From: Sphaerobacter thermophilus DSM 20745
Lineage (GTDB): Bacteria > Chloroflexota > Chloroflexia > Thermomicrobiales > Thermomicrobiaceae
Direction of reading: 5' to 3'
NCBI RefSeq assembly: GCF_000024985.1
Contig: NC_013523.1
Span: forward strand, 186,001 to 250,000
Length of the DNA: 64,000 bases
The notes under the pieces were generated by a model that searched no databases, was not told where the DNA came from, and worked only from the letters and a program-made list of their open reading frames with translations. Positions within the stretch are counted from its first letter, which is position 1; the number at the start of each line of letters is the position of its first letter. The translations under genes were made by a program, and so were the position numbers. Below, in pieces: positions 1 through 64,000 of the stretch.

Positions 1-1720
1 CGGTCACCGGGTCGCGCTCGGCGAACTCCTCGGAGATCGGGAACCCGAAGGCGGCCAACCCGCCGCGCTCCTCCCAGTAGCGCTTGAAGCCATACGCCAG
101 CGAGTGGCCCGTCTCCGGGAAGTTGACCCGATCCGGCTGGGGATCGAAAGCGGGGATGGGAACGAAGGCCGGGTGGATCGGCTCCAGGGTAAGGATGTAG
201 GTCGCGCTGACCCGCGTCCCGAACTCACCGGCGGCCGTGACCGTCCAGGGGCCCTCCGGCAACCGGTGGCGAGGTCCAAGATCGACCGTGAGGACGCCGC
301 CCGCATCGGCGGCGAGGTCGCGCCAGACCCGGCGCGGCCCGTCCTGAGGGGTGAGCCAGACCGTGGCCGGCTCGCCCGGCGCGAAGCCATCAGCGGTGAA
401 GCGCAGCCGCGGCCCGTCCGTGTCATCCACGACCGAAACCTGGCCCTGCGCCGCGTACGCGGTTGACATCGCCATCCGGACCGCCAGCCCTACATCCAGC
501 CGACCGTAGCCGCTGAACGCGTCGATGCCGTCCGGGCCGGTTGCCTGCGCCGACTCCAGGAGGATCTGGCGCACAGCGGCTGGGGAGAGGTCGGGACGCA
601 CGGCCAGCAGCAGCGCGGCCGCGCCGGAGACGAAGGGCGCCGACGCCGACGTGCCCCCAGCCGTCAGGTAGCCATTGCCACCCTCAGGGCTCCACCAGGT
701 GCTGGTCACGTCGACGCCCGGTGCAACAAGGTCGACGAACGCACCGTAGGCGGAGAAGGACGCGACCTGGTCCTCCGGTGTGCTGGCGCCCACCGCGAGC
801 ACCGTCGGCACCGCCGCCGGGTAGTTCCAGCGGCCATTCGGCTCGTTGCCGACCGAGGCCACGACGACGACCCCGCGCTCCTCCGCGTAGCGCAGCGCGT
901 CGAAGAGCGCGCGGGAGTCCATGATGCCGTTGGCGCTGATATTGATGACCTGCGCTCCGTGATCGACGGCGTAGACGATGCCGGCGACGAAGTTCGCAGT
1001 GGAACCGACCGCGTCGCGGTTGAGGATCTTGACCGGCAAGATCTGGGCACCGGGCGCTACGCCCGGCGCACCGCCGCCCGCTCGTCCGGCGATGATCCCG
1101 GCCACGAAGGTGCCGTGCCCGGCGTCGTCACGCGCGTCGGCGTTCCCATCGACGAAGTTCCAGCCTGGGAGGACGCGGCCGGCGAGATCGGGATGATCGG
1201 GGCTGACCCCGGTGTCGAGGACGGCCACGATGACCGGCGCACCGTCGGTTACCCGCCACGCGTCGGGAGCGCCGACGCGCCACAGACCCCAGTCACCCGG
1301 GGTGTCCCCATTCTCAAGGAGCGCGGCCGGTGACAGCGGGGCAGCAATCGGACGGTCCGGCTCGGCGTAGCGCACGCCCGGTGCGGTGGCGAGCTGGGCC
1401 GCCGCCGCGTCCGGGTCGATCCCTAGAGGCAAGTCAACCCGGTACAGTCCCGCCGGACCGAGCGGGACCACCGCTGCGGGCGCCCCGAGCAGCTCAGTGA
1501 TACCCTCCGGGACCGCACCGAACTCCGGCGTGAGGGAGACCAGGACCGCGCCGGGAGACGCCTCGTCCGCGGCGGCTGGCAACGGCGCCAGCCCGGGGAG
1601 CGCGCCCAGGGCCAGCCAGAGCACCAGCGCGAGGACGAGCGCGCGTGCGCTGCGCGGCTGTTGTGCCCGCCGGCCGCGTTCCGCGGCCGAGCCGAGCGCC
1701 GTGCGATGTCCCCCAGCCAA
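1..1720 (-). CDS. secreted subtilisin-like serine protease (S8), 3' end outside window
   Basis: An exported endopeptidase. Read on the minus strand from a TTG at 1720, which has a strong purine-rich ribosome site (GGAGGGGGG) about 7 bases upstream. Residues about 25-50 form a basic-then-hydrophobic signal peptide. The S8 triad is clear: Asp169 in VAVLDTG, His202 in GHGTFVAGI and Ser358 in GTSASAPFVSG. After the protease domain the chain enters a C-terminal region with FPETGH...YW...FGFPISEEF, a repeat type seen in many Chloroflexota exoproteins that probably serves surface or substrate binding. At least 573 residues are present with no stop, so the C-terminus lies left of the window. It is transcribed away from the rpmH operon. 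Protease assignment is firm; substrate is unknown. Confidence 0.9.
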   Translation of the reverse strand, partial: MAGGHRTALGSAAERGRRAQQPRSARALVLALVLWLALGALPGLAPLPAAADEASPGAVLVSLTPEFGAVPEGITELLGAPAAVVPLGPAGLYRVDLPLGIDPDAAAAQLATAPGVRYAEPDRPIAAPLSPAALLENGDTPGDWGLWRVGAPDAWRVTDGAPVIVAVLDTGVSPDHPDLAGRVLPGWNFVDGNADARDDAGHGTFVAGIIAGRAGGGAPGVAPGAQILPVKILNRDAVGSTANFVAGIVYAVDHGAQVINISANGIMDSRALFDALRYAEERGVVVVASVGNEPNGRWNYPAAVPTVLAVGASTPEDQVASFSAYGAFVDLVAPGVDVTSTWWSPEGGNGYLTAGGTSASAPFVSGAAALLLAVRPDLSPAAVRQILLESAQATGPDGIDAFSGYGRLDVGLAVRMAMSTAYAAQGQVSVVDDTDGPRLRFTADGFAPGEPATVWLTPQDGPRRVWRDLAADAGGVLTVDLGPRHRLPEGPWTVTAAGEFGTRVSATYILTLEPIHPAFVPIPAFDPQPDRVNFPETGHSLAYGFKRYWEERGGLAAFGFPISEEFAERDPVT

Positions 1721-1770
1721 TCCGGTTCCCCCCTCCCGGCGGACCGCCGCTGCGGCGCGGGCGGTCCGAA

Positions 1771-1800
1771 TTGACACCTCCTGCAACTGAAACGTATAAT
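1771..1800 (+). promoter_or_regulatory. sigma-70 consensus promoter of the rpmH operon
   Basis: TTGACA at 1771-1776 and TATAAT at 1795-1800 are both perfect hexamers, separated by 18 bases. Transcription would start near 1807, giving a leader of about 90 nt before rpmH. It fits the heavy expression expected for ribosomal protein L34. Confidence 0.85.
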
Positions 1801-1897
1801 GGCCGCGGCCGTTGCGGCCGCGCGCAGCGCGTGGCACGCAAGGTCATTTTGTTGTCAGCGTGTCAACGACCTGGCCATCAGCTGAAAGGTAGCGAGG

Positions 1898-2062
1898 GTG
1901 CCGAAGAGGACGTACCAGCCACGGCGCATCCCCCGCAAGCGCAAGCATGGCTTCCTCCGCCGGATGCGAACGCGCGGAGGCCGGGCGGTGCTGGCGGCAC
2001 GGCGGCAGAAGGGGCGCTGGAAGCTGACGGTGGCGGACGAGAAGAAGCCGACCCAGCGCTGA
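1898..2062 (+). CDS. rpmH: 50S ribosomal protein L34
   Basis: A 54-residue, very basic protein of the large ribosomal subunit. It starts at a GTG and shows the L34 signature: KRTYQP, then the basic run [15 protein letters not shown], then [16 protein letters not shown]. The C-terminus is about ten residues longer than the usual 44-47 residue protein ([10 protein letters not shown]). An AAAGGT/GCGAGG ribosome site precedes the start. It is first in the run rpmH-rnpA-yidD-yidC-jag, 11 bases before rnpA, and lies in a different frame from rnpA. Confidence 0.95.
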
Positions 2063-2073
2063 TTCGACGGATC

Positions 2074-2463
2074 ATGATCGCGCGGGCGCTACGCCTCCGT
2101 CGACCGTTCGAGTTTGAGCGCGTACGCAAGCAGGGCCGCTCCTGGGCCACGCCGCTGGTGGTCATGGCGGTCCTGCCCAATGACCTCGAGCACAACCGGT
2201 ACGGCTTCGCCGTTGGTCGGAGGATCGGCAAGGCCACGGCGCGCAACCGCGTCAAACGCTGGATGCGCGAGGCGGTTCGGCACTTGCACCCTCGCCTGCG
2301 CCAGGGGTACGATATAGTGTTCATTGCCCGCGGCGCCGTGGCGTCCCCGGACGTGACGTATCATCAGGTATTCGATGCGATCGCTACTCTGACGGCGCGG
2401 GCTAAGCTGCAGACGGCAGCACCCGCACCGCCGGCATCTGGCACCCGAGGCACACCCGAATGA
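2074..2463 (+). CDS. rnpA: ribonuclease P protein component
   Basis: Protein subunit of RNase P, which helps the catalytic RNA remove 5' leaders from pre-tRNAs. The 129-residue product begins [17 protein letters not shown] and carries the RNR-type signature [20 protein letters not shown] around residues 50-70, the basic helix that binds RNA. The length is normal for the family. The start is the ATG just after rpmH; the open frame runs further upstream but that stretch overlaps rpmH in another frame. The stop overlaps the yidD start by four bases (ATGA), indicating translational coupling. The rnpB RNA gene was not seen in the window. Confidence 0.95.
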
Positions 2464-2669
2464 AGAAACTCGCGCTTTGGAGCATCCGTTTCTACCAGCG
2501 CGTCATCTCACCGGGGCTCCCCGCTAGCTGCCGCTTCTATCCATCCTGCTCCGAGTACGGGTACCAGGCCATCGACAAGTACGGTATCATCAAGGGTGGA
2601 TGGATGACGGCTTGGCGGATCCTGCGCTGCAACCCATTCTCACGCGGCGGCTACGATCCGGTCGAGTGA
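2460..2669 (+). CDS. yidD: membrane protein insertion efficiency factor YidD
   Basis: A 69-residue peripheral inner-membrane protein that assists YidC-dependent insertion. It shows the family hallmarks: an amphipathic N-terminal helix ([15 protein letters not shown]), the [15 protein letters not shown] block with its conserved cysteines, and the C-terminal [16 protein letters not shown]. The full family length is present. Its ATG overlaps the end of rnpA, and yidC follows after about 70 bases, the classic gene order. Confidence 0.96.
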
Positions 2670-2740
2670 GTTGATCGCCGGTGAGCCTGCCCGTTCGCGA
2701 CTCTGCGCGTGAGCTTCGGTCTCTTTAGGAGGATTCTCAC

Positions 2741-3739
2741 TTGCCACTCTGGAGAGAGTTCGTCGGCCTGATCGAACTCGGCCTGGGCTACATCGCGGAC
2801 TACACCGGGAGCGCGGGACTCTCGGTGATTATCTTTACCATTCTCATCAAGACGCTGCTCCTGCCCTTGACGGTCAAGGCGGTGCGCTCCACCTCCGCGA
2901 TGCAAGAGATCCAGCCCAAGCTCAAGGAGCTGCAAAAGAAGTACGGCAAGGACCGCCAGCGGCTCTCGCAGGAGACCATGAAGCTCTACCAGGAGCACGG
3001 CATCAACCCTGCCGCAGGCTGTCTGCCAATGCTCCTGCAGCTGCCGATCTTGTTCGGTCTCTACGAGGCCATCCGCAGCTTGTCCCAGGCCGGGACCGGC
3101 ACCTGGGGCGAAGGCTTCATGTGGCTGCCGAGTCTCGCGAGCACCGACCCGCATTATATCCTGCCGGTCATGGCTGGGCTCTTCCAGTTGGTGCAGACCA
3201 AGATGACGCGCCCCGCCGGTCAGGGGAAGATCACCGACCCGCAGCAGCGGATGATGAACACCATGATGACGTTCATGCCGCTGATGGTGGTCGCCTTCGG
3301 CGTGAAGTTCCCCTCGGGGCTAGTCCTTTACTGGACGGTATCGGCGCTCTACAGCGTCATCCAGCAGTGGTTCATCACCGGCTGGGGGTCGATGCGCGAC
3401 TGGCTGCCGTTCCTGCCTGAGCTGCCGGAGCACCGCCGCCTGGGCTACCAGGACCCGGCCAAGCGGGCCGCGGCCCGGGAGCAGGCCAAGAATAGCTGGT
3501 TCGCCCGCCTGAATGGGCGCCTTCAAGAGCAGATGGCGGAGTCCGCCAAGCGTGCCGGCGCGGTGCGCCCCGTGCAGAACGAAGAGGAGCCTGTCTCCAC
3601 ACCGACGGCTGCCGGGAGCGCGCGGACGACGAAGCAGCGCGCCGGGGCAGCGGCGCGCCCGCCCCGGACCCCGCGTCCCGATCTGGTGCCTCGCAAGTCC
3701 CGTCCGTCGAAGCGCGACCGATCGGCGGAAGGTGATTGA
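2741..3739 (+). CDS. yidC: membrane protein insertase YidC/Oxa1
   Basis: A 332-residue polytopic insertase that moves membrane proteins into the lipid bilayer with or without SecYEG. The start is TTG with a perfect AGGAGG seven bases upstream. The first transmembrane helix is near residues 25-47 (SVIIFTILIKTLLLPLTVKA), followed by the cytoplasmic coiled hairpin (KLKELQKKYGKDRQRL), the NPAAGCLPMLLQLPILFGLY helix and further helices to about residue 215. There is no large N-terminal periplasmic domain, as in the short Gram-positive-type YidC. The C-terminal 90 residues are basic and disordered, a tail typical for ribosome contact. Confidence 0.95.
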   Translation: MPLWREFVGLIELGLGYIADYTGSAGLSVIIFTILIKTLLLPLTVKAVRSTSAMQEIQPKLKELQKKYGKDRQRLSQETMKLYQEHGINPAAGCLPMLLQLPILFGLYEAIRSLSQAGTGTWGEGFMWLPSLASTDPHYILPVMAGLFQLVQTKMTRPAGQGKITDPQQRMMNTMMTFMPLMVVAFGVKFPSGLVLYWTVSALYSVIQQWFITGWGSMRDWLPFLPELPEHRRLGYQDPAKRAAAREQAKNSWFARLNGRLQEQMAESAKRAGAVRPVQNEEEPVSTPTAAGSARTTKQRAGAAARPPRTPRPDLVPRKSRPSKRDRSAEGD

Positions 3740-3781
3740 CCCCGGACCGGGACCCAGGAGGAGAAAGGTGTCGGGCAGAGC

Positions 3782-4546
3782 ATGGACCGAATCCGGATGC
3801 GGAGCGTTGAAATCCAGGCCCGCTCGGTCGATGAAGCTGTACGACTGGCCCTGGAACAGTTGGGCCGCACGCGCGACCAGGTTCACATCGAGATCTTGAT
3901 GGACTCGTCGGACGAGGAGGATGGGGAGGCCCTCGTCCGCGTGACTGCGAAAGACGGCGCCCCGTCGCGCGGCCGGGGCAAGGGGGGTGGGGCGACGACG
4001 CGCCCCAGCCCTGGTGTCCGCCCAGTGAGCCGTCCCTACCCGGAGCCTGCCAGCGCTCCGCGTGTCGACGCCGAGACGGAGCAGGTGGTCAAGTCCATCG
4101 TGCACGGACTCCTGAGCGCCATGGGTTTCCAGTGCACCGTGATGGCGGTCGACAACCCCTCGCTAATCCCGATCGGCCCGGACGAGCCTCCCACGGTCTT
4201 CATCGATGTCCACGGCCGCGACCTGGGAATGTTGATCGGCCGGCGGGGCGAGAACCTGGCGCAGCTTCAGTACCTGATCAACGTCCTGGTCAATAAGCGC
4301 CTCGACACCTGGACACGCGTCATTCTGGACATCGAGGGCTACCGGTCCCGACGCGAGGAGTCCCTCATCAACCTGGCCCGGCGGGTGGCCCGGCAGGTCG
4401 CCCGCAACGGACGGCCGATCTCGCTCGAGCCGATGCCCGCCAACGAGCGTCGCGTGGTCCATGTGGCCCTGCGCGACGACCCGGAGGTGACCACCTCCAG
4501 CAGCGGCGAGGGGGCTCTCCGGCGCGTCACGGTCTACCCGAAATAG
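3782..4546 (+). CDS. jag: RNA-binding protein Jag/KhpB (SpoIIIJ-associated)
   Basis: A 254-residue RNA-binding protein encoded next to yidC. Domains in order: Jag-N (residues about 6-50, SVEIQARSVDEAVRLALEQL), a proline/arginine-rich linker (about 60-95), a KH domain (about 100-175) with the GRRGENLAQLQYL loop, and an R3H domain (about 180-250) containing YRSRREESLINLARRVA and EPMPANERRVVHVAL. R3H normally contains an RxxxH pair, here in NERRVVH. The ATG at 3782 lies about 13 bases after a GGAGGAGAAAGG site; an ATG at 3797 is an alternative start. KhpB partners are RNA chaperones affecting cell-wall growth in other bacteria; the role here is inferred. Confidence 0.93.
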   Translation: MDRIRMRSVEIQARSVDEAVRLALEQLGRTRDQVHIEILMDSSDEEDGEALVRVTAKDGAPSRGRGKGGGATTRPSPGVRPVSRPYPEPASAPRVDAETEQVVKSIVHGLLSAMGFQCTVMAVDNPSLIPIGPDEPPTVFIDVHGRDLGMLIGRRGENLAQLQYLINVLVNKRLDTWTRVILDIEGYRSRREESLINLARRVARQVARNGRPISLEPMPANERRVVHVALRDDPEVTTSSSGEGALRRVTVYPK

Positions 4547-4553
4547 GATCCCC

Positions 4554-4622
4554 GCCACGCAGCAGCGCCGTAGCGGGAGCACCGGTCCCGTGCCGGCTCC
4601 CACGCTCGCGTCGCTGCGTGGC
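4554..4622. terminator. branched hairpin after jag, possible terminator
   Basis: Outer arms GCCACGCAGC (4554-4563) and GCTGCGTGGC (4613-4622) are perfect complements and enclose an inner GGGAG/CTCCC stem. There is no clear T-run, so termination is only possible. The structure separates jag from the PfkB gene. Confidence 0.4.
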
Positions 4623-4670
4623 AAGAGAGACACGATCCGGCACACTCACGGCGCTCCTGACGCCTGACAG

Positions 4671-5579
4671 ATGGATGGACGCATGGCCGCCCAGCAGACG
4701 CCCGACTACCTCGCCATAGGTCACGTGACCGTCGACCGGAACCCGAACGGCTCCGTCAGCCTGGGAGGCACCGCCCTCTACGCGGCGCTGACCGCGGCAC
4801 GCTTCGGGCTGCGCGCGGCCATCCTGACCCGGGGCAACTTCACCCAGCACGGTCCCGAGATCACCGAAGCCCTCGCCCGCTTCGCCGCGGAGATCGACAT
4901 TATCGTCCAGGCGGCCGCCGCACCGACCGTCTTCACCAACGTCATCGTCGCCGGTCGCCGCCAGCAGACGGTCCACTCCTGGGCCGGTCCGATCGACCTC
5001 ACCGGCTTGCCGCCCGCCTGGCGCTCGGCCGGTGTCATCCACCTGGCCCCGGTCGCCCAGGAGATCGACGCCCGCCAGGCTGGCCGGCTCAGTCCCGATT
5101 ACTTCGGCGCGACGCCCCAGGGCTGGATGCGCCAGTGGCAGACCAGCCGACAGCACCGGGTGTCGCTCCAGCCGCTGCGCCTGCCCGATGAGATCCTTGG
5201 TCGCCTCGACGCGATCGTTGTCAACTCCGAGGAGCACACCCTGGCGCGCGATGCGCTGAACACGGTTGGCGCGCGGGGGATCGCCGTCGTCACCCGCGGC
5301 GCGGAGGGTGCCCAGGTGGTCGACCGCGGCCGGGTGATCGACGTGCCTGCCTATCCGGTGCCGACGGTCGAGGACATCGGCGCCGGGGATGTCTTCGCGG
5401 CCACCCTCTTCCTCCTGCGCGCCGAGCACGAGCCGACCACCGTCGCAGCCCGTATGGCAGCGGCCGCGGCGGCGTTACGCGTGCAGGGCCACGGCCCGGA
5501 TGCCGTACCGACCCGCGAGGCGGTACAGGAGTTCTTGGCCCGAGCCGAGCGGCGCCCCGCCCGGCCACGTCGCCGTTGA
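4671..5579 (+). CDS. PfkB-family sugar/nucleoside kinase
   Basis: A 302-residue kinase of the ribokinase/PfkB superfamily, which phosphorylates a hydroxyl of a sugar, nucleoside or related metabolite with ATP. The N-terminal substrate-lid region contains SLGGTALYAALTAARFG (about residues 25-42). The C-terminal signature VEDIGAGDVFAATLF (about 240-254) holds the catalytic Asp and the anion-hole glycines. No individual substrate can be read from the sequence. A second ATG at 4683 is a possible start, since no strong ribosome site precedes 4671. The gene sits between jag and mnmE, 37 bases before the mnmE start, and may be cotranscribed with mnmE. Confidence 0.85.
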   Translation: MDGRMAAQQTPDYLAIGHVTVDRNPNGSVSLGGTALYAALTAARFGLRAAILTRGNFTQHGPEITEALARFAAEIDIIVQAAAAPTVFTNVIVAGRRQQTVHSWAGPIDLTGLPPAWRSAGVIHLAPVAQEIDARQAGRLSPDYFGATPQGWMRQWQTSRQHRVSLQPLRLPDEILGRLDAIVVNSEEHTLARDALNTVGARGIAVVTRGAEGAQVVDRGRVIDVPAYPVPTVEDIGAGDVFAATLFLLRAEHEPTTVAARMAAAAAALRVQGHGPDAVPTREAVQEFLARAERRPARPRRR

Positions 5580-5616
5580 GGACCACCCATACCATCACCG
5601 AGGAACCGCCATCACA

Positions 5617-7017
5617 ATGTACGCCGACACCATCAGCGCCATCGCCACCCCCCTCGGTGAGGGGGGTATCGGGATCGTCCGCATCAGCGGCCCCGACGCC
5701 GACCAGATCGCCAGCCGCATCTTCCGTCGCGGTCGGAGCCTGCGCCCGGTCGACGTCGCCCAGCTCGAATCCCACCGCCTCTACTACGGCTACGTTGTCG
5801 ATCCCCGCGACGAACGCGTGGTCGACGAGGTGCTCCTGGCCCGCATGGCGGCACCGCGGAGCTACACCCGCGAGGACGTGGTCGAGATTTCCTGCCACGG
5901 CGGCCCGCTAGTCGTCCGCGAAGTACTGCGACTGACGCTGGCGGCCGGCGCTCGCCAGGCCGAGCCCGGCGAGTTCACGCTGCGCGCCTTCCTCAACGGC
6001 CGGATCGACCTGGCCCAGGCCGAGGCGGTCATGGCGGTCGTCTCCGCCCGGACCCCCGACTCGCTGGACCTGGCCGTTGGCGAACTGCGCGGCCGCATGG
6101 TGGGGCGGCTCGGCCCGGCCCGCGAGGCGCTGATCGAGGCCCTCGCCTACCTCGACGCCTCGGCCGACTTCCCGGAGGACGAAGTCCCGCCGCTCGACCT
6201 CACCGGGACTCTCGCCCGAGCCGAGGCGGCGCTCGACGAGGTCGTCGCCGGTGCCCGGCTCGGCCTCCTCTACCGCGAGGGGGTACAGATCGCGATCGTC
6301 GGCCGCCCCAACGTCGGCAAGTCGAGCCTCCTGAACACGTTGCTCCGCGCCGAGCGCGCGATCGTGACCGATATCGCCGGGACGACCCGCGACGTGATCG
6401 CGGAGTCGATCAACCTTCAGGGCATCCCCGCCACGCTGATCGACACCGCCGGGATCGCCGACACCGAGGACATCATCGAGCGCATGGGGATAGACCGCTC
6501 GCGCCGCGCGCTGGACACCGCCGGGTTGGCTATCTTCGTCCTCGACGGCAGCATGCCACCCACTCCCGACGACTTCCGCGTGGCCGAGCTGCTGCAGCGC
6601 CGCGTCGCCTCCGACGGCCACGACCGGCTGGTCCTCGTCCTCAACAAACGCGACCTGCCGGATCGCCACGACCACGACGAGATCCGCGCCCTCCTCCCCG
6701 GCGCTCCGGTGGTGGAGGTCTCAACCCGCACCGGCGAGGGGATCGCCCAGCTCGAAGCAACTCTGGCCGAGGCGCTCATCGCCAGAGCCGCCGAAGGGGC
6801 CGCGCCGGCGCTGGTGACGCTGCGCCAGCAGCAAGCCCTCACCCGCGCCCTGGAGAGCATCCGGCAGGCCCGCGCCGCGCTGGACGCTGAGATCCCGCTG
6901 GACCTGGTTGCGGTGGACGTGCGCGACGCTCTCCTCGCCGTCGGCGAGATCACCGGCGAGCAGGTCAGCGAGACCATCCTCGACGAGATCTTCGCCCGCT
7001 TCTGTATCGGGAAGTAG
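5617..7017 (+). CDS. mnmE: tRNA-5-carboxymethylaminomethyluridine-34 synthesis GTPase MnmE
   Basis: With MnmG this GTPase modifies the wobble uridine of several tRNAs. The 466-residue product starts MYADTISAIATPLGEGGIG; a GAGGA site lies upstream and the longer reading frame overlaps the kinase gene. Residues 1-120 form the folate-binding N-domain (VRISGPDA, LNGRIDLAQAEAV). The G domain, from about residue 220, has G1 GRPNVGKSS, G2 (AGTTRDV), G3 DTAG and G4 NKRD. The chain ends in FCIGK, the C-terminal motif whose cysteine is needed for modification. All elements look intact. mnmG was not found nearby. Confidence 0.97.
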   Translation: MYADTISAIATPLGEGGIGIVRISGPDADQIASRIFRRGRSLRPVDVAQLESHRLYYGYVVDPRDERVVDEVLLARMAAPRSYTREDVVEISCHGGPLVVREVLRLTLAAGARQAEPGEFTLRAFLNGRIDLAQAEAVMAVVSARTPDSLDLAVGELRGRMVGRLGPAREALIEALAYLDASADFPEDEVPPLDLTGTLARAEAALDEVVAGARLGLLYREGVQIAIVGRPNVGKSSLLNTLLRAERAIVTDIAGTTRDVIAESINLQGIPATLIDTAGIADTEDIIERMGIDRSRRALDTAGLAIFVLDGSMPPTPDDFRVAELLQRRVASDGHDRLVLVLNKRDLPDRHDHDEIRALLPGAPVVEVSTRTGEGIAQLEATLAEALIARAAEGAAPALVTLRQQQALTRALESIRQARAALDAEIPLDLVAVDVRDALLAVGEITGEQVSETILDEIFARFCIGK

Positions 7018-7105
7018 CACCGACCTGGATCGCGGTAGCCGGGAGCCGCGTAGCATGTCGGCAGTACCCAAGGCAGGTGGCGCGAAGGATCCCGCGCCGT
7101 GGCAT

Positions 7106-7468
7106 GAGCCCGGGAGTGAACTCCCGGGCTCACAATGAAAGCCGGCTGAAGCCGGCGGGGATCGATGAAGGCCGCCACTCTGGCGTGGAGTACCCGGTGC
7201 CCGGCATGTGCCCGGGGATAAATCCCCGGGCTGACACGGCGAAGTCCACTGAAGGGACTAGGGACACGGTGTCCGGTGGGAGGCCGGATCGCGTCAGTCG
7301 AGGCGCGGGTCAGAGGAGCCCCTTTAGTGGGCTTTCCCTATTCAGCCCGGGGATTTATCCCCGGGCCCGAACCAACCGGCGGACACCATATCACCGGGGT
7401 CTGAGCCCAATCCCCCCAGCCCGCTTTAGCGGGCTTCGCCTTGTCAGCCCGGGGGTTCACCCCCGGGC
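7106..7468. repeat. cluster of REP-like palindromes of two types
   Basis: This fills the 480-base gene-free stretch after mnmE. Four copies of a near-perfect palindrome of the form GCCCGGGGRT-NN-AYCCCCGGGC lie at 7106-7131 (longer variant), 7210-7231, 7345-7366 and 7447-7468. Between them are smaller palindromes of a second type: AGCCGGCTGAAGCCGGC near 7140, AGTCC/GGACT near 7245, and AGCCC..TTTAG..GGGCT near 7320 and 7418. The two types alternate and are found in both orientations, like bacterial interspersed mosaic elements. The first copy may also terminate mnmE transcripts. No protein is encoded here. Confidence 0.75.
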
Positions 7469-7499
7469 GCGTGCCTCACATAACAACCAGCCGCCTTGC

Positions 7500-8729
7500 T
7501 CACGCCCCGGAGATCACCCCGCGCGGGTTGTTGCGCTCCCCGGCGGTGAAGGGGTTCTCCCACGACACCCCGGCGCGGGCGAAGCGGTTCGGGTCGAACG
7601 GCGTGAGGTCGAAGGCGCTGATCCCCTGGACGATCAACTGCGCCAGGGCCTTCCCGGTCGCCACGGCCCAGGAGAACCCGCCGCCGTTGAAGCCTGCGGC
7701 CACATACAGTCCTTTCGTGTCCCCGTAGGGGCCGATGAGGGGCAGGCCGTCGGCGGTGAAGCCCATGATCCCGGCCCAGGCGCGCACCACCCGCAGCGGG
7801 CCAAGTCTCGGGAAGAGGGACGTCAGGCACCGGGCGATCCCCCCGAGCACCGGCGGTGTCGTCTGCTCGGCGTAGAGCCCCAGCCCCTCGTTCTCGTCCA
7901 GCCGGCGGAAGCCGCCGCAGAGGATCTGCCCCGTCGGCGTCTGCCGCCCGTACTCCTTATCGAAGTTGGTCCCGAACGGATGCGGCAGGACCGGCGGCAC
8001 CGGCTGCGTCACGAGGATCTGCCCCCGCGCCGGCACCAGCGCCCCCTGTGGCAGGTCGGGCAGGAGTTGGGGCGTCCAGGCGTTGGCGGCCACGACCACG
8101 GTCCCGGTCGTGATCGTCCCGGCGGTCGTCTCCACCCCAGCGACCGCACCGCCGCTTGTCAGGATGCGCGTGACCGGCGTGTGCGTGACGAAGCGCGCCC
8201 CGTAGTGGCGCGCGCCACGGGCCAGCGCGTGGACGAGCTGGAACGGCCAGAGATGTCCGTGCCCGCGCGCGAGCTTCGCGCCGAGGATGTTATCCGACAC
8301 CACCGGGACCAGCTCCCGCACCTCTTGGGGGTCCAGCAGTTCCACGTCGATCCCGTGCTCCTGCTGACGCCGGACACTCTCCTCCAGGTGCTTGTACTGC
8401 TCCTCGGTGGTGGCGATATCGAGCGTGCCAGGCAGGCGCAGGGAGAAGTCGTCGTCCAGCTCCCGCGCCAGGTCTTCCTGCAGCATTCGCAGGTTCTCGC
8501 GGGTCAGGGCGTAGACGGCACGGCCCGCCGCCGAGTGCAACGACGACCCGGCGCCGGTCAACCCGCCGTTGCGGCCCGAGGCGCCGGAGCAGATGCCGCG
8601 CTTGTCGAGCACCACGACCTGCTTGCCGCGCATGGCGAGCTGGTAGGCGACCGAGCAGCCGGTCACTCCGGCCCCGATGACCACTACCTCTGCCTCGCTG
8701 GGAATCGCCCCTCTCTCCTCCCCATCCAC
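7500..8729 (-). CDS. FAD-dependent amine/amino-acid oxidase (DAO family)
   Basis: A flavoprotein of the glycine/D-amino-acid/sarcosine oxidase family, which oxidises a C-N bond of a small amine or amino acid. The dinucleotide-binding motif VVVIGAGVTGCSVAYQLA lies near the N-terminus, followed by SGASGRNGG, the family's FAD-contact segment. A second FAD-binding region near the end reads LIGPYGDTKGLYVAAGFNGGGF. I chose the GTG at 8729 because GGAGAGG lies 8 bases upstream; a GTG at 8762 would add 11 residues. About 409 residues, full length. The substrate cannot be told from sequence. The upstream J-domain gene is on the same strand, 300 bases away; that gap shows no clear gene. Confidence 0.85.
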   Translation of the reverse strand: MDGEERGAIPSEAEVVVIGAGVTGCSVAYQLAMRGKQVVVLDKRGICSGASGRNGGLTGAGSSLHSAAGRAVYALTRENLRMLQEDLARELDDDFSLRLPGTLDIATTEEQYKHLEESVRRQQEHGIDVELLDPQEVRELVPVVSDNILGAKLARGHGHLWPFQLVHALARGARHYGARFVTHTPVTRILTSGGAVAGVETTAGTITTGTVVVAANAWTPQLLPDLPQGALVPARGQILVTQPVPPVLPHPFGTNFDKEYGRQTPTGQILCGGFRRLDENEGLGLYAEQTTPPVLGGIARCLTSLFPRLGPLRVVRAWAGIMGFTADGLPLIGPYGDTKGLYVAAGFNGGGFSWAVATGKALAQLIVQGISAFDLTPFDPNRFARAGVSWENPFTAGERNNPRGVISGA

Positions 8730-9029
8730 GGTCGCATCCCTCTCCTTCACCAGATCAGGCACACCACTCGGGCACGCCGCACCCAGTCACCCCATGATCG
8801 CATATTCGGGAATCGCCGCGCTGCCCACGGCGCATGTCGCGCCGCTGATCGTACCGCGACATGGCCAGATCCACAGGCACGTGCGATGCCGCCGCGCATC
8901 GCGCTGCATCTGATGCGTGGGCGCCTGTGACCCCGCCCGCGCCATCCTCGCGACGCTTGTCCAGTGACCGCAACGGCGTCAGTCGCGATGCGTCTTCCCA
9001 CGGGGTCGGGATCGCCAGGCCGCGATCGC

Positions 9030-9512
9030 TCACCCCACCAGCGCCTGCACCGCCTGGGGCAGGAGGCTCACCAGCAGCACCACGACGACGATGGCGGCCA
9101 GGAAGAGGACCGTAATCAGCAGGAAGTGCAGCAGCGCCGAGCGGCTGGCCCGCTGCTGGGCACGCCGCGCCTGCGGCGACACCGGCTCCCGGGTCATGAA
9201 GGGGGAGGGACGGCCCGGCATGTTGCCGGTGTAGCGCTGCATCAGCGCGTCGGAGACCGCGCGCTGGCGGATGGCGGCGTCGTACTCGCGGCGCACCTCC
9301 GGCTTGCCGAGGACAGCGTAGGCGGCGTTGAGGAGTTTGGCCCGCTCCTCCGCCTTCTTCCGCTCCATCTCGGTGCGGGCCCGGTCGGGATGTGCCGAAC
9401 GCATCAGGGTGCGATAGGCACGAGTGATCTCCGCCCGCGTCGCCGTGTACGGGACGTTGAGCACCTGATAGTAGTTGATGTCGGGGTCGAACCGCACCCT
9501 GGGTCCGGCCAT
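9030..9512 (-). CDS. J-domain protein with C-terminal membrane anchor
   Basis: A 160-residue protein. Residues about 12-75 form a J domain: YYQVLNVPYTATRAEITRAYRTLMRSAHPDR with the diagnostic HPD tripeptide that stimulates DnaK ATPase activity, then ERAKLLNAAYAVL and RREYD. The glycine-rich and zinc-finger regions of DnaJ are absent. Residues about 125-152 are a strong transmembrane helix, so the J domain would recruit Hsp70 to the membrane. The role is inferred from the family; no DnaK or GrpE is nearby. Confidence 0.88.
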   Translation of the reverse strand: MAGPRVRFDPDINYYQVLNVPYTATRAEITRAYRTLMRSAHPDRARTEMERKKAEERAKLLNAAYAVLGKPEVRREYDAAIRQRAVSDALMQRYTGNMPGRPSPFMTREPVSPQARRAQQRASRSALLHFLLITVLFLAAIVVVVLLVSLLPQAVQALVG

Positions 9513-9689
9513 GCCTGCGCGGTCTCCTCACGGCGTGCACCCCACCACCGGAGCGCTGTTGTCAGATTGTATCGCGGACACCGTTCCCACGCTCCCGGGC
9601 GTGGCACTCGTTCTGCAAGGATGAGGGTGCCGGCTGCGCCGGCTCACGACGCAGTCCACCCGGCCCATCCTCAGATCGGAGATGACATC

Positions 9690-9947
9690 ATGCGTGAGCG
9701 GTTCCGCCACCCTCAGGGCGATGGAACCGATCTCGTCATCCAGGAGTTCCCGGGAACTCAGGGCTCGATCTGGGCACTGGTCAGGGACTCGCGGGGAACT
9801 ACAGGGAGCGAGACGGTCATGCTCTGCCAGGCCGCCACGGCCGACGAGGTCGTCACAGAGTGCGTACGGCTCCTGCGCGCCCAGCACGGCGGGCGTCCAG
9901 AGACATGGCGTGCCGTCGTGGCCGAGTCGCTGGAGCCATCCTTCTGA
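9690..9947 (+). CDS. small uncharacterised protein (85 aa)
   Basis: I do not recognise a family. The ATG at 9690 has a GGAG site upstream. The product is soluble, of mixed composition, without signal peptide or membrane segment; it starts MRERFRHPQGDGTDLVIQEFPG and ends AVVAESLEPSF. Codon usage matches neighbouring genes. It begins a plus-strand run of three small genes (also 10023 and 10264) between minus-strand neighbours. The reading frame stays open further upstream (to 8964), but that part is antisense to the J-domain gene and is not credible coding sequence. Confidence 0.6.
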   Translation: MRERFRHPQGDGTDLVIQEFPGTQGSIWALVRDSRGTTGSETVMLCQAATADEVVTECVRLLRAQHGGRPETWRAVVAESLEPSF

Positions 9948-10022
9948 GCCGAGTCCGCCGCAGCGACCCGCGGGCATGCCGCCGCGATCCGCAGGTGGTA
10001 TGGGGACGACGGAGGGTTGCTC

Positions 10023-10205
10023 ATGCGCGCACGGGTGCCCTGGACGACACGGCTCGCCGACCTCTGGTGGCGGCTCACCGGCCGCCCTGCGCCCTGGACC
10101 TGGTGGGAGCGCCGCCGCGCCGTCCGCGCCGCGGAGGAGCTCCTCCGCGTCACCGACGCGCGCCCGGCCGGCCCATTTGCCGCGGGGACGGACGACGAGC
10201 GATAA
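10023..10205 (+). CDS. small uncharacterised basic, Trp-rich protein (60 aa)
   Basis: The ATG at 10023 has GGAGG 8 bases upstream. The product is short, basic and unusually rich in tryptophan: six Trp within residues 7-28, in TTRLADLWWRL and PWTWWERRR. No family is recognised. The tryptophan and arginine pattern would suit a membrane-surface helix, but this is inference. It lies 58 bases before the membrane protein at 10264 and could be cotranscribed with it. Confidence 0.5.
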   Translation: MRARVPWTTRLADLWWRLTGRPAPWTWWERRRAVRAAEELLRVTDARPAGPFAAGTDDER

Positions 10206-10263
10206 GCCGTCGGCCACTCCGCCGGCTGCTACAATAAGAGCCAGGCCGGGAGGCGAGACGACG

Positions 10264-10932
10264 ATGCAGAACCGACCCAAGCCGCGCATCCATTCCCCGG
10301 CGCGCCCTCGTGCGGTGCCCGCGCTCGGCGCGGGTCTGTTTGCTGCCGTCGCGCTCCTGGCCGCGGGGATTGCCGCCCTTCTCGATCTGGCCCCGATCGT
10401 CCCCCTGACCCTCACCCTGGTCGCAGCCGTCGGCACTATCACCATCGCCCGCGCGGCGGGGCAGGCGGAAGCGCTTCCGTCGTTGGACCGTGAGACACGC
10501 CGGCACAGCCGGCCCGCCGAGTGGCAGGCGCTGCTCGATATCGAGCGCGCGCAGACCGCGCCGGAGCGACGTCTCCGCCTGGCACGGGAGTTCCGCCGCA
10601 TCGCCGCCGAGGCCCTGGCCGCCCCCGTCACCGACCGCCGGCGCTGGCCACGCCCGGGGCGACTCGCCGCGCTCTGCCGGCAAGCAAAGCTGCTCCGTGC
10701 CAGCGCCACCGACCGATCGGTGGGCTTCCTCCCCGAAACACTCCCGGACGACCGCCTCTCGGCCGAAGTGCTGGCCGAGGCGATCCATACCCTCACCGGC
10801 TACCTCGCGCTCCTGGCCGCCGTGCGCCGCGCGCCGGGTTGGGATCTGGAGGTCCAGCGCGTCGTCGTCCGCGAGCGCACGCGCCTCGAAGTCGCCTTAG
10901 AGCGCGTCAACAACGTCCTGCGGGACGGATAG
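10264..10932 (+). CDS. uncharacterised membrane protein (222 aa)
   Basis: No named family was recognised. Residues about 20-60 form two closely spaced transmembrane helices (GAGLFAAVALLAAGIAALLDL and VPLTLTLVAAVGTITIA). The remaining 160 residues are predicted cytoplasmic, alpha-helical and rich in Arg and Ala (for example PERRLRLAREFRRIAAEAL), with coiled-coil-like stretches near the end. A GGGAGG site precedes the ATG. The gene is last in a run of three small plus-strand genes and is followed directly by a heptamer-repeat hairpin. Confidence 0.65.
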   Translation: MQNRPKPRIHSPARPRAVPALGAGLFAAVALLAAGIAALLDLAPIVPLTLTLVAAVGTITIARAAGQAEALPSLDRETRRHSRPAEWQALLDIERAQTAPERRLRLAREFRRIAAEALAAPVTDRRRWPRPGRLAALCRQAKLLRASATDRSVGFLPETLPDDRLSAEVLAEAIHTLTGYLALLAAVRRAPGWDLEVQRVVVRERTRLEVALERVNNVLRDG

Positions 10933-11048
10933 TACGTATTGCGTGTTCCGTGTTGCGTGTTCCGTGGTACGTAGTGCGGGCCCGCCACACACAGTACGGG
11001 TTACAGACTGCTCAATACGCAACACGAAACACGAAACACGCGAAACTC
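10933..11048. repeat. heptanucleotide-repeat inverted element (A)
   Basis: Left arm (about 10935-10972) is a degenerate tandem of TGCGTGT/TCCGTGT units. Right arm (about 11010-11040) is its inverse, with AACACGA units at a 7-base period. The element fills the gap between convergent genes. It is related in design to the elements at 62578 and, with a different heptamer, at 31205, 31960, 56553 and 58434. Confidence 0.7.
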
Positions 11049-11049
11049 C

Positions 11050-11820
11050 TCACATCGCCCGGCGGTACAGCCGGAACGCCTGGGTCGCAAAGAGCACGCA
11101 GGCGATCGTGAAGGCGGTCAGCAGCAGGCCGTAGCTCGCCACCGCGCCCCAGTCTGCGGCCTCCATGGCGTTGCGCGCGCCCTGCACCGCCCAGTTGACC
11201 GGGTTGGCCCGGGCGATGGCGCGGATCCAGCCCGGCATCAGCGCCGTGGCGATGAAGGCGGACGACAGGAAGACGAGCGGGGTGGCGAAGAAGTTCACTA
11301 CCGCGATCAGCGTTTCCTCACGCCGGGTGATCAGGGCCAGCCCGTTCGACAATGCCGAGATCCCGGCCGCCAGTAGGGCTGACACCCCGAGCACCGAGAC
11401 GGCGCCGAGGATGCCGCCCGGCACCCGCGCGCCCATCACCAGCCCGACCACCAGGATGATGGCCGCCTGCACCGCCACCGTCAGCGCGGTGTGGAGCACG
11501 CGCGAGGCGATCAACGCCGCGCGGCTCACCGGGGTCACGAGCATCCGGTCCATCACGCCGTCGGTCAGGTCCTGGAGCGTCCCCATTCCGCCCCAGGCCG
11601 CGCTAAACAACGCCAGCATGACGACGACTCCGGGCGTCAGGAACTGGATGTAGGAGCCGCTCCCGAAGCCCGGCAGCTCGACGATCCGCCGGAAGAGCTG
11701 TCCGTAGAGCACCAGCCAGATCAGCGGCGACACCAGCGACATGAAGACCCAGATCGGGATGCGCACCGTCGCGAGCGTGTGCCGCTTCAACAGGTACAGT
11801 GTGTCCATCACGAAGCCCAT
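11050..11820 (-). CDS. ABC-2 type exporter permease (DrrB-like)
   Basis: A 256-residue membrane subunit of an ABC exporter, with six predicted transmembrane helices (for example VVMLALFSAAWGGMGTLQDL, AAIILVVGLVMGA, LIAVVNFFATPLVFLSSAFIATALMP). The helix arrangement and the motif FFATPLVFLSSAF near residue 165 are typical of the ABC-2/DrrB family that exports drugs, lipids or polysaccharides. Its ATG overlaps the stop of the upstream ATPase gene by one base (TGATG), so the two form a coupled pair. Substrate unknown. Confidence 0.88.
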   Translation of the reverse strand: MGFVMDTLYLLKRHTLATVRIPIWVFMSLVSPLIWLVLYGQLFRRIVELPGFGSGSYIQFLTPGVVVMLALFSAAWGGMGTLQDLTDGVMDRMLVTPVSRAALIASRVLHTALTVAVQAAIILVVGLVMGARVPGGILGAVSVLGVSALLAAGISALSNGLALITRREETLIAVVNFFATPLVFLSSAFIATALMPGWIRAIARANPVNWAVQGARNAMEAADWGAVASYGLLLTAFTIACVLFATQAFRLYRRAM

Positions 11821-12803
11821 CAGCGCCGCTCCTCCCCCTGCCCGACCATCTCCGGGGCCAGGTTGTCCGAGATCATCCGGTGACCGGTATGGTGGAGATA
11901 CACGTCGTCCAATGAGGGGCGGTGCAGCGCCACCGACTGGACGGTGATCCCTGCCCGCTCCAGCACCGTGACCAACTGCGGGATGGCCGTGGCCCCGTGC
12001 AGCACGCGAGCAACCACCTCCCGGCCATTGGGCACGACGTCGAGCACACCGTCGAGCGGCGCCAAGACCGCGGCCGCCTCCGCAGTCCGCTGCTCCACTT
12101 CCAGCGTCACGCGGTCGCCGCGGATCGCGGCCTTCAGTTCAGCCGGGGTCCCCTCGGCGACCACCCGTCCGCGGTCGACGATCGCGAGCCGGTCGCACAG
12201 GCGGTCAGCTTCGTCCAGGTAGTGGGTGGTCAAAAGCACCGCCAGGCGGCGCTCGTGCTTCAGCCGGAGCAGGTCTTCCCACAGCGCCGCGCGCGTCTCG
12301 GGGTCGAGTCCCGTGGTCGGCTCGTCGAGGAAGAGCACCTCCGGCTCATGCACCAGCCCGAGCGCGATGTCGAGCCGGCGCTTCATCCCGCCAGAGTAGG
12401 TCCGGACCATCCGGTCGGCTGCGTCGGCCAGTCCCACCCACTCCAGAACGTGGTCGACCCGTTTGCGGATCTCACTGCGTGGGACGCGGTGCAGTTGGGC
12501 CTGGAGCGTGAGGTTCTCCCGCCCGGTGGCGTGCTTGTCGACGCCCGAGGCCTGCGCCATATATCCGAGCGCCCGACGGACCCCCGCCGGGTCTCGCAGG
12601 ATGTCGTGCCCGGCCACGCTGCCGGTGCCGCCATCCGGCTTGGTCAGGGTGGCCAGCATGCGCACCGTCGTCGTCTTGCCCGCGCCGTTCGGCCCGAGCA
12701 GACCGAAGATCTCCCCTGGTTCCACCCGGAACGAGACATCCTCGACCGCGCGGACGCCCTTGGGATAGGTCTTGCTCAGGTGCTCCGCCACGATTGCGTC
12801 CAC
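11820..12803 (-). CDS. ABC exporter ATP-binding subunit (DrrA-like)
   Basis: A 327-residue ATPase that powers the adjoining permease. Visible motifs: Walker A GPNGAGKTT (about residues 38-46), signature YSGGMKRRLDIA, Walker B VLFLDEPTTGLD, and the switch His in TTHYLDEA. The C-terminal 100 residues form the DrrA-type extension. The start is GTG with a GAAGG site upstream. A candidate promoter lies at 12924-12952 on the same strand. Confidence 0.92.
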   Translation of the reverse strand: MDAIVAEHLSKTYPKGVRAVEDVSFRVEPGEIFGLLGPNGAGKTTTVRMLATLTKPDGGTGSVAGHDILRDPAGVRRALGYMAQASGVDKHATGRENLTLQAQLHRVPRSEIRKRVDHVLEWVGLADAADRMVRTYSGGMKRRLDIALGLVHEPEVLFLDEPTTGLDPETRAALWEDLLRLKHERRLAVLLTTHYLDEADRLCDRLAIVDRGRVVAEGTPAELKAAIRGDRVTLEVEQRTAEAAAVLAPLDGVLDVVPNGREVVARVLHGATAIPQLVTVLERAGITVQSVALHRPSLDDVYLHHTGHRMISDNLAPEMVGQGEERR

Positions 12804-12923
12804 GGTATCGTCCCTTCATCTTCCGGCCCTGCCGCGGATCACCACCACGCAATCGGCTCGCGCGCCACGGTCCTTCCACGCCGGAAAAGACGAATTCTAC
12901 CACAAGCTGCCCATCCGCTGCCC

Positions 12924-12952
12924 AGCGTAGCGGCATTTTGTGCCGTTGTCAA
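12924..12952 (-). promoter_or_regulatory. candidate promoter of the DrrAB-like operon
   Basis: On the minus strand TTGACA (12952-12947) is followed after 17 bases by TACGCT (12929-12924). The -35 hexamer is perfect; the -10 matches at three of six positions. The region is the most AT-rich part of this neighbourhood. Confidence 0.45.
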
Positions 12953-13063
12953 GTTATTAATTCAGATTTTTCCGGAATAGCCCAAGACCGGCGCGGCCGG
13001 TGGTGGCCACCGGATTGCAGAAGGGCCGCAGCGGCCTGCGTCGAAACTGGAAGGGGTGCGCTC

Positions 13064-13528
13064 ATGAGTCCGTCTCTCGTCCAGCGGTCGGCAACCCTGG
13101 CGCCGATCCCGCTGCGGATCATCCTCGGGATCATCATGGTGGCCCACGGGCACCAGAAGGTGTTCGAACAACCGAAGGATCAGCTCCCTGGAGCGTTGGA
13201 ATCGATGGGCGTCCCCGCGCCGGAGCGGGTTGCCCGCTTCGTCAGCGGCCTGGAGTTCTTCGGCGGGCTCGCCCTCCTCGCCGGGCTCTTCACACGCCCG
13301 ATCGCCCTCCTCTTCGCCGGGCAGTTCCTCTTCATCGTCTTCAGGATGAAGTGGACCAAGGGGCTGGTGCCGGGCTACGAGTACGACCTGGCGCTCCTGG
13401 CTGGGTTCCTCAGCCTGGCGCTGATGGGCGGCGGCTCCGGCTCCCTCGACGAGCTGCTGTTTGAGCAACGGCAGGAACGGAAGGCGGCCCGGGGTTGGCG
13501 CCTGACCATCGCCCGCAGGGGACAGTGA
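13064..13528 (+). CDS. DoxX family membrane protein
   Basis: A 154-residue DoxX/TQO-small-subunit type membrane protein. The start ATG has GGAAGGGG upstream. Four hydrophobic helices are visible: PLRIILGIIMVAHGHQKV with the conserved helix-end His/Gln, FFGGLALLAGLFTRPIALLFA, AGQFLFIVFRMKW and YDLALLAGFLSLALMGGG. The last matches the family's ending with GSGSLDELL. DoxX-like proteins are linked to quinone or redox reactions, but the exact reaction of most is not known. It is convergent with the hydrolase gene, with only 10 bases between them. Confidence 0.85.
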   Translation: MSPSLVQRSATLAPIPLRIILGIIMVAHGHQKVFEQPKDQLPGALESMGVPAPERVARFVSGLEFFGGLALLAGLFTRPIALLFAGQFLFIVFRMKWTKGLVPGYEYDLALLAGFLSLALMGGGSGSLDELLFEQRQERKAARGWRLTIARRGQ

Positions 13529-13538
13529 GCCGGTCGCC

Positions 13539-14294
13539 TCAGCCCCGCCGCGCGAGGAAGTCGAGCACGATGTCGCTGAACCACGCCGGACGGTCGGCCT
13601 GCGGGAAGTGCCCGGTGTTCGGGAGGATGCACAGCTCCGCGTCGGGCAGCAGCCTGTAGAGTTCGACGGGGATCGCCACGGGGAAGTACCGGTCCCGGTC
13701 GCCATGCACGATCAGCGTCGGCACCCGGATTTCGCTGATCTCCGACGGCTCCGGGAAGTCCTCCTCGTGCGCATGGTCACTCAGCGCGATCCAGGCTTCG
13801 GCCACCAGGCGCCAGTGCTCGGGTCCCATCGCGGTGTGCATTGCACGGGCACGCTCGATCGAGGGGGTGACCGATTCGGGCGTCATCGTGCGCCACCAGC
13901 GGCGTAGCTCGTCGTCGTAGCGGAGAGTGCCGCCCGCGAGGACGAGGGCCTGGGGGAGGTCCGGCGCATCGAGTGCCAGGCTGAGCAGCAACATCGCCCC
14001 GGTGCTGATCCCAGCGAAGGCCGCTCGGTCGATCCCCAGCGCGCCGCAGAGCCCGACTACATCCCGGGCAAACTGCCGGTGGTTCATCGCCGCCAGACCG
14101 CCGGGGTTGCCGGTGCGCCCGTGCCCGCGGAGATCCGGCACGATCAGCCGGTAGCGCGCGCCGAAGGTGTCGATCTGCCGGCGCCACTGTTCACCGGTCG
14201 CCATGAAGGCGTGCAGCAGCACGAGCGGCGGGCCGTCGGGCCGCCCGTGCTCGGCGTAGTACATCCGCAGCCCGTCGAGATCCACGTACGGCAT
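13539..14294 (-). CDS. alpha/beta-fold hydrolase
   Basis: A 251-residue alpha/beta hydrolase of the RutD/haloperoxidase-like group. Catalytic elements: oxyanion HAFMATG after VLLHAF, the nucleophile elbow GISTG (Ser in the centre), the acid in VHGDRDRYFP and the final His in NTGHFPQADRP. The PDLRGHGRTGNP strand is typical. The start is the ATG at 14294, preceded by GGAAGGAGC; the frame is open upstream for 28 more codons without better signals. The substrate (ester, lactone, amide or other) is not determinable. Confidence 0.88.
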   Translation of the reverse strand: MPYVDLDGLRMYYAEHGRPDGPPLVLLHAFMATGEQWRRQIDTFGARYRLIVPDLRGHGRTGNPGGLAAMNHRQFARDVVGLCGALGIDRAAFAGISTGAMLLLSLALDAPDLPQALVLAGGTLRYDDELRRWWRTMTPESVTPSIERARAMHTAMGPEHWRLVAEAWIALSDHAHEEDFPEPSEISEIRVPTLIVHGDRDRYFPVAIPVELYRLLPDAELCILPNTGHFPQADRPAWFSDIVLDFLARRG

Positions 14295-14386
14295 CGCCCT
14301 GCTCCTTCCCGGCCGCATCCTATCACCCACCCCGCCATCGGCATGCCCGGCACGCGCGTTGCGGTCCGGGTAGGGCAAGGAGCAAC

Positions 14387-16363
14387 ATGGACATCCGCCG
14401 CATCTACGCTACCATCGAGCGCGACCTGGTCGGGCGCCGGACAGAGGCGCAGTTGATCCTCGCCGCCCTCGGGACAGGGCGCGATGTCCTCCTCGAAGGC
14501 CCGCCCGGCACGACCAAGTCGACCCTGCTACGCGCCATCTGCGCGGCCGCGGAGGTCCCCTTCTACTTCGTCGAGGGACATGCCGACCTCACTCCGGCCA
14601 AGATCCTGGGCCACCACAGCCCGGTCCGCGTGCTCCAGGAGGGCTACACCCCGGAGGGCTTCATCTACGGCCCCCTACCCCTCGCTATGCGCGACGGCGG
14701 CATCTTCTACATCGAGGAGTTCAACCGGGTGCCGGAGGACACGCTCAACACGCTGCTGACTGCCATGGCCGAGCGCGAGTTGAGCATCCCCCGCCTGGGC
14801 GTCGTGCGCGCCGCGCCCGCGTTCCGCCTCGTCGCCGCCATGAACCCCTTCGACAACATCGGGACGAACCGCCTGTCGGGCGCGGTGGCCGACCGCCTCT
14901 GCCGGGTCCACCTTGACTACCAATCGGCCGAGGAGGAGCGGGAGATCGTCGCCCGCCGCACCGGCACACCCGGCGGCTGGCTGGTCGATGTCGCGGTCGA
15001 GGTCGTCCAGCGCACGCGCCGGCACCCCGATCTGCGCATGGGGGCGTCGGTCCGCGGCGCGATCGACTTCGTGCTGGTGGCGGGGCAGCTCGCCGGGCTC
15101 CGCGGCGTGCGGATCAGCCCCGCGCCGGACGATGTCACCTCCCGCCAGCTCCTCGTCGCCGCCGCGCGCACCGCGCTGGCGATCAAGGTCGCGGTGCGCG
15201 AGTCGTCCCGTCGGAGTGCCGACAGCATCGTCGAAGAGATCGTGCTTGCGGTCCTGGACGGCCAGCCGGAGGCGCCCCGATATCCCGACCCAGGCGGGCC
15301 CGGCCGCCGCCCCGCAGACCACGAGTCTTCCATCCGCCCGGGTGCCGGGCGCGGCAGCGGCACCGGCCGAGCCACCAGCCGGCCGCCGGACCACCCCGTC
15401 GCCCCGAGCCACGTCAACACCACCGGCAGCGGGCGCGTCTACCTCGGCGACGAGGCCCTGGACGCCGCAGCCCGGCGATCCGCCAGCCAGCGGGCCGTTC
15501 GCGCTTTCGCCGAGCGCCACCCGCACGTCACCCGCGCGCTCCGCCGCTTGCCCGGGGTGCGGACCGCGCTCGAGACCTCCCTCGCCGACGGCCCGCCGCT
15601 GCCGCGCGAGATCCTGGGCGAGGTCCACCACCTCGCCGGTCACGCCGACCACCGCGCACTGGTCGACCGCATCGCCCGCGACGTGCTCGTGCGCATGGCC
15701 CAGCGCGACCTGGACCAACACCCCGGCCCCGGACGCCTCACCAGCACTCCCTACCGGGGCGAGGCGGCCGAGCTGGATCTCGACCGCTCGCTGGAGCGGG
15801 TGCTCGAACAGCCGGAGGTGACCGACGAGGACCTGGTGGTGATCGAGCGCCGACCGCGAAAGCGTGCCTACGCACTGATGCTCGACGTCTCCGGCTCGAT
15901 GCAAGGCGCCGCCATCTACGAGGCCGCGCTGGCGTTGGCCGCCGTCGCCGTTCGGGTCGATCCGGACCCCTTCGCCGTCATCGCCTTCTGGCGCGACGCG
16001 GCAGTACTCAAACGGCTGGACGAGCCGGTCGACCTCGACCACCTGATCGACCGGGTACTGTCCCTTCCCGGGCGTGGGCTTACCAACCTGGCGCTCGGCC
16101 TGCGCGTCGGCCTGGACGAACTGTCCCGCGCCAGCACACAGGAGCGCGTCGGCCTCCTCTTCAGCGACGGTCTCCGCACGGCCGGACCGCCGCCGGACGC
16201 CTACGCCGCCGCCTTCCCGACCCTCCACGTGATCTCAACCGGCCGCTCCGAGCAATCCGCCACCGCCTGCCGCGAGCTGGCCGCGCTCGGCGACGGCCGC
16301 TACGCCGCCATCACCGGCCTCGCCAGCATCCCCACCGCCATCAGCGCGTGTCTGTATGGATAG
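14387..16363 (+). CDS. MoxR-type AAA+ ATPase fused to a VWA domain
   Basis: A 658-residue single-chain version of the usually separate MoxR and VWA proteins, which act together as chaperones that insert metal or activate partner enzymes. Residues 1-290 form the AAA+ module: Walker A GPPGTTKS (38-45), Walker B GGIFYIEEFNR (104-114) and the sensor region AAMNPFDNIGTNRLSGAVADR. A Pro/Gly/Arg-rich linker follows at about 300-350, then a helical segment. The VWA domain begins near residue 490, with MIDAS DVSGS (500-504) and the downstream Thr in GRGLTNLALGL. The order resembles magnesium-chelatase subunit D. No obvious client enzyme is adjacent. Confidence 0.9.
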   Translation: MDIRRIYATIERDLVGRRTEAQLILAALGTGRDVLLEGPPGTTKSTLLRAICAAAEVPFYFVEGHADLTPAKILGHHSPVRVLQEGYTPEGFIYGPLPLAMRDGGIFYIEEFNRVPEDTLNTLLTAMAERELSIPRLGVVRAAPAFRLVAAMNPFDNIGTNRLSGAVADRLCRVHLDYQSAEEEREIVARRTGTPGGWLVDVAVEVVQRTRRHPDLRMGASVRGAIDFVLVAGQLAGLRGVRISPAPDDVTSRQLLVAAARTALAIKVAVRESSRRSADSIVEEIVLAVLDGQPEAPRYPDPGGPGRRPADHESSIRPGAGRGSGTGRATSRPPDHPVAPSHVNTTGSGRVYLGDEALDAAARRSASQRAVRAFAERHPHVTRALRRLPGVRTALETSLADGPPLPREILGEVHHLAGHADHRALVDRIARDVLVRMAQRDLDQHPGPGRLTSTPYRGEAAELDLDRSLERVLEQPEVTDEDLVVIERRPRKRAYALMLDVSGSMQGAAIYEAALALAAVAVRVDPDPFAVIAFWRDAAVLKRLDEPVDLDHLIDRVLSLPGRGLTNLALGLRVGLDELSRASTQERVGLLFSDGLRTAGPPPDAYAAAFPTLHVISTGRSEQSATACRELAALGDGRYAAITGLASIPTAISACLYG

Positions 16364-16503
16364 GTGCAGGCGTGATGTAATCGGGCGAATTGGTCCAGTC
16401 CACGCCGCTGGTTTCGGGCCAGGGCTCACGGAGTCGGATGGAGACGATGGGTCAACGGCGGTGGTGCGTGCCCGGGGGTTTACCCCTTCTCTCCCGGACA
16501 GTT

Positions 16504-16889
16504 TCAGTAGCGCCAGCGACAGGTCCACTGCTGGTGGTGGTACCGAAAGGGGAGGGGCGGCAGCCGCTGGTGGTCCAGCAGCCAGGTCATCCAGCGTCGG
16601 CCCAGGCGCACCAGGCTGCAATCCCGCCGGTCGGTGCGGTCGAGGCGCCGCCGCTCCCCCCGTCGCACTACCTGCTGCCCGCGCAGATGGCTCCACCACA
16701 GGGCCAGGAACAGCGCCAGCGGCAGGCGGTTGAGTCGGTTGCGCGCGGTCCGCGTGCTCGCCTCGAGATTCCAGCCGCGAGTCGTGCCGTCCTGGGAGAC
16801 GGCCTCGACCTGCTGCCGACGCCGATACTCCCGCACGCGCGGGGCCCGTCGGGCGGTCAGACACCACCCACCCAGGCACGGACCACGCA
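16504..16889 (-). pseudogene. C-terminal remnant of a DDE (IS4-like) transposase
   Basis: The minus-strand frame reads VREYRRRQQVEAVSQDG, then RGWNLEAS and LNRLPLALFLALWW, then RRDCSLVRLGRRWM. These resemble the region around and after the last catalytic Glu of IS4-type transposases (YRRR-x-IE-E-x-F-x-D-x-KS, GW-x-LEAS). Only about 125 codons remain: the N-terminal two thirds, with the first catalytic Asp residues, are missing where the kinase gene at 16890 begins. The block also diverges at the usual EETFRD-K motif. The rest of the gap (16364-16503) holds a half copy of the GCCCGGGGGTTT palindrome. It looks like a decayed insertion sequence. Confidence 0.6.
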
Positions 16890-18323
16890 CTACCCGTCCG
16901 TGGCCGCGCTGTCGCCGGGTGAGGTGGCGAGGGTGACGGGCGCGGTGGGTTGGCGCGGGTCGCGCGTAGGGTGCGGGAGGCGGCCGGTGAAGACGGCGCC
17001 GCCGGCCTGACCGTTGCCGGCCGAGAGGTCCCCACCGTGTGCCAGCAGGATGCGGCGGGCGATGGTGAGGCCGAGCCCGGCGCCGCCGGTGCGCCGGTTG
17101 CGCGATGTCTCGCCGCGGTAGAGCGGGGCGAAGAGGTTCGGCAGGTCGTGAGCCGGGATGCCCGGCCCGGTGTCGGCGATGGTGAAGATCACCCCGCTCG
17201 GCTCGGTACGGCAGGCCACGCGCACCTGGCCGCCACTCGGGGTGTAGCGCAGCGCGTTGTCCAGCAGGTTGCTCAGGGCGCGGGTCAGGAGGTGGGTGTC
17301 GCCCTGGACCCAGCAGGGCTCGGGCGGGATGGTCAGCGTGAGCTGCACCCCCTTGGTGTCGGCCTGCGGTCGGAATCCTTCCACCAGCCGGTCCAGGAGC
17401 GCGCCGAGGTCGAGCGGCTCCGGGTTCGGGGTCTGTTCCAGGTATTCCAGCCGGGTGAAGTCGAAGAGATCCCCGATCAGGCGCTCGAGCGTGGCGGCCT
17501 TCTCCTGGGCGACGGCGATGTAGCGTGCGCGCTTCTCCGGCGTGTCGTCGAGCCCTTTTTCCAGCCCCTCCAGGTAGCCGCGGAGGGCGAAGAGGGGGGT
17601 TCGCAGGTCGTGTACGACTGCGCCGATGAAGAGTCGGCGCTCGTGCTCGAACTCCGCCTGCTGTCGGAGCGAGGCGCGCAACTCGGCGCTCATCGACTCA
17701 AAGGCGGCGTTGACCTCGGCCACTTCGCGGACGCGCGAGGACGGGAGCCGAACGTCGAGGTCACCGGCCGCGACCTGCCGGGCCGCCTGGCTGGTGGCGG
17801 CCAGCGGGCGGACGACGGTGCGCCCGAGGAACCAGCCGATCCCGGCAAGCGTCAGCAGCAGGCTGATCAACCCGACGATTGGCACGGCCAGGAAGCGGGC
17901 CTCGGGTGGTCCGCCGTCCTGGCCGTTCCAGCCCACCCCGGAGTCTGAGTAGATGTATGCCACCCGTCTGGGCGTGCCGGGGTAGGCCACGCGCTCCACC
18001 CAGCGCTCCCGGACCTGCCCGCCGTCTCCGGCAAGGGGGTCGGGAGTACTGCGGTAGACCTCGCGGCCGTCCTCGACCAGGACGAAGTCGATCCCCATAG
18101 CCGCCAGGTCCGACCGGGTCGCGTCCTGCCAGGCAGGGTCGTGCCAGCGCGTCGTGCCCCGGCCGATCTGCTCCGTCGCGGTCGACAGGGGTTCCAGCGG
18201 GCCGCCCAGCACGTGGTAGACGACGATGCCGGTGATCACGACCGGAACGAAGAAGGTGGTGGCGAGCGCCAGCGCCAGCCAGCGCCGGAGCGGCAGGATC
18301 GGGCGGCGTTTGGACGCGCTCAT
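16890..18323 (-). CDS. membrane sensor histidine kinase
   Basis: A 477-residue two-component sensor. Transmembrane helices at about 15-38 and 144-168 flank a roughly 105-residue extracellular sensor domain. A HAMP linker follows (about 168-222), then HisKA with the phospho-acceptor His238 in VVHDLRTPL. The ATPase domain has N box NLLDNALRYTP, G1 ADTGPGIP and G2 GAGLGLTIARRIL. All catalytic boxes are intact. The start overlaps the end of the regulator gene by four bases, so kinase and regulator are coupled. It faces the SHOCT/ABC genes at 19326-21891, which are likely targets by position. The stimulus is unknown. Confidence 0.92.
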   Translation of the reverse strand: MSASKRRPILPLRRWLALALATTFFVPVVITGIVVYHVLGGPLEPLSTATEQIGRGTTRWHDPAWQDATRSDLAAMGIDFVLVEDGREVYRSTPDPLAGDGGQVRERWVERVAYPGTPRRVAYIYSDSGVGWNGQDGGPPEARFLAVPIVGLISLLLTLAGIGWFLGRTVVRPLAATSQAARQVAAGDLDVRLPSSRVREVAEVNAAFESMSAELRASLRQQAEFEHERRLFIGAVVHDLRTPLFALRGYLEGLEKGLDDTPEKRARYIAVAQEKAATLERLIGDLFDFTRLEYLEQTPNPEPLDLGALLDRLVEGFRPQADTKGVQLTLTIPPEPCWVQGDTHLLTRALSNLLDNALRYTPSGGQVRVACRTEPSGVIFTIADTGPGIPAHDLPNLFAPLYRGETSRNRRTGGAGLGLTIARRILLAHGGDLSAGNGQAGGAVFTGRLPHPTRDPRQPTAPVTLATSPGDSAATDG

Positions 18324-19015
18324 GGGCGGGCCTCCCCGTCGAAGCGATAGCCAACGCCCCAGACCGTCACGATGTAGCGCGGGTTGGCCGGGTCTTCCTC
18401 GATCTTCTCCCGCAGTCGCCCGATGTGCACGGTGACGGTATGCCGGTCGCCGAACTCGCCCCAGAGCCGCTGGAAGAGCTGCTCGCGGGTGAAGACCTGG
18501 CGTGGGTGCTCGGCGAAGAGCTGGAGCAACTCGAACTCGCGCGCTGTCAGTTGCACCGGCTTGCCATCGACGCGGACCTCGTGCGCCTGCACGTCGATCA
18601 CGAGCCGGCCGAAGTCGAGGACGGCGCGGGGTGCTGGCTCGCCGCGCCGGTAGCGGCGGAGGACTGCCTTGATGCGGGCGACGACTTCGCCGGGTGTAGC
18701 GGACTTGACGATGAAATCGTCGGCGCCGAGTCCCAGACCGCGGATCTTGTCATGGTCCTCCTGTCGGGCGGTGAGGAAGAGGACCGGCACATCCCGGTTC
18801 TCGCGGATGCGCCGCAGCACGTCATAGCCGGACGGGCCCGGCATCATCACGTCGAGCAGGACACAGTCAACCGGCTCGTGCTCCAGCGTGCGAAGCGCGG
18901 TCGGGCCGTCGTAGGCCGCCAGGACCGCATAGCCCTCGGCCTCCAGGAAGTCGCGCATCAGGGCGACGATGTCCTCCTCGTCGTCCACGATCAGCACGGT
19001 TGTCGGTCGCTCCAT
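18320..19015 (-). CDS. OmpR/PhoB-type response regulator
   Basis: A 231-residue DNA-binding response regulator. The receiver domain has the acidic pair VDDEED near the N-terminus, the phospho-acceptor Asp in CVLLDVMMPG and the switch Lys in VKSATPGEV. The C-terminal winged-helix domain contains LTAREFELLQLFAEHPRQVF and the recognition helix region DRHTVTVHIGRLREKI, typical of OmpR/PhoB. I chose the ATG at 19015; a GTG at 19042 would add nine residues. It is the partner of the following kinase. Its operator is expected in the 310-base intergenic stretch up to 19326 but no clear direct repeat could be defined there. Confidence 0.93.
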   Translation of the reverse strand: MERPTTVLIVDDEEDIVALMRDFLEAEGYAVLAAYDGPTALRTLEHEPVDCVLLDVMMPGPSGYDVLRRIRENRDVPVLFLTARQEDHDKIRGLGLGADDFIVKSATPGEVVARIKAVLRRYRRGEPAPRAVLDFGRLVIDVQAHEVRVDGKPVQLTAREFELLQLFAEHPRQVFTREQLFQRLWGEFGDRHTVTVHIGRLREKIEEDPANPRYIVTVWGVGYRFDGEARP

Positions 19016-19325
19016 CGACGAACCCCATCCAGCAACGCACACCGGATCACGGCTGCTCGGTGCTAAGTATCGCCAATCCGATCCGCATCACACCAGGGCA
19101 GCAGCCCGGTCTGGAGGATGTCGTAACCGACCGTTGAGCGTTTGTTGAGGGTTGCGTGAACGGGGTGTTGACCTCGCCACCCTAACATCGGGGATGGGCA
19201 GCGACGCACGCCCTGACGGCGCAAGAACCCGGCTTCGTGGGGAGCGACGTTGCCACGGCCCAATGGATAGGCGTGGCGGACGCCGGCGCGATCCGCGGCG
19301 CGGATGGACGACTTGGAGGGACGTA

Positions 19326-19589
19326 ATGAACGAGATCGTACTCGCGGTGCCGGTGCTGGCTTCGGTGGGCGGCGGCTGGGGCCCGGGCGGGCCGTGGTGG
19401 ATCTTTGGTCCGCTCATGCTGCTGTTCTGGGTTGCCCTGGCGGCGACGGTGGTCTGGCTGATCGTGCGTCGCACGCGGCCGGCGGAGCCGACGGCCAACG
19501 ACCGGGCGCGTGGGATCCTGGCGGAGCGGTTCGCCCGCGGTGAACTGTCGGCCGAGGAGTACCGAGAGCGGTTGGAGCAGCTTCAGTAA
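19326..19589 (+). CDS. SHOCT-domain membrane protein (87 aa)
   Basis: A small membrane protein. The ATG at 19326 has an excellent GGAGGG site 5 bases upstream. Residues about 25-50 form one transmembrane helix (WWIFGPLMLLFWVALAATVVWLIV). The C-terminal 30 residues are a SHOCT motif (ILAERFARGELSAEEYRERLEQL), a short oligomerisation helix pair common at the end of bacterial membrane proteins. It is the first gene of a plus-strand run leading into an ABC exporter and is divergent from the two-component pair. Confidence 0.85.
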   Translation: MNEIVLAVPVLASVGGGWGPGGPWWIFGPLMLLFWVALAATVVWLIVRRTRPAEPTANDRARGILAERFARGELSAEEYRERLEQLQ

Positions 19590-19634
19590 GTCGTGGTGGC
19601 GGCGCTGACCGCTCTAGGAGAAGGGGGATCAACG

Positions 19635-20057
19635 ATGCAGATGGCACTCGCGCGAGCGCACCAGATCGTCGCGTGGTTCACCGTGGTAGGCATCCTGCTC
19701 CAGATCTACCTCGCAGGCGGTGGGTCCTTCGGTGCAGTGAGCTACGACTTGCACCGCGCGTGGGGGAACCTCCTGGGCCTACCGATCCTGGTGCTGCCGA
19801 TCCTCGCGCTCGCGGGTCGCATCGGCCGGCGTGGGATTGGCCTGACGATGCTCTTGCTTGGGCTCTACATCGTGCAGATGGCACTACCGAGCCTGCGCGT
19901 GGGCCTGCCCTACATCGCGGCCTTCCATGTGCTTAACGCTACTGCACTGGTCGGAGTCGCGGCTGCGACCGGACGCGCCTCCGGAGCCGCGATTGCGGCA
20001 CGGCGGCGCACACCCGTGCTCACGACCACGTCGGCAGGGTCGGAGCACGGCGCCTGA
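19635..20057 (+). CDS. small four-helix membrane protein, possibly DUF6220
   Basis: A 140-residue integral membrane protein; start ATG with AGAAGGGGG upstream. Four hydrophobic helices are evident: HQIVAWFTVVGILLQIYLAG, LLGLPILVLPILALAG, IGLTMLLLGLYIVQMALP and IAAFHVLNATALVGVAAATG. Conserved-looking His residues lie in HQIVAWF, DLHRAWG and AFHVLNA, a layout seen in DUF6220-type proteins and in cytochrome-b561-like small proteins. Function is not known. It sits between the SHOCT protein and the ABC ATPase and is likely cotranscribed with them. Confidence 0.7.
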   Translation: MQMALARAHQIVAWFTVVGILLQIYLAGGGSFGAVSYDLHRAWGNLLGLPILVLPILALAGRIGRRGIGLTMLLLGLYIVQMALPSLRVGLPYIAAFHVLNATALVGVAAATGRASGAAIAARRRTPVLTTTSAGSEHGA

Positions 20058-20132
20058 TGCCGAGCTAATCATCGACTCGGGCCCCTCGCCGTGATCGTCA
20101 CGGCGGGGGCACGGAAGGAGAACTGGACGGCC

Positions 20133-21068
20133 ATGACGATGGACTTTGCAATCGAGACCGATGGCCTGACCAAGCGCTACAGCGAGCACATCCTGGCAGT
20201 CGACGGGGTGACGCTGCGTGTGCGGCGCGGGGAGGTCTACGGCTTCGTCGGCCCGAACGGCGCCGGAAAGACGACCACGATGCGGATGCTGGTCGGCCTC
20301 ATCCGGCCGAGCGCCGGGCAGGCTCGCGTGCTGGGCAAGCCCCCCGGCTCGCCTGACTCGCTGGCGCGCGTCGGCGCGATGATCGAGGCCCCGGGGTTCT
20401 ATCCGTTTCTGAGCGGACGGGACAACCTGCGGGTCATGGCTCGCCACGCCGGGGTGCCGGAGAAGCGGCTCGATGCGGTTCTGGAGCAGGTGGGCCTGGC
20501 CGACCGTGCGGGCGATCCATTCGGCACCTACTCGATGGGGATGAAGCAGCGGCTCGGCCTGGCGGCCGCCCTGCTCAAGGACCCGGAGCTGCTGATCCTG
20601 GACGAGCCGACCAGCGGCCTCGACCCCGAAGGGATCGCCGAGATGCGCGACTTCGTGCGCCAGTTGACGCAGGGGGAGCGCACCGTGTTCCTGTCCAGCC
20701 ACCTGATGACCGAGGTCGAGCAGATCTGTGACCGGATCGGGATCATCCGGCGCGGCCGGTTGGTGGCCGAGGGCACGCTCGACGAGCTGCGCGGTCAGCC
20801 GGAACTGCACCTGCGGGCGACGCCGATCGATCGGGCGCGCCGGATGGTGGAGTCGCTCCCCTACGTCGAGCGTCTGATCGCTGACGACGGGAAGCTGGTC
20901 CTGACGATGGACTTGCAGCGGGCTGGGGAGCTCAACCGCCAGCTCGTCAGCGCCGACGTGGAAGTCACCGAACTGACCCCGGCCCGCACCTCGCTGGAAG
21001 AGGTCTACTTTGACCTCGTCCAGGCGGAGCAAGCGGGCGATGTGGAGGGGGATACCTACCGTGGGTAG
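20133..21068 (+). CDS. ABC exporter ATP-binding protein (BcrA/NatA-like)
   Basis: A 311-residue ATPase. Walker A GPNGAGKTT follows VYGFV; the signature is YSMGMKQRLGLAAAL; Walker B is LLILDEPTSGLD; the switch His is in LSSHLMTE. The C-terminal portion resembles BcrA/NatA, which serve antibiotic or ion exporters. The ATG at 20133 lies 12 bases after GGAAGGAG; an ATG at 20139 is a good alternative. The permease gene overlaps its last 8 bases. Together with the divergent two-component system this resembles a stress- or peptide-responsive export module. Confidence 0.9.
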   Translation: MTMDFAIETDGLTKRYSEHILAVDGVTLRVRRGEVYGFVGPNGAGKTTTMRMLVGLIRPSAGQARVLGKPPGSPDSLARVGAMIEAPGFYPFLSGRDNLRVMARHAGVPEKRLDAVLEQVGLADRAGDPFGTYSMGMKQRLGLAAALLKDPELLILDEPTSGLDPEGIAEMRDFVRQLTQGERTVFLSSHLMTEVEQICDRIGIIRRGRLVAEGTLDELRGQPELHLRATPIDRARRMVESLPYVERLIADDGKLVLTMDLQRAGELNRQLVSADVEVTELTPARTSLEEVYFDLVQAEQAGDVEGDTYRG

Positions 21069-21891
21069 TCTATCGGCCGAACTGTTGCTGCTGCGGCGCC
21101 GCGCGGCGAACTGGATCTTGCTGGCGATCGCCGTGCTGCTGACGCTCTTCTTCGCCTACGTGCTGCCGTACTACGCCTACGTGAGTGACTCGGGCGCTCC
21201 AGGGTTCCGCACCGAACTCTCGGCGCTGCTCCCGGAGGGCTTCGTCGCGACGCTGGCCTCGGGCTTTCCGTTCTATATCGGCATCCTCGGGCTGATTCTG
21301 GGTGTGCTGGTGTTCGGCAGTGAGTACGGGTGGGCCACGCTGAAGACGACCCTGATGCAGCGGCCGGGGCGGATACGCTGGCTGCTGGCCAAGCTGGGTG
21401 CGCTGGCGATCGCCCTGGTCGTCGCCACCGTCGCTGTCTACGCGGCGGGCGCGCTCTTCAGCGTCGGGGTGGCCCTCTGGGAGGGCGCGGCGATTTCCTG
21501 GCCGTCGGCCGGGGAGATCCTGCGCGGCATGGGTGCCGGCTGGCTGATTCTGGCGCTCTGGACCCTGCTTGGCGTGCTGCTGGCCGTCCTGTCGCGCGGC
21601 ACGGCGCTGGCTCTCGGGCTCGGCATCATGTACGGCCTGGTCGTGGAGGGGCTGGTCAGCGGCTTCGGCAACAGCATCGCGCTTCTGCACGATCTGTCGC
21701 TGGCGTTCCTGCGCACCAACGCCTATTCCCTGGTGGCGCCGCTCACCGGGCAGAGCTCCGATGCGGGCGGCCCAGGTGCGTTCAGCGGTCCGTTTGTCGA
21801 TCCCTGGCAGGCACTGGTGGTCATTGCCGGATACATCGTGCTCTTCGGTGGTATCTCGGCGTTGCTCCTGTACCGCCGCGACGTGACATGA
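21061..21891 (+). CDS. ABC-2 family exporter permease
   Basis: A 276-residue membrane permease and partner of the ATPase that overlaps its start. Starting from GTG at 21061 (GGAGGGGG upstream), helices are seen at WILLAIAVLLTLFFAYVLP, FPFYIGILGLILGVLVFGSEYGW, LGALAIALVVATVAVYAAG, GAGWLILALWTLLGVLLAVL and ALVVIAGYIVLFGGISALLL, plus a weaker one. A large extracellular loop lies between helices 1 and 2. FGSEYGWATLKTTLMQRPGR is the typical cytoplasmic coupling segment of this family. It ends just before a strong hairpin terminator. Confidence 0.88.
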   Translation: MGSLSAELLLLRRRAANWILLAIAVLLTLFFAYVLPYYAYVSDSGAPGFRTELSALLPEGFVATLASGFPFYIGILGLILGVLVFGSEYGWATLKTTLMQRPGRIRWLLAKLGALAIALVVATVAVYAAGALFSVGVALWEGAAISWPSAGEILRGMGAGWLILALWTLLGVLLAVLSRGTALALGLGIMYGLVVEGLVSGFGNSIALLHDLSLAFLRTNAYSLVAPLTGQSSDAGGPGAFSGPFVDPWQALVVIAGYIVLFGGISALLLYRRDVT

Positions 21892-21912
21892 CATAAGTCC
21901 CCGCGTCGCTGT

Positions 21913-21947
21913 ACCGCGCCCCGGTCCAGATCGGACCGGGGCGCGGT
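21913..21947. terminator. strong hairpin terminator after ABC permease
   Basis: Arms 21913-21927 and 21933-21947 form a perfect 15-bp GC-rich stem with a 5-base loop. The tail (GCTGTTCT) is not a clean T-run. It closes the SHOCT-ABC unit. Confidence 0.65.
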
Positions 21948-22020
21948 GCTGTTCTGGCGTTATCATGGTGGCGTGTTGTTGCGGCAGTCGGACCGGGACA
22001 TCCCTGGGGGAGGTGCGGCG

Positions 22021-23262
22021 ATGGCGACGCAGGAGCGGCTCTGGATCGATCCGGCGGAGGTCGAGCGGTACGTGCTGGAGCTGGCCCAGCACGGTGGTGA
22101 CGGGACCGGTGTGCGCCGACTGGTCTACTCGCCGGAGTGGGTGGCGGCACAGGACCTCGTCGCCCGCTGGTGCGAGGAGGCCGGGATGGAGGTGCGCCGC
22201 GACGCGGTCGGCAACGTCTGGGGGCGGTTGGAGGGGACCGAAGGCGGACCGTCGATCGCGACCGGCTCTCACATCGACTCGCAGAACCCCGGCGGGCGCT
22301 ACGACGGCGCACTGGGTGTCATCGCCGGCATCCTGGCCGTGCGGGCGGTGCGCGAGCGCTACGGGCGCCCGCGGCGCACGATTGAGGTCGTCTCGCTCTG
22401 TGAGGAGGAGTCGAGCCGCTTCCCGTCGGCCGCGTTCTGGGGTTCGCGGGCCATCACCGGCCGGAGCACGCCTGAGGATGCGGAAAACATGCGCGGCTAC
22501 GGCGGCGAGACGATGGCGGAGGCGATGCGCGCGGTGGGGCTCGACCCGGCCCGCATCCCTGAGGCGCGACGGAACGACATCGAGACCTGGATCGAGCTGC
22601 ACGTCGAGCAGGGGCCGATCCTGGAGCAGGCGGGTCTGCCGGTGGCGATCGTGAACGGCCTGCCGAGCATCCGGCACTACGTGGTCCGGGTTGACGGCCG
22701 CTCCGACCATGCCGGGGCGATGCCGATGGACCTGCGGCGCGACCCGATGGCGGGGGCGGCCGAGATGATCTCGGGTGTCATCGGCACCGCGCTGCAGATG
22801 GGCCGGCCCGCCGTCACCACCGTCGGCCGTATGCTGGTCGAGCCGAACTTCCCGGCCATCGTGCCCGAGCGCGTCACCTTCACCATCGACGCGCGCCACG
22901 CCGACCCTGCGCAGCGTGATCGGCTCTACGCGGCCCACGAGGCACTGCTCCGCGAGGTGGCCGAGCGGCGGGGACTGAATGTGTCATGGGAGATCACGGC
23001 CGACCTGCCGCCCTGCCCGGCGGATCCTGACCTCGTGCGTCTGCTGGAGGAAGTGGCAGCGGAGCAGGGTATCCCGACGATGACGATGCCGAGCGGGGCG
23101 GTGCACGACACCCAGCGCATGGCCGAGATCGCCAAGGTGGCGATGATCTTCGTGCAGAGCAAGGATGGCCGCAGCCACACACCGGCCGAGTACACCGCAC
23201 CTGAGCACGCCGCCGCGGGTATCCAGGTTCTCGCCGCGGCGCTCCACCGGTTGGCATACTGA
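22021..23262 (+). CDS. N-carbamoyl-L-amino-acid hydrolase / allantoate amidohydrolase (M20 family)
   Basis: A 413-residue binuclear metal amidohydrolase that splits carbamoyl groups from N-carbamoyl amino acids or ureido groups from allantoate. Metal ligands are visible: His in GSHIDSQ, Asp in GGRYDGALG, the Glu pair in CEEESSRF, His in ELHVEQGP and the C-terminal His in SGAVHDTQ. The lid domain with SDHAGAMPMDLRRDP binds the carboxylate. The ATG at 22021 has GGGGGAGG upstream. Full length. Hydantoinase or allantoinase partners are not adjacent, so the substrate is open. Confidence 0.87.
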   Translation: MATQERLWIDPAEVERYVLELAQHGGDGTGVRRLVYSPEWVAAQDLVARWCEEAGMEVRRDAVGNVWGRLEGTEGGPSIATGSHIDSQNPGGRYDGALGVIAGILAVRAVRERYGRPRRTIEVVSLCEEESSRFPSAAFWGSRAITGRSTPEDAENMRGYGGETMAEAMRAVGLDPARIPEARRNDIETWIELHVEQGPILEQAGLPVAIVNGLPSIRHYVVRVDGRSDHAGAMPMDLRRDPMAGAAEMISGVIGTALQMGRPAVTTVGRMLVEPNFPAIVPERVTFTIDARHADPAQRDRLYAAHEALLREVAERRGLNVSWEITADLPPCPADPDLVRLLEEVAAEQGIPTMTMPSGAVHDTQRMAEIAKVAMIFVQSKDGRSHTPAEYTAPEHAAAGIQVLAAALHRLAY

Positions 23263-23480
23263 AAGAGGGCGCGGCGCTGACGGAATTGAAATCCAGGAGA
23301 ACCGCCGCCGCGCGCTGAGCCGCCCGTTGGTGGCGTCGCACGTGCAACGGTTGCCCGGCGCTCAGCGGGGAGGCCAGCCCGCCCCCCGCTTCGCCCCAGG
23401 TGGCACGGGGCAGCGAGTGACGTTCCGCGGGCGCACAGTGCTGACAACGGTATTGCCTCCGTAGGGAGTGAGTGGTCGGG

Positions 23481-25739
23481 ATGTTCCTCCGCTGGGGATA
23501 CTTTGTGGCGCGGCACCGTGTGGCGGTCATGCTCCTCTCGCTGGTTCTGCTCCTGTTGATGGTGCCGCTGATCCCCAGCGGCCTCGACCGTCTCTCGGCC
23601 GAGGGCTGGGAGGATCCCGCTGCGGAGTCATCGGTCGTCGCGCGGAACCTCGGAGACCACTTCGGTGAAGGGGGTTCCGTCTTCTGGATCATCTTCTCGT
23701 CGGACACCCTCCAGGCGACCGATCCGGCCTTCCAGGCCGAGGTGCAGCAGGCAATCGCGCCGCTGGCTGATCGCCCCGAGATCATCAGCATCGTCGGCTA
23801 CGCCAATACCGGGTCAGAGCAGTTCATCTCCGCGGACGGTCGCAAGACCTACGTGCTGATCAACAGCAGCACGCGCCAGGGGAACGCGGGCGAGGACCTC
23901 GAGGAGTACCGCCGCCTGGTGCAGACCCCGACGCTCGATCACATCTGGGGCGGGTGGGACGCGGCTTATCAGTCGTTCACGACGCAGGCCCAGAATGATC
24001 TGCGGCGGCAGGAGATCGTCTCGCTGCCGATCACGCTGGTCGTGCTCGTGCTCGTCTTCGGCTCACTGGTCGCCGCCGGGCTGCCTCTGCTAGTAGGCAT
24101 CTTGTCGATCCCGGCGGCGCTCGGCGCGATCTCCGTGATGGCGCACCTGACCGAAACGAGCGTCTACGTGCTCAACATCGCCACCATCCTCGGGCTGGCG
24201 GTCAGCATCGACTACTCGCTCTTCATCGTCAGCCGTTTCCGGGAGGAGTTGAGCCGTCGGGATACGCCGGATGCGTTGGCGATCACGCTTGCCTCGGCCG
24301 GGAAGGCGGTCTTCTTCTCGGGCATGATCGTCGCGGTCGGGCTCATCGCTCTCACGATCTTCCCCATGTACGCGCTGCGCTCCCTCGGCATCGGCGGCTC
24401 GTTGGTCGTCGCCCTCGCGGTCTTCTATGCGCTGACCTTCCTCCCGGCGTTGTTGAGCTTGCTCGGCCCGCGGATCGATCGGCTGGCGGTGCGGGGGATG
24501 GCGGCTGACCACGGGCAGGCTGAGGGCCTATGGGGCCGACTGGCCGGGATGGTGATGCGCCGGCCGTTCATGGTCCTGGTGCCGGTGCTCGCGGTGCTGA
24601 TCCTGGCCGGGGTGCCCTTCCTCAACGTCAACTTCGGCACGCCCGGAATGGACACACTCCCGCCTGATGACGAGACGCGCGTGGCCTACGACACGCTCCG
24701 TACCGAGTTCGCTTTCCCGGAGGTGTCGCCGATCGAGGTGCTGCTCTACCCCGGTTCGGGGCAGATGACCGATCCGGAAAACATCGCGGCTCTGGCCCAG
24801 ACGGTCGAGCGCGTGGCCGCGCTCCCCGGCGTGGAGTCGGTGGAGAGCATCTTCGATCTGACGCCCAATGGCACCGCGTCCGGTCCGGAGGAGTTGGCCG
24901 CCGTGCTCCAGTCGAGCGATCCGGCGGTCGCGGGGCGGGCGTATGGGCTCCTGAACCCCACGGGTGCCCGCCTGCGCGTCGACGCGGCGGCCGCACCCGA
25001 GAGCCAGGAGGCCAAGGATCTGGTGTACCGCCTGCGCGACTTCGGTGCGTCCGAGACCGGCGGCCTGGAGATGCTGGTCGGCGGGGCCAGTGCGGTCAAT
25101 GCCGATATGGTGGACAGCATCGTCGAGCGCATCCCCTACGCGCTCGGGTTCATCGCGGTCGCTACCTATGTGGTGCTCTGCCTGCTGCTCGGCTCGCTCT
25201 TCCTGCCGTTCAAGGCGATCGTGATGGCCGCGCTCTCGATCACCGCTTCGTTCGGCGCGCTCGTCTGGGTCTTCCAGGACGGGCATCTCAGCGGCCTGCT
25301 CGGCTTCGAACCGACCGGCTACATCGTCCCGATGGTGCCGGTCATGATGTTCTGCATCCTGTTTGGGCTGTCGATGGACTACGAGGTTCTGATGCTGTCG
25401 CGGATGCAGGAAGAGTATGAGAAAGACCGCAACAACACGCGGGCTGTGGCCGTCGGGCTGGAGCGCACCGGCCGGGTGATCACCAGTGCGGCGATCGTCA
25501 TGATCACCGTCTTCGGGGCGGCGGTGGTCGACCGGCTGCTGATCCTGCAGTCGCTGGGCGTGGGCATGGCGCTGGCCATCTTCATCGACGCGACGATCGT
25601 GCGAGCGCTGCTGGTCCCGGCCACGATGCGGGTCATGGGGTCGATCAACTGGTGGGCTCCGTCCTGGCTCCGGCGCCTGCAGGACCGCCTTGGGGTCGGC
25701 GAGGCGGCGCCCGAGCCGTTGGAGCAGGCAGCGCGCTAA
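23481..25739 (+). CDS. MMPL family transporter
   Basis: A large RND-superfamily exporter of the MMPL type (752 residues), which moves lipids or hydrophobic compounds using the proton gradient. Two repeated halves each have an N-terminal helix, an extracytoplasmic domain and a group of helices. In the first half the helix pack with SIDYSLFIVSRFREEL carries the conserved Asp-Tyr pair of the proton relay; the second half has the matching SMDYEVLMLSRMQEEY. GTG at 23472 is a possible start nine bases earlier. It is transcribed alone: no accessory protein is adjacent. The 209-base upstream gap shows no gene. Confidence 0.9.
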   Translation: MFLRWGYFVARHRVAVMLLSLVLLLLMVPLIPSGLDRLSAEGWEDPAAESSVVARNLGDHFGEGGSVFWIIFSSDTLQATDPAFQAEVQQAIAPLADRPEIISIVGYANTGSEQFISADGRKTYVLINSSTRQGNAGEDLEEYRRLVQTPTLDHIWGGWDAAYQSFTTQAQNDLRRQEIVSLPITLVVLVLVFGSLVAAGLPLLVGILSIPAALGAISVMAHLTETSVYVLNIATILGLAVSIDYSLFIVSRFREELSRRDTPDALAITLASAGKAVFFSGMIVAVGLIALTIFPMYALRSLGIGGSLVVALAVFYALTFLPALLSLLGPRIDRLAVRGMAADHGQAEGLWGRLAGMVMRRPFMVLVPVLAVLILAGVPFLNVNFGTPGMDTLPPDDETRVAYDTLRTEFAFPEVSPIEVLLYPGSGQMTDPENIAALAQTVERVAALPGVESVESIFDLTPNGTASGPEELAAVLQSSDPAVAGRAYGLLNPTGARLRVDAAAAPESQEAKDLVYRLRDFGASETGGLEMLVGGASAVNADMVDSIVERIPYALGFIAVATYVVLCLLLGSLFLPFKAIVMAALSITASFGALVWVFQDGHLSGLLGFEPTGYIVPMVPVMMFCILFGLSMDYEVLMLSRMQEEYEKDRNNTRAVAVGLERTGRVITSAAIVMITVFGAAVVDRLLILQSLGVGMALAIFIDATIVRALLVPATMRVMGSINWWAPSWLRRLQDRLGVGEAAPEPLEQAAR

Positions 25740-25884
25740 CGTGGTCTGGGACACCCACGCCACAATCCCCCGAGGTCTGATACATTTCCTGATCAGTGTG
25801 GCGCTGGCCCTGCCGGGCGCTGAGGGACACGTCCGGCGGGTGTTGTCCTGCGCCGGAAAGAGCCGCAGAGGGGAGTAACGTATC

Positions 25885-27159
25885 GTGAGCAAGGCAGTCA
25901 TCGTTGGGGGTGGGGTGATCGGCCTGCTCAGCGCCTACGAGTTGGCGCGGCGCGGGGTTTCGGTCACCCTTCTGGACCAGGGTGACTTCGGAGCGGCGTG
26001 CTCGACCGGTAACGCGGGCTGGATCACGCCCTCGCTTTCTGGTCCGGTACCGGCGCCTGGCCTGGTCGGGACCTCACTCCGTTGGATGCTGAGCCGCGAT
26101 AGCCCGCTGTATATCCGCCCCAGCGCTGTGCCGCGCCTGGCTCCCTGGCTGTTCGAGTTCTGGCGCCACTGCAACCCCCGCGACTACGAGGCGGGCCTGC
26201 ACGCCACCGCCGAACTCGGCCGGCACACCTTCGAGCTCTTCGATAAGCTCTCGGAGCACATGGACTTCGAGATGCACAAGGCCGGCATGCTCTTCGTCTG
26301 CCTGAAGCAGGAGAGCGTCAAGCACATCGTGGACGATGTCGAGGCCATGCGCGACTACGGCTACGACTCGCCGACCATCCTCTCGCCCAAGGAGTTGCGC
26401 GAGTTCGAGCCCGGCATCTCCGGCCCGCTCGAGGCCGCCGTCTGGGTCAAGGAAGACCGGCACATCCGGCCGGAGTCGCTGATGCGCGGTGCCGTGGCCT
26501 GGCTCCAGGCGAACGGGGTGGAGCTGCGCCCCGGCGTTGAGGTGACCGGCTTCCGGCGGCGTGGGCGGCAGATCACCGCGGTCGAGACGCGCGTCGGCTC
26601 GTTTGAGGCGGATCAGGTCCTGATCGCGGCGGGCGCCTGGACCGGCCGGGTGGCGGCGAAGGCGGGGGTGCGCATCCCGATGACGGCCGGCAAGGGCTAC
26701 AACGTGACGGTGCAGAACTCCAAGGTGAGTCTGCAGCACCCGCTCTACCTGGTCGATGTGCGAGTCGCGGTGAGTCCGTACAAAGGCGCGCTCCGCATCG
26801 CCGGGACGATGGAGCTGTCCGGCCTCAACACCATCCTCGACACGCCGCGCGTCGATGCGCTGCGGCGCGGCGCCAACCGCTACATCTCCGGCTGGGACCA
26901 GGGCACGGCGCAGACCTCGTGGGTCGGCATGCGCCCGATGATGCCGGACGGGTTGCTGGCGTTGGGGTCGGTGCCGCAGTACGACAACCTGTTCGTTGCC
27001 AGCGGCCACGCCATGATGGGCATCTCGCTCGGGCCGTCGACCGCGGTAACGATTGCGGAGTACATGACGACCGGCAAGTCGCCGGTGGACCTGACGCCGT
27101 TCAACCCGGTCCGGTTCGACCAGTCGTTCACCGGGCGGCTGGCCGGCCGCCTGTCGTAG
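25885..27159 (+). CDS. D-amino-acid dehydrogenase (DadA-like) flavoprotein
   Basis: A 424-residue FAD-dependent dehydrogenase that probably deaminates D-amino acids and passes electrons to the quinone pool. N-terminal FAD motif AVIVGGGVIGLLSAYELARRG, then ACSTGNAGWITPS, which resembles the DadA segment around its active site. The C-terminal FAD-contact region is WVGMRPMMPDGLLALG and NLFVASGHAMMGISLGP. The start is GTG with AGGGGAG upstream. DadA is membrane-associated although it has no transmembrane helix. It stands near other amine-oxidising enzymes but has its own terminator downstream. Confidence 0.85.
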   Translation: MSKAVIVGGGVIGLLSAYELARRGVSVTLLDQGDFGAACSTGNAGWITPSLSGPVPAPGLVGTSLRWMLSRDSPLYIRPSAVPRLAPWLFEFWRHCNPRDYEAGLHATAELGRHTFELFDKLSEHMDFEMHKAGMLFVCLKQESVKHIVDDVEAMRDYGYDSPTILSPKELREFEPGISGPLEAAVWVKEDRHIRPESLMRGAVAWLQANGVELRPGVEVTGFRRRGRQITAVETRVGSFEADQVLIAAGAWTGRVAAKAGVRIPMTAGKGYNVTVQNSKVSLQHPLYLVDVRVAVSPYKGALRIAGTMELSGLNTILDTPRVDALRRGANRYISGWDQGTAQTSWVGMRPMMPDGLLALGSVPQYDNLFVASGHAMMGISLGPSTAVTIAEYMTTGKSPVDLTPFNPVRFDQSFTGRLAGRLS

Positions 27160-27231
27160 GACGGGATAGCCTGCGGAGACACTGCCGGGCGGAGCCGCGC
27201 CCGGGGTGAGAGCCGCCGGGCTGATGAACAG

Positions 27232-27278
27232 CCACGAAAGGGGCTGGAGATACGTTCGCGTTCCAGTCCCTTTCGTGG
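27232..27278. terminator. hairpin terminator after DadA-like gene
   Basis: Arms 27232-27248 and 27262-27278 pair over 17 bp with one G-T pair and a 13-base loop. TTTCCC follows. It separates the DadA-like gene from the sarcosine-oxidase-like gene. Confidence 0.65.
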
Positions 27279-27361
27279 ATTTCCCGTATACAGCCTGCCG
27301 GCTATGGCCCCAGGTCCGGACCACGGCGTCGGTCTGGTAACACGCGTGAGGGAGGCGAGTG

Positions 27362-28528
27362 ATGGCAGCGCAGCGGTACGACTCGATCGTCGTGGGGCTG
27401 GGCGGCATGGGCAGTGCCGCGCTCTATCACCTCGCCCGGCGCGGTGACCGGGTGCTGGGGTTGGAGCAGTTCGACATTCCCCACGCGATGGGCTCCTCCC
27501 ACGGGGTCACCCGCATCATTCGCCTCGCCTACTTCGAGCACCCGTCCTACGTGCCACTCCTCCGGCGCGCCTATGAGCTGTGGCGTGAGCTGGAAACCCG
27601 CGCCGGGGAACCGCTGCTCATCATTACCGGCTCGATCGACGCCGGTCCCGAGGACGGCACGGTCGTGCCGGGGGCGCTCCGCTCCTGTGCCGAGCACGAC
27701 CTGCCGCACGAGGTCCTCTCCGCTGCCGAACTCCACCGGCGCTTCCCCGGTTATTGCCTCCCGGACGACATCCAGGCCGTGTTCCAGCCGGAGGGCGGCT
27801 TCCTTCGCTCCGAGCAGTGCATCGTGGCGCACGTGATGGCCGCGGCGGCGCACGGCGCCGAGGTGCATGGCCGGGAACCGGTAACGGCGTGGGAGGCTCT
27901 GCCGGGCGGCGCGGTGCGGGTCCGCACCGCGCGCGGAACGTACGAGGCCGAACGGCTGGTGCTCACGGCCGGTGCCTGGGCCAGCCGGCTCGTCAAGGAG
28001 CTGCAGGGGCTGGCCGTGCCCGAGCGGCAGGTTCTGATCTGGATGCAGCCGCGCCGGCCGGAACTCTTCACCCCGGAGCGCTTCCCGGTCTTCAACATGG
28101 AGGTTCCGGAGGGGCACTTCTACGGCTTCCCCGTCTACGGCATCCCGGGGTTCAAATTCGGCCTCTATCACCACCTCGGAGAGGTGGTCGATCCCAACAC
28201 CATGGACCGCGAGGCATTCACCCCGCGTGACGAGGAAGTGCTGCGCAGCGCCGCGGAGCGCTACTTCCCCGACGCCGCCGGGCCGACCACGGCCCTCAAG
28301 GCCTGCATGTTCACCAACAGCCCGGACGAGCACTTCATCATCGATCACCACCCCGACTACCCGCAGGTCACCGTCGCGGCCGGCTTCTCCGGCCACGGGT
28401 ACAAGTTCTGCAGCGTTGTTGGGGAGATCCTGGCCGACCTGTCGCGCGAGGGGACGACGCGCCACGACATCGGCCTGTTCCGGCTCGACCGCTTCGCCAA
28501 CGCCGAACGACCAGCCCCGTCGGCCTAG
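27362..28528 (+). CDS. monomeric sarcosine oxidase / N-methyl amino acid oxidase
   Basis: A 388-residue flavoprotein of the MSOX/SolA group, which oxidises sarcosine or related N-methyl amino acids to the free amine, formaldehyde and hydrogen peroxide. N-terminal FAD motif VVGLGGMGSAALYHLARRG, then HGVTRIIRLAYFEHP. Near the C-terminus KACMFTNSPDEHFIID contains the Cys that binds FAD covalently in this family, followed by GFSGHGYKF. The ATG at 27362 has GGAGGCG upstream; a GTG at 27359 is equally possible. The MpaB-type gene follows after 12 bases, probably in the same operon. Confidence 0.88.
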   Translation: MAAQRYDSIVVGLGGMGSAALYHLARRGDRVLGLEQFDIPHAMGSSHGVTRIIRLAYFEHPSYVPLLRRAYELWRELETRAGEPLLIITGSIDAGPEDGTVVPGALRSCAEHDLPHEVLSAAELHRRFPGYCLPDDIQAVFQPEGGFLRSEQCIVAHVMAAAAHGAEVHGREPVTAWEALPGGAVRVRTARGTYEAERLVLTAGAWASRLVKELQGLAVPERQVLIWMQPRRPELFTPERFPVFNMEVPEGHFYGFPVYGIPGFKFGLYHHLGEVVDPNTMDREAFTPRDEEVLRSAAERYFPDAAGPTTALKACMFTNSPDEHFIIDHHPDYPQVTVAAGFSGHGYKFCSVVGEILADLSREGTTRHDIGLFRLDRFANAERPAPSA

Positions 28529-28540
28529 AACGGACACGCG

Positions 28541-29392
28541 ATGACCGCGCACACGGCCTCCGTCTCGCTCGACGATGCAGCCCGCGTCGTGCGGCGTGTC
28601 AACGCCGAGCGAGTGCTGCTGCTCGGCTGGGGACGCGCGATCCTGATGCAGCTAGCTCATCCGTTGGTCGCTGCCGGGGTCGACGACCACAGTCGCTTCC
28701 ACCGCGAGCGCTACGGTGGCTTGCACCGGCTGCGGCGGACGCTCGATGCCATGCTGGCCCTGACCTTTGAGACCCCGGACGCGCCGCGCGCGGCGCGCCG
28801 CATCAACGCGACCCACGATCGAGTCCAGGGCACGCTCCGCGAGGGTACCCCGGCTTTCCCGGCGGGGACGCCCTACTCGGCGCACGATCCCGAACTGCTC
28901 CGCTGGGTCCACGCCACCCTGCTCGACTCGTTCCTCCTGACCTACCGGCGCTTCGTCGCGCCGCTGACCCCGGAGGAAGAGGACATCTACTGCTTCGGGG
29001 CGCATGTGATGGAGTCGGTGCTCGGGGCGCCGGAGGGCTACTTCCCCCGCAGCCGCGCCGAGGTCGACGCTTACCTGCAGGAGATGCTCGCTAGCGGCAC
29101 GATCTACGTAACGGACACCGCGCGCCGCCTCAGCAAGCAGATCCTTTGGCCCGACGCGCCGCTCCCACTGCGCCCGGGTGGAATGGTGACCCGGCTGGTG
29201 ACCATCGGGACGTTGCCACCCGCGATCCGTGATGGATACGGGTTGCGCTGGACGGAGCGGGACGAGCGGGCGCTGCGCCTCCTGGGCTGGGGAACCCGTC
29301 ACGCCCTGCCACTGGTCCCGGCCCAGCTTCGCCTCTGGACCGTCGCCCGGCAGGCGCGGCCTGTGGGAGCTTCTCGCCCGGTTACCGGCTGA
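28541..29392 (+). CDS. MpaB/latex-clearing-type oxygenase (DUF2236)
   Basis: A 283-residue protein of the DUF2236 family, which includes the heme enzyme latex-clearing protein and the ER oxygenase MpaB. Motifs: GWGRAILMQLAHPLVAAGV near residue 30, HSRFH, then RINATHDRVQG and WVHATLLDSFLLTYRRF near residue 120, which contain the conserved Arg, Asp and His residues (a likely heme-binding histidine). The substrate is unknown; most bacterial members are uncharacterised. Overlap in transcription with the preceding oxidase gene suggests a joint oxidative role. It converges with the membrane protein gene five bases downstream. Confidence 0.8.
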   Translation: MTAHTASVSLDDAARVVRRVNAERVLLLGWGRAILMQLAHPLVAAGVDDHSRFHRERYGGLHRLRRTLDAMLALTFETPDAPRAARRINATHDRVQGTLREGTPAFPAGTPYSAHDPELLRWVHATLLDSFLLTYRRFVAPLTPEEEDIYCFGAHVMESVLGAPEGYFPRSRAEVDAYLQEMLASGTIYVTDTARRLSKQILWPDAPLPLRPGGMVTRLVTIGTLPPAIRDGYGLRWTERDERALRLLGWGTRHALPLVPAQLRLWTVARQARPVGASRPVTG

Positions 29393-29396
29393 GCGA

Positions 29397-30029
29397 TCAG
29401 GGCTGGGGCTGTACGTCGGCCGCGGCCGGCTCGACCTTCACCAGGAGAACCTCCCGGAGCACGTAGCCCGCAGTGGCGGTTATGGTCAGCATCTCCCCGC
29501 CATCCTCCACCATGCCGACGATCTCGTTGACCGTGGGATGTGTGATCAGGATATGCACCATATCGACCACGCCGCCGAAGAAGGCGAACAGCACCAGGAA
29601 CCCGACGAGGTGGCGGCTCATCCTTCGGAAGGCGGCATTGCCCCGGGCATAGGCGAGCGCGAGCAGTGGGAGCAGGACCGCCGCCGCCAGGGCGTAGACC
29701 GTCATCTCGCCGAAGTCGATGTCGCGTAGGCCGAACATTGCGGTGAAACCGCGCTCGTGGGCGATACGCTCCCCCAGCTTCTCGTGCACCATAATCAGGT
29801 CATCGAATGCGATGTACCCGAAGACGACCGCCCAGGAGAGGTATGACACCGAGAAGCGCGACCAGGCCAGCCAGATCATCAGCAGCGCGATCCAGTATTC
29901 CTTGGCAACCTGGAAGGGCTCGGCCGCGCCGCGGTCGTAGGCGATGTTGAAGTACATATCGGGCAGGAAACGAGTGAAGACGTGGAGGCTGTGCAGGCCG
30001 ATGAACAGCAGGTCGGTCGCAAGGAGCAA
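29397..30029 (-). CDS. uncharacterised polytopic membrane protein, start uncertain
   Basis: About 210 residues with five or six transmembrane helices, for example LLFIGLHSLHVFTRFL, WIALLMIWLAWSRFSVSYLSW, MTVYALAAAVLLPLLALAYA and HLVGFLVLFAFFGGVVDMVHI. The loops hold conserved-looking acidic and His residues (FDDLIMVHEKLGERIAHERG). No family was recognised. The start is odd: the first usable codon is TTG at 30029, with a TGA in frame five codons upstream and no ribosome site. The N-terminus may be truncated or frameshifted, since the first helix appears to begin immediately. It has a long leader region up to 30259. Confidence 0.65.
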   Translation of the reverse strand: MLLATDLLFIGLHSLHVFTRFLPDMYFNIAYDRGAAEPFQVAKEYWIALLMIWLAWSRFSVSYLSWAVVFGYIAFDDLIMVHEKLGERIAHERGFTAMFGLRDIDFGEMTVYALAAAVLLPLLALAYARGNAAFRRMSRHLVGFLVLFAFFGGVVDMVHILITHPTVNEIVGMVEDGGEMLTITATAGYVLREVLLVKVEPAAADVQPQP

Positions 30030-30258
30030 GACCAGAAACGTTGTTCACGCACGCTGGCACTGGTCGCGCGTCACATCCTCTCCTTCTCCGGTCGCACGAC
30101 AAACCTGACCGGCACGGCGGGCGCGCCGTGCGGCGGGGCCGACGTTCGCTCCAGCCGGGGTCCCAGCGTGCACGATAGCATACCGGGCGTGCGGAGCCAC
30201 AAGATCCCGAAGCAAGACAGTTGTGCCTGTGATCGGCTATTGCGGTTACGGCGTGCAT

Positions 30259-30293
30259 GGGAGCACGGCCCGAGGCGACCGGGCCGTGCTCCC
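30259..30293 (-). terminator. hairpin terminator after D-aminopeptidase gene
   Basis: Arms 30259-30271 and 30281-30293 are perfect 13-bp complements with a 9-base loop. It lies just downstream of the minus-strand gene ending at 30350. The rest of the 320-base gap 30030-30349 shows no gene. Confidence 0.55.
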
Positions 30294-30349
30294 AGTACAC
30301 GATGGCAATGGACGCCGATTCAGGGAGATGCTCCGCTCCGGTTGCGCGC

Positions 30350-31195
30350 CTAGCGCGCGGCGCCGGAGGCGGCAGCGATGATGAGTTGCCAGCGCCGGAT
30401 CAAGTCCACGCCGTCTTCGGCGATGTACTGGAGCGAGGTGTCGCCCACGCGTTCGGTGCCGGGGACAAGCAGCGCCAGGTCGACCGCCTCGGCGTTGTCA
30501 AGCGTGATCGTCACCGGCAGCGGATAGTTCGGCGTGTAGGGGCGGATGCGGTCCTTGCGGCGCAGTCCCTCGGCTGCGCCCTCGGCGATGGCCTGACAGG
30601 CGCGGGATGGGTGCATGTGCCGGGCCGACGTGGTCCCAACGCCGTACTTGACGATCACGCCGACCACCTCGTCGCCCAGGAGTTCCTGAGTCTGCCGGAC
30701 CGCCATCTCGTCGCCCGCGACCATGACGACCGGCACACCGAAGTGCCCGGCCACCGCGGCGTTCAACCCGTACTCTCCGACCGGGGTGTCGCCGAAGCGC
30801 ACGTCGCGCACCCAGAGTGTCCAGGTATGGGCCAGGACGCCGTTCGGGGTCCCGGCGCGTGCGTGGTAGCCGGTGAACATCACCGCGTCGATCCCCTGGT
30901 CGATGCCGCACATCATGCCGAACGGCTTGCGGTTGCCGGAGATGAGCCAGGCGTCGGGGCTGAGGTCGCCGGGCCGCAGGTTGCGCATGCCGTCGTGGGA
31001 GTCGTTGACGATCACCTCGGTTGCCCCGGCGGCGCGGGCACCCTGAATCGCGGCGTTCACCTCGTTGACCATGAGCGTGCGCGCCCACTCGTACTCGGCC
31101 GGCGCCGGACGGCGCGCCAGGTCGGGCGGCGTGACTTGTTCCCAGATCGCCACTCCGGCGGTCCCCTCCATATCGGCCGAGATCAGAACTCGCAT
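30350..31195 (-). CDS. M55 family D-aminopeptidase (DppA-like)
   Basis: A 281-residue zinc D-aminopeptidase, related to Bacillus DppA, which releases D-amino acids from short peptides. The start MRVLISADMEGTAGV carries the DxE metal motif (Asp8, Glu10); further metal and active-site residues lie in VNDSHDGMRNL and in GYHARAG near residue 115. These match the family pattern of a self-compartmentalising decamer. The length is normal. In context it fits the other genes acting on D-amino acids (25885) and amines. A heptamer-repeat element lies directly upstream. Confidence 0.88.
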   Translation of the reverse strand: MRVLISADMEGTAGVAIWEQVTPPDLARRPAPAEYEWARTLMVNEVNAAIQGARAAGATEVIVNDSHDGMRNLRPGDLSPDAWLISGNRKPFGMMCGIDQGIDAVMFTGYHARAGTPNGVLAHTWTLWVRDVRFGDTPVGEYGLNAAVAGHFGVPVVMVAGDEMAVRQTQELLGDEVVGVIVKYGVGTTSARHMHPSRACQAIAEGAAEGLRRKDRIRPYTPNYPLPVTITLDNAEAVDLALLVPGTERVGDTSLQYIAEDGVDLIRRWQLIIAAASGAAR

Positions 31196-31204
31196 TGGTC
31201 CTCC

Positions 31205-31325
31205 TTCGTCAAACGTCAGACGTCACTCGTCGTGCGTCAATCGTCCCCTCACCCGGCCCCTCTCGGACGGAGCTCACCAGGGGAGAAGGGAGAATGACGT
31301 ATGACGCATGACGGGTGACGTATCA
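31205..31325. repeat. heptanucleotide-repeat inverted element (B)
   Basis: Left arm has ACGTCAG/ACGTCAC/GCGTCAA units, then a CCCCTCACCCGGCCCCTCTC core. The right arm is ACCAGGGGAGAAGGG followed by ATGACGT/ATGACGC/ATGACGG units. The arms are imperfect inverses with a 7-base period. It fills the gap between the D-aminopeptidase and the ABM protein. Confidence 0.7.
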
Positions 31326-31329
31326 CATC

Positions 31330-31941
31330 TCACGGCAGGATCTCAAGTACATCCACGTGGAAGGTCTCGCGCACCGGGGGGTTGATGAGGAGGCGGGAGA
31401 GGTGCGAGAGGCGGGCACGGAGGTCGCCGCTGATCTGGCCACCCTCGAGGTCGGCCTCGCTGTCCCAGAGTGTGAGGGAGATGGCGCGGGCAGCGGTGGG
31501 GTTGATCAGCAGCAGGCCGGTGCCGAAGCCGCGCTCGCGGCGCGCGGCGGGAAGAACTTCGTCGCGGAAGGTCCCCACGAAGTCGTCGAGGAGCAGCGGG
31601 TTGACCTGGTACGAGAGCAGGCGCGCCTGCATCGCGTTGGGATGCGCGGCCTCCAGGGCGCGGACTGCGAGCGCCTCTTGCGTCGGCGGCGCGGCCAGCG
31701 CCGATGCCATGCGGGCGAGCTGCTGTTCCAGGTAGTCGCTCGCCTCGCCCGCGCGCATCATCGCTTCCGTGGTCCAGAGGGTGATGGTGACCATCTTGGC
31801 TGTCGCGGGGTCGGTCAGCACGATCAGGCCCTTGAAGCCCGGCTGCTGGTGCGCCGCGGGGAGCACGCCGTCCCGGCTGATCGCGGCGGCGGTGTCGAGC
31901 ATATCCGGCTTGATCAGTGCCTGCATCATGCGGGCGTACAT
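31330..31941 (-). CDS. tandem ABM-type (dimeric alpha-beta barrel) protein
   Basis: A 203-residue protein made of two related halves. Residues about 1-95 and 100-203 each look like an antibiotic-biosynthesis-monooxygenase/ferredoxin-like barrel. The halves match in order: DGVLPAAHQQPGFKGLIVLTDPATAKMVTITLWTTEA against DEVLPAARRERGFGTGLLLINPTAARAISLTLWDSEA. Such domains normally dimerise to form one barrel; here a single chain could do so. ABM proteins include heme-degrading and quinone-forming enzymes as well as stress proteins, so no reaction is assigned. It is flanked on both sides by heptamer-repeat elements. Confidence 0.7.
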   Translation of the reverse strand: MYARMMQALIKPDMLDTAAAISRDGVLPAAHQQPGFKGLIVLTDPATAKMVTITLWTTEAMMRAGEASDYLEQQLARMASALAAPPTQEALAVRALEAAHPNAMQARLLSYQVNPLLLDDFVGTFRDEVLPAARRERGFGTGLLLINPTAARAISLTLWDSEADLEGGQISGDLRARLSHLSRLLINPPVRETFHVDVLEILP

Positions 31942-31959
31942 CGGCGACCTCCGGGGACG

Positions 31960-32045
31960 TCATACGTCATCCGTCATGCGTCATCCGTCCCCCTCACCCC
32001 CGTCCCACTCTCCCACCAGGGGAGAGGAGAAGGACGCATCACGCA
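31960..32045. repeat. heptanucleotide-repeat inverted element (C)
   Basis: ACGTCAT-CCGTCAT-GCGTCAT-CCGTC units lead into CCCCTCACCCCCGTCCCACTCTCCC. The inverse part is ACCAGGGGAGAGG then ACGCATCACGCATCAC. It is the same design as elements B, D and F. Confidence 0.7.
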
Positions 32046-32834
32046 TCACTCCTCCAGGCCCCGCCGGCGGCGGTGGGCCATGAGCTCGGCCCAGATTTCG
32101 TCGGGCGGGGTGCTGGCGGTGTCGATGCTGCGCCCCAGGAACTGCTCCAGCTCCGCCTTGTTCTTGTACCCAAGGCGGCGAACTTCCGTCCAGAAGCTCG
32201 TCCAGTTGCGGTCAGGTCGTCCCGGCTCCGGGGAAGGCTCGCGGGTGCGGGCGGGTTCCGAGGCCGGCTCCGGTTCGGGCGCGGGTGCTGGTGCCGGTGC
32301 GGGCGGCTCGGTCGTGCGCGTTGCCTCCGGCTGGGGTTGGACGGTCTCGGGTGGCGGCACGAGACGTGGCCGCGGGCGGCGCGACGGCTCGGTGGGCGTG
32401 GCCGGGGGTTGGTGCTCGACCGGGGCGTCGGCCAGCGGCTGCGGGCTACCGGTCGAGTCCTCCTCCAGGTCGAAGTCGAGGGCGAACTGGGTGCCGTAGC
32501 CCAGCGCGGCCAGCGCGCGGCCGATGGCCTTGGTTTCGGCCTTCTCGATGAAGTCCTCCCAGTCGTCGCGCGTCTCGCTGCCGTAGCCGGTGGCGGCGCC
32601 ACCGCCCGGGATCTCGACCAGCGCGCGGAAGACCGCCAGCGAATCGCTCAGCGTGACATGCTCGGTGGTGATCCGGGCATCTGGATGCTCGGTGCGCAGC
32701 CATGCGAGCCGCCACTTCACGTCGAGATATTCCGCCTCCTGGCCGCGCACGCGGATGCGCCGCAGGTGCGGCCGCGGGTCGAATGAGCGGGACGGCGGTG
32801 TGGCTTGTCCGTCGCTGCCTCGCGGTCGGCTCAT
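32046..32834 (-). CDS. possible Rad52/ERF-like single-strand annealing protein
   Basis: A 262-residue protein. The ATG at 32834 has GGGAGGA upstream. Residues about 25-150 form a compact domain: EAEYLDVKWRLAWLRTEHPDARI, then GYGSETRDDWEDFIEKAETKAIGRALAALGYGTQF. The last motif, with an acidic-Thr-Lys element followed by a GRALxxLGY helix, recalls the ETDAxKRALRxFG segment of Rad52-type and ERF-type DNA annealing proteins. A Pro/Glu/Arg-rich linker (about 155-205) leads to a small C-terminal helical domain (WTSFWTEVRRLGYKNKAELEQFL). No phage genes surround it. The assignment rests on motif resemblance only. Confidence 0.5.
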   Translation of the reverse strand: MSRPRGSDGQATPPSRSFDPRPHLRRIRVRGQEAEYLDVKWRLAWLRTEHPDARITTEHVTLSDSLAVFRALVEIPGGGAATGYGSETRDDWEDFIEKAETKAIGRALAALGYGTQFALDFDLEEDSTGSPQPLADAPVEHQPPATPTEPSRRPRPRLVPPPETVQPQPEATRTTEPPAPAPAPAPEPEPASEPARTREPSPEPGRPDRNWTSFWTEVRRLGYKNKAELEQFLGRSIDTASTPPDEIWAELMAHRRRRGLEE

Positions 32835-32997
32835 GTCACGTCCTCCCCACCGGGTCGGTCCACCGGGCTGATCGTCGCCGCCTGCTGATGGTACGGACAG
32901 TATACGCCACAGACGCCACCGGCCAGTGCCGACCCGGCTGAGCGTGACGGCGCGGTGGGCAGGCAGGGCAATCGTAGTGACCGGAGCGAACAGGCGC

Positions 32998-33951
32998 CTA
33001 CGCCTGGGACTGCGCCTGCGCTTCGCGGCGCTTTCGGACGTAGCGGGCAAGGCCGGCGAGCGAGACAGCGTAGGCGGTGGCGATTTCGTACGGCTTCAGC
33101 AGGTCGGCCCCGCCGTCGAGTGCCATGATCTCGGCGTCGCCGCGCTCGCGCAGTTCAGCCAGGGCGGCCTCCTGGTCCGCGCCGTCCGTCAGGCGCGCCT
33201 CGGCCCAGCCGACCCACTCGCCGAGCCGGTAGAGCAGATCGTCGAGGTGCCAGTCGGGATCGTCGTAGGCCCCGAAGTGGGTTGGCAGCAGGCGGCGCGG
33301 GCGCAGGGCTCGCAGCCGGGCGATGCTGGCGCGCCAGGCGGCGGGGTCGAACTCCGGCGGCACCGTTGGGGGCCGGACGTAGGGCGCGCGGTCGAGCCGG
33401 ACACCGCCGACGTCGCCGGTGAAGACGTCGCCATTGGCTGCGTCGTAGTAGGCGAAGTGGTGGTTGGCGTGGCCGGGCGTGTCGAGCGCCGTCAGCTCCC
33501 GCCCACCGGCGCGGAACGTCTCGCCGTCCTGCAGCACCCGCACGCGGTCGGCCGGGACCGGGATCACCTCGCCCCAGAGGCGGTCCATGTCGTCGCCGTA
33601 GAGGCGGGCGGCGCTGGCGAGCAGCCGCGAGGGGTCGATCATGTGCTGTGCCCCGTTGGGGTGCACCAGGAGTTGCGCGTGCGGGATCTGCCGCAGCAGC
33701 ACGCCGGATGCTCCGGCGTGGTCCAGGTGGATGTGTGTGACGGCGATCTGGGTGATCTGGTCCGGGGTGAAGCCGGCGGCTCGGATACCGGCCAGCAGCG
33801 TCTCGAGGGTGCTCGTCGCGCCCGTCTCGATCAGCGTCAGGCCGTCGTCACCGGCCAGCAGGTAGGAAGCAATGACTCCCGGGACGCCGAGGAAGTGGTG
33901 GTCGATGACCCAGAGCCCGGGGCCAAGCTGCTGTACCGTCGCGTCGGACAT
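32998..33951 (-). CDS. metallo-beta-lactamase-fold hydrolase
   Basis: A 317-residue MBL-fold metalloenzyme. The zinc-binding motif THIHLDHAG (HxHxDH) is intact; further ligands are His in DTPGHANHH, Asp in VFTGDVGG and His in LPTHFGAYDDPDW. The long helical C-terminal extension (about 75 residues) resembles the glyoxalase II or LACTB2-like sub-branch. The ATG at 33951 has a perfect GGGAGGA site. The substrate is not determinable. It is separate from, but cotranscribed in direction with, the PhnP-like MBL gene upstream (34022). Confidence 0.87.
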   Translation of the reverse strand: MSDATVQQLGPGLWVIDHHFLGVPGVIASYLLAGDDGLTLIETGATSTLETLLAGIRAAGFTPDQITQIAVTHIHLDHAGASGVLLRQIPHAQLLVHPNGAQHMIDPSRLLASAARLYGDDMDRLWGEVIPVPADRVRVLQDGETFRAGGRELTALDTPGHANHHFAYYDAANGDVFTGDVGGVRLDRAPYVRPPTVPPEFDPAAWRASIARLRALRPRRLLPTHFGAYDDPDWHLDDLLYRLGEWVGWAEARLTDGADQEAALAELRERGDAEIMALDGGADLLKPYEIATAYAVSLAGLARYVRKRREAQAQSQA

Positions 33952-34021
33952 CGATTCCTCCCGGTCACTGAACGCCACACCGGATCGCTGCGGCCTATGG
34001 TAGCAGACGGGTGTCGGGCGC

Positions 34022-34828
34022 TCATTCGTCCCCGGTTCGGACGGTCAGCCCGTCGTACGCCAGCTCGACGTGCGGCGGGAGGAGCGCGCTGGTGGCGGCG
34101 TGCGACACGTCGTGCGTCATGTGGACCAGGTAGGCGCGGCGCGGCGCCACCTCCTCGATGACCGCCAGTGCCTCGTCGATGCTCAGATGGGTCGGGTGTG
34201 GCCGATGGCGCAGCGCGTTGATGACCAGGATGTCGGCGCCGCGCATTATCTCGAGCGAGGCCGGGGGGATGGTCTTCGCGTCGGTGACGTAGACGAGCGG
34301 GCCGAAGCGGAAGCCGTGTACCAGCCAGCGGCCGTGCCAGACCGGAATCGGCTGGATACGATGCCCGAACAGGGAGAATCCTCCGGTAAACTCGTGGAGC
34401 GTCAGGTCGGGCTTCCCCCCGTAGAACGGGAACTGGTCGACGAAGGCATAGGCGAAGCGCTCGCGCAGGGTGGCGGCGGTGTCGACGTGCGCGTAGACCG
34501 GCAGGTGGCGCTGGGCGAGCTCATTGAAGCGGCGCAGGTCGTCGAAGCCGCCGACGTGGTCGGCGTGGGCGTGGGTGAAGAGGACCGCATCGACCCGCCG
34601 CAACCCGACGGCTAGGGCCTGCAGCCGTAGCTCCGTCGCCGTGTCGATCAGGACGTGATAGCCGTGGAAGCGCACGACGGCGGAAGTACGGCTGCGCCGA
34701 TCGCGGGGGTCGTCCGACGTGCAGACCGGACAGGAGCAGCCGATGATCGGGATGCCGTTGGAGGTTCCCGTCCCGAGGAATGTCAACTCCACGGTTCCGA
34801 AGGACTGCTGCTCCCACTCGTCGTGCAT
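34022..34828 (-). CDS. PhnP-like metallo-beta-lactamase-fold phosphodiesterase
   Basis: A 268-residue MBL-fold hydrolase of the PhnP type (cyclic phosphate phosphodiesterase-like). The start LTFLGTGTSNGIPIIGCSCPVC contains the two-Cys segment that binds a structural zinc in PhnP relatives. The active-site motif is THAHADHVGGFDDLRRFNE; later ligands lie in YVTDAKTIP and HMTHDVSH. The ATG at 34828 has GGGAG upstream; the open frame extends 45 codons further without a good site. No phosphonate (C-P lyase) genes are nearby, so the role is probably a more general cyclic-phosphate or nucleotide hydrolysis. Confidence 0.85.
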   Translation of the reverse strand: MHDEWEQQSFGTVELTFLGTGTSNGIPIIGCSCPVCTSDDPRDRRSRTSAVVRFHGYHVLIDTATELRLQALAVGLRRVDAVLFTHAHADHVGGFDDLRRFNELAQRHLPVYAHVDTAATLRERFAYAFVDQFPFYGGKPDLTLHEFTGGFSLFGHRIQPIPVWHGRWLVHGFRFGPLVYVTDAKTIPPASLEIMRGADILVINALRHRPHPTHLSIDEALAVIEEVAPRRAYLVHMTHDVSHAATSALLPPHVELAYDGLTVRTGDE

Positions 34829-35064
34829 GAATCCCGACTCCCGCTGTGCGATCGACCGGCGCGCTCCTGTACGAACATCACAGGCACCTGGATGAACGGC
34901 CGGAAAAGACGGTACTAATGGGCGTACTCCTCGCGAGCCATCGAAAGCGCCGTCCGCTATCATCCGAGGTGGGACATTACGCTCCTACCGTACAGGCGCC
35001 CCCGAGCGGTCACGGCGACAGGATGTCGTGACGCCGGCACCCCGGAGGGAGCAGACAGCTTACC

Positions 35065-37407
35065 ATGAGTAAGGATAGCGTGCTGCGTTCCGGTTTCATC
35101 CCCAGCCTGGTACGACGGCTTCGCGGTGGCTCCACACCCGCGCGGTCGGCTGCTGACGACGCGCGGGTGACAACCTTCCTCGCGGCGCTGCAAGAGGTGT
35201 CGGCCAAGATGAAGGCCGACCTGCCACTGCCGGACCTGATGGCCGCGCTGGCCGAGCAGTCGGTGGTGGCACTGGAGGCCGATCTGGCGCTGGTGCGGTT
35301 GACCAACCTGGACGGGGAGGGGCTGGTCGTCTCCGGGGTCCACGGGGTCGCGCCCCACCGGGTGGCCGGGCTGCTGGGGTCGTTCTCGGTGGTTACCGAG
35401 CCCTTTCGCGCGCTCTGGCCTGGCTCGCTGGCCGCATTCGATCTCCGCGGTGGCAAGCCGCCGCTGATGACGTCGGCGGAGTTCAACGAGATGGCGGAGC
35501 TGCGCATCATCCACCTGCTGGTGCTGCCGCTCCACCACCGGGGCCGGCTGGTAGGCCGGCTCGACCTCGGGCGCGTCGAGGACGTACCGTTCAGCGTCGA
35601 TGACCGCGCGGCCGGGACCGTGCTCGCGGGCCTGATCGCCAGCGCCGTTGCCGGCTCCCCGGCCGGGGAGGACCGCGAGCGGCTCGCCGTGCTGGAGGCC
35701 AGCTACGAGTTCCAGCAGTCCATCCAGTACCTCTCCACCGCGGCCGAGACGCTGCAGAGCATGGTGGAGTCGATCCGGGGGATCACCGGGTGCGACCGGT
35801 GCTACGGCCTGCTCTGGCAGGAGCCCAAGCGGGAGTTCACCCCGGTTGCGGTCAGCGGGCTGGAGTCGCATCTGATGGACGCGCTCAAGGCGGCGCTGTT
35901 CTCTGCAGCACGCCTCCCCAGCCTGACCGAGGCACTGGCAGGTCCGGACCCGGTGGTGATCGAGGATGCGCAGCGGAGCCCGGTGCTCCCGGCGGAGACG
36001 AGCCGGGCGCTCGGCATCCGCTCGGCGATTCTGGTGCCGCTGCGTGGGCGCGAAGACCGCGTGCTCGGCGCACTCATGCTCGACTACACCCGGCCCGACC
36101 ACCGCGTGACCGAGCAGGAGCTGATCATCGTCCGCAACACCGCCGAGCAGGCGTCCGTGGTGCTGGAGAACGCGCTGCTCTACGAGGATGTCAAGCGGAC
36201 CTCGGAGAGCCTGGCGCTGTTGAACGAGATCGGGCTCGATCTGGCCACACTCAGCGACCTCGACGGGCTGTTCCGCCAGCTCCACCACCACGTCAGCTCG
36301 GTCATCGACGCCCAGCGGTTCTGCCTCGGCTTGTTGCTGCCCGACGGTGCCTCGCTGGAGTACCGCTATGCGGTGGACCAGCAACTGGCGCCGGAGACGG
36401 TGACCGTGCCGCTCGGCCACGACCCGCTGAGCTGGGTCGTCAAGGAGCAGCGGCGGGTGGTGGTGAACGCTCGCCACCCGAAGGATCGGACCGTCTGGTT
36501 CCCGCCGCTGCCGGATGTGTCCACCGGCCAGTCGATGATCGCCGTGCCGCTCCGGGTGGGACAGCGAGCGATCGGCGTCCTCTCGGCCCAGAGCGACGCG
36601 CGGGGTGCCTATACGCACCACGATGTGAACCTGTTGGTGACGGTTGGGATGCAGACGGCGGTGGCCATCGAGAACGCGCGGCTCTATATGATGGTCCAGC
36701 AGCGTGGGGAGCTGCGCGGCTACCTGCTTGACCAAATGCTGAGTCGCCAGGAGCAGGAGCGCAAGATGCTCGTCGACGACATCCACAACGACACGCTCCA
36801 GGGCCTGGCGAGCTGTCTCTACCGCATCGATCTCACCAGTCGGCGCGTGACGGAGATGCCACCCGAGGAGACGCGCGAGGAGCTGCTGGGCGTGCGGGAG
36901 AACCTGGCGGAGAACATCGACCGGCTGCGCCGGCTGATCTTCCAGATTCGCCCGTCGACGCTTGACATCTTGGGGCTTGGTCCCGCCATCCAGGAGTACT
37001 TCTCGCAGATCGAGCAGGAGACCGGGATCCGCGCCACCCTGGACATCGAGATGGCCGACCGGCTGGAGAGCGAGCAGGAGACGATTGTCTACCGGATGGT
37101 CCAGGAGGCGCTGGAGCATGTGCGGCAGCGTCCCGGCGTGAGCCGGGTGGTGGTGCGCATCCGGGAGCGCGAGGGCAAGGTGGTCATCACCATCGCCGAC
37201 GACGGGCAGGCGATGGAGCCGACGGACCTGGCCGAGCCGGTGCTGATCGGCGCGGCGGTCGGCAATCAGCAGCCGTCGGATGCGCGGGTGAACCTGCTCA
37301 CGCTGCAGGAGCGCGCGGCGCTGGCTGGGGGGCAGGTCCGGCTCGCCAGCCGCAACGGTGGGGGCTCGACGATCCAGATCGTTCTACCGCAACGGAGTAG
37401 TGCGTGA
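35065..37407 (+). CDS. multi-GAF histidine-kinase-like protein with degenerate ATPase domain
   Basis: A 780-residue cytoplasmic sensor. Three GAF-type domains lie at about 35-195, 210-375 and 385-545, suited to small-ligand or redox sensing. A HisKA_3 dimerisation segment follows (RQEQERKMLVDDIHNDTLQG) with His574 in the phospho-acceptor place. The C-terminal ATPase domain is atypical: the N-box reads EALEHVRQRP, so the Mg-binding Asn is His685. The G1 box is DDGQAM instead of DDGVGM. It may therefore be unable to bind ATP normally. The gene overlaps the next kinase gene by four bases (GTGA), which implies coupled synthesis and joint function. Confidence 0.85.
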   Translation: MSKDSVLRSGFIPSLVRRLRGGSTPARSAADDARVTTFLAALQEVSAKMKADLPLPDLMAALAEQSVVALEADLALVRLTNLDGEGLVVSGVHGVAPHRVAGLLGSFSVVTEPFRALWPGSLAAFDLRGGKPPLMTSAEFNEMAELRIIHLLVLPLHHRGRLVGRLDLGRVEDVPFSVDDRAAGTVLAGLIASAVAGSPAGEDRERLAVLEASYEFQQSIQYLSTAAETLQSMVESIRGITGCDRCYGLLWQEPKREFTPVAVSGLESHLMDALKAALFSAARLPSLTEALAGPDPVVIEDAQRSPVLPAETSRALGIRSAILVPLRGREDRVLGALMLDYTRPDHRVTEQELIIVRNTAEQASVVLENALLYEDVKRTSESLALLNEIGLDLATLSDLDGLFRQLHHHVSSVIDAQRFCLGLLLPDGASLEYRYAVDQQLAPETVTVPLGHDPLSWVVKEQRRVVVNARHPKDRTVWFPPLPDVSTGQSMIAVPLRVGQRAIGVLSAQSDARGAYTHHDVNLLVTVGMQTAVAIENARLYMMVQQRGELRGYLLDQMLSRQEQERKMLVDDIHNDTLQGLASCLYRIDLTSRRVTEMPPEETREELLGVRENLAENIDRLRRLIFQIRPSTLDILGLGPAIQEYFSQIEQETGIRATLDIEMADRLESEQETIVYRMVQEALEHVRQRPGVSRVVVRIREREGKVVITIADDGQAMEPTDLAEPVLIGAAVGNQQPSDARVNLLTLQERAALAGGQVRLASRNGGGSTIQIVLPQRSSA

Positions 37408-38666
37408 CTCTCAAGCAACCGGTTCATCCCACTAGCACCACTGCTCAGGCGCCGGCCGTGCGCGCCACCGTCGCACCGCTACGGCCGTCCGCCGGAGCCG
37501 GGCTGGTCTACCCGTTCGAGTTGCAGGCGCGGTTGCTCGAGGCTTCGACGATCCCCGAGCTGTTCGAGCAGGCATCCACGATGCTGGCGCGCGTCCCCGG
37601 CACCATCGCGGCCTGGATCTACCAGCGGGACGCGCGGGGCACACTCGTATTGGTGCGCCAGTGGCGGGCCAGCCAGGCCGAGGTGTCGCCGCTGTCGGGC
37701 GATGAGCTCGGGGCGCTCGTCCACCAGCGCTGGATCGCGGCCCATCGGCTGGGGCATTCGGCGGCCGAGTTCGCGCGGCCGTTCGTCCCGCCCGGCTTCA
37801 GTTCCTGCCTTGTCGTGCCGATGCTGATCGGCGAGGAGTTGATCGGGGCACTGGCGGTCGAGCGTCGGGACGGCGACATCTTCCCCTACGCCCCGGAGGA
37901 TGTGGTAGTTCTCGCCGCGATCGCGGCAATTACGGCCCAGTGTATGCAGACCATCGTGCTCCGCCAGCGCGTGGCTGATCTGGACCAGGCGGCTGAGACC
38001 CAGGAGGCGGTCGAGCAGGAGCGCCGCCGGATCGGCCGCGAGCTGCACGATGGGATCGTTCAGGATCTCGCCTACCTCCGGCTCAAGCTGGAGATGATGG
38101 CGCGCATCATCCCCCAGGATCCGGCGCGGGCGCAGGACGAGGCGCTGCAGATCACCGAGCAGATCAACCGCTCGATTGCCGCGCTGCGCGAGACGATCGG
38201 CGACCTGCGCCGGCCGCGTCCGCCGGCCCGTGGCCTCACCGGCCAGCTCCGTGAACTGGCGTCGCGCATGGTGGCGACGGAGACGTCGCAGCCCGAAGTC
38301 GCGCTCGCTCTGGACGAGTTGAGCGGCGTGCGGCTGGCGCCGGAGGTCGAGCGCGCGGTGGTGGGGATCGTGCGTGAGGCGCTGCAGAACATCCGGAAGC
38401 ATGCCAACGCGGCAAGCGTGCGCGTCGAGGTACAGCGGCAAGCGGACGACCTGCACGTGTTGGTGGCTGACGACGGTGTGGGCATGGAGCGCGGGCCGGA
38501 GCCGTCCGAGGGGCACTTCGGCTTAGAGCAGATGCGTGAGCTGGCGGAAGATATGGGCGGCTCCTTGGAGATTGTCTCGTCGTCCGGTCGGGGGACGCGA
38601 GTCCAAGCGGTCATCCCTCTGCGTCAGTGGGCAGAGCGCCAGGAGGAGGGTCTCAGTGAGCGGTGA
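37404..38666 (+). CDS. NarL-type GAF histidine kinase
   Basis: A 420-residue soluble kinase. A GAF domain occupies about residues 45-190. The HisKA_3 region has QERRRIGRELHDGIVQDLAY with phospho-acceptor His215. The ATPase domain is intact: N-box EALQNIRKHANA, G1 VADDGVGM and G2 GHFGLEQMRELAEDMGG. This is the active-looking member of the pair. It starts at a GTG overlapping the previous stop, and the response regulator starts inside its last 11 bases. The three genes thus form one tightly coupled signalling operon. Confidence 0.93.
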   Translation: MTLKQPVHPTSTTAQAPAVRATVAPLRPSAGAGLVYPFELQARLLEASTIPELFEQASTMLARVPGTIAAWIYQRDARGTLVLVRQWRASQAEVSPLSGDELGALVHQRWIAAHRLGHSAAEFARPFVPPGFSSCLVVPMLIGEELIGALAVERRDGDIFPYAPEDVVVLAAIAAITAQCMQTIVLRQRVADLDQAAETQEAVEQERRRIGRELHDGIVQDLAYLRLKLEMMARIIPQDPARAQDEALQITEQINRSIAALRETIGDLRRPRPPARGLTGQLRELASRMVATETSQPEVALALDELSGVRLAPEVERAVVGIVREALQNIRKHANAASVRVEVQRQADDLHVLVADDGVGMERGPEPSEGHFGLEQMRELAEDMGGSLEIVSSSGRGTRVQAVIPLRQWAERQEEGLSER

Positions 38667-39327
38667 GCGGGTTCGCGTCGTGGTGGCCGACGACCACGAT
38701 CTCTTCCGTGAGGGGCTCCGCCAGTTACTCGAGACGGTGCCGTCCGTGGAGATCGTCGGGGAGGCGGCCGATGGGCAGCAGGCTATCGAGCTGGTCGCCA
38801 ATCTCGATCCCGACGTGGTGTTGATGGATATCAACATGCCGCGGATGGATGGGATACGGGCGACTGAGTTCATCGTCAAGCACTATCCGCGGACGGCGGT
38901 CGTGGTCCTGACGATGTACCAGGACGACGAGTATGCCATCCACGCGATCCGGGCCGGTGCGAAGAGCTACCTGCTCAAGAACAGCCGGTCGGAGGAGGTC
39001 ATCGAGGCGATCCACGTGGCCGCCAGCGGCGGATCGACCATCGACCCTGCCCTGGCCCCGGCGCTGATGCGGGAGTACCAGCGACTGCTCACCAAGACCC
39101 CGACGAACACTCGCCAGCAGCTCACGCAGCGGGAGTTGACGCTGCTTCGCCTGCTCGCCAACGGCTACAACAACCGGCAGATCGCCGAACAACTCCAGCT
39201 CGCCGAGAGCACGGTCAAGAACAACCTCTCGGCGCTCTTCCAGAAGATCGGCGTACGCGACCGGACGCAGGCGGTGCTGTTCGCCATTTCCCAGGGGCTG
39301 GTCCCCAAGCCGACGGAGAATTCCTGA
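38656..39327 (+). CDS. NarL/FixJ-type response regulator
   Basis: A 223-residue DNA-binding regulator. The receiver has DDHD (acidic pair), the phospho-acceptor Asp58 in VVLMDINMP and the Lys in SYLLKNS. The C-terminal LuxR-type helix-turn-helix is LTQRELTLLRLLANGYNNRQIAEQLQLAESTVKNNLSALFQKI by position 150-195, with all usual residues. The GTG start has AGGAGGAGGG upstream and overlaps the kinase gene. Targets are unknown; the SDR, BNR and cupredoxin genes downstream are candidates only by position. Confidence 0.94.
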   Translation: MSGERVRVVVADDHDLFREGLRQLLETVPSVEIVGEAADGQQAIELVANLDPDVVLMDINMPRMDGIRATEFIVKHYPRTAVVVLTMYQDDEYAIHAIRAGAKSYLLKNSRSEEVIEAIHVAASGGSTIDPALAPALMREYQRLLTKTPTNTRQQLTQRELTLLRLLANGYNNRQIAEQLQLAESTVKNNLSALFQKIGVRDRTQAVLFAISQGLVPKPTENS

Positions 39328-39486
39328 CCGCCGCTGCCCTGCCCGCAGGAGCGCGGGCGTCCTTGCCCGGCCCCGTCGTTCCCCGCACAACCAGAGAACA
39401 CAAGCCGGCACGATCCCGGCGTTCCTCCGGTCGCGGGGGTCGGACTCGGACGCCCGTGCTCTTCGGGTTAATGAGAGGAGCTGCCC

Positions 39487-40284
39487 ATGGAGCCACTGGC
39501 GATCGGGCGGCCGAATCCCCTGGCCGGGCGCGTGGCCCTTGTTACCGGCGTCAGCCGCAGGGCCGGGATCGGCTACGCCATCGCGATGCGCCTGGCCCAG
39601 CTCGGCGCCGACCTCTGTGTCCAGTCCTGGGTTCCGTACGACGCCGCGAGTCCCTGGGGTGCCGACCCCGGCGGGATTGATGCGGTCCTCAGCGACCTGC
39701 GCGGGACCGGGCGGCGCATCGAGCACGTCTCGGCGGACTTCACCGATCCCGCAGCTCCAGAGCGCGTCGTCGCGGCTGCGTTCGACGCCCTCGGCCACGT
39801 CGACATCCTGGTCGCCAACCATGCCTACAGCCGCATGGGCGGGCTGGAGGATCTGACCGCCGAGCAGATCGATCAGCACTTCCAGGTCAACGTGCGTGCG
39901 ACGCTGTTGCTAGTGCAGGCATGGGCCGCCCGGCACGACGATTCCCGGCCGGGAGGCCGCGTCATCCTGATGACCTCCGGGCAGCACCTTGGCCCGATGC
40001 CCGGCGAGCTGGCCTACATCGCCTCGAAGGGTGCGCTCCATCAGCTCACCCAAAGCCTGGCGGCGCACCTCGCCCCGCGGGGCATCACCGTCAACACCGT
40101 GAATCCCGGCGCGACCGACACCGGTTACGCCGATCCGGAGACGTACGCCGCCGTGCTGGCCCGGGAGCCGATGGGACGCTGGGGTCAGCCGGACGACGCC
40201 GCCCGCCTGATCGCCTGGCTGGCGACCGACGATGCCCGCTGGGTTACCGGCCAGGTCCTCAACTCCACGGGCGGCGGGCCGTAG
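39487..40284 (+). CDS. short-chain dehydrogenase/reductase
   Basis: A 265-residue SDR. The NAD(P)-binding motif VTGVSRRAGIGYAIA is near the N-terminus (TGxxxGxG with an insertion, more like the enoyl-reductase-type variant SRRAGIG). Catalytic residues: Ser in LMTSGQH, Tyr and Lys in YIASKGAL. The usual NNAG is replaced by ANHAYS. The C-terminal WVTGQVLNSTGGG closes the fold. The sequence resembles the FabG-like oxidoreductases annotated without known substrate. It lies 160 bases after the response regulator and is followed by a GCCGGCA hairpin at 40295-40311. Confidence 0.88.
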   Translation: MEPLAIGRPNPLAGRVALVTGVSRRAGIGYAIAMRLAQLGADLCVQSWVPYDAASPWGADPGGIDAVLSDLRGTGRRIEHVSADFTDPAAPERVVAAAFDALGHVDILVANHAYSRMGGLEDLTAEQIDQHFQVNVRATLLLVQAWAARHDDSRPGGRVILMTSGQHLGPMPGELAYIASKGALHQLTQSLAAHLAPRGITVNTVNPGATDTGYADPETYAAVLAREPMGRWGQPDDAARLIAWLATDDARWVTGQVLNSTGGGP

Positions 40285-40471
40285 CCGCGCAACAGCCGGC
40301 ATGATGCCGGCACCCCTGAGGTGTGGCAAACTGGAGACAGCACCCCCTGTCCCGACCCCACCCGTTTGGGCGGGGTGTTGATGCGGGCGGGATGCTATGA
40401 TTCGCGCCGGTCTGCGGGCCAGCGCCGCCGGGCGGTGTCGGCCTGCTGGGAGGAGGGAGTCGGATACCCGG

Positions 40472-41440
40472 ATGTCCAAGCGAGAAGGACGCACTGGCCA
40501 GGCAACGGGGACCGTGGCGCGTGCGGCGCGGCGTCAGGCGGCGGGACGCCGCGCGAACACGCAGGGGCAGCGCTGGCTCCGCTGGAGCGCGGTGGCAGCG
40601 GTTCTGCTCTTAGTGATCGCCGGAGCGGCGTGGTGGTTCGCTGGTCGCGGCGACAGTGTCGCGCTCTACCGGTTCGATACGCTCGACTTCCACTCTCTGG
40701 CGTTCGATCCGACCGACTCGCAAACCCTGTACTTCGGCCACCATCAGGGGATGAAGATGAGCCGGGATGGTGGCAAGACGTGGCAGGATACGGTGGTGCG
40801 CGATGTCGACGTGATGCAACTCGGTATCCCCGTGAGCGACCCACGGCATCGCTATCTGGCGGGCCACGGTCTGTTCGTCTTCAGCCGCGACGGAGGTGCC
40901 ACCTGGGAGCAGCCGGCCACGAACCTGCTCGACTACGACCTGCACGGCTTCGCCGTCGCCCCGTCGGACCCGCTCCGGCTCTACACCTTCGCCGTCGGGG
41001 TGTTCGCGCTGTTCACCAGCGCGGATGGCGGGCTGACCTGGGAACAAATCCCGCTGCCGCCGGGCGACGTGGCGGGGATGTTGCCGCTGGCGGTCGCGCC
41101 GGACGACCCGCTGCATGTCTACGCGGCCGTCGACGACGTGGTCGCCGAGAGCCGCGACGGTGGCAAGACGTGGGAGATTGTCCCCGGCCCCGGCGCGATG
41201 ATCATGTCGCTCGCGGCGAGCATCACCACTCCGGGCGTGCTCTATGCCGGCACCGACGATGGCGTCTGGGTCCGCTCGGCGGACGGAACCTGGGAACGGC
41301 TGCCGCTGACGCCCGAAGGGGTGGTGATGGCGGTTGCCGTCAGCGCCGACGGGCCGGAGCAGGTGGCCGTGGTCGATCAGGAGGGTTACTTCTACTGGAG
41401 CAGCGACGGCGGCCGGACGTGGGGCGAAGCTGGGGCGTAA
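40472..41440 (+). CDS. membrane-anchored BNR/sialidase-like beta-propeller protein
   Basis: A 322-residue protein with a single N-terminal membrane anchor (about residues 37-56, WSAVAAVLLLVIAGAAWWFAG) after a basic cytoplasmic start. The extracytoplasmic part contains several BNR or Asp-box repeats: SRDGGKTWQ, SRDGGATWE, SADGGLTWE, SRDGGKTWE and SSDGGRTWG. These form a beta propeller like photosystem II assembly factor Ycf48 or F510_1955-type proteins. The propeller probably binds a partner or glycan; no catalytic residues can be assigned. A GGGAGGAGGGAG site is rather far (about 15 bases) from the ATG. Confidence 0.82.
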   Translation: MSKREGRTGQATGTVARAARRQAAGRRANTQGQRWLRWSAVAAVLLLVIAGAAWWFAGRGDSVALYRFDTLDFHSLAFDPTDSQTLYFGHHQGMKMSRDGGKTWQDTVVRDVDVMQLGIPVSDPRHRYLAGHGLFVFSRDGGATWEQPATNLLDYDLHGFAVAPSDPLRLYTFAVGVFALFTSADGGLTWEQIPLPPGDVAGMLPLAVAPDDPLHVYAAVDDVVAESRDGGKTWEIVPGPGAMIMSLAASITTPGVLYAGTDDGVWVRSADGTWERLPLTPEGVVMAVAVSADGPEQVAVVDQEGYFYWSSDGGRTWGEAGA

Positions 41441-41577
41441 TCCCCGAATTTGTGGCATTGAGGCTGCAATTGGAGCGAGTTCAGGTTATAGTTATCCGGG
41501 CATAGGGCCCGGAACCCAACCTGGCGAGAGGTATGATTCTGGCCCGGTAGAGGTCGGGTCAGAGAAGGGAGGCTCTT

Positions 41578-41991
41578 GTGAAGGTATGGTCCCGCGGCAT
41601 CGCTAGAGTGACGGTGCTGGTGGCAGCAGCGGCGCTGCTGATGCTCGCTCTGGCGGCATGTGGAGGTGGAGACGACAACGGGGGCAACGGCGGCGGCGAC
41701 GGCGCGCCGGCCGGGGCGATCACGGTCAACATGACCGAGTTCAAGTTCGAGCCTGCTACCATCGAGGCCCAGACCGGTGAGATCACGTTCAACCTGGTCA
41801 ACGACGGCACCGTCGACCACGACATGCACATCGAGATCCCGGGCAACCCGCAGACCTCGGAACTGGTCGGCCCGGGCGAGTCGGCCACGTTCACCGTGAC
41901 GATCAACGAGCCGGGCGAGTACGAGATCTGGTGCACCGTCGCCGGCCACCGCGAGTCCGGCATGGAGGGCACGCTGAAGGTCACGGGCTAG
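41578..41991 (+). CDS. cupredoxin-like lipoprotein
   Basis: A 137-residue exported electron carrier-like protein. The start is GTG. Residues 1-27 form a lipoprotein signal ending LALAACG, so it is anchored outside the membrane, followed by a Gly/Asp/Asn-rich flexible spacer. The plastocyanin-type domain has copper ligands His in VDHDMH and the C-terminal Cys-His-Met set in WCTVAGHRESGM. Its partner may be a respiratory complex. It is followed by an intrinsic terminator and is probably monocistronic. Confidence 0.9.
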   Translation: MKVWSRGIARVTVLVAAAALLMLALAACGGGDDNGGNGGGDGAPAGAITVNMTEFKFEPATIEAQTGEITFNLVNDGTVDHDMHIEIPGNPQTSELVGPGESATFTVTINEPGEYEIWCTVAGHRESGMEGTLKVTG

Positions 41992-42021
41992 TCCCGGATC
42001 GCAACGCGACCTCGATCAACC

Positions 42022-42051
42022 ACCGGGTGGGCGCGTGCCCACCCGGTTTTC
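42022..42051 (+). terminator. intrinsic terminator after cupredoxin gene
   Basis: Arms 42022-42032 and 42037-42047 give a perfect 11-bp GC-rich stem with a 4-base loop, followed by TTTTCT. This is a textbook rho-independent terminator. Confidence 0.88.
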
Positions 42052-42224
42052 TGTGCCTGCGTGAGGCGTACTCGGTACGGGGACACCTGCAGCGTGGGGC
42101 GTCGTGAGCCGGGGCGCACGCAGGCGCTGATACCGAATGCGGGTGATCGCTTGTTTGCGTTGTATCCTGCGCGTGTTGTCGTGTCAGGCTGCGTTTTTTC
42201 GTGTCACCGCTGTGTTCGTTTTCG

Positions 42225-42260
42225 TGTCATCCTGAGCGCGCAGGATGGCTCAGGATGACA
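42225..42260. repeat. TGTCATCCTGAGC inverted repeat
   Basis: Arms 42225-42237 and 42248-42260 are perfect 13-bp complements with a 10-base loop. The arm resembles the dispersed GTCATYCTGAGC repeat known from many bacterial genomes. It lies in the 330-base gap 42052-42388, which shows no gene; three CGTGTCA units precede it. Confidence 0.6.
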
Positions 42261-42351
42261 TGCCAGCGTGTCGACCTGTATTCATGAGCGGGGCCGTGGT
42301 GGCTCGCCCGCGGGAGTTGCGGAGCTACTGAGGGGGGAGTCCGGATGAGCA

Positions 42352-42378
42352 GGAGCGCCGGCCCAAGGCCGGCGCTCC
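42352..42378 (-). terminator. hairpin terminator for the LysM-M23 gene
   Basis: Arms 42352-42363 and 42367-42378 make a perfect 12-bp stem with a 3-base loop. It lies 10 bases after the stop of the minus-strand peptidase gene. Confidence 0.6.
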
Positions 42379-42388
42379 GCTGTGCTTG

Positions 42389-43726
42389 CTACGGGAGGTA
42401 GTGTTCCGGGTTCTCCCAGACGCCGTTCCGCTGGACGGCGAAGTGGAGGTGCGGGCCGGTCGAGGCGCCGGTGCTCCCGATCGGGCCGATGTGCTGGCCC
42501 TGCTCGACCCACTGCCCGACGCTGACCCACGGCTGCGACGCCATGTGGGCGTACAGGGTCGACAGCCCGTTGCCGTGGTCGATCTGCACCATGAAGCCGT
42601 AACCGGAGCCGTGCCAGCCGGCGAAGGTCACGGTGCCGCTGGCGGCGGCGGCGATGGGCGTGCCGGCAACGTTGGCGATGTCGAGTCCCTGGTGGAAGTG
42701 GGCATAGCCCTGGTAGGCCGGCTCCAGCCAGAGTCGGCTCGGGCCGAACCGCTGGGTGATGGTGCCACGAGCAGGCCAGATGAACCCGGTGCTCGACTGC
42801 TGCGCCGCGGGGGCCGGCTCCGGCTCGGCCTGCGCGGGTTGCGGCGCCGGGGCCTCCTGGGCCGGCGCGGCCTCCTGTGCGGGCTCCTGGGCTGGCGCGG
42901 CCTCGTGTGCGGGCTCCTCGGCCGGCGCGCTCGCGCCGGGGATGGTCAGCACGTCGCCCGGATAGATCAGGTGCGGATTGGCCAGCTTGTTCGCGGCGAT
43001 GATGCTCTCCATCGACACGCCGTAGCGCTGGGCGAGGAGGAACACCGTGTCGCCGGGTTTCACCTCGACGGTCAGGCCACCGCCGACCCCGCCCTCGGCG
43101 TCCTCACCGGGGATGTTGACGTGCTGCCCCGGGTAGATGAGGTCGGGGTTGGGGAAGTCGTTGGCCGCGATGACCTCGTGGAGGGGCACGCCGTAGCGCT
43201 GGGCGATCTTGAAGAGCGTATCCCCCGGCTCCACGACATGCGTGAGCCCGGCACCCGGACCACCCACGCCGGTGAACTCGCCGGTGTGCTCACTGGTCGC
43301 GGCCTGGCTGACCGTGGCGGCGTTGATGATCGGGAACTGGTCGGTGTTTTCGGAGGTTGTACGAGCGGTGGCGGCTGACGCACCACCGACGACACCGGCG
43401 GTCGCCACCGCGGCGACCGCGGCGGCCACCAGTGCCGACTGCGCGCGGCGACCCCGACGGTAGGCTGCCAGATCAGCCATGCTCGGCGCCGGCGGTACCC
43501 AGTACTCGGGTTCGCGCAGCCACCGCTCAAGCGGGTCGTCGTCGAGCGGCGCTACCGCGACGCGAGTGTGCGGTGCGGTGTGCGTCGTGTGCGGTGTCGT
43601 GTGTGCCTGAGGCGTCTCCCAGTCGGGACGCCAACCGAAGCGCGGTTGTGGTTGCGGAGCAAGAGGTCTGCTTTGAACGGACTCGGACGCATGAGCGCCC
43701 GGCCTCTCATCGAGGCGGCGAGGCAT
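42389..43726 (-). CDS. LysM-containing M23 cell-wall peptidase
   Basis: A 445-residue cell-wall hydrolase. The basic N-terminal part (about 1-90) precedes a transmembrane or signal helix near residues 96-115 (RAQSALVAAAVAAVATAGVV). Two LysM domains follow (about 160-205 and 215-260; HVVEPGDTLFKIAQRYGV and VEVKPGDTVFLLAQRYGV), then a Pro/Ala/Glu linker. The M23 domain at about 320-440 has the zinc motifs HFHQGLD (HxxxD) and HLHF (HxH). It cleaves or binds peptidoglycan. The ATG at 43726 has GGGAAGGG upstream. Confidence 0.92.
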   Translation of the reverse strand: MPRRLDERPGAHASESVQSRPLAPQPQPRFGWRPDWETPQAHTTPHTTHTAPHTRVAVAPLDDDPLERWLREPEYWVPPAPSMADLAAYRRGRRAQSALVAAAVAAVATAGVVGGASAATARTTSENTDQFPIINAATVSQAATSEHTGEFTGVGGPGAGLTHVVEPGDTLFKIAQRYGVPLHEVIAANDFPNPDLIYPGQHVNIPGEDAEGGVGGGLTVEVKPGDTVFLLAQRYGVSMESIIAANKLANPHLIYPGDVLTIPGASAPAEEPAHEAAPAQEPAQEAAPAQEAPAPQPAQAEPEPAPAAQQSSTGFIWPARGTITQRFGPSRLWLEPAYQGYAHFHQGLDIANVAGTPIAAAASGTVTFAGWHGSGYGFMVQIDHGNGLSTLYAHMASQPWVSVGQWVEQGQHIGPIGSTGASTGPHLHFAVQRNGVWENPEHYLP

Positions 43727-43977
43727 GATCAATCCCTTCCCTTTCCCCGGTTTCCCCGTCGCCACGTTCTCGGCCGGGCGCTGTCCCCACGCATACCCCG
43801 GCCAGTGGCAACGAGTGTAATCCGTGGCCAGAGCATAACAATGCGTCGCCTCCGAGTCAACCTCCTCACGCGATCGGCTGCTGAACGTTCAGGAATGTGC
43901 CGAAGAGGTGGATTGCCGGAGAGCGACTGTGCCGGTCTCGCCGCTCTCCGGCCGGGGCATGGACTTAGAGGCAGAGA

Positions 43978-45348
43978 TCAGTCGAGACCGGGGATAGGTC
44001 CGGCCAGGAGGCGCTCGGCCATTGCCTCGAATGCGGCAGCACGGGCTGCAGCGCGCTCCCGGCGGGCGGCGATCTGGCGGGCGCTCTCCTCCAGCCCGAG
44101 GTCGCCGGCCGTGCCCAGATGGGTGCGCTTCGCAAGCTGCTCATGGGGATCCATCGGCGGGACGGTCTCGAGGGCGGTGCCGACCCGGCGATAGGCGTCG
44201 CGGAAGGGGACACCCTCGGCCACGAGCTCGTAGGCGGCGTCAGTGGCGAACAGGTCGGGGGTGCAGGCAGCCAGCAGGGCCTGCTCGTTCGGCTCCAGGT
44301 TGCGCACGGTGAGCGCGGCGACGCGGGCGGCGCGGGCAGTGAGGTCGAGCGCGTCGATGAAGGGGCGCTTGGTTTCCTGATAGTCCATGTTGTAGCCGGA
44401 GGGGAGCCCGGCGAGCACGGTCATGATCTGCTGCTGGTAGGCGAGCATGACGCTCCCCTTAGCGCGCAGCATCTCCATCGCGCCCAGATTCTTCTTCTGC
44501 GGCATGATGCTGCTGCCGGTGGTGAACTCCGCGCCGATGGTAAAGAAGCCGAACTCGGCGGTGGTGAAGAGCAGGATGTCCTGTGCCAGTTTGGAGAGGT
44601 CGAGCATGACCTGGCTGAGCGCCTGCACGACCGCCGCTTCGAACTTGCCGCGTGCGTTCTGGGCGTAGAGTACGTTGCGCTGTGGGGCGCGGAAGCCGAG
44701 GAGGTCTGACACGTAGCGCCGGTCGATCGGGAACGGTACGCCGTAGCTCGCGGCCGAGCCGAGGGGGCACTGATCGTTCAGGTCGAGCGCCGCGTCGAGG
44801 AGCGTGAGGTCGTCGAGCAGCGCTTCAAGGTAGGCCCCGGCCCAGACCCCGACCGATGAGAGCATGGCGCGCTGCATGTGGGTGTACCCGGGCATGGGCG
44901 TCAGCCGGTGGCGCTCGGCCAGGGAAAGAAGCGCGTCGGCACAGTCGAGGATCGCCCGCTCGACGCGCGGGGCCTCCTGCTTCAGGAAGAGCCGGAGATC
45001 CACGATCACCTGATCGTTGCGAGAGCGGGCGGTGTGGATCTTCTTGCCCGGCTCTCCGGTGCGGGCGGTCAGCGCGTGCTCGATCTTGGTGTGGACATCC
45101 TCGTCACCCGGCTCGACCCGAAATGTCCCGGCGGCCGCTTCCTCTGCGATGGCGGCCAGCGCGGAGCGGAGCGCGGCGAACTCGTCGCGGGTCAGCAGGC
45201 CGACCTTCGTCAGCCCGGCCGCGTGAGCGATCGACCCGAGGACGTCGGCCAGGATCAGCCGGTTGTCGTAGACGACATCATCCCCGACCTCGAACGCCTC
45301 GATCTCGGGATTGAGGTCGTACCCCTTGTCCCAGAGCTTGGTGGCCAT
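43978..45348 (-). CDS. argH: argininosuccinate lyase
   Basis: Last enzyme of arginine synthesis: cleaves argininosuccinate to arginine and fumarate. The 456-residue chain has the fumarase-superfamily signature GSSIMPQKKN (the catalytic Ser lies on this loop), the N-terminal substrate region HTKIEHALTARTG, and HTARSRNDQV. All three conserved regions are present and the length is normal. It follows argG on the same strand; the 155-base gap holds two inverted G/C-rich hairpins. Confidence 0.96.
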   Translation of the reverse strand: MATKLWDKGYDLNPEIEAFEVGDDVVYDNRLILADVLGSIAHAAGLTKVGLLTRDEFAALRSALAAIAEEAAAGTFRVEPGDEDVHTKIEHALTARTGEPGKKIHTARSRNDQVIVDLRLFLKQEAPRVERAILDCADALLSLAERHRLTPMPGYTHMQRAMLSSVGVWAGAYLEALLDDLTLLDAALDLNDQCPLGSAASYGVPFPIDRRYVSDLLGFRAPQRNVLYAQNARGKFEAAVVQALSQVMLDLSKLAQDILLFTTAEFGFFTIGAEFTTGSSIMPQKKNLGAMEMLRAKGSVMLAYQQQIMTVLAGLPSGYNMDYQETKRPFIDALDLTARAARVAALTVRNLEPNEQALLAACTPDLFATDAAYELVAEGVPFRDAYRRVGTALETVPPMDPHEQLAKRTHLGTAGDLGLEESARQIAARRERAAARAAAFEAMAERLLAGPIPGLD

Positions 45349-45377
45349 GCGGTGTCCTTTCGTGGTGCGGGTGAGAA

Positions 45378-45492
45378 CCCCTCACCCCCTAACCCCCTCT
45401 CCCACAAAGGGGAGAGGGGGAACGGGTACGCGGTGCGTAGCTCTTGGTCTCCCCCTCGCCCCTTGTGGGAGAGGGGGCCGGGGGGTGAGGGG
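45378..45492. repeat. inverted pair of CCCTCACCCC/GGGAGAGGGG hairpins
   Basis: Copy 1 (45378-45420) and copy 2 (45451-45492) are near-identical in opposite orientation: each has CCCCTCACCCCC, then a CCCCTCTCCCACAA arm and a GGGG-GAGGGGG arm. The core is the same as in the heptamer-repeat elements but without the heptamers. It lies between argG and argH. Confidence 0.7.
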
Positions 45493-45504
45493 CCCTCGGC
45501 GTTT

Positions 45505-46761
45505 CTACCCCTCCGCCGCGAGCGTCTGCTGGCGCAGGGCCAGCACTTCGAACGGCAGGCCGCGGATCAGCGCGGCCGGACCGCAGAGTTGCTGGTTGAA
45601 CCCGCTGCTGGCGATCGAGCGGATCTCCGGGCGGAACAGGGAGGCCGGGGTGTCCCGCTTGACGATCTCGATGGTGCCCTTGTAGAGCGAGACCGTCCAG
45701 GTGCCGCGCACGACGTGCTGCGTCTCGGCGATGAAGGCGTCCAACGCGCTGCGCAGCGGGTGGAACCACTCGCCGTGGTAGACCATCGAGGCCCAGGTCT
45801 GTTCGACTAGCTTCTTGAACTGGAGCTCCTGCTTGGTCAGCACGGCGCTCTCGATGTCGCGGTGGACGGCCAGGATGATCTTCGCACCCGGCGCTTCATA
45901 GATCTCGCGGGACTTCAGATCCATGATGCCGTCTTCGAAGATGTCGATCTTCCCAATGCCGTTGGCCCCGCCGATCTCGTTCAGCGCCGCGATGAGGTCC
46001 GGCAGCGGCATCGAGGTGCCGTCGAGCGCGACGGGCAGGCCGTTCTCGAAGGTGAGGGTGATCGTGGTCGGCGAGTTGGGCGCCTTGTGGGGCGGGACGT
46101 ACCACATCCAGATGTCGTCCGGCAGCGTGGTATCGAGCCCGATCCCACCGCTGGCGATCGAGCGGCACCAGAGGGTCTTGTCGTCGCCCCCGGCGATGAT
46201 CTCGGTGACCGGCACTCCGTAGTGCTCGCAGAGGGCCATCTCCTCGGTGCGTGTCAGGTCGAAGTCGCGCACCGGCACCAGGACGGTGAGCTGCGGGGCG
46301 AAGAGTTTGAAGACGTTGTGCATGCGGTACTGGTCGTTGCCGCGGCCGGTTGAGCCCTCCATGACCGCGTCGCACCCCAGCTCCAGGGCCTTCTCCGCGA
46401 CTTTGGCGGCGATGAGCTGGCGGGTCATCGAGGTGGAGACGGGGTAGCCCTCGTAGTCGGAGTTGGCGCGGATGGCGCGGGTGAGCCACTCCTCAGCGAA
46501 CTCGGCGCGGGCGTCGATCAGCAAGGGGGTAATGCCGAGCACGTCCGCTTTGGCGAAGCTCTCAGCGATCTCGCCCTCGCCCTGGCCGACATCGACGGTG
46601 ATGGGCACCACCTCGGCGCCGTATTTCTCGCGGGCCAGGACGATGCAGAGGGTGGAATCGAGCCCGCCGGAGTAGGCGACAGCGATCTTTTTCACCGTGG
46701 GTACGGGAGTGCTCTCGATCTTGGCCAGTGCGGTTTCCAGCAAGGCGTTGGTCGTCGTCAT
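45505..46761 (-). CDS. argG: argininosuccinate synthase
   Basis: Joins citrulline and aspartate with ATP to make argininosuccinate. The 418-residue product has the PP-loop AVAYSGGLDST near residue 27 and the family blocks GSTGRGNDQYR (about 135), IIAGGDDKTLWCRS and EGYPVSTSMTRQ. The C-terminal part includes EWFHPLRSALDAFI. Length and motifs are normal. It starts at ATG after GAAGGGA. It is the first gene of an argG-argH operon preceded by a promoter at 47104-47132 and a long leader. Confidence 0.96.
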   Translation of the reverse strand: MTTTNALLETALAKIESTPVPTVKKIAVAYSGGLDSTLCIVLAREKYGAEVVPITVDVGQGEGEIAESFAKADVLGITPLLIDARAEFAEEWLTRAIRANSDYEGYPVSTSMTRQLIAAKVAEKALELGCDAVMEGSTGRGNDQYRMHNVFKLFAPQLTVLVPVRDFDLTRTEEMALCEHYGVPVTEIIAGGDDKTLWCRSIASGGIGLDTTLPDDIWMWYVPPHKAPNSPTTITLTFENGLPVALDGTSMPLPDLIAALNEIGGANGIGKIDIFEDGIMDLKSREIYEAPGAKIILAVHRDIESAVLTKQELQFKKLVEQTWASMVYHGEWFHPLRSALDAFIAETQHVVRGTWTVSLYKGTIEIVKRDTPASLFRPEIRSIASSGFNQQLCGPAALIRGLPFEVLALRQQTLAAEG

Positions 46762-47098
46762 CGTGGTGTTCCCTTCGTGCTAAACGCGTCTCGGCATTCG
46801 ACATGGATGCGTGGTCGTGGCGAACGGCATGCACCTATGCCGGTCGCGCCGTGCACGCGACGCGGGGAAGCACCACGGCGAGGGATGCCGGGATGGAAGG
46901 GATATCGAGAGTGGGGAGAACAAGATGGCGATGCCACGCACCGTATAACGCTCCAGACCAGTATGCGCCCGAGCAGGCGCGACCGACGCTGACGAAACTC
47001 AGCGGGTCCTGGTCCTCCAGAGCGAACGGTGCTGTGCCATATCGATCGCCTCTCGCAGATCCCGGCGGCCAGAGTGCCACACGGGTATTATGCGGTAG
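46762..47098 (-). promoter_or_regulatory. long 5' leader of argG-argH
   Basis: If the promoter at 47104-47132 is right, argG has a leader of about 335 nt. It holds several imperfect stems and TGGCATCGCC (46936-46927), which resembles but does not match the T-box core. A short frame from GTG 47080 to 46835 shows no ribosome site and no arginine run. No known riboswitch class was recognised. Confidence 0.4.
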
Positions 47099-47103
47099 GG
47101 CCG

Positions 47104-47132
47104 AGTCTAGCAGTCCGGTGGGGAGCCGTCAA
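47104..47132 (-). promoter_or_regulatory. promoter of argG-argH
   Basis: On the minus strand TTGACG (47132-47127) and TAGACT (47109-47104) are spaced by exactly 17 bases, matching sigma-70 at five and four of six positions. Transcription would begin near 47098. Confidence 0.65.
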
Positions 47133-47222
47133 GACGCGGCGGCGGGTGGGGTGGGACCCGGTGGCGCGCTGGCGTGATGCGCCGCTATCCAGCCACCGGA
47201 TCCCATGGTTCCCCGAGCGGCC

Positions 47223-48572
47223 TTAGAACGACAGGTCGTCGAAGTCCGGGATGCGATCGACCACGATGTTCGCGTAGGTCCCATCATCCAACTGCTCGAC
47301 GCGGCAGAGGAGGATGGTGGTGACCGGCCCCTGGGACTCCGGGTGGAAGCGGAAGTTCCCGGCCGGACCGGTGAACTCCACCGCCTTCAACGCCTCGAGC
47401 AGCGCTTCTTTGTTTTCGACCTCCCCGTCGATAGCCGTGAGGGCTTCGGCGATGACACGCCCACCGATGTAGCCGGCGTAGTCGACCAGCCCCGGGAGTA
47501 TCCCTTCGTGTCTGGCCGTGAACGCCTCGACGAATTCCTGGCTCTCGGGCGTGTCGTTGTACGCCGTGTAGAGCGTCCCGCTCACCAACCCCAGCGCGGC
47601 ATCGCCGATCTCGGGGAGGATTGACTGGTCCACGTCGGCACCGGAGGGGATGAGCGGGATGGAGTCCTTGAGCCCGAACTCCTGGTACTGCACGAGGAAG
47701 CGGATGGCGTCAGTGCTCGTACCGTGGAAGGCGAAGACGGCATCCGCCTCCGCCGCCGCCTGCTCGATCCGCTGCAGGTAGGGCCCGAAGTCTTGCGTCC
47801 CGATCGGGGCGACCACTTCGTCGACGATCTCGCCGCCGGCCTGTTCGAACCGGCTGCGGAAGGCCGCCATCTCCTCGTGCCCTGCGGCGTAGTCGGCCGC
47901 GTGCAGGACCATGCGCCGGTAGCCCAGCGTTTCATAGGCGTAATCGGCCGCTGGGGCGTCGTACTGACCATTGGCGAAGGAAACCCGGAAGAGGTAGGGG
48001 CTCCGCATCGCCGGGTCGCGGGTCAACGCTTGCAGTCCGGCGTTGGTGACGATGGTCGGCATTTCGGCCTGAACCAGGATGTCGCGAACGGCGGCAGCCT
48101 CGTTGCTCAGCGTGATCCCGGCGATAAGGTGCACCCGATCCCGCTCGATGAGTTGCCGGGTCTTGGTGATCGCCTGCTCCGGTTGCCCGGCCGAGTCCTC
48201 GATGATCAACTCGACGGGCCGCCCACCGAACTGCATGCCGGCCTGATCGAGAGCCAGGGTCAATCCCCGCAGGTTGCCCTCGCCGTTGACGCCCTGTGGG
48301 CCGGACAGCGTCAGCAGCACGCCGATGCGGATCGGCTCGCCGCTGGCGCTCGAGGCGGGGGTGGCCGCGCCGGCCGTTGTCGGGCTGGTGATCGGGCTGG
48401 CGGCACTCCCGTCGGAAGTGCCGCCGGATGCGGCGGGGGGCGGTGAGGGGCTCCCGCTGTCGGCCGGAGTTGGGGTCGAATCTTCTCCACCACATGCTGT
48501 GAGCAGCGCTGACAGGCCCAACGCACCGCCAGTGAGACGGAGGAAGTCCCTCCGGCGTATCAATCGCTCCAT
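47223..48572 (-). CDS. LivK-type ABC transporter substrate-binding lipoprotein
   Basis: A 449-residue extracellular binding protein of the branched-chain amino acid/amide type. The N-terminus RRRDFLRLTGGALGLSALLTACGG combines a twin-arginine signal with a lipobox (in two parts: RRRDFLRLTGG and LLTACGG). A Ser/Thr/Pro/Gly spacer follows, then the two-lobed periplasmic-binding fold from about residue 75: IRIGVLLTLSGPQGVNG and DSAGQPEQAITKTRQLI. The ATG at 48572 has AAGGAG upstream. No permease or ATPase genes are adjacent. Its partner is the LigM-like gene 48 bases upstream. Confidence 0.88.
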   Translation of the reverse strand: MERLIRRRDFLRLTGGALGLSALLTACGGEDSTPTPADSGSPSPPPAASGGTSDGSAASPITSPTTAGAATPASSASGEPIRIGVLLTLSGPQGVNGEGNLRGLTLALDQAGMQFGGRPVELIIEDSAGQPEQAITKTRQLIERDRVHLIAGITLSNEAAAVRDILVQAEMPTIVTNAGLQALTRDPAMRSPYLFRVSFANGQYDAPAADYAYETLGYRRMVLHAADYAAGHEEMAAFRSRFEQAGGEIVDEVVAPIGTQDFGPYLQRIEQAAAEADAVFAFHGTSTDAIRFLVQYQEFGLKDSIPLIPSGADVDQSILPEIGDAALGLVSGTLYTAYNDTPESQEFVEAFTARHEGILPGLVDYAGYIGGRVIAEALTAIDGEVENKEALLEALKAVEFTGPAGNFRFHPESQGPVTTILLCRVEQLDDGTYANIVVDRIPDFDDLSF

Positions 48573-48620
48573 GCGTGGCTCCTTACTCGCGCCTGGCTCG
48601 CGGCGCGAACTCACCGACCC

Positions 48621-50027
48621 CTAGTGCCCACGCTCCGACCCGAGGTAGTCCCGGGCAAGGTCGGCGTAGGGAACCGGGGCGACCGTGGCGCGGATCTCAG
48701 TCTGGGTGTGCCGCTCGACCGTCGGCTTTTCGGAACCGCCACGCGGCTCACCCCAGAGGAGCGTCACCTGGGTGCCGGGCTGGCTGTACTCCGGATCGAC
48801 AGCGGCGAGGGACAGGATCGCCGTCGCGTTGGAGATGTAGCCGCAGGTGGTGGACACACCGATGACGTCGCCCCGGTCGTTGCACACCGCGTCGTACTGC
48901 CAGAGGGCGTAGCGGGGGATGGGCCAGTCGATGAACTTTGCCCGCTCCCCGGCGGGTCGCTGGAACATCGTCCCGATCGCCCGCGTCACATCCTCACCGT
49001 TCCAGACCAGCGTCACCTTGACGCGGTGCTTGTCGTTGACGCGTGCCTCCAGCGCTTCGCGGCCGATGAAGTCGTGGTCGAAGGCGATCAGATGCCCGTA
49101 GCCGAGGTCCCACGGCGTGAAGTAGTAGTCTTCGATGTTCGAGGAGTAGAAGCTGCCGCCCAGTGACCCCGTCGCCTCTTCGGTCGTCGCTGGCAGCCAC
49201 TCACGATAGGCGCGTAGCTCAGGACTCGTGTAGACGGCGGGCACCGGAGACGGGATCCAGCCCACCCCCTCGATGCCGCTGGTGATGTAGGCCTTCGATC
49301 CGACCTGACGGAGCCCGTGCCGCTGTCCAGCCTCGATGATGGCAGCCTTCACCGCCGGGCCATCCTCCCACGGCCCGAACAGCTCAGCTCCCGGGGTGCC
49401 TGCCATGCCGTGGCGGAGGAAGTACACGCGCCGACCGGCGATCGTCATCTCGCCGATCCGGAAGTACTTGACCGGCGGCAAGGGCCCGCCGTTCAGCTCT
49501 TCGAGCAGCGCGGGTGCATTGGGGCCTTGCACCTCGTAGCGGTAGACCGTCCGCGGTCGGGTGGGGTCGGCGACCGACCAGACATCGTTCTCGACCGTCA
49601 CGTCGAAGCCGCCCGTCTCGGCATGGAAGTGCAGCCAGTTGTTGATCCCCGGCCGCGATACCAGTTTGACGCGCCCGTCCGTGAGGTAGAAGAGGATACC
49701 GTCACCAATGACATAGCCTTCGGGGCTGCACGCGACCAGTTGCTTGGCACGGCCCGCCGTGAAGTTCTTGACCGTGTTGACGCCTACGCGCTCGAGGAGC
49801 GGGATGATGTCCGGCCCGCTCAGGTAGAGGTTGGTCATGTGATAGGACTGGTCGAACAGGGCAACCGAGTGGCGCCACGAGTGCTGCTCGTCACGCCAGT
49901 TGGTGAATTCGGGCGGGAGGTCGGGGAAGGTCCCGAGCAGCGTCATCTTCTGGTTGTAGAGGTGGTCAACGATGTTGGGCACAGAGTCAATCAACTGCTG
50001 CAGGCTCGTTCGCGCCTGTTCGACCAT
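48621..50027 (-). CDS. GcvT-fold, LigM/DmdA-like tetrahydrofolate-dependent demethylase
   Basis: A 468-residue protein of the GcvT fold. The sequence pattern (EFTNWRDEQHSWRHSVALFDQSYHMTNLYLSG, given here in two blocks: NWRDEQHSWR and LFDQSYHMTN; then LVACSPEGYVIGDGILF and NWLHFHAETGGFDV) resembles vanillate/3-O-methylgallate O-demethylase LigM more than glycine-cleavage T protein. Such enzymes move a methyl group to tetrahydrofolate. The substrate here is unknown: no aromatic-ring degradation genes are near. The ATG at 50027 has CGGAGG upstream. It is cotranscribed with the binding protein. Confidence 0.75.
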   Translation of the reverse strand: MVEQARTSLQQLIDSVPNIVDHLYNQKMTLLGTFPDLPPEFTNWRDEQHSWRHSVALFDQSYHMTNLYLSGPDIIPLLERVGVNTVKNFTAGRAKQLVACSPEGYVIGDGILFYLTDGRVKLVSRPGINNWLHFHAETGGFDVTVENDVWSVADPTRPRTVYRYEVQGPNAPALLEELNGGPLPPVKYFRIGEMTIAGRRVYFLRHGMAGTPGAELFGPWEDGPAVKAAIIEAGQRHGLRQVGSKAYITSGIEGVGWIPSPVPAVYTSPELRAYREWLPATTEEATGSLGGSFYSSNIEDYYFTPWDLGYGHLIAFDHDFIGREALEARVNDKHRVKVTLVWNGEDVTRAIGTMFQRPAGERAKFIDWPIPRYALWQYDAVCNDRGDVIGVSTTCGYISNATAILSLAAVDPEYSQPGTQVTLLWGEPRGGSEKPTVERHTQTEIRATVAPVPYADLARDYLGSERGH

Positions 50028-50066
50028 TGTGATCACCTCCGTGAGTTGTGCGTTGCCGTCTAATGT

Positions 50067-50095
50067 GGGCTAGCAATGGCGGTTAGAGTCGTCAA
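50067..50095 (-). promoter_or_regulatory. weak candidate promoter of the demethylase operon
   Basis: On the minus strand TTGACG (50095-50090) is followed after 17 bases by TAGCCC (50072-50067), a weak -10. The rest of the 360-base divergent gap (50028-50387) shows no gene; a TAGGAT at 50307 is a possible -10 for the pyrophosphatase gene. Confidence 0.3.
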
Positions 50096-50387
50096 CGGTG
50101 CCTGTTTCTGATGCCGAAGGCGGCGGCGAATCGGATGAAGCGGTCGGCATGGGCCCCGGGAGTTACCGGCGTTTGACGAGTTAGTTGCGCGGGCACGTGC
50201 CACGACACCGGAACCATCACACCACCGGCCACGGGTGTGGATGACGGTGAGCGGGATCTTCTCACGGACCACTTCGGACCGCGCCACGCGGCAGTCCTGC
50301 GCGGGGTAGGATTGCCGGGTCGGCGGGGCAGGCTGAGCCCGGCCGCGCATGGATGGTTCTGGCCGGTGCGAAAGGAGTGCTCGGCAC

Positions 50388-50891
50388 ATGGAGCCTGTGA
50401 GCCGAACGGTGGACGCGCTCATCGAGATTCCGGCGGGCAGCCGGAATAAGTATGAGTTCGATGAGAAGGCCGGGCGAATCCGCCTGGACCGGGTGCTCTA
50501 CACCTCGGTCCATTACCCGACCGACTACGGGTTCATCCCGGACACGCTCGCTCCCGACGGCGACCACCTGGATATTCTGGTCGTGACCTACGAGCCGACC
50601 TTCCCGGGGTGCCTGGTTGAGGCCCGGCCGATCGGCGGCCTCGACATGGAGGACGAGAAGGGGAGCGACTTCAAGGTGCTCGCCGTGCCGGCGGTCGACC
50701 CGCGATTCGCGAGCACGCGCACGCTGGAAGACCTGGATCCCCACTGGCTGCGCGAGATTGAGACCTTCTTCGCGACCTACAAGCTGCTGGAGCCGAAGCA
50801 CACCGAGGTGCTGGGCTGGCATCCGGTGGAGGAGGCGTGGGGCGTGATCGAGGCGGCCCAGCGCACCTATCGATCCAGCATCCGGAGCTAG
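50388..50891 (+). CDS. ppa: inorganic pyrophosphatase (soluble family I)
   Basis: Splits pyrophosphate into phosphate, driving biosynthetic reactions. 167 residues. The signature region is [12 protein letters not shown] (usually DGDPLDVLV), with the metal-binding Asp residues; [17 protein letters not shown] and [12 protein letters not shown] lie upstream and the Asp/Lys motif DFKVLAVP downstream. The ATG at 50388 has AAAGGAG upstream; the frame is open 13 codons further but without support. Its stop overlaps the end of the convergent dehydrogenase gene by four bases. Confidence 0.94.
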
Positions 50892-52054
50892 GCGCTCAGC
50901 ACCACCTTGATGCAGCCGTCCTCCTTCTGCTGGAAGGTGCGGTAGGCCTCCGGCGCCTCCTCCAGCGACAGGCGATGGGTGACGATGAAGCTCGGGTCGA
51001 TGTCGCCGTTCGCGATGCGCTCGAGGAGGGGGCGGAGGTACGCCTGGACGTGGGTCTGGCCGGCGCGCAGGGTCAGTCCCTTGCTGAAGATCGCTCCCAT
51101 CGGGAACTTGTCGATGAACCCGCCGTAGACTCCGGGCACCGAGACGGTCCCGCCCTTCCGGCACGCTTGGATCACCTGGCGCAAGGCGGTCGGCCGGTCC
51201 GTCTCTAGGCGAACCGCCTGTTCGGCCCGGTCGAACCAGGCCGCCGGGCCGACGCCGTGCGCCTCCATGCCGACGGCGTCGATGCAGGCGTCGGGGCCGC
51301 GGCCGCCGGTCAACTCCTTTAGGGCCTCGACGACGTCGGTGTCTTCGTAGTTGAGTCTCCGTGCTCCCCCAGCTTCGGCCATGCGCAGGCGCTCCGGGAT
51401 GCGGTCGATGGCGATGACCTCGTCGGCGCCGAGCAGGTAGGCGCTGCGAATGGCGAACTGCCCGACCGGGCCACAGCCCCAGATCGCGACCACGTCGCCC
51501 GGCTTGATCTCCGCCTGTTCGGCGGCCATGTACCCGGTGGGGAAGACGTCGGACAGGAAGAGGACCTGCTCGTCGCTCAGCCCGTCCGGCACGGTAATCG
51601 GGCCGGCGTCGGCGAACGGCACGCGGACGTACTCGGCCTGCCCGCCCGCGTAGCCGCCGAAGAGGTGCGAGTAGCCGTAGTACCCGCCGCCGGAAAAGCC
51701 GTAGAGTGCCTCAGCCATCCAGGCGTTTGGGTTCGAGTTGTCGCACAGCGACCAGAGGCCGCGCTGGCAGTAGTCGCACCGGCCGCAGGAGATGGTGAAG
51801 GGGACGACCACGCGGTCGCCGGGCTTGAGGGTCTTGACCTCGCGCCCGACCTCGACCACCTCGCCCATGAACTCGTGGCCGAGGATGTCGCCGGCCTCCA
51901 TGTCCGGGATGTAGCCATCGTACAGGTGCAGGTCGGAGCCGCAGATCGCGGTGGCCGACACCCGGATGATGGCGTCCTGCGGGTTGAGGATCGCCGGGTC
52001 GGGCACCGTCTCCACGCGCACGTCGTGCGTGCCGTACCAGCAGACTGCTTTCAT
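50888..52054 (-). CDS. zinc-dependent alcohol/formaldehyde dehydrogenase-like
   Basis: A 388-residue medium-chain dehydrogenase. Catalytic zinc ligands: Cys in [13 protein letters not shown] and His/Glu in GHEFMGEV. The structural-zinc lobe has [15 protein letters not shown] with four cysteines. The cofactor motif is [15 protein letters not shown], then [10 protein letters not shown], which fits NAD. The pattern resembles glutathione-independent formaldehyde dehydrogenase-like proteins. The ATG at 52054 has GGAAAGGA upstream. Formaldehyde could come from the sarcosine-oxidase-like enzyme at 27362, but that link is inference. Confidence 0.88.
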
Positions 52055-52148
52055 GGGCCGGTCCTTTCCGGAGCGCCGGCGCCGTGCCGGCTCCTGGTGT
52101 GAGGCGAGCGCGGCGGCCGGGGCGATGCCGGTGCTCCCGGGCGCGTGC

Positions 52149-52946
52149 TCAGGGCGTTGCCGTCGTCGTCTCGCCGGGTGAGCGGCGGTCACGTGCTCGT
52201 TCGACGGCTGCGGCGATGCGGCGCAGGATGCTGGCGATGCGTTCCACCTGCTGCGTGCCGCCACCGGGGCCGGTGGGCTGGCCCTCGGTGGTGGTGATAT
52301 TGCCCGTCTCGATGAGCTGCTTAGCACGGCGCAGGTCTTCCTGCACCTGCTGGGCAGGCGGAGGTCCGCTGAGGAGCCCGAACGTGCCGGCCGACAGCGT
52401 CGCCAGGGTGAGGTGGACTTCCGTGCCGTTTCCCCCTGGCGCGTCGTGGAAGCGCACGGTGCCGCGGGACCAGACGGGTGCGCCTTCGACCGACTGCCAG
52501 GCGATGACCTCGCCCGGCCGATCCTCGGTCACCTCCACGTCCCAGGCGCGCTGGCTCCCGCGTGGCCCGCGCGCGACCCAGCGGCTCGTCCGCTCCCCGG
52601 TCACCTCCACCGACTCGAGGTCGTGCATGAAGCGGGGGAGGTTGGTGAAGTCGCGCCAGAAGGCGTAGACCTCCTGCCGTGGTCGCGCGATGGTGACCGA
52701 CCGCGTGACGGTGAGCGGGGTTGGGCCACGCCCGAACCGGAGCCGGGTCACGAGCCCGCTCTGGTCGGCGACCCGGTAGGCGACGGCCGCGGCCGCCCCG
52801 GTCGCCAGGAGTCGCCGCAGCGTGCGCCGCCGCAGGATTCCGAGTGCGAGCACCCCGACGATGACCGGCGGCAGCCACGATGGGACGCCCATCTCGGACC
52901 CGGGTGTCTGGCGCCCATTGCCTGCCGGCTGTTGCTGTTCGGTCAT
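52149..52946 (-). CDS. SRPBCC-domain membrane protein
   Basis: A 265-residue protein. One or two short hydrophobic stretches (about 22-55: [18 protein letters not shown] and [15 protein letters not shown]) precede an SRPBCC/START-like domain at about 75-215: [40 protein letters not shown] and [11 protein letters not shown]. This fold binds hydrophobic ligands. The C-terminal part is Arg/Gly-rich. The ATG at 52946 has GGGAGGGAG upstream. Some related proteins are annotated as cyclase/dehydrase; the ligand is unknown. It is divergent from the LysW operon leader. Confidence 0.82.
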
Positions 52947-53057
52947 GGTTCGCGCTCCCTCCCGCGGCGCTTCGCGTGCCGGCCCCGTCGGATGCCGTCG
53001 GCGGGGTGTGGGATGGGCATCAGCAGGTGACGTGCCGGGAGCGGAGCGGGCTTGCTC

Positions 53058-53086
53058 TTCCCTTTTTCCGCAAGAGGTGGTAGGAT
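53058..53086 (+). promoter_or_regulatory. candidate promoter of the lysW leader
   Basis: TTCCCT (53058-53063) and TAGGAT (53081-53086) are spaced by 17 bases. The -10 is good (four of six) and the -35 is weak. Transcription would start near 53093, about 385 nt before lysW. Confidence 0.4.
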
Positions 53087-53092
53087 GTCTCC

Positions 53093-53350
53093 CGCTGACG
53101 TCTGTTCGTGGGAGACAGGCACGGTGGAGAGCGTTTGGGCCCGACAGAAGAAAGCGATCGCGGCGGACTGCGTGGCAGTGCGCCGGTTCGGCGCTTCCGT
53201 CGTTTTTGGCCCTGCCGGCATCCCCGCCCCTAGGTGCTGCCATGCTCCCGCGTGTCTCGGCGTCGGCGGAGGGTGCCAATAAGTCAGGCACACAATCCGG
53301 TGAAGCGCCAGCGGCGGTGAGCGGCAACGGTCACCGCCGTTTTTGTTGTT
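53093..53350 (+). promoter_or_regulatory. lysW-operon leader with intrinsic terminator (candidate attenuator)
   Basis: A GTCTCCC/GGGAGAC stem (about 53087-53121) opens the leader, a GCGCCG/CGGCGC stem lies near 53180-53195, and at 53312-53339 a 9-bp stem with a 10-base loop (CGGCGGTGA...TCACCGCCG) is followed by TTTTTGTTGTT (53340-53350). No plus-strand gene precedes it, so the terminator can only act on the lysW leader RNA. No known riboswitch class was recognised and no convincing leader peptide rich in Lys or Arg was seen. Confidence 0.6.
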
Positions 53351-53478
53351 CCGAGCAGCGCGTCCGGTGCACCGGGCGCAGGCGGAGCCGGATCGGAGAG
53401 GGTGGGTGCGCTGGTGTCCCCGGCTGGCGCGCCCCACGGAGTGGACCGGGGAGAGCGTGATCGAGGGAGGATCGTCCG

Positions 53479-53640
53479 ATGGGTGAGTGCCCGGAATGCG
53501 GTGCCGGATTGGGGCTGGAGAACGTGGAGCAGGGCGAGATCGTGCAGTGCCCTGACTGCGGCGTCGAGCTGGAGGTGCTGGAGACCTCGCCGCTGACGCT
53601 GGGGCTGGCTCCGGCCGAAGAAGAAGACTGGGGAGAGTAG
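53479..53640 (+). CDS. lysW: amino-acid carrier protein LysW
   Basis: A 53-residue acidic carrier protein. The C-terminal glutamate of the EDWGE motif is linked to the amino group of aminoadipate (or glutamate), protecting it through the pathway. The N-terminal zinc finger is complete: CPECGAG and CPDCGVE (Cys-x2-Cys twice). The C-terminus is EEEDWGE, exactly as in known LysW proteins. The ATG has GGGAGGA eight bases upstream. It is the first gene of an operon with its LysX, LysK, LysY, LysZ and LysJ partners, six bases before the next gene. Confidence 0.96.
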   Translation: MGECPECGAGLGLENVEQGEIVQCPDCGVELEVLETSPLTLGLAPAEEEDWGE

Positions 53641-53646
53641 CCGGTC

Positions 53647-54471
53647 GTGGCGCGGGTTGCCCTGCTTGCCGACCGGCTACGTGTTGAGGAACGCCTGCTG
53701 ATCGAGGCGTTCGCGGCCCGGGGGCACGAGGCGGTGCTGGTGCAGCCCGCCAAGTTGGCCCTGTCTCCCGCTGCGCCGAGCGCGGGCGACTTTGTCGCGG
53801 CGCTCGACCGCGGCGAAGCCACGGCCGAACGGGCGGTGCTGGCGGCGCTGCTGGCGTCCGGCGGCACCCCGGTGGTGAACCGGGCAGCCACCGCCCGGCT
53901 CCTGGCCGACCGCATGGCGCTGCTGCGCCACCTGATCCTGGCGGACATCCCGGTGCCGGAGACTCGCGTCTGCTTCGGCGAGGAGGCGATCTTCGCCGCT
54001 ATCGCGGAGATCGGCTATCCGGTCGTTCTCAAGTCGCTGACGGTGGATCCCGGTTTCCCGGTGGCGCTGGTCGAGGACCAGGATGCGGCCGAGGCGATCG
54101 TCGAGCACCGGATCATGCTCGGCGGCGAGCGCGCGGTGCTGGTGCAGCAGTTCATCCCGGCCCGGGCCGGGCAGTCGGTCCGGCTGGTCGTCGCCGGTCG
54201 GTCGCTCGCGGGGATCGAGCAGCGGACCCACGGCGGCTGGCGGCCCGGTCGTGACGCGACGTATGAGGCGTACACCGGGGATCCGGCCCCGCTGACGGCC
54301 CTGGCCGAACGGATCATCGAGCGGCTCGGCACCGGCACCTACGCGGTGGAGGTCGTCGAGACCGGCGACGGGCCGGTGGTGGTTGGCGTGGCCAACCTGG
54401 TCGATTTCCGCTCGCTGAGCGGGCGGGGCGTCGACGTGGCAGGAATGATCGCTGATTTCGTGTTGGGATAG
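53647..54471 (+). CDS. divergent LysX-like ATP-grasp protein, probably catalytically altered
   Basis: A 274-residue paralog of LysX, the ligase that couples LysW to its amino acid. The overall fold is retained: N-terminal RVALLADRLRVEERLLIEAF, the ADRMALLRHLILADIPVPET segment, and YPVVLK with Lys129. But the phosphate-loop segment PVIGSWGRLLAKV of true LysX is replaced by SLTVDPGFPVALV, and the metal-binding EVN is VAN (248-250), followed by DFRS instead of EFKN. Only the intact copy at 55650 keeps these. It may be a regulator, scaffold or enzyme with changed function. GTG start. Confidence 0.75.
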   Translation: MARVALLADRLRVEERLLIEAFAARGHEAVLVQPAKLALSPAAPSAGDFVAALDRGEATAERAVLAALLASGGTPVVNRAATARLLADRMALLRHLILADIPVPETRVCFGEEAIFAAIAEIGYPVVLKSLTVDPGFPVALVEDQDAAEAIVEHRIMLGGERAVLVQQFIPARAGQSVRLVVAGRSLAGIEQRTHGGWRPGRDATYEAYTGDPAPLTALAERIIERLGTGTYAVEVVETGDGPVVVGVANLVDFRSLSGRGVDVAGMIADFVLG

Positions 54472-54504
54472 GCCCTCACCCCCATCCCCTCTTCTACGTG
54501 TTAG

Positions 54505-56546
<2,042 letters not shown>

Positions 56547-56552
56547 GAGTGT

Positions 56553-56647
56553 TGCGTCATGCGTCATGCGTCCCCCTCACCCCCCGGCCCCTCTCCCACC
56601 AGGGGAGAGGGGCCGGGGGGTGAGGGGGACGCATGACGCATGACGCA
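56553..56647. repeat. heptanucleotide-repeat element (D), perfect 45-bp inverted repeat
   Basis: Arms 56553-56597 and 56603-56647 are complementary at all 45 positions with a loop of 5 bases (ACCAG). Outer parts are TGCGTCA heptamers; the inner part is CCCCCTCACCCCCCGGCCCCTCTCCC (in two blocks: CCCCCTCACCCCCC and GGCCCCTCTCCC). It lies between lysX/argX and argC/lysY in the same operon. Confidence 0.88.
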
Positions 56648-56666
56648 TGACCCAGAAAGGACACCC

Positions 56667-57716
56667 ATGACTCTCTCAGTCGCCATCCTTGGTGGGTCGG
56701 GTTACGCCGGTGGGGAGCTGCTCCGGCTGCTGCTGGGGCACCCGGAGGTGGAGGTGACGCAGGTCACCTCGCGCTCCCGGGCCGGGAAGTTCGTCCACAC
56801 CGTGCACCCGAACCTGCGCAAGCGGACGCAACTGAAGTTCATCCCGCCGGAGAAGCTGGAGCGGGTCGACGTCCTCTTCTCCGCGCTGCCGCACGGGGCG
56901 ACCGCACCCCAGGTGAAGGACCTGCTGGAGCGCGGCTCGATCGTAGTTGACCTGAGCGCCGACTTCCGGTTGCGCGATCCAGCCGCCTACGAGCGCTGGT
57001 ACGGCTGGAGCCACCCGTTCCCGGAGATGATCCCTGACACGGTCTACGGCATGCCGGAGCTGCACCGGGAGGAGATCCGCACCGCCCGCTACATCGCCGG
57101 GCCGGGCTGCACCGCGACGGCGGCCATCCTGGGGCTGGCGCCGCTGTTCCGGGCCGGGGTGGTCGATCCGTCCATGCCGGTCGTGATCGAAGCCAAGACC
57201 GGGTCCTCCGGCGCGGGGGCCGAGGTGACCCTCTCCAGCCACCACCCGGAGCGCGCCGGGATCATCCGCTCCTTCAAGCCGACCGGGCACCGGCACAGCG
57301 CCGAGATCCTTCAGGAGCTGGCCGTCGACGGAGTGGCGCCGAACGTACACTTCACCGTGACCAGTGTCGAGGCGGTGCGCGGCATCCTGGCGACCTCCCA
57401 CGTCTTCCTCAAGGAGCCGCTGGCGGACAAGGATCTGTGGAAGATCTACCGGGGCATGTACGGCCAGGAGCCGTTCATCCGCCTGGTGAAGGAAGCGAGC
57501 GGCATCCACCGCTACCCGGAGCCGAAGATCCTCTCCGGCACGAACTACTGCGACATCGGCTGGGAGCTGGATGCGGACGGCAAGCGGCTGGTCGTCATGG
57601 CTGCGATCGACAACCTGATGAAGGGCGCGGCCGGGCAGGCGGTGCAGGCGATGAACATCCGCTGCGGCTTCGACGAGACGGCCGGGCTGGAGTTCCCGGG
57701 GTTGCATCCGATCTAG
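56667..57716 (+). CDS. argC: LysW-aminoadipyl/glutamyl phosphate reductase (LysY/ArgC)
   Basis: Reduces the LysW-bound acyl phosphate to the semialdehyde with NADPH. 349 residues. The N-terminal cofactor motif is AILGGSGYAGGELLRLL; the catalytic Cys is in AGPGCTATAAILG; the later catalytic His lies in SFKPTGHRHSAEI. The chain ends with the DNLMKGAAGQAVQAMNI helix typical of ArgC/LysY. The ATG at 56667 has AGAAAGGA upstream. ArgC and LysY cannot be told apart reliably from sequence alone. Confidence 0.92.
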   Translation: MTLSVAILGGSGYAGGELLRLLLGHPEVEVTQVTSRSRAGKFVHTVHPNLRKRTQLKFIPPEKLERVDVLFSALPHGATAPQVKDLLERGSIVVDLSADFRLRDPAAYERWYGWSHPFPEMIPDTVYGMPELHREEIRTARYIAGPGCTATAAILGLAPLFRAGVVDPSMPVVIEAKTGSSGAGAEVTLSSHHPERAGIIRSFKPTGHRHSAEILQELAVDGVAPNVHFTVTSVEAVRGILATSHVFLKEPLADKDLWKIYRGMYGQEPFIRLVKEASGIHRYPEPKILSGTNYCDIGWELDADGKRLVVMAAIDNLMKGAAGQAVQAMNIRCGFDETAGLEFPGLHPI

Positions 57717-57720
57717 GATG

Positions 57721-57797
57721 CGTGTCGCGTACTGCGTATTGCGTATTCGGCGCCCCTTCCCTCTCCCCTGGTGGGAGAGGGGAAGGGGTGAGGGGGA
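57721..57797. repeat. heptanucleotide-repeat element (E), shortened
   Basis: CGTGTCGCGTACTGCGTATTGCGTATT units lead into a CCCCTTCCCTCTCCC/GGGAGAGGGGAAGGGG hairpin (57753-57767 with 57773-57788, one bulge). The right-hand heptamers are missing. It lies between argC/lysY and the methyltransferase gene. Confidence 0.6.
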
Positions 57798-57806
57798 AGA
57801 CCCCAG

Positions 57807-58433
57807 ATGCGACGTTTCCTCACCATTATCGGTGCGATCGGGGCGGTGGCAGCCGCGGTGGTCTGGTGGCGGCGGCAGCGGGAGGCGCCCGCGCCATTCT
57901 CGGCACGGCTGTCGTGGGTGCTCAGCCTGCCGCAGTTTGAGCACGCGCGGGCCGATGTCATCCTCGACCGGCTTGACCTGCGACCGGGAATGCGCGTGCT
58001 CGACGCCGGTGCCGGCACGGGCCGCCTGACGATCCCGGCGGCGCGGCGGGTCGCACCCAACGGCGAGGTCGTGGCGCTCGACATCCAGCCCGAGATGCTC
58101 GCTAAGCTGGAGCAGCGGGCGGCCGCCGAGGGGGTGACCAACATCCGCACCGTGCAGGCCGCGCTGGGGGACGGCGCGCTGGAGCCGGAGAGCTTCGACC
58201 GGGCGCTCCTGGTCGCCGTGCTCGGCGAGACACCGGATCAACTCGCGGTGCTGCGCGACCTGCACGCCGCGCTGAAGCCCGGTGGCATCCTCTCGGTGAG
58301 CGAGGGCTTCCCCGATCCGCACTACCAGCGTGCCGATCACGTGCGGGCGTTGGCGGCGGTCGCCGGGTTCCGGCCCTGGCAGGAGTGGCGCACCCGGCTC
58401 GGCTACACGCTGCATCTGGTGAAGGAGGGGTGA
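57807..58433 (+). CDS. class I SAM-dependent methyltransferase with N-terminal helix
   Basis: A 208-residue Rossmann-fold methyltransferase. Residues about 1-22 are hydrophobic (FLTIIGAIGAVAAAVVWW), a likely membrane anchor. Motif I is RVLDAGAGTGRLTIPAAR, motif II is VVALDIQPEMLAKL, and later parts GDGALEPESFDRALLVAVLGE and LKPGGILSVSE are typical. The substrate is unknown. Its place between argC/lysY and lysZ is unusual and it is on the same strand, so it is probably cotranscribed. A link to the carrier-protein pathway is only inference. Confidence 0.82.
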   Translation: MRRFLTIIGAIGAVAAAVVWWRRQREAPAPFSARLSWVLSLPQFEHARADVILDRLDLRPGMRVLDAGAGTGRLTIPAARRVAPNGEVVALDIQPEMLAKLEQRAAAEGVTNIRTVQAALGDGALEPESFDRALLVAVLGETPDQLAVLRDLHAALKPGGILSVSEGFPDPHYQRADHVRALAAVAGFRPWQEWRTRLGYTLHLVKEG

Positions 58434-58540
58434 TGCGTCATACGTCATGCGTGATGCGTCCCCCTCACCCCCGGCCCTCTCCTACCAGGGAGAGGGGAGC
58501 ATGACGCATAACGCGTGACGCATGACGTACGACAACGGAG
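58434..58540. repeat. heptanucleotide-repeat element (F)
   Basis: ATGCGTC-ATACGTC-ATGCGTG-ATGCGTC units, then CCCCTCACCCCCGGCCCTCTCC, ACCAGGGAGAGGGG, then ATGACGC-ATAACGC-GTGACGC-ATGACGT. The arms are imperfect inverses with a 7-base period. It lies directly before lysZ. Confidence 0.7.
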
Positions 58541-58546
58541 GGACCG

Positions 58547-59383
58547 ATGCTGATCGTCAAGCTGGGTGGGAGCGCGGGGATCGATCCCGGGCCGACGCTC
58601 GACGACCTGGCGGAACTTTCGAAGACCGAGCGAGTCGTGTTCGTCCACGGCGCGAACGCAACGATGGACGAGTGGACACGCGCCATGGGGCGTGAGCCGC
58701 GCCTCGTCTACTCCAAGACCGGGCAGGTCAGCCGTTTCACCGATGCCGAGACGATGGACCTGATGCTGGCGGTCTATGCCGGACTGGTCAACAAGCGGTT
58801 GGTGGAGGGGTTGCAGGCGCGCGGCGTCAACGCGGTCGGCCTGAGCGCGCTCGACGGGGGCATCGCCCGCGGCCCGCGCAAGGACACCCTGCGTGCCATC
58901 GAGGACGGCAAGCCGAAAGTGCTGCGCGGAGACTACGCCGGCAGCATCACCCGGATCGACACCCGGCTGATCGACCTGCTGCTCGACAACGGCTACCTCC
59001 CGGTGCTGACGCCGCCTGCGCTGTCCGATGCCGGGGAGGCGATCAACGTCGACGGAGACAAGCTGACCCTGCGGCTGGGCCTCGCGCTCGGTGCCGACGC
59101 ACTGGTGATCCTCTCCAACACCGCCGGGCTGCTTCGCGACCTCAACGACCCGGACTCGCTGGTGCGGCAGATAGACGTGAGCGATCCGGCCAGCGTCGAG
59201 GCCGCCATGGAAGCGGCCGGGGGGCGCATGAAGAAGAAGGTGCAGGCGGGTGTGGACGCCGTTGCCGCCGGGATCGGACGGGTCATCTTCGCCGACGCGC
59301 GGGTTCCGCAGCCGGTGCGGCGCGCCCTGGCGGGCGAGGGGACCGTCGTGATGGCGAGCGCGCCGATTGGAGCCGAGGCATGA
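58547..59383 (+). CDS. lysZ: LysW-aminoadipate/glutamate kinase LysZ (ArgB-like)
   Basis: Phosphorylates the side-chain carboxyl of the LysW-bound amino acid. 278 residues of the amino-acid-kinase fold. It starts MLIVKLGGSAGIDPGPT and follows Thermus LysZ closely by memory: QVSRFTDAETMDLMLAVYAGLVNKRLVE (blocks QVSRFTDAETM and YAGLVNKRLVE), KVLRGDYAGSI, GYLPVLTPPALSDAGEAINVDGD (blocks GYLPVLTPPAL and EAINVDGD), and GRMKKKVQA near the end. The ATG has CGGAGGGA upstream. It overlaps lysJ by four bases. Confidence 0.93.
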   Translation: MLIVKLGGSAGIDPGPTLDDLAELSKTERVVFVHGANATMDEWTRAMGREPRLVYSKTGQVSRFTDAETMDLMLAVYAGLVNKRLVEGLQARGVNAVGLSALDGGIARGPRKDTLRAIEDGKPKVLRGDYAGSITRIDTRLIDLLLDNGYLPVLTPPALSDAGEAINVDGDKLTLRLGLALGADALVILSNTAGLLRDLNDPDSLVRQIDVSDPASVEAAMEAAGGRMKKKVQAGVDAVAAGIGRVIFADARVPQPVRRALAGEGTVVMASAPIGAEA

Positions 59384-60552
59384 GTCAGGCGCTGAACATC
59401 GACATCGTCCGAAAAGACAAGGACCTCCAGCCGCCGCTGTACGCGAAGCGCGACATTGCGCTGGTGCGCGGCGAGGGGGTCTACCTCTGGGATGCCGACG
59501 GCACTCGGTACCTCGATCTGGTGAGCAACTACGGCGTCAACATCCTCGGCCATGCCCACCCGAAGGTCACCGAGGCGATCCAGCGGCAGGCCGCCACACT
59601 GGTCAGTTGCCACCAGTCGTTCTCCAATGACGTGCGCTCCGCGTTCCTCCAGAAGTTGCTCAGCATCGCCCCGGCCGGGCTGACCCACGCCTTCCTCTCC
59701 AACTCCGGCACCGAGGCGATCGAGGCGGCGCTGAAGTTCGCCTATGTCGCCACCGGCCGCACCAAGGTGGTTGCCGCCAAGCGTGGTTACCACGGTCGGA
59801 CCCTCGGCGCGCTGGCGGCCACGGCCGACAAGAAGTACCGCGATCCCTTCGCCGGGGCGCTCGCCGAAGCGACTCACGTCACCTACGGCGACGCCGAGGC
59901 GCTGGCTGAGGCGGTTGACGAGACCACGGCCGCCGTGGTGCTGGAGCCGATCCAGGGTGAGGGCGGCATCCACCCGGCGCCGCCTGGTTATCTGGCCCGC
60001 GCCCGGGAGATCGCCCACGCGGCCGGCGCGCTTGTGATCTTCGACGAGATCCAGACCGGCTTCCGCACCGGCACCTGGTTCGCCTGCCAGCACGCTGGAG
60101 TGACGCCCGACCTGATGGCCCTCTCCAAGGGGCTCGCCAACGGCGTGCCGATCGGGGCCACGCTGATGACGGCTGAGGTTGCCGGGGCGCTGGAAGGCGG
60201 GGTGCACGGCACCACCTTCGGCGGTAACCCGCTGGCCGCCGCCGCGGGGCTGGCGACGCTCGAGGCGCTGGAGTCCGAGGGCTGGCTGGCGCACAGCGCC
60301 GAGGTCGGGGCCTACTTCATCGAGCAACTCCGGGCCCTGGCGCACCCCAAGGTCCGCGAGGTGCGCGGCCAGGGGTTGATGATCGGCGTGGAGCTGAAGG
60401 GCCGGGCGACGCCGGTCGTGCGCGCCATGCAGGAGCGCGGCGTGCTGGCCCTCATGGCCGGGAGCCTCACCGTTCGCTTCCTCCCGCCGCTGCTCCTGAC
60501 CCGCGAGCAGGTGGACACGGCGGTAGCGGTGTTCGCCGAGGCGCTGGGGTAG
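59380..60552 (+). CDS. lysJ: LysW-aminoadipate semialdehyde/glutamate semialdehyde transaminase LysJ (ArgD-like)
   Basis: A PLP-dependent class-III transaminase that turns the LysW-bound semialdehyde into the amino form. 390 residues. The PLP-binding Lys is in [31 protein letters not shown] carries the Asp that binds the PLP nitrogen, [15 protein letters not shown] and [13 protein letters not shown] bind the phosphate, and [11 protein letters not shown] is the usual strand. It follows lysZ with a 4-base overlap (ATGA) and is the last gene of the operon, before an intrinsic terminator. Confidence 0.93.
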
Positions 60553-60574
60553 ATTCCCTCGACACGAAACCGCG

Positions 60575-60609
60575 CACCCGCTCTCATTGCGAGAGCGGGT
60601 GTTTGCTTT
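60575..60609 (+). terminator. intrinsic terminator of the LysW operon
   Basis: Arms 60575-60585 and 60591-60601 form a perfect 11-bp GC-rich stem with a 5-base loop, followed by TTTGCTTT. It marks the operon end. Confidence 0.85.
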
Positions 60610-60855
60610 GGCTCGTCTCACCGCGTGGTCAGCCCAGGGAGACATCGATGACCCTTGATCATCGGTCATCAGAGTGAGTACATCTCCCGAATGTTCCTGG
60701 CCGAAAGAGCGCAATCATGGCGCGAAAAATGCGGAAAAGCGCCGAAATCGTATCCCCAAGTCCCGATCACGGCTCGCGCCAGGCATTCGCCGGGACGCGA
60801 TGTCGTCGACCAGTGAGGACCGCGGCAAACTGTCGTGTCAACGGGAGGGCGAGCC

Positions 60856-61461
60856 ATGGCGTACGAGCTTGAAGGCCGGCTGCTCGAAGTCTGTGACTGC
60901 AACGTCCTCTGCCCATGCTGGATCGGCGAGGACCCGGACAACGGGACCTGCGACTCGATGCAGGCCTACCACATCGACCGGGGCACGATCGAGGGCGTGG
61001 ACGTCTCGGGGCTGACGGTGGCCGAGATTGATCACATCCCCGGTAACATCCTGGAGGGCAACATCCACGGCGTGTTCTTCATCGACGACGCCGCTACGCC
61101 GGAGCAGGCAGAGGTGCTCATGCGGGCGTGGTCGGGCGAGCTTGGCGGGCCGCTGGCGGATGTGGCCGGGCTCTATGGCGAGATCCTGTGGCAGCGGGCG
61201 CCGATCACCTTCACGGTGGAGGGCGGGAAAGGCACGCTGACCATCGGCTCGATGGCCGAAGCGACGATGGAGCCGTACCGCGGCCCCACCGGCGAGGTGA
61301 CGACTCTGAACGAGAGCATCTTCTCCACGATCCCCGGTTCCCCCGCGTTCGTCGCCAAGGCCGAGCACTACCGACGCGAGTCGTCGCGCGATTACGGCCT
61401 GCCGGACGTGAATCTGCGGGGGCACAACGCCATCCAGGGCTACTTCCACTTCAAAGCGTAA
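60856..61461 (+). CDS. DUF1326 family protein
   Basis: A 201-residue soluble protein. The start MAYELEGRLLEVCDCNVLCPCW carries a three-Cys motif (CDCNVLCPC) close to the N-terminus, the hallmark of DUF1326; the later GYFHFKA ending is also typical. The cysteines could bind a metal, but function is unknown. The ATG at 60856 has CGGGAGGG upstream. It stands alone between the LysW operon terminator and a downstream palindrome. The 245 bases before it hold a GATGACC/GGTCATC hairpin (near 60650) but no gene. Confidence 0.82.
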   Translation: MAYELEGRLLEVCDCNVLCPCWIGEDPDNGTCDSMQAYHIDRGTIEGVDVSGLTVAEIDHIPGNILEGNIHGVFFIDDAATPEQAEVLMRAWSGELGGPLADVAGLYGEILWQRAPITFTVEGGKGTLTIGSMAEATMEPYRGPTGEVTTLNESIFSTIPGSPAFVAKAEHYRRESSRDYGLPDVNLRGHNAIQGYFHFKA

Positions 61462-61465
61462 CCGC

Positions 61466-61493
61466 GCTGCCCGGGTTCCCGAACCCGGGCAGC
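61466..61493. terminator. palindromic terminator after DUF1326 gene
   Basis: Arms 61466-61478 and 61481-61493 form a 13-bp perfect stem with a 2-base centre, starting 4 bases after the stop. No T-run follows. The rest of the gap to 61773 shows no gene. Confidence 0.5.
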
Positions 61494-61773
61494 AGTGTGT
61501 CCTGGAGCGGTGCGCTGGTCAGGCACAATCTCTTCAGATGCGGCTAGTCCCTGCCAGCTCGGGCAGGGGCTCGATCCTGAGTGCCGCACGGCTGGTCGAT
61601 CGCCCTGGTCGCGGTGGGTCGGAGGCTCGCGTCGGCCGGTTCGGCCGTGGAGAAGCGTGACAGGCAGTCAGAGTAGAAAATGTGTTCTGATTTGGTGTTC
61701 GTATAGGTAGAGGCTGCTCGCGCTTCGACGGCCGATTCGGCCGCGCGGGTGTGCTCCTGGCTGGGATGGGACG

Positions 61774-62574
61774 GTGCGTCGCGTTTACGGGGTCGACTTC
61801 AGCGGGGCGAGGGACGCCGGGCAGCGGATCTGGATCGCGCGCGGCGCAATCGTGGACGGTACCCTTCGGATCGAGGCGTGCTACCGGGCGGCGGACCTGC
61901 CGGGCGGAGAGGCTGCGCGGGAACCGGCGCTGGCGGCGCTACGACGGCTCATCACGGCAGAACCCAACGCAGCCGTCGGGCTCGATTTTCCCTTCGGGCT
62001 ACCGGCAGCGCTGGTCCCCGAGGGAGGCTGGGAGTCGTTCGCGCGCGGGTTCGCCCGGCGGTACCCCGACGCCGATACCTTCCGCCGCGCCTGTGTCGCC
62101 GCGGCCGGTGGGCGAGAGTTGCGCCGGTTGACCGACATCGAGGCGGCAACCCCGTTCTCTCCGTACAATCTCCGGATCTACCGGCAGACCTACACCGGCA
62201 TCCGCGACCTGCTGGCCCCGCTGGTGGCCGCCGGGGTCGCCTGCGTCGTCCCGATGCAGCCTGCGTTGCCGGGGCGTGCCTGGCTGCTGGAGGTCTGTCC
62301 GGCGTCGACGCTCAAACGGGACGGCCGCTATGCTCCCTACAAAGGACGGGGTGAGGCGCGCCGCGCCGGCCGGGCCCGGATCCTGGAGGCGCTCGCGTGT
62401 GTGGAGCGGGTTGCCGTGCCAGACAAGGTCCGGCGCGCTGCGCTCGACGACGCTGGCGGTGACGCGCTCGACAGCCTGCTCGCCGCAGTCGCGGCCTTCC
62501 GGGCCATCACCGACCCGGCGTTTCCCGGGCCGCGCGATGGCCGGTACGTGCGCGAAGGCCGGGTGTATGTGTAA
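61774..62574 (+). CDS. DUF429 family protein (RNase H-like fold)
   Basis: A 266-residue protein. The start MRRVYGVDFSGARDAGQRIW contains the GVDFSG motif of DUF429; the second acidic strand is AAVGLDFPFGLP. A later motif (LEVCPASTLKR) and DDAGGDALDSLLAAVAAFRA near the end match the family pattern (an acidic cluster like RuvC/RNase H folds). Function is unknown, though a nuclease fold is predicted for the family. Start is a GTG with only a weak GGGATGGG site upstream. It is followed by a heptamer-repeat element. Confidence 0.8.
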   Translation: MRRVYGVDFSGARDAGQRIWIARGAIVDGTLRIEACYRAADLPGGEAAREPALAALRRLITAEPNAAVGLDFPFGLPAALVPEGGWESFARGFARRYPDADTFRRACVAAAGGRELRRLTDIEAATPFSPYNLRIYRQTYTGIRDLLAPLVAAGVACVVPMQPALPGRAWLLEVCPASTLKRDGRYAPYKGRGEARRAGRARILEALACVERVAVPDKVRRAALDDAGGDALDSLLAAVAAFRAITDPAFPGPRDGRYVREGRVYV

Positions 62575-62577
62575 AGC

Positions 62578-62695
62578 GTGTTGCGTGCTTCGTGTTCCGT
62601 ATTGGACTCTATATAATGATTCCAGCGTTGAGGGAAGCTGGCGGTACAGCCTGCGCTCTACGGAGCACGCAACACGGAACACGCAACACGAAGCA
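62578..62695. repeat. heptanucleotide-repeat inverted element (G) with internal TATAAT
   Basis: Left arm: GCGTGTTGCGTGCTTCGTGTTCCGT. Right arm: GCACGCAACACGG-AACACGCAACACGAAGCA, an imperfect inverse with 7-base steps (each shown here in short blocks). In the loop, TATAAT at 62612-62617 could serve as the -10 of the DUF1648 gene, with no good -35. Confidence 0.65.
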
Positions 62696-62713
62696 CCTAC
62701 CACAAGGAGCGGT

Positions 62714-63232
62714 ATGACTGCGACGTCCTCGAAGCGAGAACAGCGACCGGTGCTCGACCTGCCGCGATCGTCGTTCGAGATCGTGGGGGAGTTGCTGGCC
62801 CTGATCGGCATCATCGTCACCGTTGCCATCCTGCTGTATGCCTGGCCCGACCTGCCCGACCGGGTTCCGACGCACTTTGGCGTGACCGGGGAGCCGGACT
62901 CCTGGGGGTCTAAGACGTCTGTCCTCTTCCCGCCGCTCGTGATGATGGCGCTCTATGCCGGGCTAACGATCCTGAATCGGTTCCCGCACATCTTCAACTA
63001 TCCCCGGGTGATCACCGAGGAGAACGCGCCGCGGCAGTACCGATTGGCGCGCACGCTGATGACCTGGCTGAAGGCGGAGCTGGTCTGGCTCTTCGCATTC
63101 CTCGAGTGGAGCATCGTCCGGACGGCGCAGGGGGAGTCGACGGGCATCGGCGTCGTTTTTCTGCCGGTCATGCTCATCGTCTTGTTCGGCACGCTCGGTA
63201 TCTACTTCTGGGTCTCGGCGCGGAAGGCGTAA
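62714..63232 (+). CDS. DUF1648 membrane protein
   Basis: A 172-residue membrane protein with four transmembrane helices: IVGELLALIGIIVTVAILLYAW, VLFPPLVMMALYAGLTIL, TWLKAELVWLFAFLEWSIV and VVFLPVMLIVLFGTLGIYFWV. Between helices 1 and 2 lies LPDRVPTHFGVTGEPDSWGSK, the DUF1648 signature (in two blocks: LPDRVPTHFG and GEPDSWGSK). The ATG has AAGGAG upstream. In Bacillus the related SdpI domain is an immunity protein against a toxin; here no toxin is seen. Confidence 0.85.
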   Translation: MTATSSKREQRPVLDLPRSSFEIVGELLALIGIIVTVAILLYAWPDLPDRVPTHFGVTGEPDSWGSKTSVLFPPLVMMALYAGLTILNRFPHIFNYPRVITEENAPRQYRLARTLMTWLKAELVWLFAFLEWSIVRTAQGESTGIGVVFLPVMLIVLFGTLGIYFWVSARKA

Positions 63233-63342
63233 GTCCGGCGGCTGAACGCTCGGCGCCGGCCCGGGGCGCGCGGGCACGCAGCAGCCCATCGCGCGGTCTT
63301 CGCCACAACAGTCCGCTGACGGCGGTTCGATAGGACGCACCC

Positions 63343-63672
63343 ATGCGCATCTGGGATCTCCCGCCCGAGTGCCTCTGTCGCCAGCATCTCCTCGGCGAGC
63401 ACCGTGAGTTGCACGCACTCTGGTCGGTCCTGACGGAGGGGAAGCCGGGATTCGCCAACCACCCGGAGACGCGCCGCTGGCGTGGCAAGCTCAAAGCCCT
63501 CTTCCTGCGGCACGACCAACTTGTTGCCGAGATGCAGCGTCGCGGCTACCAACACCGCAGCCCCCTCCCCGCCGCTCTCGCTACCGGCGCCGCTGTCCAG
63601 ACCGAGTACGTCGACACTCCCGAGGAACAGCGCCGCCTCCTCCGCGAGAAGGGGTGCGGGTGTGGGGTGTAG
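63343..63672 (+). CDS. pyrimidine dimer DNA glycosylase-like (endonuclease V family), catalytic Thr missing
   Basis: A 109-residue protein similar to T4 endonuclease V. CLCRQHLLGEHRELHALW aligns with the T4 segment LADQHLMAEYREL and keeps its Arg22/Glu23 (here Arg21, Glu22), and GKLKALFLRHDQLVAEMQRRGY matches its helix. T4 enzyme uses the amino group of Thr2, exposed after Met removal. Here the protein begins MRIWDL and the Thr position is exactly skipped (T4: MTRINL). It may therefore be inactive or act differently. The C-terminal part is Cys-rich (CGCGV). ATG start with AGGA upstream. Confidence 0.7.
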   Translation: MRIWDLPPECLCRQHLLGEHRELHALWSVLTEGKPGFANHPETRRWRGKLKALFLRHDQLVAEMQRRGYQHRSPLPAALATGAAVQTEYVDTPEEQRRLLREKGCGCGV

Positions 63673-63880
63673 CGGGTGCCAGCGAGGGGCTGTGAGGACA
63701 GGCTCCGCAACCTGTTATCGGCTATCGATACCAGTGGTGTATCCGATATTCTCAGTACGTGCCTGTGCTGCTAGACTGATGAAGCATAGATGATGACTTG
63801 GATGCGCAGCGTGACGAGCGGCTACGGCTGGCTCTGATCTTGCAACGATCCTGTGAGAAGCAAAGGCAGGACGCACTAGG

Positions 63881-64000
63881 ATGAGGCAGACCAGCGTGGG
63901 ACTTGACAATGAAATCCCCGTGCAACGCATTGGCCGCGCGTTTGCTGCCTTAATACAGGATGAGCCAGCGGTACAGCAGTTCTGGGTTCGCCAGCATTGC
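63881..64000 (+). CDS. start of an unknown gene, cut by window end
   Basis: From the ATG at 63881 an open frame runs to the window edge: MRQTSVGLDNEIPVQRIGRA and then FAALIQDEPAVQQFWVRQH. The composition looks like a real soluble protein but the base composition is lower in GC (about 55%) than the rest of the window, as is the 200 bases upstream. A weak TAGG site precedes it. No family can be named from 40 residues. The lower GC may mark recently acquired DNA beyond the edge. Confidence 0.35.
   Translation, partial: MRQTSVGLDNEIPVQRIGRAFAALIQDEPAVQQFWVRQHC

Follow-up and report, generated by a model that had tools for sequence, protein, structure and literature searches.

The lysW operon of Sphaerobacter thermophilus DSM 20745 is preceded by a leader that holds a conserved open reading frame (ORF) with a single invariant arginine codon, AGG, and ends in an intrinsic terminator. 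We propose, with a probability of roughly 60 per cent, that this leader is a ribosome-mediated transcription attenuator, in which a shortage of arginine would stall the ribosome at AGG and turn the operon on. That it is a leader-peptide attenuator of the lysW operon, whatever the direction of the switch, we consider quite probable; arginine shortage is the mildly favored candidate for the inducing signal. The window (the whole stretch of DNA analyzed, 64,000 nt) comes from a genome of two contigs and 3.99 Mb (G000), and the features below lie on its plus strand unless stated otherwise.

The leader and its place before lysW

The first gene of the controlled operon is lysW itself (53479–53640; TIGR01206, 74.6 bits at a cut-off of 53.2). 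Family matches assign predicted functions to the rest of the operon (53647–60552) in the order LysX-like, LysK-type hydrolase, LysX, argC, methyltransferase-like, LysZ-type kinase, and LysJ/ArgD-type transaminase. Two LysX-type ligases are present in this one operon: relative to the LysX cut-off of 275.6 bits, the first (53647–54468) scores far below at 108.7 and the second (55650–56543) above at 297.9. Between the second lysX and argC lies a perfect inverted repeat (56553–56647 of the window; arms of 45 nt, loop of 5 nt), and related copies at 57759–57796 and 58434–58481 point to an intergenic repeat family inside the operon.

The leader RNA is about 250 nt long and ends about 130 nt before lysW. 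A sequence-only reading had placed a stem and T-run on the plus strand at 53312–53350, and both are present, with a 5′ arm at 53312–53320, a 3′ arm at 53331–53339, and five T residues at 53340–53344. It had also noted that the nearest upstream gene is on the minus strand; this ORF does face away from the leader, with a likely ATG near 52946 (the start being our choice). Its conclusion that the terminator acts on a leader of the LysW operon agrees with our finding of the same element before lysW in all sixteen family leaders. The number of terminator-like sites does not exceed what shuffles give (4 vs 2.0 ± 1.9). The terminator is real and part of a conserved leader, beyond chance, because the 11-nt arm GCGGCGGUGAG is invariant in the sixteen leaders from the family (Thermomicrobiaceae) and none of 200 shuffled sequences folds as well as the leader (z = −4.5).

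At the other end, a sigma-70 type promoter is predicted at 53058–53086. Its −35 element, TTCCCT (53058–53063), is weak and was read by eye; after a 17-nt spacer comes an extended −10 element, TGGTAGGAT (53078–53086), with transcription expected to start near 53093. The extended −10 pattern TGnTAnnnT occurs once upstream of the leader ORF in 16/16 leaders. Given this conservation and a predicted promoter upstream of the leader, a transcription start downstream of 53350 is unlikely.

We examined twenty-one family genomes, and the leader stands before lysW in all sixteen that have lysW. The sequence-only reading had staked its proposal on such conservation among orthologs. All sixteen share an extended −10 promoter, an intrinsic terminator, and an ORF of 47–53 codons that encodes the motif PA..[PR]APR....PA. 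A covariance model of the leader core (R1) matches in 16/21 genomes, including every one that is at least 90 per cent complete and at most 5 per cent contaminated (14/14). The five genomes without the leader, which are 54–87 per cent complete, have no lysW match either.

Outside the family the leader was not seen. A DNA search of sixty-one relatives found it in the genus only (3/61); lysW is present in 43/61, and among the thirty loci listed all sixteen family loci carry the leader. Run over 400 Chloroflexota genomes, R1 gave strong full-length matches only in the family members sampled (10/10). The best outside matches inspected (L044, L045, L047, L048, L053) covered the terminator alone, were partial, or lay within genes, and no leader was seen at a partial R1 match in G001 (L161). 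Scanning 84,980 species genomes for the pattern gave ninety-one stretches. Among the eighty of these that were listed, thirteen have the ORF with LysW downstream and the other sixty-seven are without LysW; those LysW loci with informative names belong to this family, the close relatives named being Sphaerobacter, Thermomicrobium, Thermalbibacter, and Thermomicrobiaceae. In sixty other lysW upstream regions (L198 and L213 partial), twenty-two have a terminator-like site and no listed ORF has the motif. On these searches, the device is seen only in Thermomicrobiaceae.

Its own predicted promoter, its terminator end, and the gap of about 130 nt before lysW would also suit a small RNA, stable and about 250 nt long, that acts mainly elsewhere, or a passive terminator, and a CUCCUGC strand within it resembles the anti-Shine–Dalgarno sequence. 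However, the leader is always directly before lysW in the family (16/16, with the thirteen ORF-bearing LysW loci among the eighty listed of ninety-one pattern-scan stretches), and a small RNA would not need the covarying antiterminator described below. We regard this explanation as highly improbable.

The leader ORF and its AGG codon

Read from a GTG start, which was our choice, the leader ORF has 52 codons (peptide 53124–53279, stop codon TAA 53280–53282), and a probable Shine–Dalgarno sequence, GGGAG, lies upstream at 53110–53114. The frame is open from start to stop in 16/16 leaders; the other two frames are open in only 4/16 and 9/16. The stop codon holds the same position in all sixteen leaders, sixteen to eighteen codons after AGG, and the start is thirty to thirty-seven codons before AGG.

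The residues P A.. [PR] A P R.... P A are kept in every leader peptide (16/16). In the window, the first part of this motif (family form PA..[PR]APR) reads PAGIPAPR (53211–53234) and closes with the rare Arg codon AGG (53232–53234), the proposed sensing codon, which is AGG in 16/16 leaders. This codon accounts for 46 of the 1547 Arg codons (3 per cent) in fifty-one predicted genes of the window, and for 3–6 per cent in the other genera sampled except g3 (6/44). The motif's Pro codons are CCC or CCU in 63/63 cases (four motif positions across sixteen leaders, one position being Arg in L007); these two codons supply 402 of the 1171 Pro codons (34 per cent) in window genes. The distance from the first base of AGG to the antiterminator core, CUCCYGC, is 13 nt in 16/16 leaders.

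Over the whole leader ORF pN/pS is 0.90, and within the motif 0.39. Coding selection outside the motif is therefore not supported, and the N-terminal part looks like a stretch that merely needs to be read, free of protein-level constraint. The claim of the sequence-only reading that no Lys- or Arg-rich leader peptide is evident stands as far as composition goes, which is why the peptide was overlooked; a leader peptide exists all the same. It has only one conserved Arg codon, where classical attenuators usually have runs.

ArgJ was found in none of the twenty-one family genomes, and the same search was positive in 10/14 control genomes. Because ArgJ is absent, the LysW route in the source genome is most likely the arginine route, and perhaps that of lysine too; an Arg control codon fits a LysW route making arginine. 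Homocitrate synthase is above cut-off in 1/21 family genomes (G004). DapF is present in 10/21, including G000, where DapB_N was not found. Across G000–G012 the lysine genes are patchy, with DapF but no DapB_N in G000–G002, G005, G009, and G012, and DapB_N without DapF in others.

Alternative helices and the proposed switch

Four strands of the leader form three mutually exclusive helices (1:2, 2:3, and 3:4), which fit a four-strand attenuator. Strand 1 (53093–53116) is the 5′ end of the leader, including the ribosome-binding region of the leader ORF. Strand 2 (53243–53268) consists of the antiterminator core CUCCCGC (53245–53251) and a 3′ part that pairs with strand 1. Strand 3 (53311–53326), with its eleven invariant nucleotides, is the 5′ arm of the terminator and alternatively the antiterminator partner of strand 2. 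Strand 4 (53330–53344) comprises the 3′ arm and T-run of the terminator. Terminator and antiterminator exclude each other, since strand 3 is common to both.

The sequence-only reading had mentioned further stems and suggested a search for covarying stems with an antiterminator option. Two helices do covary. Unprompted, RNAalifold joined columns 26–40 of the sixteen-leader alignment (the 5′ end and ribosome-binding region) with columns 178–193 (in the ORF, after AGG). This 1:2 helix has a covariation score of 0.477, compared with 0.226 ± 0.025 in shuffled alignments (0/500 as high), and thirty-three of its cells have changes on both sides, spread over 8/13 pairs. Its cells are paired in 88.9 per cent of cases, against 39–52 per cent for slid versions, a control that favors the helix in that it was picked from the same alignment used to score it. 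When strands were swapped among ten chosen leaders, the native 1:2 duplexes gave −311.2 kcal/mol vs −256.6 ± 15.3 for permuted ones (1/5000). A short-duplex test had limited 1:2 to some genera, a result overturned by the alignment fold with a longer strand. For 2:3 the covariation score is 0.164 vs 0.097 ± 0.016 shuffled (0/500), 87.1 per cent of cells are paired, and native strands beat permuted ones among nine chosen leaders (1/2000). The terminator helix 3:4 alone shows no covariation in the sixteen leaders; 5/10 pairs never vary and none is changed on both sides, as expected if strand 3 has to serve two partners.

Folding models at 60 °C suggest how these helices could compete. In the complete RNA without ribosomes, 1:2 is predicted at 0.46–1.00 in 15/16 leaders (0.10 in L010) alongside 3:4 at 0.84–1.00, which would be the off state. 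Before strand 3 emerges, strand 2 is predicted to be paired with the 5′ untranslated region (UTR) at 0.46–1.00. When the RNA up to AGG+12 is removed, to mimic ribosome stalling in its extreme form, 2:3 reaches 0.90–0.93 in 16/16 leaders before strand 4 is made. In the stalled form before strand 3 is made, strand 2 pairs at up to 0.53 with a strand downstream of it; we discarded this strand as one that hides strand 2, its pairing being near zero once strand 3 is made. For full-length RNA at equilibrium with a modeled AGG stall, 3:4 is at least 0.72 in 15/16 leaders (0.36 in L020), and the antiterminator would therefore have to work kinetically, not by stability. With a modeled stall and the 5′ UTR left free, 1:2 beats 2:3 in 10/16 leaders; with the ribosome-binding site occupied, 2:3 wins in 9/16 and 1:2 in 7/16. 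Strand 1 would therefore need fuller occupation by loading or queued ribosomes than was modeled.

From these results we infer the following sequence of events. By default, 1:2 would mask the site where ribosomes bind to translate the leader ORF; strands 3 and 4 could then pair as the terminator, and the operon would be off. During leader synthesis, ribosomes would load at strand 1 and translate the ORF. Were charged tRNA-Arg for AGG scarce, a ribosome would wait with AGG in the A site and the poor donor Pro of PA..PAP in the P site. The front edge of a ribosome usually lies 15–16 nt from the first P-site base, so that it would fall at AGG+12 to +13, just before the strand 2 core, and loading or queuing ribosomes would occupy strand 1. 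Strand 2 would then pair with strand 3, and RNA polymerase would read through into lysW. With ample arginine the ribosome would reach the stop codon and leave, 1:2 would re-form no later than the emergence of strand 3, and 3:4 would terminate transcription. A point against this model is that, in contrast to trp, the antiterminator core would lie outside the RNA covered by a ribosome at the leader stop codon. More tentatively, PA..PAP-R(AGG) might be a combined sensor of a new type, in which the nascent chain favors a ribosome pause at one rare codon and a lone AGG, in place of a run of codons, signals how much arginine is available; these ribosomes would also control the helix that spans the leader ORF and sequesters its ribosome-binding site, and initiation and elongation would both be read by one terminator.

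The peptide could also work in the opposite direction. Here an abundant ligand (arginine or a LysW-bound product) would cause the PA..PAPR nascent chain to stall its ribosome; the ribosome, past AGG, would cover strand 2, prevent 2:3, and keep the operon off, and uninterrupted translation to the stop would free the strand 2 core for read-through. Such an arrest peptide would account for the conservation of residues within eight codons before the stall point but not of the N-terminal part. The geometry would suit it too: the strand 2 core starts 13 nt after AGG, so that reading one or two more codons would bring the ribosome over it, and a ribosome at the stop codon would leave it free. Against this, the Arg codon itself is invariant, not just the Arg, which a peptide effect would not require, and models with a ribosome at the stop gave a mixed 2:3 outcome across leaders (0.00–1.00). 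The motif matches no known arrest motif and is not RAPP, as far as the accessible part of PMC10951233 goes. We consider an arrest peptide unlikely, and prefer a stall at AGG under arginine shortage.

An RNA-only switch, that is, a riboswitch for arginine, lysine, or an intermediate with an ORF open by chance, would explain two covarying helices and the strong folding. As the sequence-only reading had stated, the leader matches no known riboswitch class: Rfam 15, searched over the whole window at gathering scores, gave no match at all, and the leader alone, searched up to E 10, gave just two weak matches far below gathering scores. No T-box sequence or Stem I was found by Rfam in the leader; the same kind of search did detect T-boxes in two other lysW leaders (L175 and L178). 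Apart from the strands of the helices, only the peptide motif and the terminator are conserved. Identity between genera is low (0.36–0.45) both in the body of the ORF and in the stretch that separates strand 2 from the terminator, and there is therefore no conserved binding core or aptamer. We rejected both riboswitch and T-box on the Rfam result and the lack of such a core. Conservation of the reading frame, of the place of its stop codon, of AGG, and of the CCY Pro codons also speaks against an RNA-only switch, which we judge very unlikely. The suggestion of an unknown lysine or arginine sensor thus survives in part, as a cis-acting leader of the LysW operon that is probably arginine-responsive; its riboswitch form gives way to a conserved ORF with AGG.

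Comparison with other leaders

Other Chloroflexota lysW genes have leaders of different kinds. L190 (G148:C9), from another family, has two tandem Lys-run leader ORFs (features at 257–340, 385–421, 460–573, and 596–629) with peptides KKAKK and KKKCKKAK. A terminator follows each of them, and the pair stands directly before lysW. The two are apparently tandem lysine attenuators, a design comparable to the present one that speaks for our reading of it; the distance from the last Lys codon to the antiterminator strand downstream is 14 nt in the first leader and 19 nt in its neighbor. L227 (G296:C186, 473–610) has a single Lys-run leader ORF (NKKKCKKQP) and a terminator before lysW. T-box leaders above the Rfam gathering score precede lysW in L175 (350–633) and L178 (382–645), with a specifier that we take to be AAG (Lys), read from the alignment. 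T-box-like terminators occur in L201, L209, L224, L225, and L226, with no match at gathering score. These leaders resemble ours in apparent transcription-level control of the same operon; they differ in having KKAKK or KKKCKK peptides or a T-box with an apparent Lys specifier, and no PAPR motif. Lys-codon leaders, T-boxes, and the present device would give Chloroflexota lysW operons at least three RNA-level designs.

In the literature searched, mostly outside subscription papers, we found none that joins LysW, attenuation, and a leader peptide, and no description of this leader. The accessible text of one comparative paper attributes RNA-level control of arginine genes to T-boxes (PMC1262725), and the relevant taxa do not occur in the accessible parts of PMC10987492 or PMC2965389. 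The lysine riboswitch of ‘lysW’ in PMC5584792 is irrelevant, that gene being a different one (an NhaC-type antiporter) according to the part available.

Several leader ORFs offer partial parallels, described here from the available portions of the papers. Salmonella speF has a leader ORF, ORF34, whose rare Arg codons AGG CGG sense arginine and whose stop position matters; it controls polyamine synthesis through Rho and RNase G, and codon identity is not essential (PMC6386406). It shares with our leader the use of rare Arg codons for arginine sensing, but lacks an intrinsic terminator and has two adjacent Arg codons instead of one. Salmonella mgtP and mgtL sense Pro-tRNA and control magnesium transport and virulence genes (PMC3641672). 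They too are Pro-rich short ORFs in leaders with alternative stems, though mgtP has adjacent Pro codons (PMC3641672). RAPP/RAGP arrest peptides, including CruR, likewise have a Pro/Ala/Arg motif near the stall site of a leader peptide (PMC9426467, PMC10951233). In our motif Arg comes at the end (PAPR), and PA..[PR]APR is kept in 16/16 leaders with no conserved RAPP or RGPP.

If the proposed reading is true, the LysW carrier-protein pathway would be under a leader-peptide attenuator that apparently responds to arginine. Classical attenuators (trp, his, leu, thr, phe) combine a leader ORF, strands pairing as 1:2, 2:3, and 3:4, a terminator, and a run of control codons. The present leader shares with them the leader ORF, the four strands with the same three pairings, and an intrinsic terminator before the first gene. 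It differs in having one conserved control codon rather than a run, a strand 1 formed by the 5′ UTR and ribosome-binding site rather than by the control-codon region, a stop codon beyond the antiterminator core, and the conserved PA..PAPR motif. This comparison raises a testable question: can one rare codon, set among conserved Pro and Ala residues, do the work of several control codons in a row?
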